Below are positions 1 to 64,000 of a stretch of DNA of 64,000 bases, piece by piece. Within the stretch, counting starts at the first letter, position 1. Every line of letters starts with the position of its first letter. The notes beneath the pieces are model-generated. The model did not search any database, had not been told where the DNA came from, and worked only from the letters and a program-made list of their open reading frames with translations. Position numbers and translations under genes: made by a program. Origin of the DNA: Pseudomonadota bacterium. Lineage in GTDB: Bacteria; Desulfobacterota; Desulfobulbia; Desulfobulbales; Desulfurivibrionaceae. The DNA lies in contig JAHJRQ010000016.1 of NCBI GenBank assembly GCA_018830485.1, forward strand, positions 1 through 64,000, written 5' to 3'.

Positions 1-89
1 CCCGTTCCCATTCCGCACACGGAAGTTAAGCCTCTCAGCGCCGATGGTACTGCCAGGGAAGCTTGGTGGGAGAGTAGGTCGCCGCCGAT
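1..89 (+). rRNA. rrf: 5S ribosomal RNA, 3' part (cut by window start)
   Basis: The first bases match the second half of bacterial 5S rRNA: a CCGTTCCCATTCCG segment, the GAAGTTAAG box, the CAGCGCCGATGGTACTG segment, and the GGGAGAGTAGGTCGCCGCC 3' end. The 5' half lies outside the window, so this is the tail of an rRNA operon transcribed to the right. The exact 3' end is estimated from the family pattern. A terminator follows at once. Confidence 0.93.
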
Positions 90-104
90 TCACTTTTTGT
101 TGTA

Positions 105-138
105 AAACCCTTCCCCTCAAAAGGAAGGGTTTTTTTTT
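105..138 (+). terminator. Rho-independent terminator of the rRNA operon
   Basis: A perfect 10-bp stem (AAACCCTTCC with GGAAGGGTTT) closes an 8-base loop and runs into an unbroken T tract. It lies about 15 bases after the 5S 3' end, as expected for the end of an rrn operon. Confidence 0.9.
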
Positions 139-270
139 GCCATTTCTCCTCCGCTTTCCCATGGTGTCCAGGTTTTGGTTCTGTTTTTTTGATGGAAAAC
201 TTAGCGGTTCTGCTTTACGCTAGCCCGGAGACGTTTCCCCCTTTTTTCATCTTTTCGGCACGGCAGGTTC

Positions 271-1998
271 ATGGCAGGCTCCCTGATTCCCCAAGCGGTT
301 CTTGATACAAGCACGCTCCTTGAAAGCAGGCCGGAAGGCATGGCCCTGGTCGATACCGAGGCGCGGTTTGTCTATGTGAACCCCGCCTATGTCCGGTTGC
401 TGAAAGAGGTCTTCAACCTGACCGTGGGTCCCGGCTCACGCCATCAGTATGTGTTGCCCAACAGCCAGCGGGCCTGGGCCAGCGACCTGTATCAGCGGGC
501 GCTTTCCGGCAAGAAATTCACCGTGGATTTCAGCCGGACCTGCCCGGAGGGCGGGGTCTGCACCTTTGAGCGCTCCTTTAGTCCGGTGTATCACAATGGC
601 AGGTTGGCCGGGTTTTCCGAGGTGATCCGGGATGTGACCGTGGAGCGGAGAAGGGAGGCTGACTTGCGCCGGGCCTATGACACCCTGGAGAAGCAGATTG
701 CCTCGCGCACCAGCAGCTATCAGGAATACAACGCCATCCTGGCCCAGGAGATCATCGAACGGCAGCAGGCCGAGGAGGATCTGCTCGAAAGCGGGGAGCG
801 GTTGTCGCAGATCCTGCAGGCCAGTTCCATCCCCACCTTTGTTATTGATGAAAATCATACCATCACCCACTGGAACAAGGCCTGCGCCGTGATGACCGGA
901 CTGGCTGCCGCGGATATGGTTGGCACCCAGAACCAGTGGAAGGCCTTTTACCTGTATCAACGGCCCATTCTCGCCGATCTGGTGCTGGATGCGGTCAGCG
1001 AGGCGCATATCGCCAAGTTTTACACCGGCAAGTACCGGCCTTCCTCTCTGGTCAAGGGAGCCTACGAGGTGGAGGATTTTTTCGATTTCGGCCATGAGAG
1101 CAAGTGGCTGTTTTTCACCGCCGCGCCGATCAAGAATCTGGCAGGGGATATTATCGGCGCCATCGAGACCTTGCAGGACGTGACGGACCGAAAGCGCATG
1201 GAGGCGGAAGTCCGGCTGATGAATGACGCGCTGGAGGCGCGGGTCGCGGAACGGACCAACCAACTGGGCCGCACCTACGAGCAGTTGCTCCATGCCGAGA
1301 AATTCAGCGCGGTGGGCAAGCTGGCCGCTTCCATTGCCCATGAATTCGGCAATCCAATCATCGGCATCCGCAATTTTTTGCTGGGGCTGCGCTCGGTGCC
1401 GCTTGAGAAGGGCGATGCCGAGATGCTGAATCTGGCCATTGGCGAATGCGCTCGGGTCAAGGATCTGATCAGCACCCTGCAGGACTTCAACCGGCCCACC
1501 ACCGGCAAGGTCGCCTCGGTTGACCTGCACCGGATCATTGAGGAGCTGCTGTTGCTCGGCAAAAAGAAGCTCAGCGACCGGCACATTGCGGTGGAGCGGC
1601 ATTTTTCCGCGGAATTGCCCGCTATTCAGGCGGTGCCGGACCAGATCAAACAGGTGCTGCTCAACGTGATAGGCAACGCCGAAGAGGCCATCCCCGAAAC
1701 CGGGGGGACCATCACCATCACCACCGAGGTGAGCGGCGAGAATGTCCGGGTTCTCATCCAGGATACGGGCAAGGGCATCCGGCAGAAGGACATGGCCTTG
1801 ATCTTTGAGCCGTTTTTCTCTACCAAGCCGGCGGTGGAAGGCACCGGCTTGGGGCTGTCCGTGAGCTACGGCATTGTCAAGCGGCACGGCGGCGATATCA
1901 CGGTCAAGAGCGGGCGCGGCAAAGGGGCGCTCTTTGTCATCACCCTGCCCATCGATGGGGTTCCCGGGGAAGGGGTTTCGCTGCCCATCTTTAAGTGA
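271..1998 (+). CDS. PAS-PAS sensor histidine kinase (soluble)
   Basis: A 575-residue two-component sensor kinase with no signal peptide or membrane segment, so probably a cytoplasmic sensor. A first PAS domain spans about residues 13-125, a coiled-coil linker 130-170, and a second PAS domain 172-310. The dimerisation/phosphoacceptor region carries the H box SIAHEFGNPI (H357). The ATPase domain has the N box NVIGNAEEAI, G1 box DTGKGI, F box EPFFSTKP and G2 box GTGLGLSVSYGIVKRHGG, so catalysis should be intact. No response regulator is adjacent; the partner and signal are unknown. The ATG at 271 is the first in frame but lacks a strong Shine-Dalgarno. A hairpin terminator follows. Confidence 0.9.
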   Translation: MAGSLIPQAVLDTSTLLESRPEGMALVDTEARFVYVNPAYVRLLKEVFNLTVGPGSRHQYVLPNSQRAWASDLYQRALSGKKFTVDFSRTCPEGGVCTFERSFSPVYHNGRLAGFSEVIRDVTVERRREADLRRAYDTLEKQIASRTSSYQEYNAILAQEIIERQQAEEDLLESGERLSQILQASSIPTFVIDENHTITHWNKACAVMTGLAAADMVGTQNQWKAFYLYQRPILADLVLDAVSEAHIAKFYTGKYRPSSLVKGAYEVEDFFDFGHESKWLFFTAAPIKNLAGDIIGAIETLQDVTDRKRMEAEVRLMNDALEARVAERTNQLGRTYEQLLHAEKFSAVGKLAASIAHEFGNPIIGIRNFLLGLRSVPLEKGDAEMLNLAIGECARVKDLISTLQDFNRPTTGKVASVDLHRIIEELLLLGKKKLSDRHIAVERHFSAELPAIQAVPDQIKQVLLNVIGNAEEAIPETGGTITITTEVSGENVRVLIQDTGKGIRQKDMALIFEPFFSTKPAVEGTGLGLSVSYGIVKRHGGDITVKSGRGKGALFVITLPIDGVPGEGVSLPIFK

Positions 1999-2019
1999 GG
2001 TTCTTGAGGAAAACCCTGG

Positions 2020-2049
2020 TCACCCTTGTGGTCAAGGGGTGATTTTTTA
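2020..2049 (+). terminator. Terminator after the histidine kinase gene
   Basis: TCACCCTTG pairs with CAAGGGGTGA with one bulge, and TTTTTTATT follows. A second hairpin just downstream (about 2051-2075, CCCCCTTT/AGGGGG type), read on the minus strand, precedes an A/T-rich stretch and could end the convergent permease transcript. Confidence 0.65.
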
Positions 2050-2098
2050 TTCCCCCCTTTGTCACAGGGGGAGGCAAAAAGAGTGTCGCCTCGGTCCC

Positions 2099-3223
2099 TT
2101 ATTTGCTCCCGCAGCCCCCGTCACAACCGCAGCCGCTGTCCGACCCACCCGCACCTTTCGTAAACCAGCCCTGAATCATCCTATGCATCGGCTTGATTGA
2201 CAGCGCCAGAATCAGCAGGGCCGCAGCCAACTGGACCGGATAGGGCAGAAGCTCACCCGCCTGACCGACCATGGCCTTGGCGGAGATGCCCAGGGTTGCA
2301 TAGATTGCATCAAGGGCCAGGCCGAAGAGCACGGCGGTTATCGCGATGCAAGCCAGATATACCCCGGTGGCGCGGCGTCCCAACAGGCCCACCAGCACCG
2401 AGATGGTGGCCATGTTGGTGGCCGGGCCAACCAGCATGAAGACCAGGGCGGCGCCTGGGCTGACACCCTTGAGGATCATGGCGGCGGCAATGGGGGTGGA
2501 GGCGGTGGCGCAGATATACAGCGGGATGCCGAAGGCGAGCATCAGGAGCATGGCCGCAAGTCCGCCGCCAAGATAGGCGGTGATCAGGTCGTCCGGCAAC
2601 AGGGCGGAGATCAGCCCGGCCAGCAGCAAGCCGATGAAAAACCAGCCGGCCAGATCCCCCCAGAGTTCGCCAAAGGCATAGCGCATTCCGGCCCGGATCT
2701 TTTCAGGCAGGGTGTGGTGATTGGCGTGTTCTCCGGGCGGGCAATCCACCCCGCTGCAACAGCCGTCCACCGCGCAGGAGAGATCGGCGGCCATGGCCAA
2801 CTGGGGTCTGGGCGGGTTGAAGGTGTTTTCTATGGCCCCGGCAATCATGGCGGAGACAAAGGCGGCCACGGGGCGGGCTGCGGTCATGATCGGGTCGAGC
2901 AGGGCATAGCTGACGCTGATGGAGTCGATACCCGACTCCGGGGTGGAGATGAGAAAGGCGGTGGTGGCGCCGTTGTTTGCCCCCTGTTTTTTCAGGGCTG
3001 CCGCCGCAGGCAGCACCCCGCAGGAACACAGGGGCAGGGGAACCCCGAACAGGGCCGCCTTGAACACCGAGCTGTAGCGGCCTTTCCCCAGGTGGCGGGC
3101 CACATAGGCAGGGGAGAGAAAGACCTTGAGCAGCCCGCCGACCAGGATGCCGAACAGGATGTAGGGGGCGGCGTCCTGGAGGAGTTCCCAGGATTCGGCG
3201 AGAATTTCGTACAGAAGGTGCAT
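2099..3223 (-). CDS. SO_0444-type heavy-metal (Cu/Zn) efflux permease
   Basis: A 374-residue polytopic inner-membrane protein of the UPF0718/YraQ permease group (COG0701), SO_0444-like subgroup annotated as Cu/Zn efflux. The conserved PLPLCSCGVLPAA core near residues 60-72 and the TPESGIDSI motif are present, and the C-terminus ends in a cysteine-rich tail (CGCDGGCGSK) that could bind soft metals. About eight to ten hydrophobic segments flank a cytoplasmic loop with CAVDGCCSGVDC. The start lies 6 bases past the stop of the ArsR/SmtB regulator gene, with GGGAG in that gene's last codons as ribosome site. The pair therefore forms a regulator-efflux operon. Substrate is inferred from family and from the zinc-type ligands of the regulator. 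Confidence 0.88.
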   Translation of the reverse strand: MHLLYEILAESWELLQDAAPYILFGILVGGLLKVFLSPAYVARHLGKGRYSSVFKAALFGVPLPLCSCGVLPAAAALKKQGANNGATTAFLISTPESGIDSISVSYALLDPIMTAARPVAAFVSAMIAGAIENTFNPPRPQLAMAADLSCAVDGCCSGVDCPPGEHANHHTLPEKIRAGMRYAFGELWGDLAGWFFIGLLLAGLISALLPDDLITAYLGGGLAAMLLMLAFGIPLYICATASTPIAAAMILKGVSPGAALVFMLVGPATNMATISVLVGLLGRRATGVYLACIAITAVLFGLALDAIYATLGISAKAMVGQAGELLPYPVQLAAALLILALSIKPMHRMIQGWFTKGAGGSDSGCGCDGGCGSK

Positions 3224-3229
3224 GGTTTT

Positions 3230-3580
3230 TTACTCCCTGATGTGATCCAGCGCCACGAGGACAACTTGGCTGACATGTGTGTCGGTGAGCCGGTAATAGA
3301 GCACCGGACCTTCGCGTCGGTTGGCCACCAGGGCCATCTGCCGAAGCAGCCGCAACTGGTGGCTTACCGCCGATTCGCTTACCCCGAGAAAGGCGGCCAG
3401 ATCGCAGACGCACATCTCTTCCTGGTGCAAAGCCAAAAGAATCCTCAGCCTGGTCGGGTCGGCACAGGCCTTGAAGAATTGCGCGAGCTTGTCTATCTCG
3501 GCCGGAGGCAGGGCGCTTTTCCGGGCTTTTTCCACCTGCTGTTCGTGGACAATCCGGCATTGGCAGCGGTCAATGGGCAT
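3230..3580 (-). CDS. ArsR/SmtB-family metal-responsive repressor, zinc-type
   Basis: A 116-residue winged-helix repressor. The recognition region VSESAVSHQLRLLRQMALV is typical of the family. The last helix carries D100, H102, H113 and E116 with spacings 2, 11 and 3, the same as the alpha-5 zinc ligands of SmtB. The alpha-3 region also has MCVCDL, the CxC of ArsR/CadC, and the N-terminus has CQC, so other soft metals are possible. The ATG at 3580 is preferred over an in-frame one at 3673: AGAGGAA precedes it and the likely operator lies between the two. The permease gene follows directly. Predicted role: derepress efflux when metal is in excess. Confidence 0.9.
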   Translation of the reverse strand: MPIDRCQCRIVHEQQVEKARKSALPPAEIDKLAQFFKACADPTRLRILLALHQEEMCVCDLAAFLGVSESAVSHQLRLLRQMALVANRREGPVLYYRLTDTHVSQVVLVALDHIRE

Positions 3581-3597
3581 GGGGTTCCTCTTTGCGT

Positions 3598-3615
3598 ATG
3601 AACAGTTGCTCAGAT
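3598..3615 (-). promoter_or_regulatory. Candidate SmtB/ArsR operator
   Basis: The plus strand reads ATGAACAGTTGCTCAGAT, an imperfect inverted repeat (TGAACA-GT-TGCTCA). From memory it is very close to the SmtB-type operator core of cyanobacterial smt. It lies 18 bases upstream of the regulator start, so binding would block transcription of the regulator-permease operon. This is a motif match only. Confidence 0.6.
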
Positions 3616-3785
3616 GATAAAATGATTGGGGGCTGCTGTCAAGCACGGAAACGAAGCGCGTTTTTTTGGGCAACCCGGAGGCGGAAATATGATCGGCTGT
3701 AGGCGAAAAGCCCGTTGGCGATCAGCGCAATTCCTGTTACCATGCCGGTTAGGGAAAAAACCTATACAAAAAACACGGAGCAGAG

Positions 3786-3983
3786 ATGAAACGTTTTAGA
3801 TATCAGATGAAAAACGGCAAAGAACTGTGGGTCTGCGAGAATTGCAAAAAAGCGCATGCAGAGCTTATCTTGCTGAAATCCTGGAAACTCATCGACAAGA
3901 AAGACGACGAGTCCGCCTGCGAACACTGTTCCACTTCCTTTTTTGTTCCAGAACCGCCCGCCGACGTGTGCGCGCATCCGTGA
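3786..3983 (+). CDS. Small two-CxxC (zinc-ribbon-like) hypothetical protein
   Basis: A 65-residue protein that I do not recognise. It has two CxxC knuckles, CENC near residue 17 and CEHC near residue 46, about 26 residues apart, which suggests a small zinc ribbon. No signal peptide is seen; the N-terminus is basic. GGAG lies five bases before the ATG, and codon use resembles the neighbours. It stands alone between the divergent metal-efflux operon and dedA, with about 250 non-coding bases after it. A metal-related role would be a guess. Confidence 0.6.
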   Translation: MKRFRYQMKNGKELWVCENCKKAHAELILLKSWKLIDKKDDESACEHCSTSFFVPEPPADVCAHP

Positions 3984-4241
3984 TGTGACAAAAAGCAGTT
4001 GCTCGCATCCTCGGTTTTTTCGGGTTTCCCCGTTGCCTTGAAAAGGCAGGCAAGTGCATGGGGCGGGTGACTCAAGGCAGTGGTGCGTGTTGGGAGCTGT
4101 TTTCCCGCAGCTCTCGATCAGCCGGAAAAAAAGAACGGCTGTCGGCTTTCGTCCTCCCTTGGGGGAGGAGGCTTTAATTTGTCGTCTTTTTTCGTGAAAG
4201 CGGATACAATTTTTCGCCAGTAACGCAGCAAGGAGCGGCAC

Positions 4242-4850
4242 ATGCACAATCTGATCAACTTGCTTGTGGAGAGCATCGGGGCCATGGGCTATCCCGGGAT
4301 CTTCATTCTCATGGCCATGGAAAGTTCGGTGATCCCGGTGCCCAGCGAACTGGTCATGCCCCCGGCCGGGTATCTTGTGCAGGCCGGGAAAATGGACATG
4401 CTGACCGTTATCCTCTGCGGCACCTTCGGCAGCCTTTTCGGCGCCTATCTCAATTACTTCGCCTCCCATTATCTGGGCAGGCCGCTTCTTTTGAAATATG
4501 GGAAATATGTCTGGATAACCGAGGAGAAGTTTGCCAAGGTCGAGTGTTTCTTCCTCAGGCACGGCGAGATCGCGACCTTCATCGGCCGCCTCCTGCCGGT
4601 GGTTCGCCACCTCATTTCGCTTCCGGCCGGGCTGGCCGGGATGAACCACCTGAAGTTCTCCCTCTACACCCTGCTCGGCGCGGGGATCTGGGTGACGGTC
4701 CTCACCTGGATCGGCTATTTCATCGGCAGCAATCAGGAGCTGATCATGAAATACTCGCAACAGGCCATTATCGGGGTGCTGATCCTTTCCGCCCTGCTCA
4801 TCTTCGTCTACGTCAAGCTGCAGCCCAAAAAATGTGAAAAGCGGAGTTGA
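4242..4850 (+). CDS. DedA family membrane protein
   Basis: A 202-residue inner-membrane protein of the DedA/VTT superfamily, which handles undecaprenyl phosphate or other lipid translocation and envelope homeostasis. Family marks are visible: the ESSVIPVPSELVMPPAGY segment near residues 27-44 with its acidic residues, and FIGRLLPVVRHLISLPAGLAGM near 110-131 with the essential arginines. Length is typical. GGAG lies upstream of the ATG. The gene is monocistronic, with a strong terminator right after it. The substrate of this paralogue cannot be told from sequence. Confidence 0.92.
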   Translation: MHNLINLLVESIGAMGYPGIFILMAMESSVIPVPSELVMPPAGYLVQAGKMDMLTVILCGTFGSLFGAYLNYFASHYLGRPLLLKYGKYVWITEEKFAKVECFFLRHGEIATFIGRLLPVVRHLISLPAGLAGMNHLKFSLYTLLGAGIWVTVLTWIGYFIGSNQELIMKYSQQAIIGVLILSALLIFVYVKLQPKKCEKRS

Positions 4851-4853
4851 AAA

Positions 4854-4890
4854 AAAAACGTGGGCAGCCCAAAGGGTGCCCACGTTTTTC
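4854..4890. terminator. Bidirectional terminator after dedA
   Basis: A perfect 13-bp stem (AAAAACGTGGGCA with TGCCCACGTTTTT) around a 10-base loop. The A tract on one side and T tract on the other would end both dedA and the convergent rhodanese transcript. Confidence 0.85.
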
Positions 4891-4902
4891 GGTCAATCCT
4901 GC

Positions 4903-4984
4903 AGGTACCGTTCGGCCTGAGCCCGTCGAACCGTGGTTCATGTGCCACGGCCGGCTTTCTACAGGCTCAGGCCGAACGGTACCT
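4903..4984. repeat. REP-like palindrome, copy 1
   Basis: Perfect 21-bp inverted arms (4903-4923 and 4964-4984) enclose a 40-base centre that holds its own hairpin, CCGTGG/CCACGG. The core ACAGGCTCAGGCCGAACGG matches the palindrome at 54550-54626 at 17 of 19 positions. It lies between convergent genes, a usual place for REP elements. Confidence 0.8.
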
Positions 4985-4998
4985 AACGAAACAATCTA

Positions 4999-5415
4999 CT
5001 AACGCCCCTTGATGAACATCTCGGCATAGGGCCAGTCCGCAATGCCCCCTTCCAATATCTGCAGCCGGGTCTCAGGCACCCCCTTGCTCTGAAGGTATTC
5101 GTAGCTGTTCTTTGCTCCACTCTTGCCGCGGGGGCAGAGCACGATTACCGGCGCTTTGCTCCCGTTGATGGCTGGCAGCGCCTTGTTCAGGCGTGCTTTT
5201 TCCTCGTCGCTTTTGGCGGGAAAGGCGTTGGTTTCGATGGAGCCGGGCAGATGCTGCTTTTCGAAGTCGGCGGCGGGTTGGATATCCACCAGAATGACCT
5301 CCTGTTTTGCATCCAGCATTTTTTTGAGATTTGCCGGGGTAATGTAGTTGGTAGCCAGGGCGGGAGCGGCGGCCAGCAGGGTAAAGGCCAGGGACAGTGC
5401 GATTCGTTTGAGCAT
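4999..5415 (-). CDS. Periplasmic rhodanese-like sulfurtransferase
   Basis: A 138-residue protein with a cleavable signal peptide (cleavage expected after ALA, about residue 21) and a single rhodanese domain. The active-site loop is LCPRGKSGA with catalytic C94, and the upstream VDIQPAADFEKQHLPGSI segment is the usual CH2A region. Such exported rhodaneses move sulfane sulfur in the periplasm; the partner is unknown here. GGAGGAG stands five bases before the ATG. The gene is monocistronic and converges on dedA. The reaction is inferred from the family. Confidence 0.88.
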   Translation of the reverse strand: MLKRIALSLAFTLLAAAPALATNYITPANLKKMLDAKQEVILVDIQPAADFEKQHLPGSIETNAFPAKSDEEKARLNKALPAINGSKAPVIVLCPRGKSGAKNSYEYLQSKGVPETRLQILEGGIADWPYAEMFIKGR

Positions 5416-5729
5416 GGTACTCCTCCGTGTTGGTTAAGAATATAGGGCAGTGTGAGGAAATATTTATACCAGCAGGGAGGAGGGGTTGGCCAATAGGTAA
5501 TAACGAAACAAATAGTTGTTATTTATCGGAAAAAATAATGAGGTGCGCAGGTGTTGCGGTTTTCTTTGCGGATGTGCCCGAAGGAATTCCCCTTACACTA
5601 TTGTGCAACTTGAAGCGCCTTGATGCGAGGTGCCATATGCTAAACCCCTCAGTTTTATTGCTACGGCCCGCAACTTCAAGGCGAAATCGCGGCAGCCTGT
5701 GAGGGCCTGGCGGTTTTTTGCTTATCTTT
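5416..5729. other. Intergenic region with no convincing gene
   Basis: These 314 bases separate the rhodanese gene from the stop codon of the minus-strand hypothetical. The left end should hold the rhodanese promoter. A weak AATAAC/GTTATT inverted repeat lies at 5499-5523. A 91-codon open frame (5427-5702, plus) has no ribosome site and no recognisable protein features, so it is not called. A CGCCTTGA-type inverted repeat lies near 5619-5683. Confidence 0.5.
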
Positions 5730-6116
5730 TCATGCCAAACGAATCATCAGCGGAATAACATGCAGTTTCTTGGAAACGGTCTGGGTGGTGCCGAGTTTCC
5801 AGTCGGTGCAGGTGGCTTTGTCGCCGAGGAGTGCGGTGATCTCCGCTGCCAGCCCTTTGATGTTGATGATGGGGTGGCGACTGAAGACCTCGGGCAGGCC
5901 GTAGGTCAGGTTGCAGGCCAGGCATCTGCCGGGGCGTTCGTGGAGTTCGAGGCCAAAGGTCAGGGTGTTTGCCGCTTGGCCCTTGAAAACGAGGCGGATG
6001 TCGTAGGCTCCTTCTTCGGCGTCGCCGAACAGGGCGTCGAAAAAGGCGTTGGCCCGTTCGGGCGGAAAGAGGGTCTGGAGGGTTTCCGGGGTGAAAATGT
6101 CTTGTGCGTTGTTCAT
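5730..6116 (-). CDS. Conserved-looking hypothetical protein, 128 aa
   Basis: A soluble 128-residue protein that I cannot assign. It starts MNNAQDIFTPETLQTLFPPE and has no signal peptide or membrane segment. Two cysteines sit in RCLACNLTYG near residue 66 (CLAC, a possible CxxC), and the end HVIPLMIRLA is hydrophobic. The fold looks alpha/beta with an acidic N-terminal half. It is divergent from the helicase gene, so the 136-base gap probably holds both promoters. Codon use matches the neighbours, which supports a real gene. Confidence 0.65.
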   Translation of the reverse strand: MNNAQDIFTPETLQTLFPPERANAFFDALFGDAEEGAYDIRLVFKGQAANTLTFGLELHERPGRCLACNLTYGLPEVFSRHPIINIKGLAAEITALLGDKATCTDWKLGTTQTVSKKLHVIPLMIRLA

Positions 6117-6252
6117 GTCTATTCCCTTGAAAATATGTAAAAAGTTGTCTTGCTGGTGTCTGATTTTTGTAACGAGCTACTCTACCAGTCAAGCATGAAA
6201 ATGAAAACTTTTTTGTCGATTGCCCACCGGCTCTTGTGTTAGAATTGCCGCC

Positions 6253-8487
6253 ATGCAAGCCACCCTTTTTCCCATGACGCCCAAGCCCCAGCCCGCCCGC
6301 TCCGCCAGCCAGATCAGCCGCAAGGCCTTGAACGAGGCGCAATACGAGGCCGTGACCACTGTGGCCGGTCCGGTGCTGGTCATTGCCGGGGCAGGCAGCG
6401 GCAAGACGCGCACCCTGGTCTATCGCCTGGCCCATTTGGTCGAACAGGGCGTGCCGCCTGAGCGGATTCTGCTGCTCACCTTTACCCGCAAGGCGGCCCA
6501 GGAGATGCTGCACCGGGCCAGCCTGCTGCTGGACGATTCCTGCCGCCGGGTCATGGGCGGCACCTTCCATGCCACGGCCAATCTGTTGCTGCGCCGTTAT
6601 TGCCGTCATCTCGGCTACGCGGCCAACTTCACCATCATCGACCAGTCCGATGCCGAGGGCATTGTCAACCTGCTCAAATCCTCCCTGAACCTGGGCGGCG
6701 AGAACAAGCGCTTTCCCTCCAAGCGGGTGGTGATCAGTATCTTGAGCAAGTCGGTGAACAAGGGGATGGGCATCGAGGTGCTGATCGAGGGTGAGTACGG
6801 CCATTTTCATGATTTTGCCGACGATCTGCAGACCATTGCCCTCCATTACCAGCGGTTCAAGCTGGAGCACAGCCTCATGGATTACGATGACCTGCTGGTG
6901 AACTGGCGGCGGATTCTCGAGGAGTTTCCCGAGGTGCATGCTGAGCTGGCCAGTCGTTTCAGCCACATCATGGTGGACGAGTACCAGGACACCAATCCCA
7001 TCCAAGCGGCCATCGTCCGGCTGATGGCCGCCAAGCACAACAACGTCATGGTGGTGGGCGACGATTCCCAGTCCATCTACAGCTTTAGGGGCGCGGATTT
7101 CCGCAACATCATGGAGTTCCCCTCGCTCTTTCCCGAGACCCGCCTCATCCGGCTGGAAGAGAACTACCGCTCCACCCAGAAGATCCTCGACCTGACCAAC
7201 GCCATCATCGAGAAGGCGCAGGAAAAATATACCAAGACCCTGTTCACCAACATCACCGGCGGGGAAAAGCCCGTGGTCTACGGGGCCAGGGATGAGGCCA
7301 CCCAGGCCCGTTATGTGGCGGAAAAGATCGTGGCCCTGCGGGAAGCGGGCGAGCCGCTGGATGAGATTGCGGTGCTGTTCCGCTCCGGTTTTCATTCCTA
7401 CAAGCTGGAGTTGGAGCTGACCCATAGGCAGATCGAGTTTGACAAGCGCGGCGGGCTCAAGCTCAACGAGTTGGCCCACAACAAGGACGTTATCTCCTAC
7501 CTGCGGGTGGTGGCCAACTCCCATGACCATCTCTCTTGGAACCGACTCCTGCTGCAGCTCGACAAGGTGGGGCCCAAGACGGCCCAGAACATTTTGAGCC
7601 GGGTCAAGAGCGCGGACGACCCTCTGGCGGCGCTGAAGGAATACCCGGCCGGCAAAACCTGGAAAGAGGCTTTGGCTGATTTGCTGGAGATGATTGAGGC
7701 GCTCCGGCAGCCGGGCATGAGAATGGGCCAGATGTTCGAGCGGATCATGGAGTATTACGAGCCGATTTTCCAGCGGCTCTACCACGATGATTATCCCCGC
7801 CGCCGCAGGGATCTGGACGAGCTGGGAAGGGTGATGAACGGGTATGGCGAGTTGCAGGCGTTTTTGGACGACGCCTCCCTTGACCCGCCCCAGGCCGGGG
7901 CTATTGAGGAGGACGGAGGCAAGCGGCTGGTGCTCTCCACCATCCATTCGGCCAAGGGGTTGGAGTGGGACACGGTTTTTATCATCAATCTGGCCGAGGG
8001 TCGCTTTCCCTCGGCCCAGGCCGTGCTGCCCGCGCACCGGGAAGAGGAACGCCGCCTGCTCTATGTGGCCGCCACCCGGGCCCGCAAGCAGCTGTATCTG
8101 GTCTACCCCCAGGAGGTCATGTCCTACGACTCCTCCTCGGCTGCGGGCGGGCCTTCCCCGTTTTTGCAGGAACTGCCCCACGCTCTGACCCAGGCCCCTG
8201 CTGCCCCTGCATGGCAGCCCCAGTCCTCCGCCTATGATGCGGAGCAGGAAGAGCGGCCCGATTACAGCATCCCGCCGCTGAGGTCTGCATATCCGCCAGG
8301 GCTTCCCAGTTCGGCCGCGGCTGCCCCGGCTCAGAACATCAAGCTCGGCAGCCGTGTACGGCACCCGTTTTTCGGAGAGGGCGTGGTGGAAAAGGTGATC
8401 AGCCCAAAATCGGTGGAGGTGCTCTTTGCCCGGCATGGCCGCAAGACCCTGCACCTTGACTATGCCAAGCTGGAGTTGGTTTCATGA
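6253..8487 (+). CDS. UvrD/PcrA-type ATP-dependent 3'-5' DNA helicase
   Basis: A 744-residue superfamily 1A helicase. Motif I GAGSGKT is at residues 46-52, motif II VDEYQDTN, motif III GDDSQSIYSFRGAD, motif IV LEENYRST, motif V STIHSAKGLEWDTVFI and motif VI EERRLLYVAATRARK. The C-terminus (KLGSRVRHPFFGEGVV) resembles the small Tudor-like domain of PcrA/UvrD that contacts RNA polymerase. It would act in nucleotide excision repair and in clearing protein-DNA complexes. An upstream in-frame ATG at 6220 is less likely because homology starts later; 6253 and 6274 are both possible. It overlaps folC by four bases, which implies translational coupling. Confidence 0.93.
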   Translation: MQATLFPMTPKPQPARSASQISRKALNEAQYEAVTTVAGPVLVIAGAGSGKTRTLVYRLAHLVEQGVPPERILLLTFTRKAAQEMLHRASLLLDDSCRRVMGGTFHATANLLLRRYCRHLGYAANFTIIDQSDAEGIVNLLKSSLNLGGENKRFPSKRVVISILSKSVNKGMGIEVLIEGEYGHFHDFADDLQTIALHYQRFKLEHSLMDYDDLLVNWRRILEEFPEVHAELASRFSHIMVDEYQDTNPIQAAIVRLMAAKHNNVMVVGDDSQSIYSFRGADFRNIMEFPSLFPETRLIRLEENYRSTQKILDLTNAIIEKAQEKYTKTLFTNITGGEKPVVYGARDEATQARYVAEKIVALREAGEPLDEIAVLFRSGFHSYKLELELTHRQIEFDKRGGLKLNELAHNKDVISYLRVVANSHDHLSWNRLLLQLDKVGPKTAQNILSRVKSADDPLAALKEYPAGKTWKEALADLLEMIEALRQPGMRMGQMFERIMEYYEPIFQRLYHDDYPRRRRDLDELGRVMNGYGELQAFLDDASLDPPQAGAIEEDGGKRLVLSTIHSAKGLEWDTVFIINLAEGRFPSAQAVLPAHREEERRLLYVAATRARKQLYLVYPQEVMSYDSSSAAGGPSPFLQELPHALTQAPAAPAWQPQSSAYDAEQEERPDYSIPPLRSAYPPGLPSSAAAAPAQNIKLGSRVRHPFFGEGVVEKVISPKSVEVLFARHGRKTLHLDYAKLELVS

Positions 8488-9818
8488 TGAATTACCAGGA
8501 GGCCTGGGCCTTTCTCGATAATTTGCAGTTTTTCAAGATTAAGCTGGGCCTTGAAAGCATGAGCCAGTTTCTTGACTCGGTGGGCAACCCGCACCGGGGG
8601 TTGCGTTTCGTGCATGTGGCAGGCACCAACGGCAAGGGCTCCGTCTCCATGACCCTGCGGACCATTCTGACCAGGGCAGGCTACAAGGTGGGGCTCTACA
8701 CCTCTCCGCACCTGAGCTGCGTGCGGGAGCGGTTCCGCATCGATGAGCGGTTCATCTCCGAAGAGGCGTTTGCCCGCCAGGCCAGTGCTATCCGCACGGC
8801 CCTGGGCGAGCGGCAGATCACCTATTTCGAGTTTGCCACGGCCCTGGCCCTGCTCTGGTTTGCCGAGGAGCAGGTGGATGTGGCCATTCTGGAAGTGGGC
8901 ATGGGCGGCAGGCTGGATGCCACCAACGTGATTACCCCCCTGGTCTCCGTGATCACCAATGTGAGCATGGACCATGAACAGTACCTGGGAAACACCCTGG
9001 CTGCGGTGGCTTTTGAGAAGGCCGGGATCATCAAGCCCGGCATTCCCGTGGTCGCCGGGGTGGGTGCGGATGATAGCCTGGCTGTGGTTACGGGGGTGTG
9101 CGCGGAGCGCAACGCCCCCCTGTTTCTGCTTGGGCGCGAGTTTGATGCGATTCGCACCCCGGAGGGAAGCTGGGAGTATCGGGGTATGGACCCCAGCCGC
9201 TCCCTGGGAAACCTCCAGTGCCGGTTGAAAGGCGGCTACCAGCTCGGCAATGCGGCCCTGGCCCTGGCCGCCTTGGAAACGATCGCCCTCACCTTGCCGG
9301 TGGACGGCGAGGCGATCCGACAGGGTCTGCTTTCCGTGAGTTGGCCGGGGCGGCTCGAATATTTCTGCCTTGAGGACGACAACCTCGTGGAATGCCCTGC
9401 TGAGAGCGCAACCGGACAGCCCAAGCTGCGCCGCTATCTGCTGGACGGAGCCCACAACCCCGCCGGGGTGGAATGCCTGCGGGATGCCCTGGTCCGTGAG
9501 TTTCGCTACGACCACCTCATCCTGGTCTGGGCCTGCATGGGAGACAAGGATGTGGCCGCCACGCTCACTGCCGTTGCGCCCCTGGCGGACAGGATCATCT
9601 TTACCCGGCCGGAAAGCGAGCGCTCGGCAACGCCGGAGCAGTTGGCCGCCATCCTGGCCGAAGGGGAACGCAGCAAGGCGCAGTCCGTGCCTACGGTTGG
9701 AGAGGCCCTGGCCCTGGCCGCGGACATGGCGCAGAGCGGAGATCTGATCTGCGTGGCAGGCTCTCTCTATCTGGTGGGCGCGGCGCGCAAGATCCTGCTG
9801 GGCGAGGTGGCGGTATGA
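8484..9818 (+). CDS. folC: Bifunctional dihydrofolate/folylpolyglutamate synthase
   Basis: A 444-residue Mur-ligase-family enzyme that adds glutamate to dihydropteroate and to folates with ATP. The P-loop GTNGKGS is at residues 47-53, the YTSPHL segment follows, VAILEVGMGGRLDATN is the metal/omega-loop region, and DGAHNPAGVECL marks the C-terminal domain. Length is normal. The ATG overlaps the helicase stop (ATGA), and its own stop overlaps the HNH gene start in the same way, giving a coupled three-gene operon. Confidence 0.95.
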   Translation: MMNYQEAWAFLDNLQFFKIKLGLESMSQFLDSVGNPHRGLRFVHVAGTNGKGSVSMTLRTILTRAGYKVGLYTSPHLSCVRERFRIDERFISEEAFARQASAIRTALGERQITYFEFATALALLWFAEEQVDVAILEVGMGGRLDATNVITPLVSVITNVSMDHEQYLGNTLAAVAFEKAGIIKPGIPVVAGVGADDSLAVVTGVCAERNAPLFLLGREFDAIRTPEGSWEYRGMDPSRSLGNLQCRLKGGYQLGNAALALAALETIALTLPVDGEAIRQGLLSVSWPGRLEYFCLEDDNLVECPAESATGQPKLRRYLLDGAHNPAGVECLRDALVREFRYDHLILVWACMGDKDVAATLTAVAPLADRIIFTRPESERSATPEQLAAILAEGERSKAQSVPTVGEALALAADMAQSGDLICVAGSLYLVGAARKILLGEVAV

Positions 9819-10120
9819 GTGCGGAGTTGTACGGCGAGGGGGTGGACGAGGAGGATATACGCCGCGAACGGGCCAAGGCGAGGGAGATACGGAAAAGCCG
9901 CTGGTGGCAGACCAAGCTCTCCCTCGGCGTCTGCTACTACTGCGGCAAAAAGACCCCGGCCAAGGAACTGACCATGGACCATATCGTGCCCCTGGCCAGG
10001 GGAGGGACAAGCTCCAAGGGGAATCTCGCCACCTGCTGCAAGGAATGCAACAATCTGAAAAAAACCCTGCTGCCCATGGAGTGGGATGAGTATATGGAGC
10101 GGTTGGAAAAGAATGGCTGA
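9815..10120 (+). CDS. Small HNH endonuclease-family protein
   Basis: A 101-residue protein with a complete HNH motif: CYYC (C40, C43), DHIVPLARGG (D55, H56), N70, and CKEC plus N79. The two CxxC pairs form the structural zinc knuckle, and the His/Asn residues make the metal-dependent nuclease centre. The basic N-terminal third (RRERAKAREIRKSRWW) may bind nucleic acid. It starts inside the folC stop codon, so it is translated with folC, unlike a free-standing homing endonuclease. Small HNH proteins of this kind are common, with mostly unknown function. Its own stop lies in the stem of a terminator. Confidence 0.87.
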   Translation: MSAELYGEGVDEEDIRRERAKAREIRKSRWWQTKLSLGVCYYCGKKTPAKELTMDHIVPLARGGTSSKGNLATCCKECNNLKKTLLPMEWDEYMERLEKNG

Positions 10121-10153
10121 CAGCTGATAGCTATAAGCTGTCAGCTATTTTTT
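10116..10153 (+). terminator. Terminator of the helicase-folC-HNH operon
   Basis: GCTGACAGCT pairs perfectly with AGCTGTCAGC over a 10-base loop, then TATTTTTTA. The TGA stop codon of the HNH gene lies inside the 5' arm. The hairpin ends next to the convergent phosphofructokinase stop and could serve that gene too. Confidence 0.75.
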
Positions 10154-11246
10154 AATCCCCTAGACAGATCCCGATCTCCCGGGCGGTCAGAACCTTGTCG
10201 CTGTCAAGGGGCACCTTTTTCCGGGTCTTGACCGCGTCGGCCAGGGGCACGGCGATGATATCCGTGGCCGAGAGCGCCACCATGTGGTCGAAGATTTCCT
10301 GCTCGGCCAGGCGTACCGCGGCGCCGCCGAAGCGCAGGGCCAGCATCCGGTCGAAGGTGGTGGGGGAGCCGCCGCGCTGCAGATGCCCCAGCACCAGGGA
10401 GCGGGTATCCTTGCCGGTTTTTTCCCGGATCTGTTGCGCCACCCATTCGCCCACCCCGCCCAGCAGGACCTCCTGGCGTCCCACCGCGCATGCATCCTGA
10501 GACTTGCAGATGACCTCGGCGTCCTTGGCTTTGGCGCCTTCGGCCACAACCACTATGGCGTAATGCTTGTGGTGCAGCTCATTGTCGTTGATCTTGGCGC
10601 AGACGATATCCATGTTGAAGGGGATCTCCGGGATGAGGATGACGTCGGCGCAGCCGGAGATCCCGGAGTTGATGGCGATCCAGCCGGAATCGCGGCCCAT
10701 GACCTCCACCACCATGACCCGGTCGTGGGATTTGGCCGTGGAGTGCAGCCGGTCCAGGGCATCTGTTGCGGTTGCCACGGCGGTGTCGCAGCCGAAAGTT
10801 CTGTGGGTGGCCTGCAGGTCGTTGTCAATGGTTTTGGGCACTCCGATCACCGGCATTCCCTTTTCCGTGGCGAAACGGTGGGCGATCTCCAGGCTGCCGT
10901 CGCCGCCCACGGCTATATGGCAGGAAAATCCCATGCGGGTAAAGGTCTGCATGACCCGGTCGGAAACATCGCGAAGCTGTACCTCGCCGGCCAGGTTTTC
11001 AACGGGCATGGCAAAGGGGTTGCCCTTGTTGGTCGAGCCGAGGATGGTGCCGCCGGTGGGGGTGATGTCTTCAACGATCTCCGGAGTGAGGCGGACGAGT
11101 TCGTCCGGGTCGAGCAGCCCCTTGTAGCCGCCGTGGCTGCCGTAGACCTCCCAGCCCCGGTAATGGGCGGATTTGGTTACGGCGTAAATGACGGCGTTGA
11201 GTCCGGGGGCATCGCCGCCGCCGGTGGATATGACGATTTTTTTCAT
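10152..11246 (-). CDS. pfkA: 6-phosphofructokinase with hybrid Gly/Lys active-site signature
   Basis: A 364-residue phosphofructokinase of the PfkA family, committing fructose 6-phosphate to glycolysis in the cytoplasm. The N-terminal STGGGDAPGLN binds the phosphoryl donor. GGDGS at 114-118 has Gly at the position of E. coli Gly104, which favours ATP, yet PKTIDND at 137-143 has Lys where ATP enzymes usually have Gly (E. coli 124). This pairing marks the mixed group III enzymes, generally ATP-dependent. MGRDSGWIA and GHLQRGGSPT are conserved. The gene is monocistronic, converging on the HNH operon. Confidence 0.93.
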   Translation of the reverse strand: MKKIVISTGGGDAPGLNAVIYAVTKSAHYRGWEVYGSHGGYKGLLDPDELVRLTPEIVEDITPTGGTILGSTNKGNPFAMPVENLAGEVQLRDVSDRVMQTFTRMGFSCHIAVGGDGSLEIAHRFATEKGMPVIGVPKTIDNDLQATHRTFGCDTAVATATDALDRLHSTAKSHDRVMVVEVMGRDSGWIAINSGISGCADVILIPEIPFNMDIVCAKINDNELHHKHYAIVVVAEGAKAKDAEVICKSQDACAVGRQEVLLGGVGEWVAQQIREKTGKDTRSLVLGHLQRGGSPTTFDRMLALRFGGAAVRLAEQEIFDHMVALSATDIIAVPLADAVKTRKKVPLDSDKVLTAREIGICLGD

Positions 11247-11348
11247 CTGCTCGGCCTCGTACAGTGAAGGAAAAAGGACCTCTGACCCTGGGGATTCTTC
11301 TTTCTGTTATAGCGTGAATCAGGCGGAGAGCAAAACAAAAAACCAGCC

Positions 11349-11377
11349 TTGACTTATGCGGGGATATTTCTTAATTT
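11349..11377 (+). promoter_or_regulatory. Candidate sigma-70 promoter of the selenoprotein gene
   Basis: TTGACT at 11349-11354, a 17-base spacer, and TAATTT at 11372-11377. A short hairpin CCGGC/GCCGG follows in the leader (11415-11431), and the GAGGAG ribosome site is at 11456-11461, eight bases before the ATG. Confidence 0.55.
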
Positions 11378-11469
11378 ACTCGATAAGAAAAAGATGAAAT
11401 TCCATTTTTCTTACCGGCACATTGAGCCGGGATATTTTTTTATGAACCTTTTGATGAGGAGATCATAGG

Positions 11470-11817
11470 ATGCTTGAAGTAACAGAGCAGGCGGTTGTTA
11501 AACTGAAAGCGTACCTGGCCGATAATAATATCGATTCTGCCGTACGTATTGCCCTGATGCAGGGTGGCTGAGCAGGGCCCTCTTTGGGATTGGCTCTGGA
11601 TGAGCCAAAAGAAAATGATGCAACCTTTGAGCATGGCGGAATTAAGTTCCTCCTGGATAATAATCTCAGCAATCAGTGTGGAGTCATCAAGGTAGACTTC
11701 ATCGAGGCCGGACCCCGTTCCGGTTTCGGCATCTCCTCGGCCAAGCCCCTGGGCGGCGGCGGGGGGAGTTGCGGCAGCTCTTGCGGCAGCGGAGGCGGCG
11801 GTACCTGCGGCTGCTGA
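11470..11817 (+). CDS. IscA/HesB-like selenoprotein (in-frame TGA = Sec34)
   Basis: A 115-residue A-type iron-sulfur carrier-like protein whose codon 34 is TGA (11569-11571). Reading continues in frame to a TGA after CGC at 11815-11817. Both halves make one fold: RIALMQGG-Sec-AGPSLGLALDEPKEND, then IEAGPRSGFGISS and a Gly/Cys-rich tail with C101, C105, C113 and C115. Sec takes the place of the first conserved cysteine of the family (GGCSG-type motif), an Fe-S ligand. C70 is also present. A GAGGAG ribosome site precedes the ATG, and a bSECIS hairpin starts one base after the TGA. SelB is encoded 4.2 kb away. HesB-like selenoproteins are known from bacterial selenoproteome surveys. A pseudogene is unlikely, because the reading frame and composition stay coherent after the TGA. 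Confidence 0.9.
11569..11600 (+). promoter_or_regulatory. bSECIS element directing Sec insertion
   Basis: One base after the UGA, CAGGGCC (11573-11579) pairs fully with GGCTCTG (11592-11598), with one G-U pair. The 12-base apical loop CTCTTTGGGATT contains a GGG run 15-17 bases after the UGA. A stem just after UGA with G in the apical loop is what SelB needs in bacteria. The hairpin is read as codons as well. Confidence 0.8.
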
Positions 11818-11840
11818 TTGTGATTTTTGAATGTGTTGCA

Positions 11841-11871
11841 AAAAAACCCTGGCCTCGGCCGGGGTTTTTTT
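11841..11871. terminator. Bidirectional terminator after the selenoprotein gene
   Basis: A stem of about 14 bp (AAAAAACCCTGGC with GCCGGGGTTTTTT, one T-G pair) with A and T tracts on the two sides. It ends the selenoprotein transcript and the convergent cytochrome gene. Confidence 0.85.
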
Positions 11872-12229
11872 ATTGGGGCTCACCGCTGTTGGCCTTGATG
11901 AAGATCGCCAGGTAGGCGAGGAGGTCGTTCATTTCCTTGCCGTTTTCCGCGATACCCTCGCCGCGCAAGGCCACCTCGATGCAGAAATTGACTACCCCGG
12001 CAAGGGAGGCAACGGGGTTGCCCATGACAAGATACTGCTTTCTGCTCAGGGTTTCCGGGCTGAAGTCCCGGCCGTGCTCATGGCAGGTGAGGCAGGTTTT
12101 GCCGGAGGTGCCGCCCCCCAGGGTAGGGCTTGCAAAGAGCAGCTTGCCGTGCCGGGCGTCCGCGCCAAGGCAGTTGCCTGCAGCGAACACGGCAAGGCAT
12201 GCAGCAAGAAGGGTGGTGATGGTTTTCAT
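11870..12229 (-). CDS. Small periplasmic monoheme c-type cytochrome
   Basis: A 119-residue exported protein: signal peptide about residues 1-22 with cleavage near LGA-DA, then one heme-attachment motif CLTCH at 46-50. The C-terminal half has methionines (YLVMG near 70 and GKEMNDLLAYL near 103), either of which could be the second axial ligand, in the usual place for a small class I cytochrome c. It would carry electrons in the periplasm; the redox partner is not encoded nearby. The gene is monocistronic and converges on the selenoprotein gene. Confidence 0.85.
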   Translation of the reverse strand: MKTITTLLAACLAVFAAGNCLGADARHGKLLFASPTLGGGTSGKTCLTCHEHGRDFSPETLSRKQYLVMGNPVASLAGVVNFCIEVALRGEGIAENGKEMNDLLAYLAIFIKANSGEPQ

Positions 12230-12269
12230 CCGGTGCGGTTTTCCTTTCTGGAAAAAGTGTTCTGCTTTT

Positions 12270-12298
12270 TTGAATTTTCAAAGATACTGTACTATAGA
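12270..12298 (+). promoter_or_regulatory. Sigma-70 promoter of the AMMECR1 gene
   Basis: TTGAAT at 12270-12275, a 17-base spacer and TATAGA at 12293-12298. The predicted start of transcription is about 20 bases before the GTG start codon. Confidence 0.65.
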
Positions 12299-12324
12299 AA
12301 GAGGCGTGGGAAAAAGGAAGAATA

Positions 12325-12942
12325 GTGGAGCTTAGTATGGCAAGCAATGAAGGCGCACAGGCAAAAGGCCTCACGGAAGAACAGGGAAAAGCGCTGCTCT
12401 GGCTGGCGCGGGAGACCATTGCCCGGCAGCTCGGCATGGAGGGGCAGGAGCCGGGGGGCGAGATCGCGGCCCGCTTGCAGGATACAGAGCTGCAGCAAAA
12501 ACGGGGAACCTTTGTCACCCTGAAGGAGCATGGCGATCTGCGCGGCTGTATCGGCAGCCTTGCCGCCATCGACTCCATTGTCGAAGGGGTGAGGCGCAAC
12601 GCCCTCCATGCCGCGTTTGAGGATTCCCGGTTCAATCCGGTGGGGAAAGAGGAACTCGGGGCCATCGAGGTGGAGGTCAGCATCCTCACCGAGCCGAGCC
12701 CCTTGGCCTATGCAAACGCGGAGGAGCTGCTCAGCGCCTTGCAGGTTGGGCGTGATGGGGTCATCATCCGAAAAGGGATGCAGGGCGCCACCTTTCTCCC
12801 CCAGGTCTGGGAACAGTTGTCCGACCCCAGGGATTTTTTAAGCCACCTCTGCCGCAAGGCCGGGTTGCCCGCCGATGCCTGGCGATCGGGTACCCTTGAG
12901 GTGTTCACCTACCGGGTAGAGTATTTTGAGGAGCATGGCTAA
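12325..12942 (+). CDS. AMMECR1-domain protein (AmmeMemoRadiSam system protein A type)
   Basis: A 205-residue AMMECR1-family protein. The signature LRGCIGSL is present (GDLRGCIGSL near residue 75), with its conserved cysteine, followed by NALHAAFEDSRFNPV and the IEVEVSILTEPSPL strand pattern. In many bacteria the domain is encoded with Memo and a radical SAM protein; no such partner is adjacent here, and the biochemical activity is unknown. Two starts are possible: GTG at 12325 with AAGGAAG upstream, or ATG at 12337 with GGAG upstream. Conservation does not need the first four residues. A tRNA gene follows about 95 bases later. Confidence 0.88.
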   Translation: MELSMASNEGAQAKGLTEEQGKALLWLARETIARQLGMEGQEPGGEIAARLQDTELQQKRGTFVTLKEHGDLRGCIGSLAAIDSIVEGVRRNALHAAFEDSRFNPVGKEELGAIEVEVSILTEPSPLAYANAEELLSALQVGRDGVIIRKGMQGATFLPQVWEQLSDPRDFLSHLCRKAGLPADAWRSGTLEVFTYRVEYFEEHG

Positions 12943-13037
12943 ACCCCGTCAAAAGCTACCCGCAGACGATGAGCCGGTGGATGGCTGTTGATTTTTGCAG
13001 GGTGATATGGTACACCGCCCTTTGATTTGAACACCAT

Positions 13038-13124
13038 GCCTGGGTGGCGGAACTGGTAGACGCAAGGGACTTAAAATCCCTCGGGGGCAACCCCGTACGA
13101 GTTCGATTCTCGTCCTAGGTACCA
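13038..13124 (+). tRNA. tRNA-Leu, anticodon TAA
   Basis: A class II tRNA. The acceptor arms GCCTGGG and CCTAGGT pair (with two G-U). The anticodon arm AGGGA/TCCCT holds loop CTTAAAA with anticodon TAA at 13072-13074. A long variable arm (CGGGGGCAACCCCG) is typical of Leu. The T arm is ACGAG-TTCGATT-CTCGT. CCA is encoded at the 3' end. Confidence 0.96.
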
Positions 13125-13170
13125 TTGTGATGATGAGGGTTTTTTTGGCCTTGGCCATGGGGGGAGAGCG

Positions 13171-13704
13171 ATGAGCGAGCAGCAGGCAACCATTGACATA
13201 ATCGCCGAGATTTTCTGTCAGGCCGTCAAGAAGACCCTGGACAAGAGCACCAAGAAATCCATCAAATATTCAAAAACCATTCAGGTTATTCCCAAGGTGA
13301 GCCTGCGGCCGGAGATCGGCTGTTTTGTTCAGTTTACCGGGGATTATAACGGCTTGGTGGTGGTGAATTTTTCCGCCGGCGCCGCCATGGAGCTGTATCG
13401 CAGCTACATGCTGGCCATGGGCATGTCCGAGAATGATCTGGCCCAGGATTCGACCTCCGCCGAGGTGGTTGACACCATGGGGGAGATGACCAATCAGTTC
13501 ATGGGCAAGGCCATGCAGATGGTGGAAGGCAGGTTTGATCTCACCTCCTACATCGGCCAGCCCAAGGCCCTGTCCTTGAACACCGCCATCACCCTTACCC
13601 CGGACCTTGATTTTCAGGACAACCGGCGGCTGGTCTTCAGTCTGGAGACCCACCGGTTTTATATGGAAATGGCTCTGGAGCGGACGGAATTTGTCGCCTT
13701 GTGA
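13171..13704 (+). CDS. CheX-like (CheC/CheX phosphatase fold) protein
   Basis: A 177-residue soluble protein resembling the CheX/CheC family of CheY-P phosphatases. The helix AEVVDTMGEMTNQFMGKA carries E105-x-x-N108, the catalytic E..N pair of this family, followed by a beta-rich C-terminal half. It has a single such helix, as in CheX-like proteins. No chemotaxis gene is adjacent, so the target response regulator is unknown. A GGGGGGAGAG ribosome site precedes the ATG, and a terminator follows the stop. A membership in a DUF3334-like group is possible; phosphatase activity is inferred. Confidence 0.75.
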   Translation: MSEQQATIDIIAEIFCQAVKKTLDKSTKKSIKYSKTIQVIPKVSLRPEIGCFVQFTGDYNGLVVVNFSAGAAMELYRSYMLAMGMSENDLAQDSTSAEVVDTMGEMTNQFMGKAMQMVEGRFDLTSYIGQPKALSLNTAITLTPDLDFQDNRRLVFSLETHRFYMEMALERTEFVAL

Positions 13705-13729
13705 TATTTTGTCTCCAGTTGATCTCTGC

Positions 13730-13759
13730 AAAAGGCAGCCTTTTTGGCAGCCTTTTTTT
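13730..13759 (+). terminator. Terminator after the CheX-like gene
   Basis: AAAAGGCAGCC and GGCAGCCTTTT form an 11-position stem with one A-A mismatch over a TTTTT loop, followed by a T tract. Confidence 0.75.
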
Positions 13760-13809
13760 ATGATTTAGCCGGGAATGCTGAGGAATGGAAAATGAAGTCG
13801 TTCTGTTCA

Positions 13810-14204
13810 TTTCTTTGCGTGGCCAAAGAAACGAACCAAAGAAAGGGCACCCTGTGTCCCTTGTCCCGCCGAAGGCGGGATGCCCGGAGTTTATGCCCCG
13901 CATGGGGTGCTCCTCGATGCTGCCGGGGCTTTGCAAACTCGGCTTCGCTTCAAACAGTGCAAATCCCTTTTCGGCAGCCTCTCCGGTGCTCGGCTGCGTG
14001 CCAATGGGATTTCCCCTCTTCCCCCCCCATTTGTCCTGCCGCGCTTCGCAGATGAGGGCGGAAAAAGACGCTAAAACTGTTTGAGGGCGAAGCCCGAGTT
14101 TTTTAGCGTCCCGCCCTCGTCGAGAAGCAAGGGAAGCCCGCAGGGCCGGGATTGGCTGGGGTGCCTTTTTCTTGTTTCTTCTTTTGGGCAGGCAAAAGAA
14201 GAAA
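13810..14204. mobile_element. MITE-like non-coding palindromic element, 395 bp
   Basis: The ends are imperfect inverted repeats of about 45 bp: the left arm 13810-13852 contains TTTCTTTGCGTGGCCAAAGA, and the right arm 14158-14204 ends GGCAAAAGAAGAAA. The centre has a nested hairpin: GAGGGCGG...GACGCTAAAA pairs with TTTTAGCGTC...CCGCCCTC at about 14051-14121. No transposase is encoded. Small open frames in it are by-products of the sequence. Similar blocks are, to my memory, scattered in many proteobacterial genomes. No target-site duplication was identified. Confidence 0.6.
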
Positions 14205-14215
14205 GAAAACATCAG

Positions 14216-14247
14216 AAAGCCCTCTCCATCATATGGAGAGGGCTTTT
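14216..14247. terminator. Strong hairpin terminator before mrp
   Basis: Perfect 14-bp stem AAAGCCCTCTCCAT / ATGGAGAGGGCTTT with a 3-base loop and T residues after it. It would block read-through into mrp from the repeat element. Confidence 0.75.
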
Positions 14248-14338
14248 GCCTTTTAAACCATCATGTTTTAAAGTATAAGATAGAGCTTCCCCTGAATTCG
14301 TTCATTTTTTGATTTTCATATATTCTTGGAGGTACATC

Positions 14339-15313
14339 ATGTCAACGTGCAGCAGTGGGACCTGTGGCAGCAAGAAAGCCAGCGGCTGCGGCTCCGCCGA
14401 TGCGGCGGTGGCCCAGCAGAATACGGCGATCGCCGCCTCTCTGGACCGGATCAAGAACAAGATCCTGGTGATGAGCGGCAAGGGCGGGGTGGGCAAGTCC
14501 ACCGTTTCGGTGAATTTGGCCTTGGGGCTGGCGCAAAAGGGATACAAGGTCGGCCTGATGGATGTCGATCTCCACGGCCCGGATATTGTCCGCATGCTCG
14601 GCATGCCTGGCCGCATGGACGGCGAGCTCACCAAGGACGGCAAGATGCCGCCCCTGCAATACAACGACACGCTCAAGGTTATCTCCCTTGAGAGCATGAT
14701 GGAGAACCGGGATGATCCCATCATTTGGCGTGGGCCCCTGAAGAATCAGGCGATCCGTCAGTTCATCGCCGATGTGAATTGGGGCGATCTGGATTATCTG
14801 GTCATCGACGCGCCTCCGGGCACCGGCGACGAGCCCATGACCGTGGCCCACACCATCAAGGATGCCAAGGCTCTGGTCGTGACCACCCCCCAGAATATCG
14901 CCCTGGCCGATGTGCGGAAATCCATCAATTTTTGCAAGCATGTCTCCATGAAGATCCTCGGCATTGTTGAGAATATGAGCGGCTTCATCTGCCCGCATTG
15001 CGACAAAACGGTGGATATCTTCAAGACCGGCGGCGGCGAGCAACTGGCCACGGAATTTTCCGTGCCTTTCCTGGGCCGGATTCCTGTGGACCCCAGGGTG
15101 GTTGTCGCCGGGGATGACGGCAAACCCTATCTCTCTTCCGGGACCACGAGCCCGGCTGTGCAGGCGTTTGAAGCGTTTCTGGCCAAGGTTGAGAAGGAGC
15201 TGCCCGTGCATGCCGCGGCTGCGTCCATCCCCATGGCCAATCCTTTGGCCAAGGCTGGATCGAGCTGCGGCTGCGGCGGCGGGCCCTGCAACCCCAATAC
15301 CTGTGACTGTTGA
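14339..15313 (+). CDS. Mrp/NBP35-family iron-sulfur carrier ATPase
   Basis: A 324-residue P-loop ATPase of the Mrp/ApbC/Nbp35 group, which binds and transfers Fe-S clusters to apoproteins in the cytosol. The deviant Walker A KGGVGKST is at 48-55, the MDVDLHGPDI segment near 77 follows, and CPHC (218-221) is the cluster-binding pair at the dimer interface. Extra cysteines sit at the N-terminus (CSSGTCG, GCGS) and in a C-terminal tail (CGCGGGPCNPNTCDC). GGAGG lies six bases before the ATG, which decides against an upstream in-frame ATG at 14309. It heads the long operon towards selB and hemB. Confidence 0.93.
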   Translation: MSTCSSGTCGSKKASGCGSADAAVAQQNTAIAASLDRIKNKILVMSGKGGVGKSTVSVNLALGLAQKGYKVGLMDVDLHGPDIVRMLGMPGRMDGELTKDGKMPPLQYNDTLKVISLESMMENRDDPIIWRGPLKNQAIRQFIADVNWGDLDYLVIDAPPGTGDEPMTVAHTIKDAKALVVTTPQNIALADVRKSINFCKHVSMKILGIVENMSGFICPHCDKTVDIFKTGGGEQLATEFSVPFLGRIPVDPRVVVAGDDGKPYLSSGTTSPAVQAFEAFLAKVEKELPVHAAAASIPMANPLAKAGSSCGCGGGPCNPNTCDC

Positions 15314-15328
15314 GTGAGGGCTTAGAAG

Positions 15329-15967
15329 ATGATCGTTAAACAGTTGACCGTGGGCTCCATGGCCGTGTGCTGCTATGTTGTGGGCTGCGAAAAGATCAAG
15401 AAGTGCGCGATCATTGATCCCGGCGGCAACGAGGAGCATATTCTCGGTTTTTGCCGGGGGGAAGGGCTCAGCGTCGAGGCGATTGTCTGTACCCACGGTC
15501 ACCCGGATCATGTCTGCGGCAACGCGGTGATCCAGCAGGCCACCGGCGCGCCTATTCTCATGCATGCGGCGGATGCAGAATTTTTTGCCAGGCCGGAGGT
15601 TATTCAGTATTTTTCGATGCTCGGCCTTCCCCCCTCGCCGCCGGTGGACAGATGTGTCACCGATGGCGAGAAGATCGTCATCGGCAATCTTATCCTTACG
15701 GTTCTTCACACCCCAGGGCACACCCCGGGCGGGATCTGTCTTTATGCCGCGCCCCATCTTTTCACCGGCGACACCCTGTTTGTCGATGGGCTGGGGCGCA
15801 CCGATTTTCCCGGCGGCGACACCAAGCAGATGCTTGCCTCCATCAACACGAAGATCCTGACCCTGCCTGCCGAGACCGTGGTCTGGCCGGGGCATGGCTA
15901 TGGCGGGGCTCGGTCCACCGTGGGCGACGAGGCCAGGAATAACCCGTATCTCAAAGGGAACTGGTAG
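15329..15967 (+). CDS. MBL-fold metallo-hydrolase (glyoxalase II-like)
   Basis: A 212-residue metallo-beta-lactamase-fold enzyme. The metal motif THGHPDH is at residues 55-61, with HTPGHTPGG (second histidine region), [20 protein letters not shown] (bridging Asp) and WPGHGYG (last histidine). This is the glyoxalase II-like set of ligands for two metals. It probably hydrolyses a thioester or related small substrate, not identifiable further. It starts 15 bases after mrp and ends three bases before the selB ATG, so it belongs to the same operon. Confidence 0.87.
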
Positions 15968-15970
15968 CAG

Positions 15971-17896
15971 ATGCGGGAGATCGTCCTCGGCACGGCCGGC
16001 CATGTGGACCACGGCAAGACCAGTCTGGTCCGGGCCCTCACCGGCATTGACACCGACCGGCTGAAAGAGGAGAAGAAGCGGGGCATCACCATCGAGCTCG
16101 GCTTTGCCTTTCTCGATCTGCCCTGCGGCCACCGCCTCGGCATCATCGACGTGCCCGGCCACGAGCGGTTTGTGAAGAACATGGTGGCCGGCGCCACGGG
16201 CATCGATCTTTTGGCCTTTGTCATCGCGGCGGACGAGGGGATCATGCCCCAGACCAGGGAGCATTTCGAGATATGCCGTCTACTCGGAGTGAAGCGGGGG
16301 TTGGTGATCCTCACCAAGAAGGACATGGTGGATGCCGAGTGGCTGGCGCTGGTGCAGGAGGATGTCCGCCAGTTCCTGGCCGGCAGCTTTCTCGAAGATG
16401 CGCCCATGGTCGCGGTTTCCTCCACCACCGGCGAGGGGCTGGACGAGGTCCGGCAGGTGCTCGACACCATGGTCCGGGCCAGCGAGTTTTCCGAATCCCA
16501 TGGCCCGTTCCGGTTGCCTGTTGATCGAGTTTTCAGCATGAAGGGGTTCGGGGTGGTGGTCACCGGCACCTCCATCTCGGGCCGGATTTCCGTGGGCGAG
16601 GACATCACCGTCTACCCCCAGGGCCATACCGCCAAGATCCGCGGCATCCAGGTGCACGGTCAGGACGTGGATCTGGTCGAGGCGGGCAAGCGCACCGCCA
16701 TCAACATCCAGGGGCTGGACACCGAGATGCTCGGACGGGGCAACATGCTCGCCACTCCGGGGACCCTGGCGCCCTCCTATCTGCTGGACGGAGATTTTTT
16801 CTATCTCTCCGGCAACGCCAAACCCCTTAAAAACAGAAGCCGGGTGCGGGTGCACATCGGCACCGCCGAGATCATGGGCCGTATCGTTCTGCTGGAGGAT
16901 GAGGAGCTTGCTCCCGGTAGCCGGACCAACGTACAGATCCTGCTGGAGGAGCCCTTTGGCGCTTGGCCCGGAGACCGCTATGTGGTGCGGAGCTATTCGC
17001 CCGTGGCCACCATCGGCGGCGGCGTGATCTGGAACGGTTCCCCGCCCAAGCGGCGGCGTTTTAAGGAGGCGAACAGCGAGATTTTTGGACTGTATCAGGA
17101 GGGTTCGGCCGAGGATATCTCGCTCCTGCACCTTCGGGAGGCCGGGGTTGCCGGGCTCACCTTCGAATCGCTCTGCGTCAAGATGGGCCAGTTCGGCAAG
17201 CGTTTTAGAAAGCTGCTGGATACCCCCATCTCCAGCCGCAGGATCATCATGGTGGATTCCGAGCGGCAGCGCATGGTCGCGGCGGAAATCTTCGAGGCTA
17301 TGGGCGCATCGCTTACGAAGATCCTGGCTGATTTTCACCGGGACAATTCGATGAAGCCGGGCCTTTCCAAGGAGGAGCTGCGTTCCCGCCTGCACACCGA
17401 CATGGATCAGCGTTTTTTTCAATTGCTGCTCAACACCCTGGTCAAGCAGGGGACGATTGTTGTCGATGAGGCAACGGTGCGGCTGACAGGGCATCAGGTA
17501 TCGCTCAAGGCGGATGCCATGAGCATCCGCGCTGAAATGGAGGCCTTGTACACCGAGGCCGGCCTGACCCCGCCCACGGTGCGGGAGGTGCAGGAGCGGT
17601 TTGCCAAGTATCCCGTCCCCCTGGTCCGCGAGGTGCTTGAGCTGCTGGTCCGCGAGCAGGTTCTGGTCAAGACCAGCGAGGATCTTTATTTTCAGAGCCG
17701 GGCCATGGCAACCTTGCAGGAACAGCTCGTGGCCTTTATCAGAAAGGAAGGGGAGATCGACGCGCCCCGCTTTAAAAATCTCACCGGGTTGACCAGGAAA
17801 TTTTCTATCCCCCTGCTGGAGTATTTTGATAAAATTAAGGTGACTATCCGGGTTGGCGACCGCCGATTGCTGCGGGAGCGGCAGCCATCACCATGA
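15971..17896 (+). CDS. selB: Selenocysteine-specific elongation factor SelB
   Basis: A 641-residue translation factor that brings Sec-tRNA to UGA codons by binding the SECIS hairpin. The GTPase domain has G1 GHVDHGKT (10-17), DVPGHE and TKKD. EF-Tu-like beta-barrel domains II and III follow to about residue 340. The C-terminal third holds tandem winged helices ending in [15 protein letters not shown], which bind the mRNA hairpin. Length fits SelB, not EF-Tu. It sits between the MBL hydrolase and hflX, overlapping hflX by ATGA. No selA, selC or selD was seen in the window. A likely client is the HesB-like gene at 11470. Confidence 0.95.
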
Positions 17897-19581
17897 TAAC
17901 CGGCAATACTGGCGGCCTGAAAACCGCCCAGTTGAAAGCGCTTGAGCGTATCGCAGGCCGGCGGGTTTCCCCGGACCTGATCGTCAGTCCGGAATTGGCA
18001 AAGGAGTTGTGCGCGGTTACCTGTGAGCTTGGGCGGCAGGTTGGCGTCTTGCTCAGCCGCGGCGGGCAGGTCGAGGCGGTCATGGTCGGGGATCATAAAT
18101 CCATCATGATTCCGGCCTTGAGGCAGTTTAAGGCCTCGGGCGGGCGGCTCAAGGGGTTGCGTTGCGTGCACACCCATCTTGCTGGCGAGGAGATCAGCGA
18201 AGACGACCTGATGGATCTGCTCTTCCTGCGGCTCGATATGATGACCGTGGTGAAGATGGATCAGGGCGGGGCAACGTGGCTCTCTTCCGCCCATCTGGTG
18301 CCGCAACCGGTGCAGGAGAAGAACTGGATCGTGTTGCCCCCGGAGATTCCCGGCAGGCAGGGCCATTTTCGGGAATTCATTGCCGGAATCGAAGATGAGT
18401 TTGCCAAGGCCCGCCCGGTGCGGGAGATCGATGCGGGCAGGGACCGGGCGATCCTGATCAGCGTGACCCCGCTCTCCAAGGGCAAGGCCCAGGAGTCCAT
18501 GGACGAGCTGTCTGAGCTGGCGCGTTCCGCCGAGGTAATCGTTCTCGACACCGTGGTGCAGCGCAGGGACAAGATCAACCCTCGGTTGATCCTGGGCAAG
18601 GGCAAGCTCGGCGAGATCATGCTGACCGCGCTGAGGCTCAATGCCAACCTGCTGATCTTCGACCAGGAGCTGAACCCGTCCCAGGTGCGCTCCATAACCG
18701 ACCACACCGAGCTGCGGGTCATCGACCGGACCCAGTTGATCCTTGATATCTTTGCCCGGCGGGCCTTGAGCCGGGAAGGCAAGCTGCAGATCGAGATGGC
18801 TCAGCTCAAATACATGCTGCCCAGATTGACCACCCGAGACGACGCCCTTTCCCGGCTCACCGGCGGCATCGGCGGCCGCGGCCCCGGCGAGACCCGCCTT
18901 GAAGTGGACCGCCGCCGGATCAACGACCGGCTGAGCAAGCTGGCCAAGAAACTGAAGGAGGTCAGCCGGGAGCGGGAACAGCGGCGAAGCCGCCGCCGCA
19001 AAAAGGACTTGCCGGTTCTTTCGCTGGTGGGCTATACCAATGCCGGCAAATCGACCCTGCTCAACACATTGACCAACAGCGCCATCGTCGCGGAAGACAA
19101 GCTGTTCGCCACCCTGGACCCGACCAGCCGGAGGCTCCGTTTTCCCGAGGATGTGGAGGTCATCATCACGGACACGGTGGGCTTTATCCGCCATCTGCCC
19201 GAGGAGTTGCTCAAGGCCTTCAAGGCGACCCTGGAGGAGCTGCACGAGGCGGACGTGCTGGTGCATGTGATCGATGCCGGCAATCCGCGCTACGGTGCCC
19301 ATGTCCAGGTGGTGGAGGAGCTGCTGCGAGAGCTTGAGCTGGATACTCTTCCCTGTCTCAAGGTTTTTAACAAGATCGATCTGGTTGAGCCGGAGGTTGT
19401 TGTCGAGCAGTTGCGGCTCTATGACGCTGTAGCCTTAAGCGCCCGTGATGCCGCAACCTTTGGTCCGTTTCTGGACAAGGCCAGGAGTCTGGTTCTGAAA
19501 AAATGGCAGAGGAGGGGGGGAGATGCTCAGTCCGAGATTCAGGAACACCCCCCCGGCACCCCGGTTTCTTCAACGACGTAA
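17893..19581 (+). CDS. hflX: GTPase HflX, long form
   Basis: A 562-residue ribosome-associated GTPase that splits stalled or heat-damaged ribosomes. The HflX core starts near residue 180, with the GKGKLGE motif near 238, FARRALSREGKLQIEMAQLKY near 287, and the coiled region before the G domain. G1 is GYTNAGKST (380-388), G3 DTVGFIRHLP and G4 NKID. Residues 1-175 are an N-terminal extension absent from the roughly 430-residue E. coli protein; similar long forms occur elsewhere. The start overlaps the selB stop, which implies coupled translation. Confidence 0.92.
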   Translation: MITGNTGGLKTAQLKALERIAGRRVSPDLIVSPELAKELCAVTCELGRQVGVLLSRGGQVEAVMVGDHKSIMIPALRQFKASGGRLKGLRCVHTHLAGEEISEDDLMDLLFLRLDMMTVVKMDQGGATWLSSAHLVPQPVQEKNWIVLPPEIPGRQGHFREFIAGIEDEFAKARPVREIDAGRDRAILISVTPLSKGKAQESMDELSELARSAEVIVLDTVVQRRDKINPRLILGKGKLGEIMLTALRLNANLLIFDQELNPSQVRSITDHTELRVIDRTQLILDIFARRALSREGKLQIEMAQLKYMLPRLTTRDDALSRLTGGIGGRGPGETRLEVDRRRINDRLSKLAKKLKEVSREREQRRSRRRKKDLPVLSLVGYTNAGKSTLLNTLTNSAIVAEDKLFATLDPTSRRLRFPEDVEVIITDTVGFIRHLPEELLKAFKATLEELHEADVLVHVIDAGNPRYGAHVQVVEELLRELELDTLPCLKVFNKIDLVEPEVVVEQLRLYDAVALSARDAATFGPFLDKARSLVLKKWQRRGGDAQSEIQEHPPGTPVSSTT

Positions 19582-19587
19582 GTGATT

Positions 19588-20175
19588 ATGCGCATCCCCA
19601 GCCGTACACGACAATTTCGCGTTTTTTCATCCCTGCTGCTCGCCCTGGCTCTTTTCTGGGGCGGGGGGGAGCCCGCGTTTGCCCAGAACGCGACCATCGA
19701 GGAGTTGATCGTTACCAATTCCAGTACGGATCTGCTGCTGTTTCTCACGGTCAATAATGCCTTTACCAAGCAGATGGAGGAGGGGATCAAAAACGGCATC
19801 CCGGTGACCTTCAATTTTTACGTGAAGCTGGAACGGAAGCGGAATACCTGGCTGAACCAGCAGCTCGTTTCCCTGCAGTTTGACCATACCCTGAGCTATG
19901 ACACCCTGAAGGAGGAGTACTCCATCGTCCGTTCGGAAACCTCCGGTCAGACCTTCCGCACCAAGTCGCTGGCCGAGGCTAAAAAAGCCATGGCCCAGCT
20001 CAACGGACCGACGATTGTGCCCCTGAAATCCCTGCTGCCGGAGGCGGGATACCTGCTCAGGGTGAAGGCCAAGCTTGCGGAAAAAACCCTGCCGCTTTAT
20101 TTCCACTATGTAATTCCCTTTTTGAGCCTTTGGGATTTTGAAACCGAGTGGTACACCGTGGAGTTCAGATATTAG
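19588..20175 (+). CDS. DUF4390-type exported protein
   Basis: A 195-residue protein with a basic N-terminus and signal peptide (FSSLLLALALFWGGGEPAFA-Q, cleavage near 29-33), then a beta-rich domain. The pattern of paired strands (VTFNFYVKLERKRNTW, then LSYDTLKEEYSIV) and the final WYTVEFRY are typical of DUF4390 proteins, which are often encoded just before NtrY-like kinases, as here. The function is unknown; a role in sensing by the kinase is inferred from context. A GTG at 19582, touching the hflX stop, is an alternative start. Confidence 0.75.
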   Translation: MRIPSRTRQFRVFSSLLLALALFWGGGEPAFAQNATIEELIVTNSSTDLLLFLTVNNAFTKQMEEGIKNGIPVTFNFYVKLERKRNTWLNQQLVSLQFDHTLSYDTLKEEYSIVRSETSGQTFRTKSLAEAKKAMAQLNGPTIVPLKSLLPEAGYLLRVKAKLAEKTLPLYFHYVIPFLSLWDFETEWYTVEFRY

Positions 20176-20294
20176 GAGCCGTTGCAGAATGAAAGTTGAT
20201 GGCCAGATTATTTCGTTACGGCTCCTTACGTCGTTAACACTGCTGCCGTTTTTGCAAATCAGAAGGCAAGATTATCTTGCAACGACGGCTTAGC

Positions 20295-22529
20295 ATGGAG
20301 GCAGTCGACGGGGAGGTTCTCAGGAAAGACAGGCTGCGCCGCAAAAAGCGCATCCGTCTGATCATCCTTGCCTGTCTCGTTCTGATCCCCCTGCTGACCT
20401 ATTTGGAAACCAGGGTTGTGCAACTGGGAACCGTTCCCTTTCCGGTCAGCGGCAATGTCCTGATCTTCGTCCTCATCAACTTCAATGTTCTCCTCTTGCT
20501 GTTGATGGTTTTTCTGGTCCTCCGCAATCTGGCGCAGCTTGTTTTTGAGCGGCGGAGACGGTTCCTTGGCACAAAGCTCCGCTCCAAGCTGGTCATCGCC
20601 TTTGTCTCCATGTCCTTTTTTCCCACCGGGCTGCTTTTTTTCATTGCCCTGCAGTTTGTCTCCACCAGCATGGATTACTGGTTCAATAGCAACGTGGCCC
20701 AGTCCCTTGAGGAGTCGATTGCCATCGCCAAGAACAGTTACCAGGAAACCCAGGAGCAGGTAGACAGGCAGGCGCGTCTCATCGGGGACCGGTTGGATGC
20801 AAAGCGGTACGGGGATATTTCCTGGAAAGATGCCGAGCCGGTGTTGAAAGACATCATGAAAACCCATGGGTTGGCTGGAATCGAGGTGATCTCCGGCCAA
20901 CGAGAGGTGCTGGCCCGGGCGTACCGGCCTGAAATCATTAAGGAGGGTGTGCCGGAGATTCCGCTGGACACGATCCGCAACGCCCTTGCCGACAATACTG
21001 AGCAGATAACCATCCAGCCGGTGGCCGCCGGGGAGCTGGTCCGGGGGGTGAGCTCGATCCGGATCGACGGGGCGGATGCTGGTCAGGGGGCGCTGATCGT
21101 CTCCCTGCTTATTCCCCAGGAACGGGTCAGGCAGATGCAGACCATCTCCGCCGGGTACGAAGGCTACAAGCAGTTGATGATTCTCAAGGCCCCGATTAAA
21201 ACCAGCCTGCTGGTCATGCTGCTGATCGTCACCCTGCTCATTGTTTTTTGCGCGGTCTGGTTCGCCTTTTATGTGGCCGGCGGACTGACAGGCCCCATCG
21301 GCAGGCTGGCCGAGGCGACTCGGCGGGTTGCCGAAGGGGAACTGGATTTTGTTCTGGAAAAGACCTCGGGCGACGAGATGGGAACCTTGGTCGATTCCTT
21401 CAACCGGATGACCAGCGATCTCCTCGCCAGTAAACGGCAGCTCGAAGAAGCAAACAGCGCCCTGCGTCAGGGCAATCTCGATGCCGAGACCAGACGCCGT
21501 TACATGGAGATTGTTCTGCAAAGCGTGGCGGCCGGGGTCATCTCCCTGGATGAGCACGGGAGGATTACCACGATCAACCGGTTTGCCGAGGAACTGCTTC
21601 GCATTGACCGCAGGGATTTTGAGGGCAAGGAGTATCAGGCGGTTCTCCGGCCGGAGCACCGGGCTGTCCTGGATGGTTTCCTCGGCGAGCTGTCGCGTAG
21701 CGGCAAATCTTCGCTGGAAAGGCCCCTGCGCCTTACGGTGGGCGATGAAACCTTTTCTCTGCGGGTGAATGTGACCCGGCTTGAGGATGAGAACAACCAA
21801 TCCCTGGGCGTGGTTCTGGTGTTCGACAACCTCACCGAGCTGGAAAAGGCGCAGCGGATGGCGGCCTGGCGTGAGGTGGCGCGGAGGATCGCCCATGAGG
21901 TGAAAAATCCCCTGACCCCCATCCAGCTTTCTGCCCAGCGGCTCCGCAAGCGGTATCTCGACCGGCTGGAGGGGGACCAGGAGGTTTTCGATGTCTGCAC
22001 CAAAACCATCATCAACCAGGTTGACGAGCTGAAAAAACTGGTGAGCGAATTTTCCAGTTTCGCCCGGATGCCCGCGGTGCATAAAGCCATGGGGAATATC
22101 GCCGAAATGGCCAACGAGGCCTTTGTCCTCTATCAGGAGGCCCACAAGGACAGGCTGTTTCGTTTGCGGGTGGAGGGGCCTATCCCGTTGTTTTCCTTTG
22201 ACGTCAAGCAGATGAAGCGGGTTCTCGTTAACCTGCTCAATAATGCCGTGGCCGCCACTTCCGCGGCTGGAGTGATCGAGATCGTTCTTGCCTGCGAGGA
22301 AGAGCGCAATGTGGTCATCCTCGAGGTGCGCGACAATGGCGCCGGGGTCAGCGATCAGGACAAGCTGCGGCTCTTTGAGCCCTATTTTTCAAGGAAAAAG
22401 ACCGGAACCGGTCTGGGGCTGGCCATAGCCAGCACGGTGGTTGCGGATCATCACGGCTATATCAGGGTTAAGGACAATGAGCCCCATGGGGCCCGTTTCA
22501 TCATTGAACTACCCTTAAGCAATGGCTAG
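20295..22529 (+). CDS. NtrY-like membrane sensor histidine kinase
   Basis: A 744-residue kinase. Hydrophobic segments near residues 20-40, 58-80 and 98-122 and again near 305-327 anchor an extracytoplasmic sensor region. A HAMP domain (GGLTGPIGRLAEATRRVAEG, about 330-380), a PAS domain (about 405-520) and the kinase core follow. The H box is RRIAHEVKNPLTPI with H534; the ATPase boxes are NLLNNAVAA, RDNGAGV and TGTGLGLAIA. The layout and the EVKNPLTPIQLSA sequence are those of NtrY. The ATG at 20295 lacks a clear ribosome site. The regulator gene follows. A hairpin GGAGCCGT/ACGGCTCC lies at 20176-20224 just before it. Confidence 0.9.
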   Translation: MEAVDGEVLRKDRLRRKKRIRLIILACLVLIPLLTYLETRVVQLGTVPFPVSGNVLIFVLINFNVLLLLLMVFLVLRNLAQLVFERRRRFLGTKLRSKLVIAFVSMSFFPTGLLFFIALQFVSTSMDYWFNSNVAQSLEESIAIAKNSYQETQEQVDRQARLIGDRLDAKRYGDISWKDAEPVLKDIMKTHGLAGIEVISGQREVLARAYRPEIIKEGVPEIPLDTIRNALADNTEQITIQPVAAGELVRGVSSIRIDGADAGQGALIVSLLIPQERVRQMQTISAGYEGYKQLMILKAPIKTSLLVMLLIVTLLIVFCAVWFAFYVAGGLTGPIGRLAEATRRVAEGELDFVLEKTSGDEMGTLVDSFNRMTSDLLASKRQLEEANSALRQGNLDAETRRRYMEIVLQSVAAGVISLDEHGRITTINRFAEELLRIDRRDFEGKEYQAVLRPEHRAVLDGFLGELSRSGKSSLERPLRLTVGDETFSLRVNVTRLEDENNQSLGVVLVFDNLTELEKAQRMAAWREVARRIAHEVKNPLTPIQLSAQRLRKRYLDRLEGDQEVFDVCTKTIINQVDELKKLVSEFSSFARMPAVHKAMGNIAEMANEAFVLYQEAHKDRLFRLRVEGPIPLFSFDVKQMKRVLVNLLNNAVAATSAAGVIEIVLACEEERNVVILEVRDNGAGVSDQDKLRLFEPYFSRKKTGTGLGLAIASTVVADHHGYIRVKDNEPHGARFIIELPLSNG

Positions 22530-22627
22530 AAAAGCGTGTTATCTGCCCGGCAGGGCATGGTATAGTGGGAACAGGCGGACAAGTTTTCGCGAAACGGCAG
22601 CAGCAAAGCGGCGGCAGTGAAACGGCG

Positions 22628-23998
22628 ATGGCAAAGACAATCCTTATCATAGACGATGAAGCGAGTATCCGCGAGTCTCTGTCCGGCATTCTGGCGGATG
22701 AAGGGTTTCTTGCGCTTTCCGCCGAGGATGGGCAGCAGGGCCTTTCCCTTCTGGAGGATGAGCAGGTCGACCTGGTGCTGCTCGATATCTGGATGCCTGG
22801 GCTGGACGGCCTTGAAGTGCTCAAGCGCATCAAGGAAACCCAGGCCGAATTGCCGGTGATCATGATCTCCGGGCACGGCACCATTGAAACCGCGGTGCAG
22901 GCCACCAAGATGGGGGCCTATGATTTTATCGAAAAGCCGCCCTCCTATGACAAGATCATCCTCTCCATCAACAACGCCCTGGATCTGGCCCGGCTCAAAA
23001 AGGAAAACCTGATCCTGCGTCAGCAAACCCAGCGCGCCACCCAACTCACCGGGAATTCGCCGGCCATGATGGCGCTGAGGCAGTTGGTGGAGCGGGTGGC
23101 GCCCACCGAGGCGTGGGTTTTGATCCGGGGAGAGCATGGCACCGGCAAGGAGCTGGTGGCGCAGAGTATCCACCGGTTGTCAAAAAACGCGGCCAAGCCG
23201 ATGATCGAACTGAACTGCGCCGCCATTCCGGAGGAACTGATCGAATCCGAGCTGTTCGGGCATGAGAAGGGCTCGTTCACCGGGGCCACTGCCAGCCGGC
23301 GGGGGAAGTTCGATCTGGCTGACGGCACCACGCTCTTTTTGGATGAAATCGGCGACATGAGCCTCAAGACCCAGGCCAAGGTGCTGCGCATCCTGCAGGA
23401 GCAGAAATTTGAGCGGGTGGGCGGCTCGAAAACCATCCAGGTCGAAGTTCGGGTGCTGGCCGCCACCAACAAGGATCTTGAGCAGGAGATCGAAAACGGC
23501 GCCTTCCGGGCGGATCTTTTTTACCGGCTCAACGTGGTGCCCATTCAGGTGCCGCCGCTTCGGGAGCGGAGGGAGGATATCCCCCTGCTGGTCGCCGATT
23601 TCGTGGCGGACAACGCGAGAAAGGGACTGGGCGAAAAAGAATTCAGTACAGGCGCTCTGCAGGCCATGATGCGTCACGCCTGGCCGGGCAATGTCCGCGA
23701 ACTGCGCAATTTTGTGGAGCGGGTCATGATTATGTGTGCGGCGGATACGGTTGACGAGGCGGAAGTCGTGCGGCTGCTCGGCATTGCGCCGGGGGAAGAC
23801 GCGCCTTCGGCCGCCGGCTTGGACGCGCTCTACCACACCTTGAGCTACAAAGAGGCCAAGAAGATTTTCGAACGGGATTTCTTAAAGGCCCGCCTCGCAG
23901 GCAATGAGGGGAATATTTCCCAGACCGCGGAACAAATAGGTCTGGAGCGTAGTCATCTGCACAGGAAGATGAAGTCCCTGTCCCTGGGTGAAGAATAA
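22628..23998 (+). CDS. NtrX-like sigma-54-dependent response regulator
   Basis: A 456-residue activator. The receiver domain has DD (9-10), phosphoacceptor D53 in LLDIWMPG, T/S switch region and K103. The AAA+ domain (about 140-370) has Walker A GEHGTGKE (168-175), the sigma-54 contact loop GSFTGA (215-220, Ser replacing the usual Ala), and LFLDEIGDM. A Fis-type helix-turn-helix is at the C-terminus (GNISQTAEQIGLERSHLHRKMKSL). The start at 22628 gives the usual receiver N-terminus. It pairs with the preceding kinase; promoters controlled are not visible here. Confidence 0.92.
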   Translation: MAKTILIIDDEASIRESLSGILADEGFLALSAEDGQQGLSLLEDEQVDLVLLDIWMPGLDGLEVLKRIKETQAELPVIMISGHGTIETAVQATKMGAYDFIEKPPSYDKIILSINNALDLARLKKENLILRQQTQRATQLTGNSPAMMALRQLVERVAPTEAWVLIRGEHGTGKELVAQSIHRLSKNAAKPMIELNCAAIPEELIESELFGHEKGSFTGATASRRGKFDLADGTTLFLDEIGDMSLKTQAKVLRILQEQKFERVGGSKTIQVEVRVLAATNKDLEQEIENGAFRADLFYRLNVVPIQVPPLRERREDIPLLVADFVADNARKGLGEKEFSTGALQAMMRHAWPGNVRELRNFVERVMIMCAADTVDEAEVVRLLGIAPGEDAPSAAGLDALYHTLSYKEAKKIFERDFLKARLAGNEGNISQTAEQIGLERSHLHRKMKSLSLGEE

Positions 23999-24009
23999 GG
24001 GAGGAGGCC

Positions 24010-25767
24010 ATGAACGAATACGACACCACCCTTCCCGACCAGAAGGAGTTGGAAAAAGAGATCGGGGAGTATCTCAGCAAAAAGTACGGGCAGAAGGTGA
24101 AGATCATCTCCAGCGGCCTGTTGCCCATGCCCCGGAGCGAAGAGGCCGACGCCGGCAAGCCGGGCGCCTGCGGCGCGGCGGATTTTCATTTCGACACCAA
24201 CCCGGAAGAGCTTATTGCCTATCTCGACGAGTATGTGGTGAGGCAGGATGAGGCCAAGGCCATTCTTGCCACCAAGATCTGCACCCACTTCAACCGAATC
24301 AGCTACGCCCAGGCCAATCCCCGCACGGCAAGGCGCAGCATGGGGCAGATCAAAAGCAACGTCTTACTGATGGGCCCGACCGGGGTAGGCAAGACCTTCC
24401 TCATCAAGCTCATCGCCCGGCATCTCGGGGTGCCCTTCATCAAGGGCGACGCCACCAAGTTCAGCGAAACAGGCTACGTGGGCGGGGATGTTGATGATCT
24501 GGTCCGCGATCTGGTCCGGGAGGCGGACGGGGATATCGAACGGGCCCAGTACGGCATTATCTATCTGGACGAGATCGACAAGATCGCCGCCAGCCCTTTG
24601 CGAATCGGGGCGGATGTTTCCCGCACCGGGGTGCAGCGCGCCTTGCTCAAGCCCATGGAGGAAACCGAGGTCGAGCTCAAGGCCGCCCACGATCCGGTCT
24701 CGCAGATCGAGGCCATCGAACAGTATCGGGCAACGGGCAAGCGGGAGCGGCGGGTGGTCAATACCAGGAATATCCTCTTTATTATGAGCGGCGCTTTTGC
24801 CGGGCTTGAGGATATCATCAAGAAACGGGTGCAGCAGCAATCCATGGGCTTTGAAAGTTCCGTCTCCTCGGTGAAAACAAGCGGGAGGTTTCTCAAGCAG
24901 GTCAAGGCCGAGGATCTCGTTGAGTTTGGTTTTGAAAGCGAGTTTGTCGGGCGGTTGCCGGTCATCGCCGTACTCGATGAACTGAGCGAGGATGATTTTT
25001 ACGAGATCCTGGCCAATCCCAACAGCTCCATCGTGGTTGCCAAGAAACAGGATTTCCGGGTGTACGGGGTCAATCTCCAGTTTGAAGACGCGGCGCTGCG
25101 CGAAATCGCCACGCTGGCCAAGCGGGAACGGACCGGAGCCCGCGGGCTGGTGAGTGTCATGGAGAAAATCCTGCTCCACTACGAAAAGAAGCTGCCCTCC
25201 ACCAGCATCCGGTATCTTGTGGTGGATGTGGAGATGGTATGCTCGCCCGGAGTGGTGCTCGAAAGGCTCTTGGCGGACCCTGGGGTGCAGGCGGATCATC
25301 GGGCCCGTTTCGAGGCGTTGCAGGCGGTTGAGTTTGAGCGGCTGATATCCTTTATTCTCAAGCGGATGGGCAATTACCTGGAAGACCATCAGGTACTCAC
25401 CACCCCGAAGCGATTGCAGCTCATGGCTAAGGAGAGTCAGGAACAGGATGTGGACCTCCGCGAGGTGTGCGATGGTTTTATCCGGCTGATTCAGGCCATT
25501 CACGGCAGCGAGGCGGAGATCAGCGAAAAGTGCGGGGTGCGGGTCAACTTTGACGATGAGGCAGTTGACCAGATCCTGACGCGGGAGCCGCGGACCCTTG
25601 AGAACATCCAGGCCGCGTGCGCTCATATTTTTCAGGCCATGGAATACGGCTTGCGGCTCATGGGGCAGAAAAAAGGGGTTTCCCGGGTGGTTGTTCCCAA
25701 GGAGGGGGTCGATACGCCGGAGCGGTATATAAATACCCTGGTGGGGGAAGCCTTTAAGATTGAATAG
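24010..25767 (+). CDS. ClpX-like AAA+ unfoldase, no zinc domain, extended C-terminus
   Basis: A 585-residue ClpX-like ATPase. Walker A GPTGVGKT is at about 122-129, pore loop [11 protein letters not shown] follows, Walker B is [11 protein letters not shown], and the sensor/arginine parts ERTGARGL are present near 375. A loop with SMGFE occupies the place of the ClpP-binding IGF loop. The N-terminal C4 zinc-binding domain of ClpX is missing: about 65 unrelated residues take its place. After the small domain ([11 protein letters not shown] near 353) a further 180 residues include [15 protein letters not shown] near 509, which looks like a second copy of that domain. It lies 11 bases after the NtrX-like gene. 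This is probably a paralogue of standard ClpX. Confidence 0.85.
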
Positions 25768-25814
25768 GGGCTGGGGGAAGATTTCCGCCAGCAGAAAAAA
25801 GGAGAGCATTGATC

Positions 25815-26789
25815 ATGATTTTTCCTGAATACCGGGCCCGCAGGCTCAGGCAGAACGAAAATTTCCGGGCGCTTATCCGGGAGACCAGCATTGCTCCGGC
25901 TCACCTTGTCTACCCGCTTTTTGTCATGCCCGGCAAGGGAGTGCGGGAAGAGGTGTCGTCCATGCCCGGGGTGTTCCGGATATCCGTGGACCAGTTGGCC
26001 AAGGAGGCCAAGGAGTGCATGGGGCTGGGATTGAACGCCGTCATCCTTTTCGGGTTGCCCGACAAGAAGGATTCGAAGGGCTCGGGGGCGCATGCCAAGG
26101 ACGGCATCATCCAGCGCGCCATCAAGGAGTTGAAGAATACGGCCCCTGCGCTCACGGTGTGCACCGATGTCTGCCTGTGCGAATACACCAGCCATGGCCA
26201 TTGCGGCATTCTCCTCGACGAGGTGGTGGACAACGACTCAACCCTGGAGGTGCTGGCCAGGATCGCGCTTTCCCATGCCCAGGCCGGGGCCGACATGGTC
26301 GCGCCTTCGGATATGATGGATGGCCGGGTTGCCGAAATCCGGGGGATCCTGGATGAGAATAACTTCCACATGCTACCTATCATGTCCTATGCCGTGAAAT
26401 ACGCCTCCGCGTTTTACGGGCCTTTCCGGGACGCGGCGGAATGCGCGCCCCAGCACGGCGATCGCAAGGCCTACCAGATGGACCCGGCAAACGTGCGGGA
26501 GGCGCTGCGGGAGGCGACCCTGGATGTGGAAGAAGGCGCGGACATTCTGATGGTCAAGCCGGCCATGGCCTATCTGGACGTGATCAGCCGGTTGCGCGAT
26601 GAGTTTGATCTGCCCATCGCCGCCTACCACGTGAGCGGAGAGTACGCCATGATCAAGGCCGCCGCGGCCAATGGCTGGATCGACGGGGAAAAGGTCATGC
26701 ATGAGAGCCTGCTCTCCATCCGGCGTGCTGGCGCGGATATCATCATCACCTATTTTGCCAAGGAAATGGCCAAGCTGCTCAATAAATAG
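25815..26789 (+). CDS. hemB: Delta-aminolevulinic acid dehydratase (porphobilinogen synthase)
   Basis: A 324-residue enzyme joining two 5-aminolevulinates to porphobilinogen, the second common step of tetrapyrrole (heme, siroheme, cobamide) synthesis. Schiff-base lysines are K195 ([16 protein letters not shown]) and K248 ([10 protein letters not shown]). The catalytic-zinc cysteines C120, C122 and C130 ([13 protein letters not shown]) are all present, so this is the zinc type, not the Mg-only type. GGAGAG eight bases before the ATG at 25815 decides the start over a TTG at 25809. It closes the long operon from mrp. Confidence 0.96.
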
Positions 26790-26820
26790 GCGGAGGTCCA
26801 CACGACGGCCATTGCGGCAC

Positions 26821-26860
26821 ATACAAGGGGAGAAGGGAGTCATTCCTTCTCCCCTTGTAT
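26821..26860. terminator. Strong hairpin between hemB and the ComEA-like gene
   Basis: A 16-bp stem (ATACAAGGGGAGAAGG paired with CCTTCTCCCCTTGTAT) with an 8-base loop, between convergent genes. There is no T tract on either side, so it may act as a weak terminator or 3'-end stabiliser. Confidence 0.55.
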
Positions 26861-27195
26861 GTGGGGGTGCATGGCGTTTCGTTGGCTGTTACTTTGTAAC
26901 CGTGATGCTGCTGCCCAGTTTTTCGACGATCTTGGGACCGATTCCTTTTACCTTGCTCAGATCTTGTGTTGATTTGAACTGGCCGTTTTTTTGCCGGTAC
27001 TCGACAATGGCCTGCGCCTTGGCAGGGCCGATGCCTTGCAAGCCGTTGAGTTCCTTTGCCGTGGCTTTGTTGATATCCACGGCGGCAAAAGCGACGGCAG
27101 CCCAGCATAAACATCCGCACAGCGTTGAAAGAATAATTTTCAGCATGGAGTTCCTCCGAGAAAAAGAATGAAGAGCACGCCATGCACCCCCGCAT
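26859..27195. repeat. 18-bp inverted repeat flanking the ComEA-like gene
   Basis: ATGTGGGGGTGCATGGCG at 26859-26876 is the reverse complement, with one mismatch, of 27178-27195. The two arms bracket the whole helix-hairpin-helix gene and its ribosome site. The repeat is seen directly; its meaning is open. Confidence 0.7.
26889..27146 (-). CDS. ComEA-like exported helix-hairpin-helix protein
   Basis: An 85-residue protein: signal peptide about 1-21 (MLKIILSTLCGCLCWAAVAFA), then a single ComEA-type domain, VDINKATAKELNGLQGIGPAKAQAIVEYR...VKGIGPKIVEKL, with two GIGP hairpins that bind DNA backbone non-specifically. Small ComEA proteins bind DNA in the periplasm during uptake; that role is plausible but unproved here. 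GGAGGAACTCC stands just before the ATG at 27146, so a longer open frame is not used. A near-perfect 18-bp inverted repeat flanks the gene. Confidence 0.88.
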   Translation of the reverse strand: MLKIILSTLCGCLCWAAVAFAAVDINKATAKELNGLQGIGPAKAQAIVEYRQKNGQFKSTQDLSKVKGIGPKIVEKLGSSITVTK

Positions 27196-27369
27196 GGTTG
27201 CTCAAGTGAAACAGGCAGGGTCACTGCCTGACCGTTTTGTGCTGCCGAAAGGGTATTTGATAGTTAGGAGCATGTCAAGATGGAAAATGAAAAAAAATAG
27301 CGCTGTGGATGGGGGAGCAGAAGTGTGTCTCGTGAAGCCTGTCTGCAATATGGAGATGGGTGCGGGCGC

Positions 27370-28131
27370 TTATCCGATGGAGGAGGAAGTGGGGAGCGCA
27401 GGTGGCAGGGGGGTGAGCAGGTAGTCGGTTCTCACATTGCCGAGGCTTGCGAAAATGGTGGCCTTGAGGGCAGGGTCGTTTTCGTACATGGGGGTGAGCC
27501 AAGAGCGGATCTTTTCCCTGCGGGAGTCCGCGGCAAGCGGGCAGGGGTTGGCCACTGGGGTAATGCCCAGGCTTTGGCCGAGCGCAACGATCCGTTTTTT
27601 TTCCACCATGGCCAAGGGACGAATAAGGGTCAGCTTGCCGCCGAACAGTTCCTGTCTTGGCGCCATGGCGCTGAGGTTTCCCCCGTAGAACATATTGAGG
27701 AAAAACGTCTCGATGATGTCCTCCTGGTGGTGGCCGAAGGCGAGTTTGTTGCAGTGATGTTCTTCGGCCAGGGAGAAAAGCCGGTTGCGGCGTTGCCTGG
27801 CGCAGTGATAGCAGCCGTTTTTGCCGTTTTCGGCGGCGAGCGCCGTGTGGCCGAAGTCGGTTCGCTCCATCAGCATGGGCAGATCCATGCGGCGGAGCTG
27901 TTCCCGGACCAGGTCGTATTCCGCGCCGCCGAAACCCATGTCAAGATGCACCGCCAGAAGCTCATAGCGGATTGGCGCCTTGCGGAGCCATTCCTTGAGC
28001 AGCCAGGAGAGGACCAGGCTGTCGACGCCGCCGGACACCGCAATCATCACCCGGTCGCCGTCGGCCAGCATCCGGTAGAGATGCATGGCCCGGCCGACAA
28101 GGTGATTGAATTGCTTGGGGATGGCGCACAC
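27370..28131 (-). CDS. TtcA-like PP-loop tRNA thiolation enzyme
   Basis: A 253-residue ATP pyrophosphatase of the TtcA/TtuA group, which adds sulfur to tRNA (2-thiocytidine 32 in TtcA). The PP loop is SGGVDSLVLSWLL. CYHC (before ARQRRNRLF) and a third cysteine in VANPCPLAAD are the cluster ligands typical of the family. The motif KLAFGHHQEDIIETFFLNMFYGG is well conserved. I take GTG at 28131, which follows the lipoprotein stop by eight bases; an ATG at 28215 would overlap that gene by 76 bases. The exact tRNA target is inferred. Confidence 0.8.
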   Translation of the reverse strand: MCAIPKQFNHLVGRAMHLYRMLADGDRVMIAVSGGVDSLVLSWLLKEWLRKAPIRYELLAVHLDMGFGGAEYDLVREQLRRMDLPMLMERTDFGHTALAAENGKNGCYHCARQRRNRLFSLAEEHHCNKLAFGHHQEDIIETFFLNMFYGGNLSAMAPRQELFGGKLTLIRPLAMVEKKRIVALGQSLGITPVANPCPLAADSRREKIRSWLTPMYENDPALKATIFASLGNVRTDYLLTPLPPALPTSSSIG

Positions 28132-28139
28132 GGGCAGGA

Positions 28140-28775
28140 CTATTTTTTCAGATAGGGGCAGTCGGCAATTTTTTGCTTGATCCCGTCGCGGGCAAGTTCC
28201 TCGGCGCTGAGCCATTTCATGCCGCGCTTCGCCTTGGTGAAGAATTGGAACATGTTGGCAAGCAGGGGTTGCTGGGTTTCGTTGAACATTCCGGAGCAGA
28301 TGGTCTGTCCGGTATCCGCATGGATGAGTTTGTATTCAAAGGCGACAGAGGCCGGGCTGGCAATGGAATATTCGGTTCCCTCCCGTTCAGTGAAGCGGTG
28401 CAGGGTGCAGAGAAGCACGGCATCGGCTTTTTGGGTCCGGCAGATGGTGACGGCCGCGGTTGTCCTGCACCGGATCATGTCTTTTTCCAGGGCATCGCGT
28501 TGTCCCGCGGTGAGAAGGGCGATATCCTCCCTGCCGGAAAAATACTCCGCCAGCAGTGTGTCCACGAGCTTTTGGCCCGTTTCAAGCTGCTGCGTTTCCT
28601 TGGGCGATCGGCCCCCCTGGCTCTCCAGGTCGATTTCCACCGGGAGCACAACGATTGTTTTTACCGGGAGCAATTCCTCGGGCTGGACCTGGGCGGTTGT
28701 CCGTGCGCAACCGGAAAGCAGGATGAGTGCGGTCAGGCTGGCAAGAAAAATGGTGTACGGTTTACAGAATGTCAC
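28140..28775 (-). CDS. Putative outer-membrane or periplasmic lipoprotein
   Basis: A 211-residue protein with a lipoprotein signal: basic N-terminus, hydrophobic core and lipobox LLSGC (C23). The mature part begins with a beta strand KTIVVLPVEIDLES, and has four further cysteines (CRTTAAVTIC, LLC, TIC). A region near 100-180 (ADAVLLCTLHRFTEREG, FEYKLIHADTG) resembles the general layout of GNA1162/CsgG-type assembly lipoproteins, but I do not recognise the family with certainty. It lies between hisB and the TtcA-like gene, all on the minus strand. Confidence 0.7.
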   Translation of the reverse strand: MTFCKPYTIFLASLTALILLSGCARTTAQVQPEELLPVKTIVVLPVEIDLESQGGRSPKETQQLETGQKLVDTLLAEYFSGREDIALLTAGQRDALEKDMIRCRTTAAVTICRTQKADAVLLCTLHRFTEREGTEYSIASPASVAFEYKLIHADTGQTICSGMFNETQQPLLANMFQFFTKAKRGMKWLSAEELARDGIKQKIADCPYLKK

Positions 28776-28796
28776 GATGATTTCTCCAGTGTGAAA

Positions 28797-29396
28797 TTAT
28801 AAGGATCCTTTGGAGGATACGGGGCCCTGGGCGCGCGGGTCAATGGTGGTTGCCTCGTCAAGAGCCCGGCCCAAGGCCTTGAAGATTGCTTCAAGAATAT
28901 GGTGGGTGTTCTCGCCATGGGCCATTTCAACATGAATGGTCAGGCCGCCGTGCTGGGCCAGGGCGCGAAGGAATTCCTTGGCCAGTTGGGTGTCGAAGTC
29001 GCCGACCTTTTGTTCGAGAAAGGCAACACCATAATGCAGATACGGCCTGTTGGAGCAATCCAGGGTTACCCGGACCAGGGTCTCATCCATGGGCAAGGCG
29101 CAGAAGCCGTAGCGCCGGATGCCGCCAAAATCCCGCAATGCGTTTTTCAGGGCCTGGCCCAGGCAGATGCCAAGGTCTTCAACCGTGTGGTGCGCATCAA
29201 CCTCCGTATCCCCGGAGGCGCGGATGGCGAGATCAAAAAAGCCGTGCACGGCAAAGAGGGTGAGCATGTGATCCATAAAGGGCACACCGGATGCACACTG
29301 TACCTGGCCCGTGCCGTCAAGGGCGAAAGAGAGGGCGATGTCGGTTTCCTTGGTTTTTCGTTTCACTTCGCTTTGCCGGGCTCTCTGCGCTGCCAT
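28797..29396 (-). CDS. hisB: Imidazoleglycerol-phosphate dehydratase
   Basis: A 199-residue monofunctional HisB catalysing the sixth step of histidine synthesis. The manganese-binding histidine motifs are present: PFMDHMLTLFAVHG near residues 40-52 and DAHHTVEDLGICLG near 66-79, and their repeat EMAHGENTHHILEAIFKA near 157-174. AGGAG precedes the ATG by seven bases. No other his gene is adjacent, so histidine genes are dispersed. A promoter candidate lies upstream. Confidence 0.95.
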   Translation of the reverse strand: MAAQRARQSEVKRKTKETDIALSFALDGTGQVQCASGVPFMDHMLTLFAVHGFFDLAIRASGDTEVDAHHTVEDLGICLGQALKNALRDFGGIRRYGFCALPMDETLVRVTLDCSNRPYLHYGVAFLEQKVGDFDTQLAKEFLRALAQHGGLTIHVEMAHGENTHHILEAIFKALGRALDEATTIDPRAQGPVSSKGSL

Positions 29397-29480
29397 GGGT
29401 TGCTCCTGAATTATCTGGCTGCTTGCTCATAAGCCAGTCTCATCATTAAAGAAAACAGGTAAAAAAATAAGGTTGCTTGT

Positions 29481-29510
29481 TTATACCAAGTTCCGGCGGC
29501 TTCCGGCAAT
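29481..29510 (-). promoter_or_regulatory. Candidate promoter upstream of hisB
   Basis: On the minus strand TTGCCG (29510-29505), 18 bases, then TATAAA (29486-29481), about 85 bases before the hisB ATG. The -35 is weak. Confidence 0.4.
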
Positions 29511-29630
29511 AGGAATCCCCGGGGTACTCATGGAAAAGATTGTAATAACAAAATATTATGGATAGTTATGTCGGCCTGGCTGGCGAGGCGGCCAGGAGGG
29601 CAAAATTATCCCATGCGCACAGGTTTTTTG

Positions 29631-29659
29631 TTGACAACCCCTTCCCACATTGTTATACA
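29631..29659 (+). promoter_or_regulatory. Near-consensus sigma-70 promoter of tRNA-Gly
   Basis: Perfect -35 TTGACA (29631-29636), spacer of 17, -10 TATACA (29654-29659). Transcription should start about 20 bases before the tRNA and may read on into rplM-rpsI. Confidence 0.85.
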
Positions 29660-29687
29660 TCTGGCGTTTTTCACATACTGAAAATGA

Positions 29688-29762
<75 letters not shown>

Positions 29763-29809
29763 TTTTTGTTTAAGGCTCGAGTCCGTGGGCCTATTTGCAT
29801 TGACCGACA

Positions 29810-29842
29810 GCCCGTCCTGCATTTTTTCATGGCAGAACGGGC
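29810..29842 (+). promoter_or_regulatory. Hairpin in the rplM leader (possible L13 autoregulatory site)
   Basis: GCCCGT-C-CTGC pairs with GCAG-A-ACGGGC, one mismatch in ten pairs plus an 11-base loop, about 50 bases before the L13 start codon. It lacks a T tract. A ribosomal-protein leader or processing site between the tRNA and the mRNA would fit; I cannot tell which. Confidence 0.4.
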
Positions 29843-29892
29843 CATTTTGACTTATATAGATATATTCTATTTCGTTTTGCGAGGGCTTTGAA

Positions 29893-30321
29893 ATGAAGAC
29901 TTATTTGACCCCGGTCAAAGATATTGAACGCAAGTGGCTGATCGTTGACGCCCAGGACAAGGTACTTGGCCGTTTGGCTTCCGAGATTGCCACCCGTCTG
30001 CGCGGCAAGCACAAGGCCAATTTCTGCACCTTCCAAGATGTCGGCGATTTTGTCATCGTGGTCAATGCGGACAAGGTTCGTCTGACCGGCAGGAAGTGGG
30101 ACGACAAGGTGTATCGTCATCATACCGGTTTTATGGGCGGCTTGAAGGAAAAGACCGCCAAGGCACTCATGGCGGAAAAGCCGGAAGAAATGTTGCGCAA
30201 GGCTGTACGCGGCATGTTGCCCAAGAACACCCTGGGCCGTGCTCAACTGAAGAAATTAAAGGTATATGCCGGAACGGAGCATCCCCATACCGCCCAGCAG
30301 CCTGAGTCTCTGGAATTATAA
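29893..30321 (+). CDS. rplM: Ribosomal protein L13
   Basis: A 142-residue 50S subunit protein, one of the early-assembling 23S binders. The N-terminus [22 protein letters not shown] and the [20 protein letters not shown] segment are diagnostic, as is the ML(P)KNTLGR...[16 protein letters not shown] tail. Length is normal. It forms the usual operon with rpsI, which follows after 32 bases. Confidence 0.98.
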
Positions 30322-30353
30322 GATCCTGTTAAAACAGGTATTGGAGCTTGAAC

Positions 30354-30749
30354 ATGGCAGATAATAGTTTTTACGCGACCGGAAAAAGAAAGACTGCGGT
30401 TGCCAGGGTGTGGTTGAAACCTGGTTCCGGCAACATTCAGGTCAACAAGATGAGCGTGCCGGATTATTTCGGCGGCGGTTTTGACTACCTGCAGAAGGTT
30501 GCCAAGCCTTTGGCTCTGACCGACACCGGGGCAAAATTTGATGTAATGGCCACCCTGACCGGCGGCGGCAAGATTGCCCAGACCGAGGCTCTGCGCCACG
30601 GGATTGCCCGGGCTCTGCTGATCGTTGACCCCGAGCACCGGCCGGCCTTGAAAAAAGCGGGTTTTCTGACCCGCGACCAGCGCATGAAAGAGCGGAAGAA
30701 ATATGGCCAGAAATCGGCCAGAGCGAGGTTCCAGTTCTCCAAGCGTTAA
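30354..30749 (+). CDS. rpsI: Ribosomal protein S9
   Basis: A 131-residue 30S protein whose C-terminal tail (ARFQFSKR) reaches the P-site tRNA anticodon. The N-terminal [15 protein letters not shown] and the central [19 protein letters not shown] are family signatures. GGAG stands eight bases before the ATG at 30354; a TTG two codons upstream is not needed. A terminator follows. Confidence 0.98.
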
Positions 30750-30799
30750 TCGTTGCCTGGTATTGCCTGGTCAATATCACCAACACTATTGTGTATCTC

Positions 30800-30840
30800 A
30801 TCAGGGGAAGGCGCCTATCGCTCTTCCCCTGATTTTTTTT
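30800..30840 (+). terminator. Terminator of rplM-rpsI
   Basis: Perfect 11-bp stem ATCAGGGGAAG / CTTCCCCTGAT over a 12-base loop, followed by eight T. Confidence 0.9.
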
Positions 30841-30884
30841 GGCCTGTGTCTGGCCCTGTGGTTTCTAGCTGAGTGGAGATGAAG

Positions 30885-31916
30885 ATGGTACGAGTCGGCA
30901 TTGTCGGTGCATCCGGATACACTGGGGCGGAGCTTGTCCGGATACTGTGCAACCATCCCGAGGTTGAGATTGCGGTGGCCACCTCCCGGCAATACGCCGG
31001 GAAACCCCTTTCGCAGGTTTTTCCCAGCCTGCAGGGGCGGGCGGATATTGTCTGCGAAGATCTCCCGGTTGAAACGCTTGTCCAGCGGGCTGATTTCTTC
31101 TTTACCGCGGTGCCCCATCAGACCGCCATGGACATCGTGCCGCAGTTGGTGGCCGCAGGGAAGAAGGTGGTCGATCTCTCCGCCGATTTCCGGATCCATG
31201 ACGCGCAGGTTTACGAGCAGTGGTACCAGGCCCATAGCGCCAAGGATCTGCTGGCCGCCGCGGTGTACGGGTTGCCCGAGCTGCATCGGGCCTCGATCCG
31301 CAACACGCAATTGGTTGCCAATCCCGGCTGCTACCCGACCAGCGTCATCCTGGGGCTGGCGCCCCTGCTCAAGGCCGGCCTTGTTGATCCCCAAACCATT
31401 ATCATCGATTCGAAATCAGGGGTCTCCGGAGCAGGGCGGGCGGCGCAGGTAGGCTCGCTTTACTGTGAGGTGGCCGACGGTTTCAAGGCATACAAGGTGG
31501 GCGAGCACCGGCATACCCCGGAGATCGAGCAGGAGCTGGGCGGGTTGTGCGGCCAGCCGGTGACGGTATCCTTTACCCCGCATCTGGTGCCGATGTCACG
31601 GGGCATTCTCAGCACGATCTACGCAAAAGCGATCAAGCCGCTCTCCGGGTTGACCGAACTCTATCAGGATTATTATAAAGAGGAGGAGTTTGTCCGGGTT
31701 TGCGCAGCCGGGCAGTATCCCGCTACCCAGTACATCCGGGGCAGCAATTACTGCGATATCGGCGCCAAGTTCGATCCGCGCACCGGCCGGGTCATCATCC
31801 TCTCCGCCATAGACAACGTGGTCAAGGGCGCCTCCGGGCAAGCGGTGCAGAACATGAATCTCATGTGCGGCTTTCCGGAGAACACCGGGCTGAGAATCGT
31901 CCCCCTTTTCCCGTAG
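30885..31916 (+). CDS. argC: N-acetyl-gamma-glutamyl-phosphate reductase
   Basis: A 343-residue NADPH-dependent reductase in arginine synthesis. The dinucleotide loop is [13 protein letters not shown], the active-site cysteine is C149 in NPGCYPTS, and the [11 protein letters not shown] segment carries the catalytic histidine. Three starts are possible (GTG 30873, ATG 30879, ATG 30885); the last has GGAG six bases upstream. truA starts six bases after its stop, so these genes form an operon with aspC-like downstream. Confidence 0.96.
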
Positions 31917-31922
31917 CGCGCA

Positions 31923-32684
31923 GTGCGAAACATCAAGCTTGTTTTGGCCTACGACGGGACTGGGTATGCCGGTTGGCAGAGGCAGTTGGGCCAACCCGCC
32001 ATCCAGCAGGTTGTGGAAGAGGCCATTGCCCGTCTGACCCAGGCTCCGGTCATTCTGCACGGGGCTGGACGAACCGATGCCGGGGTGCATGCCCAGGGGA
32101 TGACGGCCAATTTTCAGACCGATTCGGTCATCCCCCTTTCCGGCTTGGTGAAGGGGCTCAACAGCATGCTGCCCGAGGCTATCCGGGTGCTTGACGCCGA
32201 AAAGGTTGCGCATGATTTTCATGCGCGTTATAACGCCACGGGCAAGGTGTATGAGTATGCCTTCATGGCCACGGAGATCATGCCGCCCTGCCAGCGGCTG
32301 TACGCCGCTCAGGTCCGCGCCCCTTTTATGTGCGGCGCGGTGCGGCTCTGTTTGCCGATGGTGGTCGGCACCCATGATTTCAGCAGTTTTGAGGCTTCCG
32401 GCTCCCGCGATCTTACAATCACCGGAGGGAGGGGCGCCGTGCGGACGATCTTTGCCGCTCGCCTTGACGAGGATGGAAAAGATTCGCGGATGTTTCGGCT
32501 GACCATCGCCGGAGACGGCTTCTTGAGGCATATGGTGCGCAACATTGTCGGCACCTTGTTTGGTGTGGGGCGGGGGCGATTGACCCCCCTTGATTTTCAG
32601 GAGATCGTGGCTGCCCGGGATCGAACCCTGGCCGGAGCAACCGCGCCTGCCAAGGGCTTGACCTTGAAAACAGTGTTGTACTGA
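31923..32684 (+). CDS. truA: tRNA pseudouridine(38-40) synthase TruA
   Basis: A 253-residue enzyme that makes pseudouridine in the tRNA anticodon arm. It starts with GTG and reads RNIKLVLAYDGTGYAGWQRQ, the standard N-terminus. The catalytic aspartate D52 is in GAGRTDAGVHA, and FLRHMVRNIVGTL near the end binds RNA. Length is typical. Confidence 0.95.
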   Translation: MRNIKLVLAYDGTGYAGWQRQLGQPAIQQVVEEAIARLTQAPVILHGAGRTDAGVHAQGMTANFQTDSVIPLSGLVKGLNSMLPEAIRVLDAEKVAHDFHARYNATGKVYEYAFMATEIMPPCQRLYAAQVRAPFMCGAVRLCLPMVVGTHDFSSFEASGSRDLTITGGRGAVRTIFAARLDEDGKDSRMFRLTIAGDGFLRHMVRNIVGTLFGVGRGRLTPLDFQEIVAARDRTLAGATAPAKGLTLKTVLY

Positions 32685-32749
32685 GTTGTGTCGGCTTCGT
32701 GGGGTGACTGCCGGAGCTTTTTTGCAAACGCCATTACTAAGGAAACAAA

Positions 32750-33958
32750 ATGGAAGCGGAAATTATTACTCTTGCGGCACGAGTCAAGCAGATCAAACCT
32801 TCTCCCACCCTGGCGGTGAACGCCAAGGCCAAGGCCCTGAAGGCCGCTGGGGCGGACATCCTCAATTTCAGCGTGGGCGAGCCGGATTTCGATACCCCTC
32901 CCCATGTGCGCGAAGCCGGGAAAAAGGCCATTGACGAAGGGTTTACCCGCTACACCGCGGTGCCCGGCATTCCGGAGCTGCGGGAGGCAATTGCCAGCCG
33001 TCTGACCCAAGACAAAGGCTGGAGCTATGAACCCGATCAGATCCAGGTCTGCTGCGGCGGCAAGCACGGGCTTTACAACATGGCCCAGGCCCTGTTCGGC
33101 CCCGGCGACGAGGTGCTGATCCCGACCCCGTACTGGGTTTCCTATCCGCCCATCGTCCTGTTGGCCGGCGCCACCCCGGTGGAGGTGCCGCTTTCCGAGG
33201 CCAACGATTTCGACCTCACCGAGGAATTACTCACCCGCTACGCCACCCCGAAAACCAAGGCCATTATTCTGAACAGCCCGTCCAATCCGACCGGCGCCGT
33301 ATTTTCCGCCAAGGCCCTCGAGGCGGTGGCAAAGTTGGCCCTGGCCAATAAGTGGCTGATCATCTCCGACGATATCTACGACACCATTGTTTACGGCGAC
33401 GGCAAGCTGCCGCATATCTTGGATGTGGACAAGCGGCTCGCAGCCCAGACCCTGGTGCTCAACGGCGTGTCCAAGTCCTTTGCCATGACCGGTTGGCGCA
33501 TCGGCTATACGGCCGGGCCAAAGCAGATCATTGCGGCCATGAACAAGATCCAGAGCCAGAGCACCTCCAACCCGTGCTCCATCTCCCAGAAGGCGGCTCT
33601 GGCTGCGGTGAGCGGGCCCCAGGATTTCCCCACCATGATGCGGGACGCCTTTGTGCCCCGGCTTGACTTCATCATGGGCGCGCTGGGCAATATCCCCGGC
33701 GTAACCTGCGTGCGGCCCAAGGGCGCTTTTTACGTGTTTCCCAATGTTTCCGCCTATTACGGCAGAAACTTCAATGGGAAGGTGATGGCGAATTCGGTTG
33801 ATCTGGCGGATTATCTGCTGGATGAGGCCTTGCTGGCCACGGTGCCGGGCGCGGCTTTCGGGGCGGACAACTTTATCCGCTTCTCCTTTGCCACGGCCAT
33901 GGTGACCATTGAAGAGGGGATGAAGCGGCTGGCGGAAGCGTTGGGCAAACTTTCGTAG
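32750..33958 (+). CDS. Class I aspartate aminotransferase (PLP)
   Basis: A 402-residue fold-type I aminotransferase of the I-gamma/AspB type found in many bacteria. N-terminal substrate loop VGEPDFDTP, the PYWVSY aromatic stack over PLP, NSPSNPTGAVF, SDDIYD (PLP aspartate), and the Schiff-base lysine K242 in NGVSKSFAMTGWRIGY. Aspartate as substrate is the family norm; prephenate is an alternative. AAGGAA precedes the ATG by six bases. It closes the argC-truA operon. Confidence 0.93.
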   Translation: MEAEIITLAARVKQIKPSPTLAVNAKAKALKAAGADILNFSVGEPDFDTPPHVREAGKKAIDEGFTRYTAVPGIPELREAIASRLTQDKGWSYEPDQIQVCCGGKHGLYNMAQALFGPGDEVLIPTPYWVSYPPIVLLAGATPVEVPLSEANDFDLTEELLTRYATPKTKAIILNSPSNPTGAVFSAKALEAVAKLALANKWLIISDDIYDTIVYGDGKLPHILDVDKRLAAQTLVLNGVSKSFAMTGWRIGYTAGPKQIIAAMNKIQSQSTSNPCSISQKAALAAVSGPQDFPTMMRDAFVPRLDFIMGALGNIPGVTCVRPKGAFYVFPNVSAYYGRNFNGKVMANSVDLADYLLDEALLATVPGAAFGADNFIRFSFATAMVTIEEGMKRLAEALGKLS

Positions 33959-33969
33959 GGGGCCTGTCC

Positions 33970-34164
33970 TCAGCCCGGGCCGAAATCCTCGCGTGCGGAT
34001 TCGCTCAAGGCCCAGGTCCAACTGTCCAGGGGGCGCTCCTTTGAGAGCGCCTTCTGGCCGTTTTTTGTGTAGCACTGGAACACCCATTCTCCGCCTTTAA
34101 GGAAAACCCTGATAAGTCCTTGCGAGGGGTGCGTAAACCAGCCTTCAGTAAATGTGCCGTCCAT
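33970..34164 (-). CDS. Small hypothetical protein, 64 aa
   Basis: A 64-residue protein that I do not recognise: it begins MDGTFTEGWFTHPSQGLIRV and is rich in aromatic residues (five Trp/several Phe), with no membrane segment. AGGAGA stands about 11 bases before the ATG, a little far. The longer open frame to 34326 overlaps poorly conserved-looking sequence, so the shorter start is used. It converges on the aminotransferase gene and lies after the DtxR-type gene. Confidence 0.5.
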   Translation of the reverse strand: MDGTFTEGWFTHPSQGLIRVFLKGGEWVFQCYTKNGQKALSKERPLDSWTWALSESAREDFGPG

Positions 34165-34217
34165 GTGCCTGTCTTTCTCCTGAGTAGTGCGTCTGTATAC
34201 TCCCGCCTGCCATAGTT

Positions 34218-34709
34218 CTATTTTTCCAGACAGTGGGCAATACATTCCTTGCATTTCTTGTCGGTTTTTCCGGTCTGGCAGTATTTGCTGAATCCGGCGA
34301 TCAAATCGCTGCCGCCCCGCGGGCATTGTTCGATGAAACTGACAAACTGAGTCAGCCGGTCGATGATTTCCTTGGGCGCGGCATGTTCAATCTTGCAGGC
34401 GCCTTCCTCGGCAACCTTTTCCCCCACCGCCAGAACCTTGATGAAAAAATCCTTGAGCACCCGATGGCGGAGAATAACATCCTTGGCCATTTCCTGGCCT
34501 GCCGGGGTGAGGGTGATCACCTCATAGGGGGCATAATTGATCAACCCCTTCTGGGCCAGGGAGCGAAAGGCCTCGGTCACCGAGGAACGGCTGACCTTGA
34601 GCGTGCTGGCAATCTCCTTGGCTCTGGCCACCTGTTTTTCCGCGATGATGTGGAAGATGGTCTCCAGATAGTCTTCCAGGCTGGCGCTGAGTCGTTTGGG
34701 AGTCGTCAT
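34218..34709 (-). CDS. DtxR/MntR-family metal-dependent repressor
   Basis: A 163-residue regulator. An N-terminal winged helix (SASLEDYLETIFHIIAEKQVARAKEIASTLKVSRSSVTEAFRSLAQKGLI) is followed by the dimerisation/metal region (GQEMAKDVILRHRVLKDFFIKVL, then ACKIEHAAPKEIIDRL with Cys, Glu and His ligands). The C-terminus has a cysteine-rich stretch (C...CQTG..CKECIAHC) instead of an SH3 domain, as in FeoA-less Fe-type family members. Start 34709 matches the family N-terminus. Fe or Mn as corepressor is inferred. A TTAG/CTAA palindrome lies upstream. Confidence 0.87.
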   Translation of the reverse strand: MTTPKRLSASLEDYLETIFHIIAEKQVARAKEIASTLKVSRSSVTEAFRSLAQKGLINYAPYEVITLTPAGQEMAKDVILRHRVLKDFFIKVLAVGEKVAEEGACKIEHAAPKEIIDRLTQFVSFIEQCPRGGSDLIAGFSKYCQTGKTDKKCKECIAHCLEK

Positions 34710-34809
34710 GGCTTGAGTAGCTGTCCTCTGTGTGCGGATAGGGAAAGCAAGGGGGTACAATGTCAGGCAAGCTGCCGAATCGCTTCTTTTCGTCTTTGTA
34801 CGAATAATC

Positions 34810-34823
34810 TTAGGATACACTAA
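34810..34823 (-). promoter_or_regulatory. Possible DtxR/MntR-type operator
   Basis: TTAGGATACACTAA is an imperfect TTAGG/CCTAA-type palindrome about 100 bases before the regulator start. Consistent with autoregulation but short. Confidence 0.35.
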
Positions 34824-34854
34824 CAGTATTAAGGGCTGAGCCGGATGTCAAGTT

Positions 34855-36861
34855 TTATTGGCCGGAATCGCTGGAAGTTCGGGAAATTTTTTGAAAGATT
34901 CTGCCGTGATATCCGGCACGAGTATGGTCATACTTGCTGGACGAGTAGATCATGGCCAGCTCCGCATGGGGCTGGGCAAAGGTATTGTCCGCGGCAATAG
35001 CCTCTTCAAAGGCGGTAATCGCCGCATCCACCCGGCCCAGCTCTCGTTCCACCCGGCCGAGGTTGTAGAGGTAGATGGATTTTTTCCGGGGGTCCAGCCG
35101 GATCGCTTCGTTAAATTCCAGGATTGCCTTTGGATACTCCTTGAGCTGCCAATAGGTCTTGCCCAACTGGCCGTGCGCCGCTCCGGCTATGGGTGCCACC
35201 TGCACAGCCTTGGCAAAGTACCCCTGGGCTTTCTGGTAATCGTGCAGGCCGGAATAGGCGGTTCCGGTATTGAGCAGGGTGATGTAGTGGTATGGGGCTT
35301 TTTCCAGCATGGTCAAGAGATGGGGCAAGGCCTCGCGGTAGTTGTCCTGGGCCAGATAGGCCGGGCCGATATAGGCGTGCGGGGTCACATCGTCGGGCTG
35401 GTAGTGCAAGGACTTGCTGCCGGAGGCAATAACCTCCGGCCAGTTTTCTTGCACCGTGGCCACGCAGGTTTTGAGAAAAAAATGATCCGCGGCAATACCC
35501 TTGAGGTTGTCCACCACCATGATCGGCGCAAACACCAGGAGTACGACAGCGGCATAGGCAGGAAACCGTTTGGGGATATGGATCGGTGTGCCGGGGTTTT
35601 CTTCCCGCGCCAGGGAGGCGAGAAGCCCCAGCAGGACCATGATGGTGAAAACCGGGATCATCCGTTCCAGCGGGAAACAGAACATGGCATTGATCCCGAT
35701 TCCGGTCAGAGATAAGCCCATGGTTTGAAGTTCGAGGGTCTTGGTGAGATTGCCGGTGCATTTCCTGTGGGTTCTGACAAGAAAAATCCCCAGCGATCCG
35801 ATGAGGCAGGCGAAAAGCGTCAGGCCCACCAGCCCCAGTTCCGCCCAGATTTGCAGATAATCGTTGTGGGCGTCTTTGAGGTATTGGGTGTGGAGAAAGA
35901 GTGACTCCTTCTGTACCGAAGGGAAATGGATCTTCAGATTGCCTAGCCCGACCCCGAGCAGCGGATGTTGCTGGATCAGGGAGAGGGTGTCCGTCCAGAT
36001 GGCAAAACGGACATGATTTCCCTGGATGGAGGCAATGGAGGCGGCCCGGAGGCCGACGGCTTCGTAGCCTGGGGTGAAACCGGCAGGGCCGATGTTCATC
36101 ATGGTCAGGACAACAAGCAGGGAGGTGAGCATGGCCCATTTTTTCTGGCGAGACCAGAGCAGGGACAGATTGAGCCCGGTTGCCTTGCGCAAAATAACGA
36201 ACAGCAGGAATTGGCAGGTAACGGCCAGCCAGCCGGCCCGGGTTTGGGTGTAGATGAGATAGACCACGATTTGGCTGAGCATGAGGGACGTGGCCCAGGC
36301 AGTGGTGTCTTTTTTTGCGGTTAGAAAAAGAAAGGTTCCGATTGGAAAGAGCAGGACAATGAAGTGCACCGCCATGTTTTTATTGGCAAAATTCGCGGCA
36401 GGCGGAGCAAGTTGCGGGATAATGGAGAGGCCGAAGAGATGCTGGCTGATGCCCAGGATGGCCACCAGGAAGGCGGCGGCGAACAGGGCGATCAGGACCT
36501 GACGCCGTTGGGCCGATGAAACCGTTAGCTGCGGGACCAGGAAAAAGAATACAATGGCCACTAGCCACTGACGGCCGACTTTCCAAGTTTCATATGGATT
36601 GAGCGCAAAAATAGAAGTGAACAACCCCCAGGCGATACAGGCAAGAAGCGGCCAGGTGAAGAAGGGCAATCTTTGGATGGGCAAGGCGTTGTTGCTTGAC
36701 TGGTTGGCAAGCCAAACAAGGGCCAGGAGGATTCCAGTTGTTTCCAAAAAGACGCGTTGGGGGAGATTGCTGAAGTCGCTCAGGCCTGGATACCAGACGA
36801 GCGGCGCCAAAAACACAGAGAACAGGAAAAGAATGACGGGTGTCTTTTTGAGGATGGTCAT
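34855..36861 (-). CDS. O-antigen ligase-family membrane protein with C-terminal TPRs
   Basis: A 668-residue protein: about 11-12 membrane segments in residues 1-450 and four to five TPR units in about 475-650. The Wzy_C-type motif with HNDYLQIWAELGLVG (H about 331) lies in the large periplasmic loop, as in WaaL O-antigen ligases and PglL/TfpO pilin oligosaccharyltransferases. It transfers undecaprenol-linked glycan to an acceptor. The gene directly follows the major-pilin candidate, with only a hairpin between, so pilin is a reasonable acceptor; lipid A is the alternative. No ribosome site is obvious. Confidence 0.85.
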   Translation of the reverse strand: MTILKKTPVILFLFSVFLAPLVWYPGLSDFSNLPQRVFLETTGILLALVWLANQSSNNALPIQRLPFFTWPLLACIAWGLFTSIFALNPYETWKVGRQWLVAIVFFFLVPQLTVSSAQRRQVLIALFAAAFLVAILGISQHLFGLSIIPQLAPPAANFANKNMAVHFIVLLFPIGTFLFLTAKKDTTAWATSLMLSQIVVYLIYTQTRAGWLAVTCQFLLFVILRKATGLNLSLLWSRQKKWAMLTSLLVVLTMMNIGPAGFTPGYEAVGLRAASIASIQGNHVRFAIWTDTLSLIQQHPLLGVGLGNLKIHFPSVQKESLFLHTQYLKDAHNDYLQIWAELGLVGLTLFACLIGSLGIFLVRTHRKCTGNLTKTLELQTMGLSLTGIGINAMFCFPLERMIPVFTIMVLLGLLASLAREENPGTPIHIPKRFPAYAAVVLLVFAPIMVVDNLKGIAADHFFLKTCVATVQENWPEVIASGSKSLHYQPDDVTPHAYIGPAYLAQDNYREALPHLLTMLEKAPYHYITLLNTGTAYSGLHDYQKAQGYFAKAVQVAPIAGAAHGQLGKTYWQLKEYPKAILEFNEAIRLDPRKKSIYLYNLGRVERELGRVDAAITAFEEAIAADNTFAQPHAELAMIYSSSKYDHTRAGYHGRIFQKISRTSSDSGQ

Positions 36862-36880
36862 GCTGGTTAGTCGTTGTAAG

Positions 36881-36922
36881 ATGTAACAAAGAAGGCGGCA
36901 ATAGCCGCCTTCTTTGTTACAT
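36881..36922 (-). terminator. 19-bp perfect hairpin between pilin and ligase genes
   Basis: ATGTAACAAAGAAGGCGGC (36881-36899) pairs perfectly with 36904-36922 over a 4-base loop, 18 bases after the pilin stop. There is no T tract on the minus strand. It may slow transcription or protect the pilin mRNA 3' end. Confidence 0.6.
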
Positions 36923-36939
36923 AGAGCTGTAGGGCCAAA

Positions 36940-37323
36940 TCAAGGTGATTTGACCACTCCTGCAGGGCTTGTCGCTTGTTCCACAGGAGAAACGGTGTAG
37001 GTGTAGGTCTGGCCGCCGATGGTTGTTGTAAATTGGTTCCCTGATGTGCTTATTGTGTATCCGCTTGTGTCCATTTGTGCCACAAGGGCGGCAGCATCTA
37101 CGACTACTGGGGTGGCGCTTGTGGGCAGTCTTTTGGCGAAAGCGAGGACAGCCGCACCTCGTGCAGCGCCGAGTAATCCTTCGGAAGATGCTTTGTGAGC
37201 CTCTTGCGTCAGATCTTGATATTTCGGAACCGCCACCGCCGCAAGAATGCCCAGAATAACAATGATGACAATCAACTCGATCAGGGTAAAGCCTTTTTCA
37301 TTTTTCACTATATTCTTTTTCAT
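36940..37323 (-). CDS. Type IV major-pilin candidate (MshA-like)
   Basis: A 127-residue prepilin. The leader MKKNIVKNEKG is cleaved before F in KGFTLIELIVIIVILGILAAVAVPKYQDL, with Glu5 present. The mature domain is about 115 residues, rich in Thr/Ser/Ala (SGYTISTSGNQFTTTIGG), and the second half is a likely exposed face. Cysteines are absent, so no disulfide D-region. GGAGAACGGT precedes the ATG. The position after the platform gene and the compact size favour the major pilin. The Ser/Thr content would allow O-glycosylation by the adjacent ligase. Confidence 0.88.
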   Translation of the reverse strand: MKKNIVKNEKGFTLIELIVIIVILGILAAVAVPKYQDLTQEAHKASSEGLLGAARGAAVLAFAKRLPTSATPVVVDAAALVAQMDTSGYTISTSGNQFTTTIGGQTYTYTVSPVEQATSPAGVVKSP

Positions 37324-37458
37324 ACCGTTCTCCTTGTCAATGGTTATAGCTCCTGAATTTCCCTTACTCTCTTTGCCGATCGACAGTCAAACCATTTTTT
37401 TACCGGATTGGCTGTTTTTTTAAGGGGTTGTGCTATGTGCAGTCTGTGTGTGTCAGGG

Positions 37459-38712
37459 TCAGTTCCCTCCCCGGACAACCTGGAGCATGTCCCACATGGG
37501 CGTGAAGATGGCCAGGGCGATGAGTCCCACCATGGCTCCCAACACCAGCAACAGTACCGGTTCAATCAGGGTGGAGAGGTTTCTGATGGTGTAGTCGCTT
37601 TCAAGGTCGTAGTAATCAGCCACCTTTGCCATCATTTCATCCAGCCGGCCGGACTGCTCGCCCACCGCGATCATCTGCGGAACCATGGGCGGGATGGTGT
37701 GGTGCTTGGCCATGGCCTCGTGCAGGCTCACGCCATCCTCCACCTCGCCGGTGATCTCCTCCACCATCTGGAAGAGGACCAGGTTTTCCAAGGCGTTTGT
37801 CGAAAGCCGCAGGGTTTTGATGATATCGATGCCGCTGGTGGTGAGGATCGAAAAGACCCGGCAGAAGCGGGCCATGTAAATCTTGGTGCTCAGGGGGCCG
37901 AAGATCGGCACCCGAAGCAGCAGCCGGTCTCGAAAGAGCACGAACTCGCGGGAGCCCAAGGCCAATCGGTAGGCGATGAACAGGGCCAGCGCCGCTCCGA
38001 CAATGCCCAGGGTGTTGTCGGCGAAAAAGGTGCTGACCCCCATGAGGATTTTGGTGGCCAAGGGCAATTCGACTTTTGCCGCGGCAAAGAGCTTGGCGAA
38101 TTTCGGCACCACGAAGCTCATCAGGAAGAAGACCGCGCCGGTGATGGCGAAGATGACGAATTTCGGGTACCGGGTGGCGGATTTGATCCGTTCCTTGATG
38201 GCTTTTTCGTTTTCGTACAGCGCGGCCAGATAGGCAAAGGCCTTGTCCAGGGAGCCGGTTTCCTCGCCCACCTTGACGATGTTGAAAAAAAGTACGTTGA
38301 AGGCCTTGGGCTGGCGGCTTACCGCATCGCTCAGGCTGGCGCCGCTTTCCACCTCGGCGGTCATGGCGAGGATGATCGCCCGGAGCATGGGATTGCTCAC
38401 CTGGAGAGCCAGGATGCCGAAGGATTCGATGATGTTGACCCCGGCGGCCAGCAGGGTGGCCAGTTGCCGGCAGAAAAGAATCTTGTCTTCCAGGGTGATC
38501 CCGAAAAGCCGCTCGCTGAGCGTCGGCGCGGCAACGGCCAGGCTTGCTTCCTTTGCCCTGGCGGACTGCTGTTCGGAGAGAATCTGGATGTTCACCGGGC
38601 TCAAGCCGCCCTTTTGCAGCCAGGTTTCCACCTCCTGCATGATCTCGGCGGGATGGGTGCCGGAAACGATGCGGCCGGCCGAATTGATGGCCTCGTAACG
38701 GAAGATCGGCAA
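37459..38712 (-). CDS. mshG: Pilus platform protein (PilC/GspF/MshG-like)
   Basis: A 417-residue inner-membrane platform protein with two repeats of the GspF domain, near residues 75-195 and 280-400. Starts PIFRYEAINSAGRIVSG, typical of the family, and has FCRQLATLLAAGVNI and FCRVFSILTTSGIDI as the paired motifs. Three membrane segments lie near 175-195, 220-245 and 380-405. It connects the assembly ATPase to pilin extraction. Its start is three bases past the ATPase stop, which makes a tight operon. Confidence 0.9.
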   Translation of the reverse strand: MPIFRYEAINSAGRIVSGTHPAEIMQEVETWLQKGGLSPVNIQILSEQQSARAKEASLAVAAPTLSERLFGITLEDKILFCRQLATLLAAGVNIIESFGILALQVSNPMLRAIILAMTAEVESGASLSDAVSRQPKAFNVLFFNIVKVGEETGSLDKAFAYLAALYENEKAIKERIKSATRYPKFVIFAITGAVFFLMSFVVPKFAKLFAAAKVELPLATKILMGVSTFFADNTLGIVGAALALFIAYRLALGSREFVLFRDRLLLRVPIFGPLSTKIYMARFCRVFSILTTSGIDIIKTLRLSTNALENLVLFQMVEEITGEVEDGVSLHEAMAKHHTIPPMVPQMIAVGEQSGRLDEMMAKVADYYDLESDYTIRNLSTLIEPVLLLVLGAMVGLIALAIFTPMWDMLQVVRGGN

Positions 38713-38715
38713 CGG

Positions 38716-40356
38716 TTACTCCTTCAGTTCCATGGTGACGCGGAAGGCCTCATCCACCGAAGTCTGGCCGCTGACTACCTTGGCGATGCCCGATTGGCGC
38801 AGGGAGGTGAGGTCTTCTTTCTGTGCCTGCCGGAAGATATCCTGGCTGGAGGATTTCTTGAGGATAAGCTCCTCGATGGCCGTGGAAATGGGCATGGTTT
38901 CGTAGATGGCGATCCGCCCTTTGTAGCCCGAACCTTCGCATTTGTCGCAGCCCACCGGTTTGTAAAAACGTCGGCTCGGATCATGGGCAAGGCCAAGGGC
39001 CTCCTGAAGTTCTTCCGGCGGGGTGAAGGGGGCCTTGCAGTTGGGGCAGAGCAACCGCAGGAGCCGCTGGGCCACCACCAGTCCCACGGCCGAGGCGATA
39101 AGAAAGGGAGGGATGCCCATGTCGACGAGCCGGGTGATCGCGCCGGCCGCATCGTTGGTGTGCAGGGTGGAAAGCACCAGATGGCCGGTGAGCGCCGATT
39201 GGATGGCGATCTCGGCGGTTTCCGCATCGCGGATTTCGCCGATCATGATGATGTCTGGGTCTTGCCGGAGGATGGAGCGCAGGGAGCTGGCAAAGGTGAG
39301 GTCGGCCCGAACATTGACCTGCACCTGGTTGATGCCGGCCAGTTCATACTCCACCGGGTCTTCCACAGTGACGATGTTTTTTTCCACCGAGTTGAGATAA
39401 TTCAGCGCCCCGTAGAGGGTGGTGGTTTTGCCGCTGCCGGTGGGGCCGGTGACCAGAATGATCTCGTGGGGCCGGGAGAGATGCTCCATGAACAGGGCGC
39501 GCTGGTAGGGCTCAAACCCCATCTCCTGCAGGTTGAAGCGCATGGTGCCCTTGTCCAGCAACCGCATCACCACCTTTTCTCCGGCGCTGAGGGGCAGGAT
39601 GGAAACCCGCACGTCAAACTCCTTGCCGGAGATGGGCAGTTCAAAACGGCCGTCCTGGGGCTTGCGCCGTTCGCCGATATCGAGATGGGCCATGATCTTG
39701 ATGCGGGAGATGAGGTTGGGGTGCATCTCCAAAGGGAAAGAATTGCCCTCGCGGAGGATGCCGTCCACCCTGGTGCGGACCCTTACCCGTTCATGGTCCG
39801 GCTCGATGTGGATGTCGCTGGCCCGCTGGCGCACGGCCTTGAGCAGGATGTCGTTGATGGCGCTGACCGTGACGGATTCTTCCCCGGTGTCTTCGAAGCG
39901 CTGTTCGATCTTGACCGCCGAGGTGTACAACCGGTCCATGACGGCCATGATCTCCGATTCGATTCCTACGCAGACCACGGTTTTGTCCTGAATGTAGCGG
40001 CCAACCTCGTCAATGGCGAAGATGTTGAGCGGGTCGGCAAAGGCGACCAGCACCTCGCCGGGACGCTTGCCAAGGGCGATGACTTTGTACTTTCTGGAAA
40101 CCCCCTCCGGAATGATCTGGGCCACCTCCGGGTCCACCACGATTTTGCGGAAATCGATAAAGGGAATTTTCAACTGCCTGGCAATGGTGTTGGCAACGGC
40201 GATGTCATTGACAAAGCCGAGTTCGCGCAGGGCCTCGCCCAGTTTGATGTCGCGGTCGGTGCCATAGGAGAGCGCCTGCTGGAGCTGGGTTGCCGTGATC
40301 AACCCGCCTTCCACAAGGATGTCGCCAAATTTTCTTCGTTTCGGTGGTGTCGTCAT
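38716..40356 (-). CDS. mshE: Pilus assembly ATPase (PilB/GspE/MshE-like)
   Basis: A 546-residue secretion ATPase. An N-terminal MshEN-type domain (about 10-140) is followed by the core: Walker A GPTGSGKT at about 304-311, Asp box, Walker B MIGEIRDAETAEIA, and the His box STLHTNDA. A zinc tetracysteine CPNC...CDKC lies before GSGYKGRIAIYE, as in PilB/GspE. The MshEN-type N-terminus binds cyclic di-GMP in MshE, so regulation by that messenger is plausible; the key residues were not checked by alignment. ATG 40356 is favoured over GTG 40368. Confidence 0.92.
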   Translation of the reverse strand: MTTPPKRRKFGDILVEGGLITATQLQQALSYGTDRDIKLGEALRELGFVNDIAVANTIARQLKIPFIDFRKIVVDPEVAQIIPEGVSRKYKVIALGKRPGEVLVAFADPLNIFAIDEVGRYIQDKTVVCVGIESEIMAVMDRLYTSAVKIEQRFEDTGEESVTVSAINDILLKAVRQRASDIHIEPDHERVRVRTRVDGILREGNSFPLEMHPNLISRIKIMAHLDIGERRKPQDGRFELPISGKEFDVRVSILPLSAGEKVVMRLLDKGTMRFNLQEMGFEPYQRALFMEHLSRPHEIILVTGPTGSGKTTTLYGALNYLNSVEKNIVTVEDPVEYELAGINQVQVNVRADLTFASSLRSILRQDPDIIMIGEIRDAETAEIAIQSALTGHLVLSTLHTNDAAGAITRLVDMGIPPFLIASAVGLVVAQRLLRLLCPNCKAPFTPPEELQEALGLAHDPSRRFYKPVGCDKCEGSGYKGRIAIYETMPISTAIEELILKKSSSQDIFRQAQKEDLTSLRQSGIAKVVSGQTSVDEAFRVTMELKE

Positions 40357-40430
40357 CGCGAGTGCCACGGGTGATGGGTTGGTGGGGAATTATCGCGCAC
40401 GGTTCAGGGGCGTGGTGGTCTGTGGGCTTT

Positions 40431-41663
40431 TCATTGTGGCCCCCTCATAAAAGGCGAGGGGTACTCGAGCCTCTCGCTCTCCGCCACCGGTTCTCCCGCA
40501 GGGGCGGGATCGTTTTTCTCTTCCTGGGGGAGAGGGGATGGAGGAGAGGGCGGAGCCGGCAACGGCAGGGTCTGGGGTGATTGTGATGGTTGGCTGGATT
40601 CATTGATCAGGCCGTTGAGCCAGGCAAGCCCCTGTTCGTGCCAGGAAGCCAAAGCCCGCTCGCCATCCTCGCCCAGGCTGGTGGTCCAGGCCGCCCCTTG
40701 GGCAATCCATCCGGAGATGGCCTGCCTGTCGATGGAGATGGTGTTCGTGAGCCGGAGCGGAGAAAAGGCGACTCCCCAGAACAGGAGCAGAAGGAGAAGA
40801 AATCCTGTTGCCCATCGGAGGGCAAGGGTGGAAAACCGGCCCTTCTGTTTCGGGGTATTGAGGGAGGCAATTGCTTCCCTGACGATCTTGCGGGAGATGC
40901 GGGTTTCTTTTTCGGCGTAAGCCACCAAAAGCGTTCTGCTCATGATCTTGTTGATCAGGCGGGGATAGCCCTTGGTGAAACGCCAGAGCAGGTCGGTGGT
41001 GGCGAAGGATCGCGGCATTTCATAGACCCCGCTTTTCTTGAAACGGTGGAGGATGTAGCTGACCATCTCCTGTTTTGAAAGGGGGGAAAGGGTTTCCATG
41101 ATGCTGACCCGCTGGGCAAGCTGACGCATGTTGTTCTGGGCCAGCTTGTCGCGCAGTTCCGGCTGACCGAAGAGCACGATCTGCAGGAGTTTCTGGGTGT
41201 CGGTTTCGAAATTGGAAAGCAACCGGAGCTGTTCCAGGCTTTCGTCGGGAAGATTCTGCGCTTCGTCGATGACGATGAGCAGCTTCTTGCCTTGTTGCGC
41301 CAAGGCGTACAGGTGGTCGTTGAGGATGCGCAGGAGCGAGTCGAGGCTGGCCGTATTGTCCGTCGGGATGGGAAGACCGATATCCTGAAAAATGGCCAGG
41401 AGCAGTTCCAAGCGGGAGAGGTGGGGCGAGAGGATCAGGGCGGTCTCAAACCTGTCCGGCAGATCATCCATCATCAGGCGAAGCATGAGGGTCTTGCCGG
41501 TGCCGATTTCGCCGGTGACGATGATGAACCCCTCGTCGCCCTCAAGGCCATAGCGGATAACCTCGCGCAGGCCGGCATGTCCCTTGGTGGGAAAGTAATA
41601 ATTCCTGTCCGGGGTCAGGCGGAAAGGATCTTCCTGTAGACCGAAAAACTCGAGGTGGTTCAT
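40431..41663 (-). CDS. mshM: ExeA/MshM-like AAA ATPase
   Basis: A 410-residue protein of the ExeA/GspA group. Starts MNHLEFFGLQEDPFRLTPD, the family signature. Walker A GEIGTGKT is at 51-58, and LLIVIDEAQNLPDESLEQ is Walker B. One membrane segment lies near 285-303 (FLLLLLLFWGVAFSPL), followed by a periplasmic Pro-rich tail (about 350-400, SPPSPLPQEE). ExeA helps the secretin cross the peptidoglycan; MshM is the counterpart in MSHA loci. Overlaps the secretin stop by four bases. Confidence 0.9.
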   Translation of the reverse strand: MNHLEFFGLQEDPFRLTPDRNYYFPTKGHAGLREVIRYGLEGDEGFIIVTGEIGTGKTLMLRLMMDDLPDRFETALILSPHLSRLELLLAIFQDIGLPIPTDNTASLDSLLRILNDHLYALAQQGKKLLIVIDEAQNLPDESLEQLRLLSNFETDTQKLLQIVLFGQPELRDKLAQNNMRQLAQRVSIMETLSPLSKQEMVSYILHRFKKSGVYEMPRSFATTDLLWRFTKGYPRLINKIMSRTLLVAYAEKETRISRKIVREAIASLNTPKQKGRFSTLALRWATGFLLLLLLFWGVAFSPLRLTNTISIDRQAISGWIAQGAAWTTSLGEDGERALASWHEQGLAWLNGLINESSQPSQSPQTLPLPAPPSPPSPLPQEEKNDPAPAGEPVAESERLEYPSPFMRGPQ

Positions 41664-43060
41664 TGCGGCGGTAACGGGGTTCCCTGGGTTGTATTTTTCG
41701 GATTGTCAGCCGGAATTTCTTCTTCCTTGAGCTTTTCCGAGGAAGCCGCGGGAGAAGACATGGGTCCCGTGGCCTCGCCGTTTTCCTTGCGGGTCATGGT
41801 GACAATGCGGGGGGTGATGAAAACCATAAGTTCCGACTGGTCGTTGCGCTTGTTTGCGTTTTTGAAGAGGTTGCCAAAAAGCGGAATATCCCCCAGGCCC
41901 GGCACCTTGCTGTTCAGGTTGCTTTTGTTTTGTTGCACAATGCCGCCGATGACCACGGTGACCTTGTCTTCCAGAAAAAGGTTGGTGGTGATCGCCTGCT
42001 TGTTGATCAACAGCCCGCTTGCGCCGGAGGTTGCCTGGTCAACGCTGTCGTTGGTGACCTCCACGTCCAGGATGACGTAGCCGTCCTGCAACACCGTGGG
42101 CTTGACCTTGAGGCCGAGATTTGCCTCCCGGAAGGTGGTGTTGACCGTGTTGGCGGTCTGGGTCACATAGGGAACCTCCTTGCCCTGTTTGATCTCGGCC
42201 TCTTTGCCGTCGAGGACAAGCACGCTGGGGGAGGAGAGGATTTCCAGCAGGCTGTCGGACTGCATGGCCTGGAGCTCCACATTGAGGTTGATGTTTTCAC
42301 GGATGAAGCCGAAGGCCAGGCTGGTGGTGGGCTCGACGGCAGGCAGGGCGATGCTGGAGGTGATGGGGTTGATCTTGGTGGCAAGCTCAGCGGCATCCCG
42401 GTAGTTGTTGTAGCCCCAGATGATGCCCAGTTGTTTCTTGGCCTCGTTGGAGATGGAGACGATGCGGGCTTCGATGTGCACTTGGGGAATGGGCTGGTCA
42501 AGCTCGACCAGCATCTCGCGCAGACGGGGGAGGTTTCCGGCCCGATCCTGAACAACCAGGCAGTTGCCGCGGTTGGTCACGGTGATCGAGCCGTTCGGGC
42601 CCAAAAGGGGTTTCAGTTGATCCACATAGGCGGTGGCATTGCCGAACTTTGTGCAGAGCCGTTCGTTGGCAAGGTCGCGCTGCTGTCCTTGGAAGTCCGC
42701 TTTTTTTTCCACGAAGATGACGTTGTTTTTCTGATAGTACCGCAACTGCTTGGCATCCATGATCACCTGAAATGCCTCGTACAGATTCAGCTTTTCCACG
42801 TCGAGGTTGATGGTTTCGGTGATGTTGTCCGCCACCAGGATATTGATCCCTGCCTGACGCCCCATGCCGCGCAAAAGCAGGGAAACCGAGAGATTCTCGG
42901 TCCGCAGGGAGGCGGGGAACTTTTTCAGATCCTCCAGCAGGGGGGCGTCGTTTTCCGGCTCCCGCGGAGCGAAGGTCAGGCCTGGGGCAGGAAACAGCCC
43001 CAGGAGGGCCAGGACAAGCACGGCCGACAAGAGCATGGCAGGCAAGGAAGAGATTCGCAT
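41660..43060 (-). CDS. mshL: Outer-membrane secretin (MshL/PilQ-like)
   Basis: A 466-residue secretin with signal peptide (1-29). An N0/STN-like domain (about 50-115) and one or two N1/NHN domains are followed by the C-terminal secretin beta-barrel (about 235-440): VPYVTQTANTVNTTF, and the VVIGGIVQQNKSNLNSKVPGLGDIPLFGNLFK signature is clear. It forms the outer-membrane pore for the pilus. It is shorter than PilQ because it lacks AMIN domains, as in MshL. Start overlaps the upstream gene's stop. Confidence 0.93.
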   Translation of the reverse strand: MRISSLPAMLLSAVLVLALLGLFPAPGLTFAPREPENDAPLLEDLKKFPASLRTENLSVSLLLRGMGRQAGINILVADNITETINLDVEKLNLYEAFQVIMDAKQLRYYQKNNVIFVEKKADFQGQQRDLANERLCTKFGNATAYVDQLKPLLGPNGSITVTNRGNCLVVQDRAGNLPRLREMLVELDQPIPQVHIEARIVSISNEAKKQLGIIWGYNNYRDAAELATKINPITSSIALPAVEPTTSLAFGFIRENINLNVELQAMQSDSLLEILSSPSVLVLDGKEAEIKQGKEVPYVTQTANTVNTTFREANLGLKVKPTVLQDGYVILDVEVTNDSVDQATSGASGLLINKQAITTNLFLEDKVTVVIGGIVQQNKSNLNSKVPGLGDIPLFGNLFKNANKRNDQSELMVFITPRIVTMTRKENGEATGPMSSPAASSEKLKEEEIPADNPKNTTQGTPLPPQ

Positions 43061-43500
43061 CAGGGTTTTTTATCCTTCATGGGCAGGGGCCTCGGAGAGG
43101 AATCCAGCCACAGTTCATGGGAGACGCCGTTTTGTTCAACAACAACAAGATCCTTGAGTATCTGTTGCACAACCGAGCCGTTCACCTTCTCCCCCTTGGT
43201 GACCAGATGGTCATTGATAACGGCTTGGGGCTTGGTCTTGTCCCAGATTATACCAGAGAGGGTCAAGCCGCCAATGGAATTGCTTTTTTCCCTGGGTTCC
43301 TGGCTTTTAAAAAAATTGATCTGGTCACGATTCCAGTTGAAGGGATCCCGTTCCAGGGCAGGGCCGGCTGCTGTTTGCCCTTGATGGGGCATGATTTTTT
43401 CAGGCCGTACCGTGAGGATGTGCGTCCCTTCGGCCTGAAGCGGGAGCGCACGGCCGAGGAGGAGAACGGTAAAAAAGAGGAGGCGCCGGTTGTTCGTCAT
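43060..43500 (-). CDS. MshK/PilP-like pilus assembly protein
   Basis: A 146-residue exported protein with a signal peptide of about 23 residues (cleavage near QA-E). The mature part has the GspC/PilP-type motif SIGGLTLSGIIWDKTKPQAVINDHLVTKGEKV, a small beta domain that contacts the secretin. It is in the position of MshK. A short acidic/basic linker (EKIMPHQGQTAAGP) and a Trp-Asn-Arg stretch precede it. Assignment rests on position and motif, not on a search. Confidence 0.75.
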   Translation of the reverse strand: MTNNRRLLFFTVLLLGRALPLQAEGTHILTVRPEKIMPHQGQTAAGPALERDPFNWNRDQINFFKSQEPREKSNSIGGLTLSGIIWDKTKPQAVINDHLVTKGEKVNGSVVQQILKDLVVVEQNGVSHELWLDSSPRPLPMKDKKP

Positions 43501-44159
43501 GGCTTGTCCAGGGTTGTTCTGCCGACAACCATACTGAAGGTAACCTTGGCCTGCTGATCATAGCCTGCGCCGGCAAGACGCGTCACGGCAAGATCCTCGA
43601 TAATGCCTATCTCGGGGCGGTCTTCAATGTATTGCAGGTACTTGTAGAGCAACGGGAAGGGAACCTCCCCGGCCAGATTGACGGTGCTCAGGGTGAAGCC
43701 GTTCTGCGAACGGTCTTCCAGTTGACTCATCTGGCGCAGATGATTTTCCATGGTGATGGGCGCGTTGGCATGCAGGGCGAACAGGGTCTTGGAAAACTGC
43801 TCACGATCGGTCAGCGACTGCCACTGCTCCTCGATGAGGCGAATCTGCAGGGCCAGGGTCTCTGTCTGTTCCCGCAGACCCTTTTGTTCCGTTTCCAAGT
43901 GGGAAACCTGCATGGCCAGGGCACTGCCCAACTGGGCGGGAGCGGTGCCCTCGATTTCGTTTTTCTGGACACGCTTTTGGCGCAGCTCTTTTTTCTGCGG
44001 GGCCAGGAGCAGGGTTGACCCGCCATAGAGAATCGCGACGCAGACCAGAATCCCGAGGCAGAGCTTTCTCAGTTCGGCAAAGGCTTCCGGGTCGCTTTTT
44101 AACAGGAAAAACCATTCCTTCAGTTTGTTCCCGAGAATGATGAGTTGCTGGTTGTTCAC
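43497..44159 (-). CDS. PilO/MshJ-like inner-membrane protein
   Basis: A 220-residue bitopic protein. One membrane segment near residues 30-55 (LCLGILVCVAILYGGSTLLLA), then a coiled coil (about 60-125, QKKELRQKRVQKNE...), then a ferredoxin-like periplasmic domain ending in VTFSMVVGR. This is the layout of PilO/GspM and MshJ. It would form the alignment complex with the PilN-like neighbour. Overlaps that gene's stop and the next gene's start by four bases each. Confidence 0.78.
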   Translation of the reverse strand: MNNQQLIILGNKLKEWFFLLKSDPEAFAELRKLCLGILVCVAILYGGSTLLLAPQKKELRQKRVQKNEIEGTAPAQLGSALAMQVSHLETEQKGLREQTETLALQIRLIEEQWQSLTDREQFSKTLFALHANAPITMENHLRQMSQLEDRSQNGFTLSTVNLAGEVPFPLLYKYLQYIEDRPEIGIIEDLAVTRLAGAGYDQQAKVTFSMVVGRTTLDKP

Positions 44160-44731
44160 GATGGGTCGGCTTCCCGTTTCAGTTGAAAGGCGATGGTAAA
44201 GGTGAAGTCCGTTTTTTTTGCGTCCGGGCTTCGGTCAAGATCGCGGAGCATGACATTGGTAAAGGGGGGGGTGTTGCCCAGCGCTTTGACAAAGGCGGGC
44301 AGCTCCCGATACTGGACAGCGGTGCCGACGATCTGGCCGCCATCCTTCTGAAAGGTAATTTTTTCGCAACGAACCGACGAGGGCATGGTCAAGGCAATGG
44401 CTGCAAGCATCCTGGAAAAATATTTTTTCCGTTCCTGGATGCTGGTGAGTTTTGCCGCCTGAACGCTCAACTGTTCCTTTTCCTCTTTCTGCTGGGTGAT
44501 GCTGCCGGTCAGTTGCGCAATCCTCGCCTGGGTCGCGGTTATCTCCCCGGCCCGTTGCTGGGCCGCGGCAATGTCTCGGTTCAGCGAGCGGATCTGGGTT
44601 TTGAGGATCCGGTCGTTTGCGGCAAGAAAGAGGATAACCAGAGCGAGAAGAATTCCCACCACGGGCAGGGTTGCTTTCCTGATTCTTTCATCAAGGGGCA
44701 GTTGGGGAACCAGGTTGATCCGTTCAAGCAT
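44156..44731 (-). CDS. PilN-like inner-membrane protein
   Basis: A 191-residue bitopic protein. The cytoplasmic N-terminus MLERINLVPQLPLDERIRK carries the INLVP motif that binds the PilM-like partner. One membrane segment (about 24-42), then a coiled coil (45-95) and a small beta/alpha domain (about 100-190). This is the PilN layout. The PilM-like gene lies three bases upstream and the PilO-like gene overlaps by four bases. Confidence 0.85.
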   Translation of the reverse strand: MLERINLVPQLPLDERIRKATLPVVGILLALVILFLAANDRILKTQIRSLNRDIAAAQQRAGEITATQARIAQLTGSITQQKEEKEQLSVQAAKLTSIQERKKYFSRMLAAIALTMPSSVRCEKITFQKDGGQIVGTAVQYRELPAFVKALGNTPPFTNVMLRDLDRSPDAKKTDFTFTIAFQLKREADPS

Positions 44732-44734
44732 GGC

Positions 44735-45865
44735 TCACCACCTCGCGCCTGTTCCCAGGGCCAGGACATGCAGCAGGGGGGAGCAGTCCGGTCCTCCGGT
44801 GGTGGCGGTCAAGGATTTGCACTGGGCGCCGAGGAGGTTGTTGCTGCTCTCCAGCAGCTCCTGCCAGAAGGAATCGGCTCCACCGATAAAGATATTTCTG
44901 ACGGCGGCGCCTTTTTGAATCGAGGCGTAATAATCGCGGGTGCGCAAAATCTCCAGGGGAATTCTATGCAGATAATCCGGCCAGGAGGCGCTGTCCGTCG
45001 CCTCGAACAACCCTTCCTCGGGTGAGGCGGCGAAGTCGGCGCTGGCCGCCGCCGGTGGTTCGTCGCCGGACCCGGAACCTTCCTTGGATGCGAGAATGGA
45101 GAAATCGGCAAGAATGGAGGCGGTGTCGACCTGTTCATCAAAATGCGGGCGGTCTTCGTCGAGTATGAGCAAGTCGTCGGCAAGCTCCGGCAACGCTGTT
45201 GAAGCAGGAAGCTCGATGTCCATCGCCGGTCGAAGGGTTACTTCCCCTTGGGGCTGCTGGGCTTTGACCGTGCGGATGAGGGGGAGCTTGCCCTTTTCAT
45301 AGACCGCAAGGGAAAGGCTGTCTTGCCAGAGCAAGACGCAGAGGGCAGCCTCATTTGGGGGCAGCATTTTTTCCTGGAAAAGAAAGGTGAAGGCAGCAAA
45401 GATATCCGGTTCAAAAAAAGAAAATTTGATCTGTTTTCTGGTGAATTCCCGGCGAATCTTGTGGAACACCCCGGCAGGGAAAAGGTAGACCGTCACCTGG
45501 AGCCGATCCTTGAGCCGGCCGGTGATCTGCCAGTCGTAAATGAATTCATTAAGCGGTTTGTGCAGGGCCTTGGCAAGATGGTAGGGCAAGGCCTTGCCCA
45601 CGGCGCCGTCGGGCATTACCGGGATGCTGGCGGTGATCACCTCGAAAAAGCTGAGCGGCAGGGACAGGGAGACCAGGCCATGGAGATTGCCAACCCCGGC
45701 GAGCAATCGGGGAATGGTGACATCCGCGGTAATGGCGCTGTCGGTTTTGGCAAGGATATGCAACTGGGCCGTGCCTGACGGCCCAGTTGACACCTCCGCC
45801 AGCATGGTGCTCTGGCTGTCGCCGGTCAGGGCGAGATATCTTTTGGTGCTGAAGGGCAGCTTCAT
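44735..45865 (-). CDS. PilM/MshI-like actin-fold protein
   Basis: A 376-residue soluble protein with the general layout of PilM/MshI: actin-like fold, ending with a C-terminal ring region HVLALGTGARW. The N-terminus MKLPFSTKRYLALTGDSQS has only a weak phosphate-loop motif, so nucleotide binding is doubtful. Residues about 240-310 form an acidic, low-complexity insertion (LPELADDLLILDEDRPHFDEQ, EGSGSGDEPPAAASADFAA), not usual in PilM. It probably binds the INLVP motif of the PilN-like protein. Identity comes mainly from position. Confidence 0.7.
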   Translation of the reverse strand: MKLPFSTKRYLALTGDSQSTMLAEVSTGPSGTAQLHILAKTDSAITADVTIPRLLAGVGNLHGLVSLSLPLSFFEVITASIPVMPDGAVGKALPYHLAKALHKPLNEFIYDWQITGRLKDRLQVTVYLFPAGVFHKIRREFTRKQIKFSFFEPDIFAAFTFLFQEKMLPPNEAALCVLLWQDSLSLAVYEKGKLPLIRTVKAQQPQGEVTLRPAMDIELPASTALPELADDLLILDEDRPHFDEQVDTASILADFSILASKEGSGSGDEPPAAASADFAASPEEGLFEATDSASWPDYLHRIPLEILRTRDYYASIQKGAAVRNIFIGGADSFWQELLESSNNLLGAQCKSLTATTGGPDCSPLLHVLALGTGARW

Positions 45866-45890
45866 AAAAAAGATGGTCTCATCCTCGTTG

Positions 45891-46595
45891 TCATTGCGAT
45901 TGCGGTCCCGGCAGGGGTTCGGTTGCCCCAGCGAACAGGGAAGCCACCCATTGGTCGTCAAAAAAACCCATCTGCCCGAGAAGATCGAGATTCTTGCGGA
46001 GCAGGGGGTGGTTTGGCGCCAGTCCGTGGGCTTCGGTGAAAAGCCTTTTGGCCGGGGCGCGGAGCCCCAGCTCGGCCAGGGCCACCGCCATGTTGATCAG
46101 CGCTTCCGGTCTTTCCGGATGCTGTTTGCGCGCCTGCTCGAGATAATAGATCCCTGGCCAATGCTGATTTTCTTGAATCAGGGCGATTCCCTTGTCGTTG
46201 AGTTGCAGGTAGGGGCCGCTGCCGGTTAAGGTCGTCGTGGGCGCGGGTGAAACCGGCACCTCCGCGGGCATCCTGGCGGAGACCTCCGGCCGGGGGGGGA
46301 TTTGCTCGACGGGCTGGCCGGGGGTCAGCGCCGGAGCAGCAGCGTCAGTGGCGGCAGCGTTAAGGCCGGTGTCCGGCTTGGCATCCTTGCGCTTTGGTCC
46401 GGCAATAAACAGGAGCAAGGCAAGGGTGAGCATGCAGAAGAGGCCCAGCAGAACAAGCCGGAGTATCCTGCTTTTGCTTGCGGTCGGGCTGGCTCCCGCC
46501 GCAGGCGCTGGTTTTTTTGGGGGGAAAACCCCCTGTTCACCGATGCGGATTTTTTCCAGGGTATTGTAAAGTCTGCTCACGCGTCTGCTTACCAC
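45891..46595 (-). CDS. TPR-containing inner-membrane protein (MshN-like)
   Basis: A 234-residue bitopic protein. Cytoplasmic N-terminus about 45 residues, one membrane segment near 46-65 (LVLLGLFCMLTLALLLFIAG), a Pro/Ala/Thr linker (70-125), then two to three TPR units (LQLNDKGIALIQENQHWPGI, about 130-215). This is the MshN layout; the protein links inner-membrane parts with the secretin in MSHA loci. GTG 46595 overlaps the pilin stop by seven bases; GTG 46580 is an alternative. Confidence 0.75.
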   Translation of the reverse strand: MVSRRVSRLYNTLEKIRIGEQGVFPPKKPAPAAGASPTASKSRILRLVLLGLFCMLTLALLLFIAGPKRKDAKPDTGLNAAATDAAAPALTPGQPVEQIPPRPEVSARMPAEVPVSPAPTTTLTGSGPYLQLNDKGIALIQENQHWPGIYYLEQARKQHPERPEALINMAVALAELGLRAPAKRLFTEAHGLAPNHPLLRKNLDLLGQMGFFDDQWVASLFAGATEPLPGPQSQ

Positions 46596-47185
46596 TCGGA
46601 AGGTCGTTTGTCGGCGGAATCCACATTGTCGGTGAGCGGCCGGTCGTCGTTCACATAGAAGATGGCGTCCACCCCTCGGCCATTGACATCGCGCTCATTG
46701 CCCGGATAATAGGCCCATCCCGCAGACTCATCCGCCAGCCTGGGGTTTGCCAGGGCATCGGTCATGCTTTTTCCTGAAACCCCGGAAGGGCTGGCGTACA
46801 TGCCTGGCGGCTGGTCCGGCAGGTTGCAGAGCGGCAAGGCCAGGTTCTGTTCGGTGGAGTAAAAATCGCTGCGGACAATGCGGAGTCCTATCAAGGCAGC
46901 GGGGCGGGTGTTGAGGCGCAGTTCGTTGAACTGCAGCTCTTCCAGGGTGGGCCAGTCGGGATTGTCGCCGTCCGTACCGGTGTTGACCCCGGAGGCCAGG
47001 ATCTTGGCGTGGGCCAGTTCTATGCCGCCACGGATGGCGGCGAGCTTGCCCTTGACCACCGCGATCTTCGCTTCTTTCTGGATATTGAGATAATAGGGGA
47101 TTGCCGTGGCGGAAATGAGCCCCAGGAGAATGATGACGATGATGAGCTCGATGAGGGTAAAGCCTTTGTTGTCAAGTCTCAGCAA
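46589..47185 (-). CDS. Prepilin with large soluble domain, TTG start
   Basis: A 198-residue prepilin. Leader LLRLDNKG is followed by FTLIELIIVIILLGLISATAIPYYLNIQKEAK, Glu5 present. The soluble domain has two cysteines at most and a GspG/minor-pilin type pattern (GWAYYPGNERDVNGRGVDAIFYV near the end). No ATG is near the leader; AGGAGG lies eight bases before a TTG at 47185, which I take as the start. Upstream is a good promoter. It heads the operon of machine genes. Whether it is a minor pilin (MshB-like) or a second major pilin is open. Confidence 0.85.
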   Translation of the reverse strand: MLRLDNKGFTLIELIIVIILLGLISATAIPYYLNIQKEAKIAVVKGKLAAIRGGIELAHAKILASGVNTGTDGDNPDWPTLEELQFNELRLNTRPAALIGLRIVRSDFYSTEQNLALPLCNLPDQPPGMYASPSGVSGKSMTDALANPRLADESAGWAYYPGNERDVNGRGVDAIFYVNDDRPLTDNVDSADKRPSEW

Positions 47186-47478
47186 TGGAAAACCTCCTGT
47201 GCCGCGTATCTGTTCAGGGGACAATATTGCTTCATGCCGACTTTTTACAAGGATATCACTTTTTTATAGCACATATCCCTCTAAGGTCAAAGGAATAACC
47301 CATTGTTTTATTGGGGAAAAATAAAAAACGCTATCTTTCAAGGCTGAAAGGGCGGCTGTCGTTGATTTGTATTTTGATAAAACTTAATGTTTCTCAATTG
47401 TTATGGGTTGTATGGGACTAAGTATCATGGTGGAGAAATACAAACAATGGGGAGGGCTCTGTATTTTAGCGAAGACGA
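47186..47478. other. AT-rich intergenic region before the second pilus operon
   Basis: This 293-base gap separates the minor-pilin operon from the machine operon. It is distinctly richer in A+T than the genes around. It holds the promoter at 47263-47290 and no plausible gene. A hairpin for the upstream operon was not obvious. Confidence 0.6.
47263..47290 (-). promoter_or_regulatory. Promoter of the prepilin-machine operon
   Basis: On the minus strand TTGACC (47290-47285), 16-base spacer, TATAAA (47268-47263). Transcription would start about 70 bases before the TTG start of the prepilin. Confidence 0.65.
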
Positions 47479-47865
47479 TTACAGGATGTAATGCGCCTCC
47501 ACCGTGCGGCTGACTCCCGTGCCGTGAAAGCCGCGCACCTGAATGGTTACGGTTGTCCCTGGAGCAGTGAAGGAAAATGGTGGACCACCCGCCGGAAATT
47601 CGGTTGTTATTCCCCCCACCAGAGGCGTTACCGGGGCAGCGATTCCTCCGCCGCCGTCATCCCCCAGGATATTCAGCCGCATCACGGATTCGGCGCTGTA
47701 CAGGGATTGGGCCCAGAGGTAATCCTCCGCCGAGGACGTCTGGGTGGTCACGGTGTACCGGGCGATCAGCAATCCGAACAGGGCAAGGATGACAATGGCG
47801 AATATCGCTGTGATCAGGGCGATGCCGCAGTGGTTGGCAAGGGGGGCAAGATATTTATGGCACAT
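47479..47865 (-). CDS. MshP/PilX-like minor pilin protein
   Basis: A 128-residue protein with one N-terminal membrane helix, CGIALITAIFAIVILALFGLLIARY (about 13-37), of the PilX/MshP kind: no canonical GFTLIE leader but the same position. The soluble part has VTTQTSSAEDYLWAQSLYSAESVMRLNIL, typical of this family (helix spanning 38-66). The start at 47865 overlaps the preceding gene by 11 bases. It is the last gene of the minor-pilin operon. Confidence 0.8.
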   Translation of the reverse strand: MCHKYLAPLANHCGIALITAIFAIVILALFGLLIARYTVTTQTSSAEDYLWAQSLYSAESVMRLNILGDDGGGGIAAPVTPLVGGITTEFPAGGPPFSFTAPGTTVTIQVRGFHGTGVSRTVEAHYIL

Positions 47866-48622
47866 TGCGGATCTGGACCTCCTTGTGGAAGTTGACGGTT
47901 TCTCCGTTGCGCGCGATGGCGAAATGGATGGACACCACGCTGTTCCGGGTTGAATTGCCAGGGGTGTAAGTGAAATAGGGCAGGCCGTTGCTGGGCACGA
48001 TATTCTGGGCCAGTGGTTGCGGGTTGCCAAAAGCCCCCACAGGAGCGCCCGCATTGACCGTGGCGGTGGAGCGGGACAGGGTGGAGCCGGCAACAGAAAA
48101 ACGCACGGCATCGGGGCGCACGGCAAAGAAGCGTTGATACGGAGAAGGCGCTCCGATATTTCTGTCCAGGGTCATGGGGTTGGCTCCGTTGCTGGTCACG
48201 CTGTACGTTCTGCTCCCGTTGTTGAAGATGGCCCACTCTGTATTGTAAATGGAAACCAGGGTGCCGATGGGCAGCCAGGCAGCCCGGTCGGTGATGGTGG
48301 CGCCGCCGCTGGGGTGTGCTTCCGTGTACTGGCCGAAGACTCCGGCCATGGTGTTTTCATCGATTACCCCGAAGCTGACAGTGTCCCCGGCGATTGCGAC
48401 ATCAACAGCATTGGGCACGGCGATATGGATTTCCCGCTCCATCCGTACCATGGCGGATTTGCCCTCTTCGTACATCTCCATGCGGACATCGGCGGCAAAA
48501 AAGCCACGGAATGCCTCGCTGATGAATCCGGCGCCCATGGCCCCGAGGATGCCGAGCAGTACGACGACGATGATCAATTCGATCAGGGTGAAGCCTTGCT
48601 GTTTGTTTCTGCGTCGGCCCAT
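47855..48622 (-). CDS. MshO-like minor pilin
   Basis: A 255-residue prepilin. Leader MGRRRNKQQG, then FTLIELIIVVVLLGILGAMGAGFISEAFRGFF, with Glu5. The soluble domain begins with AADVRMEMYEEGKSAMVRMEREIHIAVPNAVDV, a pattern of PilW/MshO proteins. A single start at 48622 fits the leader. It belongs to the four-gene minor-pilin block. Confidence 0.85.
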   Translation of the reverse strand: MGRRRNKQQGFTLIELIIVVVLLGILGAMGAGFISEAFRGFFAADVRMEMYEEGKSAMVRMEREIHIAVPNAVDVAIAGDTVSFGVIDENTMAGVFGQYTEAHPSGGATITDRAAWLPIGTLVSIYNTEWAIFNNGSRTYSVTSNGANPMTLDRNIGAPSPYQRFFAVRPDAVRFSVAGSTLSRSTATVNAGAPVGAFGNPQPLAQNIVPSNGLPYFTYTPGNSTRNSVVSIHFAIARNGETVNFHKEVQIRNVP

Positions 48623-48638
48623 GTCTTGTATCTGTATC

Positions 48639-49214
48639 CTAAAAATTGCAGGCAACAGCCACGAAGTTAAAGATTTCCCCGAGGGGCGAGGTGATGCGCA
48701 CAACCACCAGTTTGGTGTCGGTGGTTCCAGCGGCCGCCGGGGTATTTTCGTCGATGGGGTTTGCCGTGCTGGCAATGTATCGAACCGTTACCTGGCGGCG
48801 GTAGCCGGGAAGGTTGAAGGTATTGTTGTTTTGATCCGTGAAGTTGTCAATTTCCGGGGGCATGCTGTTGTAGTCGTCCACATCATCGTAGGTCGTTCTG
48901 TCCTCGCCGGCATCAACACCGAGGGCTGGGACCGGCACAACCGTGCCGCGAGCCGATTCGGCGGTATTGAGCGGGCCGCCGCCCATGGGGGTGTTTTCAT
49001 CCCAGCGCTTGGCCATGATTTCGTCCATCATGGCCTGGCCGAGAGAGATGGCGCGTTCCCGGATCACCGGGTCGGGACTATGAACAATGGCATTTAAAAA
49101 TGGCACCAGGATTCCGGCCACCGCGCCGAGAATGACGATGGTGATGACAATCTCGACCAGAGTGAAGCCGGCGTTTTGGCGCAGCGGTTTTTTTATGAAA
49201 ATCCTGGCTGACAT
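48639..49214 (-). CDS. MshD-like minor pilin
   Basis: A 191-residue prepilin. Leader MSARIFIKKPLRQNAG, then FTLVEIVITIVILGAVAGILVPFLNAIV, Glu5 present. The soluble part starts RERAISLGQAMMDEIMAKRWDENTP, a hallmark of MshD-type proteins, and is Asp-rich in the middle (DDVDDYNSMPPE), possibly calcium-binding. Start overlaps nothing; two bases separate it from the next pilin gene. Confidence 0.85.
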   Translation of the reverse strand: MSARIFIKKPLRQNAGFTLVEIVITIVILGAVAGILVPFLNAIVHSPDPVIRERAISLGQAMMDEIMAKRWDENTPMGGGPLNTAESARGTVVPVPALGVDAGEDRTTYDDVDDYNSMPPEIDNFTDQNNNTFNLPGYRRQVTVRYIASTANPIDENTPAAAGTTDTKLVVVRITSPLGEIFNFVAVACNF

Positions 49215-49216
49215 CT

Positions 49217-49714
49217 CTAGTTCACATACCCTGTTTCCGCACGTATCGTGATGTTCCGGTTGTTTGGCGCCGCACCGATAATGAAAATCGTTGCACCGGC
49301 AATTGGATTCCCCGCACCATCCAGCGGCTCCCCAAGACCGTTAAAATAGACAGGCCCGCCGGCAAGAGGGATGGCGCACGGAGGGGGATTTTCGGAGTTG
49401 AGGCATCTGTTGACATATTCGGCTTCTGCCTGTTCGCTTCCGTCGATACGTTGCAGGGTATAGCTGGAATCACCATTGACGGTAAGCCCCCAGGCTGCTG
49501 CGTTATTGGTGAACTGCCTGGTCATGGCCTTGTGCTGGGCATAGCGCAGCGCTCGCCTGAATTCCTTTGCCGCGGCGTCCTCTTCCATGCCGACGGGCCA
49601 TCGCACATAGACGGTTGCGGAAAGAATGGCGAGAATGACAATGATCATGACCAGCTCGATCAGGGTGAAGCCGCGCTGCCGGTGTGTTCTGTATGGGCAA
49701 GGAATCATGGTCAT
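49217..49714 (-). CDS. GspH/MshC-like minor pilin
   Basis: A 165-residue prepilin. Leader MTMIPCPYRTHRQRG, then FTLIELVMIIVILAILSATVYVRW, Glu5 present. The mature segment KEFRRALRYAQHKAMTRQ is the helical extension typical of GspH/FimT/MshC. Cys-containing C-terminal domain (CLNSENPPPC) could form a disulfide. Two bases after the MshQ-like gene's stop in the same operon. Confidence 0.85.
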   Translation of the reverse strand: MTMIPCPYRTHRQRGFTLIELVMIIVILAILSATVYVRWPVGMEEDAAAKEFRRALRYAQHKAMTRQFTNNAAAWGLTVNGDSSYTLQRIDGSEQAEAEYVNRCLNSENPPPCAIPLAGGPVYFNGLGEPLDGAGNPIAGATIFIIGAAPNNRNITIRAETGYVN

Positions 49715-49717
49715 GGC

Positions 49718-52700
49718 TCAGCGGATGATCTCCCGCCAGTGGATGATTCGGTCGTTGCCGCGATAGATGCCGAAATTGACCCGGCCTGTGGGATCGTCAT
49801 CGTAGTTGATTTCAGACCATCTGCCTTGCAGCCAGGGCAAGTTTGCCGAAACAGCCACGCAGACCGGCGCGGTGTTGAGCGCAGGTGGCGAACCAACGGA
49901 GGGGGTATCCGGTCCCAAATCGGCGCACACATCCACGCTGCCGACATATCTGCCGTCTCCGCCGTTTGGCCGGCTCAGGTACAGGCTGCCTCTGCCGTTG
50001 TTTACAGTGAGGATGGAGAGTCCGGCAGTGATATGGGTGCTGTTCATCTCATCAGGGGCGAGCTGCTGCTGGTAACCGCCGAAGCCGAAGTTGGCGGCAG
50101 CCAGGGTGGTGCAGCTGTCTTGGGAATTGATCGCCCACTGGCCGGCATTGTCGAGGAATTGCGTTAAAAACGGCAGCCGATGGTCTTCCGCTTCGGTGCC
50201 ATAGGCGTTTTGCACCACGAGACGGCCAAAGCGGAGCGGGGTCGCGGCGGCATGCACGGCAACCGCCGAACTCATGGTGACACCGTCCGTGTCGGTGGGC
50301 TGGGCGCTGACCGTGATATTCGCCGGGATCACCGGCGAGGCAGGACGGGTTGTCTGATGTCTGGCCGTAATTGCGGCTGTGCCATTGGTCCAGTTGCCGG
50401 TTGGCGCTGTGGCACTTGCCAAAAGCGCTGAAATCGGCCCGGGCGCACCAGGCAGTCCGGCTGCGGTGAAGGAGTAGTTGTTCCACGCGGTCAGGTCGAG
50501 TTTGGCGAATATCCCTCTGTAGTTCTGCGTTGCCGCATTTGCAGCATTGTGTGCGGAAAGGGCAAAGGCGGTGGAAAAGCCGTCCTGTCCGAAGTAGGTG
50601 AAATTTCCGGCGTCGCACCCTTCAATGATGATCCCAGGCGTGATGGCGAAATGATCAGGGATGAAGCGGCCGAAGGATACACCGGTCTTGTTGCCGATGG
50701 TGCAGCCGTACTTGCCTCCGGAAAGGGTGTCCGCGAGGGTTGCATCACCAGCGGGGCTGGAAACGCAGTCATTGGGTTGATCCACACTGGTGTAAGCATT
50801 GTCCCGGTAGGCGCCTGGGGCGAGGTAGAGATAGCCTGCCTCCGTGTAGCCGGCGTTGTCGCTGGGCGCCGGACTCTGGTTGGCGGTCAGCGATACGGGC
50901 GATAGTGTTCCTGCAGTGCCGCCGCTTTGTTGGATAGTGTCCTGACCGGGGTCCTGTGCGGTTAATTTGGTGGCATCCAGGGTCAGCGCGCCGGTGTACA
51001 TGTCGGCGGGCGCAGTCGAGGTCGTCGCGGTTACGGTGAAGGCGGCTCCAGCCTTGATAATGGGCAATGCGGCAGCGGAGGGAGGTGTGGCCGAGGCGGT
51101 GGTGGAGAGGGTTACCGCCCCGGGACGCATGGAAAAATTATCCATCGAGCAGCCGACCAGGGCAGGGCTCTGGTTGGTGTCCGTTACCCGGCAACGGATA
51201 TCCTGATATGCCTTGGCTACGGTTATAGGCGCCGAACTCTTGCGGCCCTGTTCCGTGGGCTGGTTTGCCTGGGTGAAAATCAGCGTCTGGCTGATCGCCG
51301 GACTGAGCGGGGTTCGGGCATTGCAGGCGGTGGTTCCCGAGCCGTCCACCAGCTCCACGGTGACGCTTTTATCGGCATCGGCGGCATAGGCGGTTTCCAC
51401 AGCGTCTGCCGTGCCGTCATTATTGGTGTCTTTCAGCGCCACCACATCGAAGCTGAAGGCGGCGCCGGCGAGCTTGGTAAAGAGATGCCCGGTCAGCGCA
51501 TCTGTACCGGCTTCCACGCAATTGAAGCCGGAGGGATTGCTGCAGGGAGAGAGGACAAGCGGCGGGTCTTCCAGCGCGCTTTCCACAATCTGGCCATCGG
51601 TGACGTTGATGTTGATTGTGCCGGCAACGGTATGCAACAGGCCGAAGATCGCCTGATATTCACCGTTGAACAGATAGGTGGCTATGCCGTCATCCGCCGT
51701 CCCGTTGTTGAGCACCCCGTAGCCGTTCAGCAGAGACCAATCCCCCCTGCCGGTGGAGGTGGAGAGGGTGATCTGGGTGGTGTTGTTGGGCATGACAACC
51801 TGCGCGTGCATGCTGCTGTGCGCCGTAATGGTTATCGGCGTTTCCTGGCAGGTCGTGCCGGTGGTGCTGTGGGAAATCGCGTAATGGTCCAGGCAGACCC
51901 CGGCCTGGTTCATGTCCCGCTGGATCAGCGCCAGCCCGCCTTCGTAGTTGTAGATCCGGAATTCGTCAAGCAGGCCGTTGGCGGAGCGGCCGGTGCCGTT
52001 TTGTCCTGTGAATCCGCTGCGATTGTCTCCCGCATAGAGTGTGCCGATTTGCGTGGAAAGCGTACCCGAGGTGGTGAAGGACGAGGTGGTTTGCAATGCA
52101 CTGTCCACATAGATTCGCATCCTGTCCTGATTGGCGCCGCCGAGCGCGTTGAAATTCCAGGAGATGGCGATGTGTTTCCAGGTCCCGGCTGCCACGGCAA
52201 TTGCACCGGTCTCTGCAACCCGGTTGCTTCCCAGGCTGTCGGTGATGACGAAGCGTAATCGTCCATTATTGCGTCGTACCAGGAAAAACCATTGGCCATT
52301 GACCACGGTGGCGTCGAGCAGTTGGGCATCCTGGGTGCCGCCGCCGGACCAGGCGGTGTTGCCCCGGTACCAGAAGGTGATGGTCCCGGCATTGCCCACG
52401 GTATTGGGGATGGAAATTCCGGTGTCGATGGCGTCTATGGCGTTGGTGTTGGCGTTTTGCGGGATATTCGCCCCCCGGCATACCCTGCCGTTGCTGGTGG
52501 TTTGCGCATTGCCGGCTCGTGTGCCGTGGCGGTTGTTGCCGCTGGTGTCCAGGACCTGTCCTGCCGCCGTGGTCCACGAGGTCTGTTCCATGCGATATTC
52601 CGCCACCGGACGTGGAATGTAGAATTTGATGGCGCTATTGTTTGCCGGAAAACCGACGGCCGGGATATCGTAATCGTTGGTGTCCGCCTGCCAGCCGATC

Positions 52701-53419
52701 TGGGCGTTGGTGTTCCCCGGCCCGGGAGTATCGGTGCCGTACTGGTAGATAAATTCGCCGTTCTCCTGCAGAATGATCTGGAGGTTGTAGCTGCCGCTGG
52801 CGGTGTTGGTGCCGGTCCATTCCGGCACATTGCTCCACGTTGCGACAAATTTTCGGTACGGGGCGGTGCCGATGGTGGCATAACTGACATAGCAGACTGA
52901 CCTGTCGGTGCACACCGTGTTGTACGTGTAGCCGGTTACGTCGGATTTGAGGGTCGGATCGAGATCGTTGCCGTAAATCCGCAAGGTGTAGTTCAGGCCT
53001 GCGTTTGGGTACGGCAATTGGGTAACAGGGCTGCCGTATCCGCAGGTGGTATTGTTGTTGAATTGTAGACGGCCGTTGCTCATGATGCGGACATCGGTAA
53101 AATTTCCCCCGCTGTACATGAAGGTGAAGCCGATGGGGATGTTGTCGCTCAAGGTGTCATCAAGGATGGGAGGATTCGTGCCGCAGGTCGGGCCGCCGTT
53201 GAATTTGTATGGCGTTGTGTTGTAGCCGATCTTGGTATGCGTGTCGGCATCTATCCAGTTGAACGGCACCGAGGTGTTTGCATAGGTGATGGCATGGGCG
53301 GATTCCGGCAAGCATGCGAAAACAATGGCGGCCAGGAAAACAGCGATCGCTGCCTTTTTGGGCAGCAGGTTGCGCCAATATGTCGGCGACGGAATGATGA
53401 GGGATTTCGATGGTTTCAT
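49718..53419 (-). CDS. mshQ: MshQ-like large surface protein (LamG + DUF6701)
   Basis: A 1233-residue exported protein. A long signal peptide (about 1-43, with FLAAIVFACLPESAHA) leads the mature chain. An N-terminal nidogen-like or PKD-free region (about 45-230) is followed by a LamG/concanavalin-type domain (about 275-450: GTITFWYRGNTAWSGGG, then KHIAISWNFNALGG). The C-terminal half from about 600 resembles DUF6701, seen in MshQ, with many aromatic and Asn residues. Such proteins are thought to sit at the pilus tip or cell surface. It is first in the operon, before the minor pilins; in Vibrio mshQ is last. ATG 53437 is an alternative start. Confidence 0.82.
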   Translation of the reverse strand: MKPSKSLIIPSPTYWRNLLPKKAAIAVFLAAIVFACLPESAHAITYANTSVPFNWIDADTHTKIGYNTTPYKFNGGPTCGTNPPILDDTLSDNIPIGFTFMYSGGNFTDVRIMSNGRLQFNNNTTCGYGSPVTQLPYPNAGLNYTLRIYGNDLDPTLKSDVTGYTYNTVCTDRSVCYVSYATIGTAPYRKFVATWSNVPEWTGTNTASGSYNLQIILQENGEFIYQYGTDTPGPGNTNAQIGWQADTNDYDIPAVGFPANNSAIKFYIPRPVAEYRMEQTSWTTAAGQVLDTSGNNRHGTRAGNAQTTSNGRVCRGANIPQNANTNAIDAIDTGISIPNTVGNAGTITFWYRGNTAWSGGGTQDAQLLDATVVNGQWFFLVRRNNGRLRFVITDSLGSNRVAETGAIAVAAGTWKHIAISWNFNALGGANQDRMRIYVDSALQTTSSFTTSGTLSTQIGTLYAGDNRSGFTGQNGTGRSANGLLDEFRIYNYEGGLALIQRDMNQAGVCLDHYAISHSTTGTTCQETPITITAHSSMHAQVVMPNNTTQITLSTSTGRGDWSLLNGYGVLNNGTADDGIATYLFNGEYQAIFGLLHTVAGTININVTDGQIVESALEDPPLVLSPCSNPSGFNCVEAGTDALTGHLFTKLAGAAFSFDVVALKDTNNDGTADAVETAYAADADKSVTVELVDGSGTTACNARTPLSPAISQTLIFTQANQPTEQGRKSSAPITVAKAYQDIRCRVTDTNQSPALVGCSMDNFSMRPGAVTLSTTASATPPSAAALPIIKAGAAFTVTATTSTAPADMYTGALTLDATKLTAQDPGQDTIQQSGGTAGTLSPVSLTANQSPAPSDNAGYTEAGYLYLAPGAYRDNAYTSVDQPNDCVSSPAGDATLADTLSGGKYGCTIGNKTGVSFGRFIPDHFAITPGIIIEGCDAGNFTYFGQDGFSTAFALSAHNAANAATQNYRGIFAKLDLTAWNNYSFTAAGLPGAPGPISALLASATAPTGNWTNGTAAITARHQTTRPASPVIPANITVSAQPTDTDGVTMSSAVAVHAAATPLRFGRLVVQNAYGTEAEDHRLPFLTQFLDNAGQWAINSQDSCTTLAAANFGFGGYQQQLAPDEMNSTHITAGLSILTVNNGRGSLYLSRPNGGDGRYVGSVDVCADLGPDTPSVGSPPALNTAPVCVAVSANLPWLQGRWSEINYDDDPTGRVNFGIYRGNDRIIHWREIIR

Positions 53420-53550
53420 TCCGTGCTGTTGTACCATGTGGCATTCGGTGCCAGGATTGAGGGAAAGAGGCAACGGAAGATCAACTGAAGCCAGTGTACA
53501 TAAACGACGAGTCTGCGTCAACGGAAGGCTGGGGCAAGAATTGCGGAATG

Positions 53551-54498
53551 TTATGCCATGGAAGGGGGATTGGTAAACGAATCTATGAGCTCTCGCAGAC
53601 CGGCATAGGATGTCCGGCTGAATATCCGCCGCCTGATTTCCGCCCCGCCCGGAACCCCCTTGAAATAGCGGCCCGCGTGGTTTTTTATCTGGGAAGGCGG
53701 GGTGTCGGGCTGGTATTTGGCGATGAGGGCCAGGTGGCGGTTCAGGGCCGCGAGCCGGAAGGCCAGGGATGGGTTTTCCGGCGCGTCGGCGGAGAAGATC
53801 CAGGGCGCACCCAGGGCGCCCCGGCCGATCATCACCCCGTCGCAGCCGGTTTCCGCCAGCATCCGCAACCCGTCACCATGGGATTGCACATCGCCGTTGC
53901 CGATCACCGGGATGGAAACTGATTGTTTCACCTGGCTGATAAGCCGCCAGTCCGCGGTGCCGGAAAAGCCGTCGCTCCAGGTCCGGGCGTGGACCGTGAT
54001 CGCGGCGGCCCCGTTGTCCTCGGCCATTTTCGCGAAATCGCAGGCAATGATGCTTTGGTGATTCCAGCCGGAGCGGAATTTGACCGTCACCGGCACTTTC
54101 GAGTTTTGCACCACCGCCCGGATGATCTTCGCAGCCAGGGCGGGGAGTTTCATGAGGTAACAGCCCGCCCCTTTTTTGATGACCTTTTTCGCCGGGCAGC
54201 CCATGTTGATATCGATGAGGTCGATGGGGTGTTCCGAAAGAATTCCCGCCGCCTCGCCCATGAGTTCGGGCTCGGAGCCAAAGAGCTGCATGGCAACCGG
54301 GCGTTCACTCTCCACGGTTCTGACGAGATCCAGGGTGTTTCTTTGCCGAAAATGCAGGCCGTGGCAACTGATCATCTCCGAAAAGCAAAGAGAGGCGCCG
54401 TGCTCCCGGCATTGCAGACGGAAAGCGAGGTCGCTGTACCCGGCCAATGGGGCAAGGATAAAGGGAGTGTCGATGCGGAGAGTGCCGATGGAGAACAT
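53551..54498 (-). CDS. tRNA-dihydrouridine synthase
   Basis: A 315-residue flavin enzyme of the Dus family reducing uridines in tRNA. The N-terminus FILAPLAGYSDLAFR is the FMN-binding start, NMGCPAKKV holds catalytic C101, VTVKFRSGW carries the conserved Lys/Arg, and ITVHARTWSDGFSGTADW and VIGNGDVQSHGDGLRMLAETGCDGVMIGRGALGAPWIF complete the TIM barrel. DusB-like by length. Start 54498 matches the family; no strong ribosome site. It lies downstream of a REP-like palindrome. Confidence 0.92.
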   Translation of the reverse strand: MFSIGTLRIDTPFILAPLAGYSDLAFRLQCREHGASLCFSEMISCHGLHFRQRNTLDLVRTVESERPVAMQLFGSEPELMGEAAGILSEHPIDLIDINMGCPAKKVIKKGAGCYLMKLPALAAKIIRAVVQNSKVPVTVKFRSGWNHQSIIACDFAKMAEDNGAAAITVHARTWSDGFSGTADWRLISQVKQSVSIPVIGNGDVQSHGDGLRMLAETGCDGVMIGRGALGAPWIFSADAPENPSLAFRLAALNRHLALIAKYQPDTPPSQIKNHAGRYFKGVPGGAEIRRRIFSRTSYAGLRELIDSFTNPPSMA

Positions 54499-54549
54499 GG
54501 GGGAAAGGCTCAAGGTGAAAGGAGCAAGATTAAGGAACCTGTAACAAAA

Positions 54550-54626
54550 GTGCTTCGACAGGCTCAGCACGAACGGAGAAAATCTTAATGCATTGATTTC
54601 CGTTCGTGCTGAGCCTGTCGAAGCAC
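54550..54626. repeat. REP-like palindrome, copy 2
   Basis: Perfect 28-bp inverted arms (54550-54577, beginning GTGCTTCGACAGGCTCAGCA, and 54599-54626) with a 21-base centre. The core matches the element at 4903-4984. It lies in the gap between transketolase and the dihydrouridine synthase gene. Confidence 0.85.
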
Positions 54627-54666
54627 CGGTTTGGTTTCTGTAATCTAGTCTTGTTTCTAAAGAGGA

Positions 54667-56661
54667 CTATAAAATTTCTTCCACGGCTTTGACCACATTC
54701 TCCACGGTGAAGCCGAAGTAGGGGAACAACTGCTCCGCCGGGGCGGATTCGCCAAAGCGGTCGAGGCCGATGACCCTCCCCTTGGTGCCCACATAGCGGT
54801 ACCAGCCACCGGTTACTCCGGCCTCGACGGCGACTCTGGCCTGGACCGCGTCCGGCAGCACGGATTGCTGGTATTCCTTGCTCTGGCTCTCGAAGCAATC
54901 GGTGCTGGGCATGGAGACCACGCGGATCTTCTTGCCTTTGCCGCTAAGCTCCTTGGCTGCCGCCACCGCAAGCTCGACCTCGGAACCGGTACCGATGAGG
55001 ATGGCGTCCGGCGTATCGCAGCCGCAATCGAGCAGGACATAGCCGCCCTTGGCGATGTTGGCCAGTTGTTCGGCTGTGCGGGGCTGATGGGGCAGGTTCT
55101 GCCGGGAAAGCAGCAGGCTGGTGGGGCCGGTGGCCCGCTCGATGGCGATCTTCCAGGCCACTGCCGTTTCCACTGCATCGCAGGGCCGCCAGACCCCCAT
55201 GTTCGGGATCATCCTGAGCGTTGCTGCCTGTTCCACCGGCTGATGGGTGGGGCCGTCCTCGCCGAGTCCTATGGAGTCGTGGGTGAAGACGTAGATGGAG
55301 CGCTGCTTCATGAGCGCTGCCATGCGCAGGGCGTTGCGGGCGTATTCGGAGAAGATCAGAAAGGTTGCGGTGTAGGGGATGAAGCCGGCGTGCAGGGCGA
55401 TGCCGTTGGCAATGGCTGCCATGCCGAACTCGCGGACCCCGTAGTAGATATAGTTGCCGCCCGCATCCGTGTTGATGCCCTTGCTGCCGGACCAGATGGT
55501 CAGATTGGAGCCGGCCAGGTCCGCCGAGCCGCCGAGGAACTCCGGCAGCAGCGGGCCGTAGCCGTTCAGGCAGTTTTGGGAGGCCTTGCGGGTTGCGACT
55601 TTCTCCGCCTTGGCGTTGACTGCGTCGATGTAGGCTTTGGCCTTTGCCTGCCAGTCGGCGGGGAGTGTGCCGGAAAGCCTGCGCTCAAGTTCGGCGCCAA
55701 GTTCCGGGTGGGCGATTTTATAGGCTGCCATGCGGGTGTTCCATTCGGCCTCGCGGGCCGTGCCCTTGTCTTTGGCGTTCCAGCCACCATAGATTTCAGC
55801 CGGAACCTCAAAGGCCGGGTGGGGCCAGCCGATGGTCTGGCGCACCAGGGCAATTTCGGCGTCACCCAGGGGCGCGCCGTGGCAATCCTCCTTGCCCTGC
55901 TTGTTGGGGGAGCCCCAGCCGATCACGGTCTTGCAGCAGATGAGCGATGGTTTGTCGGTGACAGCCTTTGCCTCACCAAGGGCCTTTTTGACCGCCTCGC
56001 CGTCATGGCCGTCCACGCCTTCGATGACATGCCAGCCGTAGGAACGGAAACGCATGGGGGTGTTGTCGGTGAACCATCCTTCAACCTCTCCGTCGATGGA
56101 GATGCCGTTGTCATCGTACAGGGCGATGAGCTTGCCCAGCCCCAGGGTGCCGGCCAGGGAGCAGGCTTCGTGGGAGATGCCCTCCATCATGCAGCCGTCG
56201 CCCATGAACACATAGGTGTGGTGGTCGATAATTGCATGCCCCGGCCGGTTGAACTGGCCTGCCAGGGTTCTCTCGGCAATGGCCATGCCCACCGCGTTGG
56301 CAATGCCCTGGCCCAGGGGGCCGGTGGTGGTTTCGATGCCCGGGGCGTAGCCGTATTCCGGGTGACCAGGGGTTTTGGCATGCAACTGCCGGAAGTTTTT
56401 GATCTCCTCAATGGGCAGGTCGTAGCCCGTGAGGTGGAGCAGGGAATAGAGCAGCATGGAGCCGTGGCCGTTACTGAGGACAAAGCGGTCGCGGTTGGCC
56501 CATTTGGGGTTGGCGGGATTATGGGTGAGAAAGTCGTTCCACAATACTTCGGCTATGTCTGCCATGCCCATGGGCGCGCCGGGATGGCCTGATTTGGCTT
56601 TCTGGATGGCATCCATGCTCAGGGCGCGGATGGCGTTGGCAAGTTCTCTGCGGGATGGCAT
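54667..56661 (-). CDS. tkt: Transketolase
   Basis: A 664-residue thiamine-diphosphate enzyme of the pentose phosphate pathway, interconverting sugar phosphates in the cytoplasm. N-terminal [20 protein letters not shown], the ThDP/Mg motif [13 protein letters not shown]...[23 protein letters not shown], and the pyrimidine domain with [14 protein letters not shown]-like [19 protein letters not shown] lies five bases before the ATG at 56661. Full length and intact. It follows lptE on the same strand. Confidence 0.97.
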
Positions 56662-56777
56662 GGGGACCTCCGGGTTTTGGTTCTGTGGTGCTGTGATTGT
56701 TGGGCAAGAATTATCGGGAAACGTTGCTATATACCTTTCCCAGCGTGATATTGCCAATCAAATTTAGCCGATGGGCT

Positions 56778-57320
56778 TCAATTCCCCCTCCCTTTGTTTT
56801 TTTCATGACGGGAGATGGCGCTGTACATGCGGATGTAAATATCCTCGGCCAATTTTTCTACGAGTGTTTCCAGAGCCTGCTTCTTGTGAGAGTCGGTTTG
56901 GAGGGAATAACTTTCTGAGAGGGCGAAGTTGTTCTGCCAGGCCGTCTTGCCGGTTTGGGTGTCAGTGACGGTGTAGCTCACGTTCAGAGTGGCAATGAGC
57001 GCCTGGGCTCTGTCCTTGGCGTCATAGGCCCGGCCGGTATAACTCACTGCGTTGATTCTGCCGTTGAGGACATAGTCGGCGTCCCCGGAGCTGTTTACCA
57101 GGGTAAACTGTTTGCTCTGGCCGAGCCAGTCCTGCAGGGCATTGTTGATGTCGGAGGCAAGCCGGATTTCATTGGTAGGGTTGGGCCAGATGGGAATATG
57201 GAGCTTGAGGACCTTGCCCTGTTTGTCCGCTGGCAGCATGTTGGGATTGTGGTAGCCGCATCCGGCAACAATCAGGAGGACAAGGAAAAGGCTCAGGGGG
57301 GTTGAAATACGAGTTTTCAT
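56778..57320 (-). CDS. lptE: LPS-assembly lipoprotein LptE
   Basis: A 180-residue lipoprotein: signal peptide with lipobox LIVAGC (C21) and the mature start GYHNP. It plugs the LptD barrel that inserts lipopolysaccharide in the outer membrane. The mature chain has the LptE/RlpB layout of a split beta sheet with helices (LHIPIWPNPTNEIRLASDINNALQDWL, then ADYVLNGRINAVSYTG). The location after leuS matches the enterobacterial leuS-lptE order, which supports the call. It shows that the host is an LPS-bearing Gram-negative. Confidence 0.82.
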   Translation of the reverse strand: MKTRISTPLSLFLVLLIVAGCGYHNPNMLPADKQGKVLKLHIPIWPNPTNEIRLASDINNALQDWLGQSKQFTLVNSSGDADYVLNGRINAVSYTGRAYDAKDRAQALIATLNVSYTVTDTQTGKTAWQNNFALSESYSLQTDSHKKQALETLVEKLAEDIYIRMYSAISRHEKNKGRGN

Positions 57321-57362
57321 GCTCTGGACTCCATATTCGGACTCTATCGTTTTATCCTGTAT

Positions 57363-57455
57363 CGTCATCCCGGCGGAAGCCGGAGGTAAGCGAGCGGAGC
57401 GAGGCGCCGATCCAGCGGGCAAGAATTTCTGGACCCGGCTTCCGCCGGGGTGACG
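57363..57455. repeat. Inverted-repeat palindrome between leuS and lptE
   Basis: CGTCATCCCGGCGGAAGCCGG (57363-57383) is nearly the reverse complement of 57435-57455 (CCGGCTTCCGCCGGGGTGACG; one mismatch). The centre is GC-rich with GCGAGCGGAGCGAGGCGCC. It looks like another REP-type family common in many genomes and interrupts the leuS-lptE transcript. Confidence 0.75.
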
Positions 57456-57489
57456 GTGCCAGGCACATCAATTATTTATGCAAGCAGGC

Positions 57490-59964
57490 CTAGATCACAA
57501 TATTGATCAGCTTGTTTGGCACGATAATCACCTTGCGCACCGGATTGCCTTCCAGGAATTTCCCTACCTTGTCATCGGCCAGGGCCATCTTTTCAAGATC
57601 TTCCTCGCTGGTGCCCGGAGCAACCTGGAGCTGGCTGCGCACCTTGCCCTTCACCTGGACCACGATGGTTATCGCCTCCTCCCGGACAGCCTCGTCATCG
57701 TACTCCGGCCAAGGCACTTCGGCAAGGGGGGTGGGATGTTTGGTCAGCTCCCAGAGCTCGGCGGTAAGATGCGGCACCATGGGGGAGAGCAGGGCAAGCA
57801 TCGCCTCGATGGCCTCGCGGACCACGGCGGGATGCGGCGGCTCGTTTTTTTCTTCCGCAGCCAGACTGTACAGGGTGTTGGTCAGCTCCATCACCGCGCT
57901 GATGGCGGTGTTGAAATGGAACTTCGCCTCGATGTCCGCCCCGAATTTGCGGATGGTCTGATGGGTTTTCCGGTGCAGGGCAATGCTTGCCGCATTCATC
58001 TCCTGGGGCAGACCGCAGGCGGGCGCGCTAAAAGCGGAGAGGTTGTCGTCCACCAGACGGAAAACCCGGTTTAAAAAGCGGTACGCCCCTTCCACCCCCT
58101 GATCGCTCCATTCCAGGTCCCGTTCCGGCGGGGCGGCAAACAGGCTGAACAACCGGACCGTGTCGGCTCCGTATTTTTCCACCAGATCGTTGGGGTCAAC
58201 CACGTTGCCTTTGGATTTGGACATCTTGGTGCCGTCCTTGATCACCATGCCCTGGGTGAGCAGGTTGGTGAAGGGCTCGTCGATGGACAGGCAGCCGAGA
58301 TCGCGCAGGACCTTGGTGAAAAAGCGCGAGTAAAGCAGGTGGAGGATGGCGTGTTCCACCCCGCCGATGTACTGATCAACAGGCAGCCAGTAGTCGGCTT
58401 TTGCCTTGTCCAAAACCCCGTCGGTGAACCGGGGGGAAACGTAGCGGGCAAAATACCAGGAGGACTCGACAAAGGTGTCCATGGTGTCCGTTTCGCGCCG
58501 GGCCGGGCCGTTACAGAGAGGGCAGGTGGTCTGGTAAAAGCTTTCCAGGGTGTGCAGGGGCGATTTGCCGGATTTGTCAAACTGGACATCCGTGGGCAGG
58601 CTGACGGGCAGGTCCTTTTCCGGCACCGGCACCAGCCCGCAACTGGCGCAGTGGAGCATGGGAATGGGGGCGCCCCAGTATCGCTGACGGGAGATGCCCC
58701 AGTCGCGCAAGCGGAAGGTGGTGCGCTGGCAGCCGACCCCTTTTTCCGTGGCTGCCGCAGTGATGGCGGTTTTGGCCTTTTCCGAATCCATGCCGGTGAA
58801 CTCCCCGGAGGAGACCAGGGTGCCTGTCCCTTCGTGGGCCTGGGGCATGGCGGCCGGGTCCAAAGAGTCGCCCTCGGGCTGAATGACGACCTTGATCTCG
58901 ATCCCGTATTTTTGGGCAAACTCAAAATCGCGCTGGTCATGGGCAGGCACCGCCATCACCGCGCCGGTGCCGTATTCCATGAGGACGAAGTTGGCCACGT
59001 ACACCGGCAGCCTTGTGCCGGTGAAGGGGTTGAGGCAGTAGCCGCCGGTGAAAACCCCCTCCTTTTCCATTTCGTCTTCCGGCCGTTGCCGCTGTTTTTC
59101 GACCTTGATCCGGGCAACGAACTCCTTGACCGCCTCTTCCTGGGGGGTGCCCGAGCTCAACTCCAAAGCCAGCGGGTGTTCCGGGGCGATGGACATGAAG
59201 GTCGCGCCGAAGATGGTATCCGGCCGGGTGGTGAAGATGGTGAGGGCTTTGCCGCTATTTTCGATGGGAAAGTTCACCTCGGCGCCCACGCTCTTGCCGA
59301 TCCAGTTGCGCTGCATGGTGAGGACCTTCTCCGGCCAGCCGGTGAGGGTATCGCAACCGGCCAGCAGCTCCTCGGCGTAGTCGGTGATCTTGAAGAACCA
59401 GCCGTTCATCTCCCGGGGCAGCACGGCATTGTCGCAGCGCCAGCAGGCGCCGTCGATGACCTGCTCGTTGGCCAATACGGTCTGGCAGGTCTCGCACCAG
59501 TTGACCGTGGTCACCTTCTGGTAGACCAGCCCCTTTTCGTACATCTTGATGAACAGGAGCTGTTCCCAGCGGTAGTATTTGTCGTTGCAGGTGGCGAGTT
59601 CGCGATCCCAGTCATAGCTGAAACCCATGCGCTGCAACTGTTTTTTCATGTAGTCGATGTTTTCGTAGGTCCACTTGGCCGGATGGGTGTCGTGCTTGAT
59701 CGCCGCATTTTCCGCAGGCAGGCCAAAGGCGTCCCAGCCCATGGGATGCAGGACGTTGAAGCCCTTCATCCGCTTGTAGCGGGCCACCACGTCGCCGATG
59801 GTGTAGTTGCGGACATGGCCCATGTGGATGCGGCCCGACGGGTAGGGGAACATCTCCAGGAGATAGTACTTGGGCCGGGAGGAATCTTCACCGGCTTTGT
59901 AGGTGCTGTTAGTAAGCCAGTGGGAGCGCCATTTTTCTTCGATGGCTTTGAAGTCGTATTTCAT
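57490..59964 (-). CDS. leuS: Leucyl-tRNA synthetase
   Basis: An 824-residue class I synthetase. HMGH is at 47-50 ([19 protein letters not shown]), the KMSKS loop at about 580-584 ([12 protein letters not shown]), and the CP1 editing domain in between includes [12 protein letters not shown] and the Asp-rich [12 protein letters not shown]. The [11 protein letters not shown] zinc-like insert (CASC...CPLC) is present near 440-495. C-terminal domain ends with [12 protein letters not shown]. Length typical. lptE follows. Confidence 0.97.
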
Positions 59965-60089
59965 GGTCGTTGATCCGGTTTTTTCTCATTAAATCCCCCC
60001 TCCCTCGACGGGATGGGCGGGAACTTTTGGGGCGGTTGCAAGAGGCGCGGCTGCTCACAGGCTGCACACCACAGACTCTCAACCTTTTC

Positions 60090-61457
60090 TTATTCCGTTG
60101 GCGGAAAACTCTGGTGGGCAAGATTTTCAAAGGAGGTGAAGCGGTCGAGAAAGGCCAGCTCCACGGTGCCGGTTGGGCCGTTACGCTGCTTGCCGATGAT
60201 GATTTCGGCAATGCCCTTTCTCGGATTGTCCTCCGCCTTGTTGTAGACCTCATCGCGGTAAATGAACATGATCAGGTCGGCATCCTGTTCGATGGCGCCG
60301 GATTCGCGCAGGTCGGAAAGCTGCGGTCTTTTATTGGGACGGCTTTCCAGGCTGCGGTTCAACTGGGAAAGGGCAAGAACCGGGACACTGAGCTCCTTGG
60401 CCATGGCCTTGAGCGAGCGGGAGATGTCGCTGATTTCCTGTTCGCGGGACTGGGTGTTTGCCTTGCCCCGCATCAACTGGAGATAATCTACCACCACCAT
60501 GCCGATGTTGTGTTCTGTTTTCAGGCGCCTGCATTTGGCCCGCATCTCCAGCACCGTGATGGCCGGGGTGTCGTCGATGTAGATGGGGGCTTCGGAAAGC
60601 ATGCCCACCGCCCGGGTGAGCTTGGGCCAATCCTGCTCCTTGAGGAAACCGGTCCGCAGCCGCTGGGCGTCAACCCGGCTGATGGAGCAGAGCATACGCA
60701 TGCCCAACTGCTCCTTGGACATCTCCAGGCTGAACACCGCAACCGGCACCTTGTGGAGCAGGGCGGCGTTCTGCACCATGTTGACGGCCAGGGCGGTTTT
60801 GCCCATGCTGGGCCGGGCGGCCAGGATGATGAGATCCGAGCGCTGCAGCCCCGCGGTCATCTTGTCGAAATCATGGTATTCGGTGGGAACGCCGGTGATG
60901 TGTTCCTTGCGTTCGTAGAGCTGTTCGATGTATTTGAAGGTGTCGGAGATGACGGTCTTGAGCGAGTGGTAGGACTGGCCGCTTTTGGCCCGGGAGATTT
61001 CAAAGACTGTGGTTTCCACATCGTCAAGCAGGCCGTCGATATCGTCCTGTTCCTCGTAGCAGCGGCCGGCGATCTCGGTGCCGGTGGCGATCAGCCTGCG
61101 GAGGATCGCTTTTTCCCGCACGATCTTGGCGTAATAGGCAATGTTGGCGGCAACCGGCACGATGTCGGTGAGGGTGGCAAGATACGTGGGGCCGCCCACC
61201 GCCTCCAGCCGGTTATTGTCCTTCAGCAGGTTGGAAACGGTGATAAGGTCAAGGGGTTCGCCGCGGTCAAACAGGGTGATCATGGCGGAAAAAATGTATT
61301 TGTGGGCGTCGCGGTAAAAATCGTCTTCGGTGAGAGTTTCCGCCGCTTTGGGCATGGCGCCCTGTTGCAGCATGATTGAGCCGAGAACGCATTGCTCGGC
61401 CTCAAGATTCTGCGGGGGCAGACGGTGGGTGGTGGAAGGGCCTGGTCCGGATTCCAT
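60090..61457 (-). CDS. dnaB: Replicative DNA helicase DnaB
   Basis: A 455-residue hexameric helicase at the replication fork. N-terminal domain (PQNLEAEQCVLGSIML near 15-30) and RecA-like domain with Walker A ARPSMGKT (214-221), the VVVDYLQLMRG Walker B region, and RSLKAMAKELSVPVLALSQLNRSLE. No intein and no insertion. Located between rplI and leuS. About 125 bases separate its stop from leuS. Confidence 0.97.
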   Translation of the reverse strand: MESGPGPSTTHRLPPQNLEAEQCVLGSIMLQQGAMPKAAETLTEDDFYRDAHKYIFSAMITLFDRGEPLDLITVSNLLKDNNRLEAVGGPTYLATLTDIVPVAANIAYYAKIVREKAILRRLIATGTEIAGRCYEEQDDIDGLLDDVETTVFEISRAKSGQSYHSLKTVISDTFKYIEQLYERKEHITGVPTEYHDFDKMTAGLQRSDLIILAARPSMGKTALAVNMVQNAALLHKVPVAVFSLEMSKEQLGMRMLCSISRVDAQRLRTGFLKEQDWPKLTRAVGMLSEAPIYIDDTPAITVLEMRAKCRRLKTEHNIGMVVVDYLQLMRGKANTQSREQEISDISRSLKAMAKELSVPVLALSQLNRSLESRPNKRPQLSDLRESGAIEQDADLIMFIYRDEVYNKAEDNPRKGIAEIIIGKQRNGPTGTVELAFLDRFTSFENLAHQSFPPTE

Positions 61458-61595
61458 GGAGTATCGTTGGCTGCAATGGAGAGGGGCGATTTCCGCCCCC
61501 CTTCGGTTATCCTGCGTTATTCCAGGGACAAAGCAAGGGGACTTCCGGTATGTGAGCCGGAGCCCAAGTCTGCCGTCTGTGTGCCGGGCGTGAAC

Positions 61596-62048
61596 TTATT
61601 CCGCAGCCAGGGGAACGACTTCCACGGTGATTTCCGCGGAAATCTGGTAGCCGATCTTTACCGGCACCATGGTAACGCCCAGGCTCTTGATGGGCTCGTC
61701 AAGAACGATCTTTTTCTTGTCGATGGCAATTCCCAGCGCGGCGAGCTTTTCAGCAATGTCGGCGGAGGTGATGGAGCCGTAGAGCTTGTTGTCATCCCCG
61801 GAACGGTGGGCAATGACCACAGTGGCGCCGGCAACTTTTTTGGCCAGGGCTTCCGCCTCATCCCGCTGATTTTTCTTCCGTGCCACAATGGCGGCCTTTT
61901 CCTTTTCCAGAACGGTAAGGTTTGCCTTGGTGGCGGGCACGGCAAGACGGCGAGGGATCAGGAAATTGCGGCCGTAGCCGTCCTTTACCTTAACAACATC
62001 GCCTTCCTCGCCAAGGGTGTCAATGGTTTCTTTTAAAATGAGTTCCAT
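61596..62048 (-). CDS. rplI: Ribosomal protein L9
   Basis: A 150-residue 50S protein. The N-terminal globular domain starts MELILKETIDTLGEEGDVVKVKDGYGRNFLIPRRLAVPAT, the long connecting helix follows, and the C-terminal domain has KLYGSITSADIAEKLAALGIAIDKKKI. Standard for the S6-S18-L9 cluster, with a membrane-protein gene inserted before it. Confidence 0.97.
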   Translation of the reverse strand: MELILKETIDTLGEEGDVVKVKDGYGRNFLIPRRLAVPATKANLTVLEKEKAAIVARKKNQRDEAEALAKKVAGATVVIAHRSGDDNKLYGSITSADIAEKLAALGIAIDKKKIVLDEPIKSLGVTMVPVKIGYQISAEITVEVVPLAAE

Positions 62049-62150
62049 GTTGTGCCTCCGGTTGAATCCTGGTTTTGTCTGGATTCATTATTTCTGAAAA
62101 ATGAAGACTCTGAAAAAGTCTCCAGTTTCATAGTCTTTCTTTTGTTAAGA

Positions 62151-63128
62151 TTACGACACCGAGGTGTCGTCCGCATCGTTTTTTAGCCGCGGCTTCCTGA
62201 AATCAACCCAGACATCAGCCAAGCCGAGCACTGCAACAAAACCGATACCGTACACCTGCAAGAACAGGAGGATGTATGTTATCACCCTGACCGCCTTCGG
62301 CAACGACCATTTCTGCATCATGCTCGAGACAATCGCCAACCCTTGCGTGAGGTACAGCACCAGAAACACCAGCCCCATGTTCAAGCCCAGGGTGTTGAGT
62401 CGTTCATCCGGGACAAGAAGGGCAATGCCCGTCAATATAACAAGCCAGACCAGAAAGTCCGGGAGGTGCCAGTTTTTCAAATCCTCCCGATTGGTCCGGA
62501 AGGGGTCTCTTTTCTTCAGCAACCGTTGGCCGACTACGATGTTCAGCCAGACGGTGCAGATGATCGAGACGAGGAGCAAGGCCGGAAAAAGCCGAGCCAC
62601 CTGTTCCCTGAGCTGTGCAATGAAGAGCTTGATCTCTTCAAGATCTTTCGCCGGGAAGCGTCCTGAATCCCGGTACATGGCAAAGGTCGCCTCGAAACCA
62701 TGGTCCACGCTTTGCCGCAGTTCAAGATAGGCATTGCTCTGGGTTGCCAACCCGACCAGCCAGCCCGAAATGAGCCAGACAAGGACGAGGCAGGCGACAC
62801 TTTTTATGCCGGCGCGCAATGCCGGTTCATTTTCCCTGTCTGCCTTGGCCAGAATGAAGCCGACGGGCAGGAGGGTCAGTGAAAAAAGCAGGACCGGCAT
62901 GGTCCCGGCCCACAGGGTGATGCCGCCCGCAATGCCAAGGGCCCAGGCAATAATGGCCGCGCCCTGTTTCCGGTCGTAAACGCTCAGGTAGTAGTATGCG
63001 GGCAAGGGCATCAGGCAGTGGAACCATTCGAGGCCGCGGAAAACTGCCGGCACCGTGAAAACGAGGGCTGTTACAGCGATAGCCCCGATGGTTTCAGTCT
63101 GTTTGGATGCTCCTGCACGGAAATACAC
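62151..63128 (-). CDS. DUF2232-like polytopic membrane protein
   Basis: A 325-residue membrane protein with about eight to nine hydrophobic segments, among them VTALVFTVPAVF, LGIAGGITLWAGTMPVLLFSLTLLPVGFILA, VACLVLVWLISGWLV and ALLLVSIICTVWLNIVVG. A conserved acidic-aromatic loop DSGRFPAKDLEEIKLFI is in the middle. Proteins of this kind (DUF2232, YybS-like) are often encoded between rpsR and rplI in Desulfobacterota and Firmicutes. It starts with GTG after AGGAA. Its function is unknown. Confidence 0.8.
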   Translation of the reverse strand: MYFRAGASKQTETIGAIAVTALVFTVPAVFRGLEWFHCLMPLPAYYYLSVYDRKQGAAIIAWALGIAGGITLWAGTMPVLLFSLTLLPVGFILAKADRENEPALRAGIKSVACLVLVWLISGWLVGLATQSNAYLELRQSVDHGFEATFAMYRDSGRFPAKDLEEIKLFIAQLREQVARLFPALLLVSIICTVWLNIVVGQRLLKKRDPFRTNREDLKNWHLPDFLVWLVILTGIALLVPDERLNTLGLNMGLVFLVLYLTQGLAIVSSMMQKWSLPKAVRVITYILLFLQVYGIGFVAVLGLADVWVDFRKPRLKNDADDTSVS

Positions 63129-63149
63129 GATTCCTGGCTGGTTCCCGTG

Positions 63150-63392
63150 CTACAGATGGGCCTGTCCGGCGTATGGCAACAAGGCGATCTGGCGCGCGCG
63201 CTTGATTGCCTCGGTGAGCTGCCGCTGGTGATGGGCGCAGTTGCCGTAGATGCGCCGCGGGATAATCTTGCCGCGTTCCGTCACAAAGTTGCGAAGGGTT
63301 TTGACATCCTTGTAATCAATCATAAGGCTCTTGTCCGTGCAGAAACGGCAGACCTTGCGACGGTTGAAAATCTTCTTTTTCTTGATAACCAT
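63150..63392 (-). CDS. rpsR: Ribosomal protein S18
   Basis: An 80-residue 30S protein that pairs with S6 on the platform. The core [50 protein letters not shown] is diagnostic. C15 and C18 (CRFC) with C52 and H54/H55 suggest the zinc-binding (C+) form. The ATG at 63392 follows rpsF by 62 bases. Confidence 0.97.
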
Positions 63393-63454
63393 GTTCTTTT
63401 CCTCTTTTCTGGTTCGCTATATATATAGTTTGATTGCGGCGGAGGCAAAAAAAA

Positions 63455-63823
63455 CTATTCAGAGGCTTCGTCTGAGTCCGCGGAAGCGGTTTCCTGCCCT
63501 GCAAGCCCTTCCGGCTTGGGGGCATCCGGGATGAACACATCCTGGGTTTTTACCGTCATGAATTTCAGAACCCGGTCGTCGATGCGGAGGAGCCGCTCCA
63601 TTTCCTTGACGCCGTCAGGCAGTCCGGCATATTCGACATACAGAAAATCGCCCTGGGTTTCCTTTTTGATGGGGTAAGCCAATTTTTTCAAGCCCCATCT
63701 GTCGGTTCTCACGATGGATCCGCCAAAACCTTCGACGGTTCCGGTTACCTTGTCGGAAACCGTGGAGAATTCCGTTTCTCCGGCCCCCGGCTTGACAATG
63801 ACAATTGTCTCGTACCTGCGCAT
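63455..63823 (-). CDS. rpsF: Ribosomal protein S6
   Basis: A 122-residue 30S protein. MRRYETIVIVKPG starts the ferredoxin-like fold; GLKKLAYPIKKETQGDFLYVEYAG and EMERLLRIDDRVLKFMTVK follow. The C-terminal tail is acidic (ASADSDEASE), as in many S6 proteins. GGAGG lies five bases before the ATG at 63823, which decides against a longer frame to 63994. Confidence 0.97.
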   Translation of the reverse strand: MRRYETIVIVKPGAGETEFSTVSDKVTGTVEGFGGSIVRTDRWGLKKLAYPIKKETQGDFLYVEYAGLPDGVKEMERLLRIDDRVLKFMTVKTQDVFIPDAPKPEGLAGQETASADSDEASE

Positions 63824-63848
63824 TGATTCCTCCTTGTGGTCATGTGGC

Positions 63849-63881
63849 CCTTGCTTTTTGCGTTTCGTGCGAAGAGCAAGG
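63849..63881 (-). promoter_or_regulatory. Leader hairpin of the rpsF operon
   Basis: On the minus strand CCTTGCT pairs with AGCAAGG, enclosing 19 bases, about 26 bases before the rpsF start. S6-S18 autoregulation acts on such leaders in several phyla; this one is a candidate only. Confidence 0.35.
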
Positions 63882-63916
63882 AGGTATGTGGGAAAATAAT
63901 AAAAAAACAATCGCGA

Positions 63917-63945
63917 TTGATAGCAACTAACCGTTTGTTTGTCAA
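63917..63945 (-). promoter_or_regulatory. Near-consensus promoter of the rpsF operon
   Basis: On the minus strand perfect TTGACA (63945-63940), 17-base spacer, TATCAA (63922-63917). It lies about 95 bases before the rpsF start and should drive rpsF-rpsR-DUF2232-rplI-dnaB. Confidence 0.85.
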
Positions 63946-64000
63946 TCGTTTTCTGGCGATGATCGGGGTTCTGTTTTGTTCCGCTGCCAGGCATCCAGGA

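Follow-up and report, generated by a model that had tools for sequence, protein, structure and literature searches.

HesB-like selenoproteins were described in surveys published from 2005 to 2007, with examples from Geobacter, Syntrophobacter and Desulfovibrio (PMC1242214, PMC1794560, PMC1914089), and they appear again in a 2026 review (PMC13188914). One of them, DVU_1382 of the sulfate-reducing deltaproteobacterium Desulfovibrio vulgaris, is likewise a HesB gene with an in-frame TGA (PMC1914089). Another is the HesB selenoprotein of Methanococcus maripaludis, of the type modeled by TIGR01911 (HesB_rel_seleno), which was identified by mutagenesis and 75Se labeling; its function is not clear, and nitrogen fixation was unimpaired in a mutant with the gene disrupted (PMC11097638).

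We analyzed an iscA/hesB-like gene on a stretch of 64,000 nucleotides (the window) from a member of the Desulfurivibrionaceae. The features discussed are collected in Table 1. As the sequence-only reading had stated, HesB-like proteins are an established bacterial selenoprotein family, and since members have been in print for so long, the window gene is to be taken as an additional one. It was correctly spotted and belongs to an already catalogued family present throughout the bacterial order, adding an instance and not a kind. Its likeness to DVU_1382, whose host belongs to another lineage, rests on the published description of that gene.

Table 1. Features of the selenoprotein locus and of selB in the window
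Feature	Position	Strand	Details and basis
iscA/hesB-like selenoprotein gene (predicted)	11470..11817	+	115 aa, Sec at codon 34; NF038090, PF01521, orthologues in relatives
In-frame TGA, predicted to encode Sec34 where A-type carriers have their first Cys ligand	11569..11571	+	Order-level Sec copies, Cys paralogues, E. coli IscA alignment
Predicted SECIS hairpin UUGGCUC-UGGAU-GAGCCAA	11590..11608	+	Fold; synonymous invariance in Sec copies only; pairing and covariation
Gly/Cys-rich tail	11770..11814	+	Cys 101, 105, 113 and 115, the first two at the CGC place of A-type carriers; alignments; disordered in model
Intrinsic-terminator-like hairpin 3' of the gene	11851..11866	+	Pattern scan
selB, selenocysteine-specific elongation factor	15971..17896	+	TIGR00475, 355 bits (cut-off 242); SelB winged-helix Pfam domains

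Reading frame and family membership

The frame opens with an ATG preceded by a ribosome-binding-like GAGGAG (read from the sequence), has TGA as its 34th codon and closes at a terminal TGA (11815 to 11817). A pattern scan found no sigma-70-like promoter for the gene. With the internal TGA read as selenocysteine (Sec), the product (MLEVTEQAVVKLKAYLADNNIDSAVRIALMQGGUAGPSLGLALDEPK...GGGGGSCGSSCGSGGGGTCGC) scored 143.1 bits with NF038090 (IscA_HesB_Se), against a curated cut-off of 85, and aligned end to end (residues 1 to 103 to model positions 1 to 101); the score with the Pfam family PF01521 was 27.2 bits (cut-off 26.3). The name of NF038090 itself flags selenium, and the window protein shows no family-level difference from it. 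With TIGR01911, which has in common with our protein a Sec within a UxGP motif (PMC13188914), the profile match was weak (41.1 bits, cut-off 66.35), and HesB_rel_seleno is therefore a related yet separate subfamily.

We searched 58 genomes, that of the window itself and others related to it at levels between genus and order; 56 of them gave a match and 54 a TGA-bearing copy. In an even draw of 247 genomes over the phylum, matches above the cut-off were found in 101, and among the matches listed most have one internal TGA. The best matches were fetched and amounted to 145 distinct copies, with TGA in 113, Cys at the Sec34 site in 31 and one not assignable, counts that by this way of collecting are not unbiased frequencies. 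None of the homologues ends at the TGA.

The 81 codons past the TGA are conserved at the protein level across homologues, with a dN/dS of ca. 0.1 or less (about 0.00 to 0.06 between the window and same-genus copies, at dS 0.3 to 1.1). These low values indicate that the stretch beyond the TGA is translated and useful. The initial claim of an ATG start, a TGA at codon 34 and a family-like continuation was thus borne out by conservation and purifying selection, and the refuting conditions set with it did not arise, since homologues carry either Sec or Cys at that place. Taken together, we consider it very probable that the gene is functional and encodes a selenoprotein of the IscA_HesB_Se family, with UGA decoded as Sec.

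Two other accounts of the TGA have to be weighed. An open reading frame with a TTG start exists at 11584 to 11817, so that the UGA might be a true stop followed by a separate 77-residue protein; however, this piece alone reaches only 77 bits with NF038090, below the cut-off, conservation extends to residues 1 to 33, no copy has another stop codon where the TGA stands, Cys homologues are one continuous protein, and the codons of the SECIS (see below) are constrained in TGA-bearing copies only. We regard a true stop as highly improbable. Even less credence is due to an error of sequencing or assembly, or to decay of the gene, ideas for which no support was found: the TGA is identically placed in all 95 order-level Sec copies and shared by independent genomes, and dN/dS is low both before and after it. 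The sequence-only reading had also warned that conventional annotation would yield only an N-terminal stub or a 77-residue fragment from 11584. That fragment by itself does remain under the cut-off of NF038090, but this model is made for exactly this family, so automatic annotation need not overlook the full gene.

SECIS hairpin and selenocysteine decoding

In bacteria, the SECIS has a guanosine in its small apical loop (PMC1088965). Shortly 3' of the UGA, the predicted fold has a 7-bp stem with the loop UGGAU at 11597 to 11601, starting 25 nt after the UGA, in agreement with that description. Counted from the TGA, codons +8 (GCT), +9 (CTG) and +11 (GAG) never vary within the 95 order-level Sec copies, and codons +7, +10, +12 and +13 hardly do; elsewhere in the gene the same amino acids use all their synonymous spellings. 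At these positions the codons vary in the 31 Cys copies. Throughout the phylum, the five core pairs form in all 104 distinct Sec sequences, where 13 sequences show a change from G-C to G-U and 3 a compensatory one from C-G to U-A, the latter probably a single event because all three belong to one family. Loops read UGGAU, UGGAC or UGGCU, always with UGG.

The fold energy of the single sequence is unexceptional (z of -1.47), and the case for the SECIS therefore stands on comparison and not on energy. On this comparative evidence the hairpin is predicted to be the SECIS of the gene, and the selenoprotein stands out as a clean case found across the order, its SECIS being unusually rigid. Hairpins further upstream, near the GGGCCC right after the TGA, were also considered as the core; they fold in some copies and were rejected for lack of conservation.

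The genome holds the machinery for Sec decoding. Besides selB, which lies in the same window without sharing an operon with the gene, we found tRNA-Sec (71 bits), SelA (617 bits) and SelD (380 bits; G000:C13:497401-498324). The selD gene has an in-frame TGA of its own, so SelD would itself be a selenoprotein in this genome. We strongly infer that codon 34 is decoded by SelB and Sec-tRNA under the direction of the hairpin, whose loop begins 25 nt downstream of the UGA. Upstream of selB and an MBL-fold gene, the window also encodes an Mrp/NBP35-type Fe-S carrier ATPase (14342 to 15313) with its own Gly/Cys tail.

Fold, ligands and possible roles

A profile search against solved structures matched E. 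coli IscA, E. coli SufA and Aquifex AQ_1857; in these alignments Sec34 falls on the first conserved Cys, and the beginning of the Gly/Cys tail on the CGCG region. The AlphaFold model had a pLDDT of ca. 90 for the greater part of the core, 73 near the Sec and <50 for residues 96 to 115. Its best PDB matches with Foldseek were IscA, SufA and [2Fe-2S]-IscA (1r94, 1s98, 2d2a and 1x0g at the top, with probability 1.00; E of 3.5e-7 for IscA 1r94). Both comparisons support an IscA-like fold for the predicted product. The proposal that Sec takes the place of the first conserved Cys ligand agrees with the alignment to E. coli IscA.

IscA, SufA and ErpA have the fold and the first-ligand position in common with the window protein, whereas they carry Cys and CGC where it has Sec and C-x3-C plus further Cys. 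The scores with the three equivalog models were far too low (36, 35 and 32 bits against cut-offs of 151, 136 and 117). The ligand set would be U34 and C101-x3-C105, plus C113 and C115, in place of the canonical C...CGC triad; across copies, the tail cysteines past the core follow as C-x3-C or C-x4-C and then one or two more. The four tail cysteines noted at first are indeed there, but without a plain CGCG spacing, so that a metal site here may be unlike the one in canonical A-type carriers.

We lean toward an A-type carrier role, for Fe-S or iron, with Sec34 as the proposed first ligand and two or more tail Cys as the others. The presence in the genome of a U-type scaffold (NifU/IscU-type, NifU_N) speaks for it, together with the finding of no A-type gene beyond the Sec gene and its Cys paralogue. 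Against it stand the low scores with canonical IscA, SufA and ErpA, the tail spacing, the disorder of the tail in the model, and a gene neighborhood without any pointer to Fe-S assembly. More speculatively, a selenolate might render the donor site more labile or more strongly reducing under anaerobic conditions.

The same selenoprotein could instead be a small oxidoreductase built on the IscA fold, with Sec and the tail Cys forming a selenenylsulfide/disulfide redox pair and no cluster site. Bacterial selenoproteins whose role is unknown are mostly thought to be redox proteins (PMC13188914), and the tail is long and flexible, with up to four Cys able to reach Sec34. However, Sec sits at a metal-ligand position of the IscA fold with the first tail Cys aligned near the other ligands, and the local motif is GGUAGP, with no UxxC or CxxU beside Sec. 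We therefore hold the redox pair to be plausible but rather unlikely, and the carrier role to be the better reading.

As for the neighborhood, the 51 loci compared contained only housekeeping genes. A divergent phosphofructokinase gene (pfkA) lies beside the selenoprotein gene in 42 of them, and a ClpB-like gene (clpB, named from sequence) is found downstream in 36 but is absent there in the window. Where the locus comes from another genus of the order, these two flank the selenoprotein gene, while the window retains the phosphofructokinase only.

Cysteine copies and tandem pairs

The genome has a second NF038090 member (105 bits), a Cys paralogue on the minus strand (G000:C2:13172-13522; L039:4167-4523) that is 55% identical and reads MQNSCAGV at the site. 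A PF01521 search of this genome (98% complete) found no A-type member, although it missed even the Sec gene, so its sensitivity at genome scale is limited; TIGR00049 retrieved nothing beyond the Sec gene and this paralogue, both under the cut-off. Canonical A-type proteins are present in several other species of the genus, and their absence here could thus be a real loss or an assembly gap. According to published phylogenomics, many Delta-Proteobacteria lack A-type carriers (PMC2682760).

In 11 of the collected loci a Cys copy adjoins the Sec copy. Among cultured Desulfobulbales strains, Desulfogranum mediterraneum DSM 13871 carries copies of both kinds. On a tree of 110 copies, built from few columns and with many weak forks, the Sec/Cys label has to change 8 times, and well-supported branches force no fewer than 4 of these changes. 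The simplest reading is that Sec copies may have been duplicated repeatedly with a change to Cys. We found no description of tandem Sec/Cys HesB pairs in the literature searched, which was mostly open-access. Because the Sec protein and its Cys paralogue were the only A-type-like proteins found in the genome, the Sec-ligated carrier might do the general A-type Fe-S job, and the repeatedly evolved tandem pairs of other genera might be selenium-dependent isoform switches, a proposal that we put forward as a long shot. Such natural Sec/Cys pairs, tandem copies within one genome in the relatives, offer material for studying what selenium contributes to a fold of the Fe-S-carrier type.

The stretch SGCGCGGGGGF of the Cys paralogues was considered as the A-type CGCG ligands, which the Sec forms would then have lost. 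This was rejected, as alignment with solved structures of the IscA type puts the ligand pair into the C-terminal tail and shows the CGCG stretch to be an extra insert. The paralogue of our genome has this additional CGC-Gly insert ahead of the last strand.
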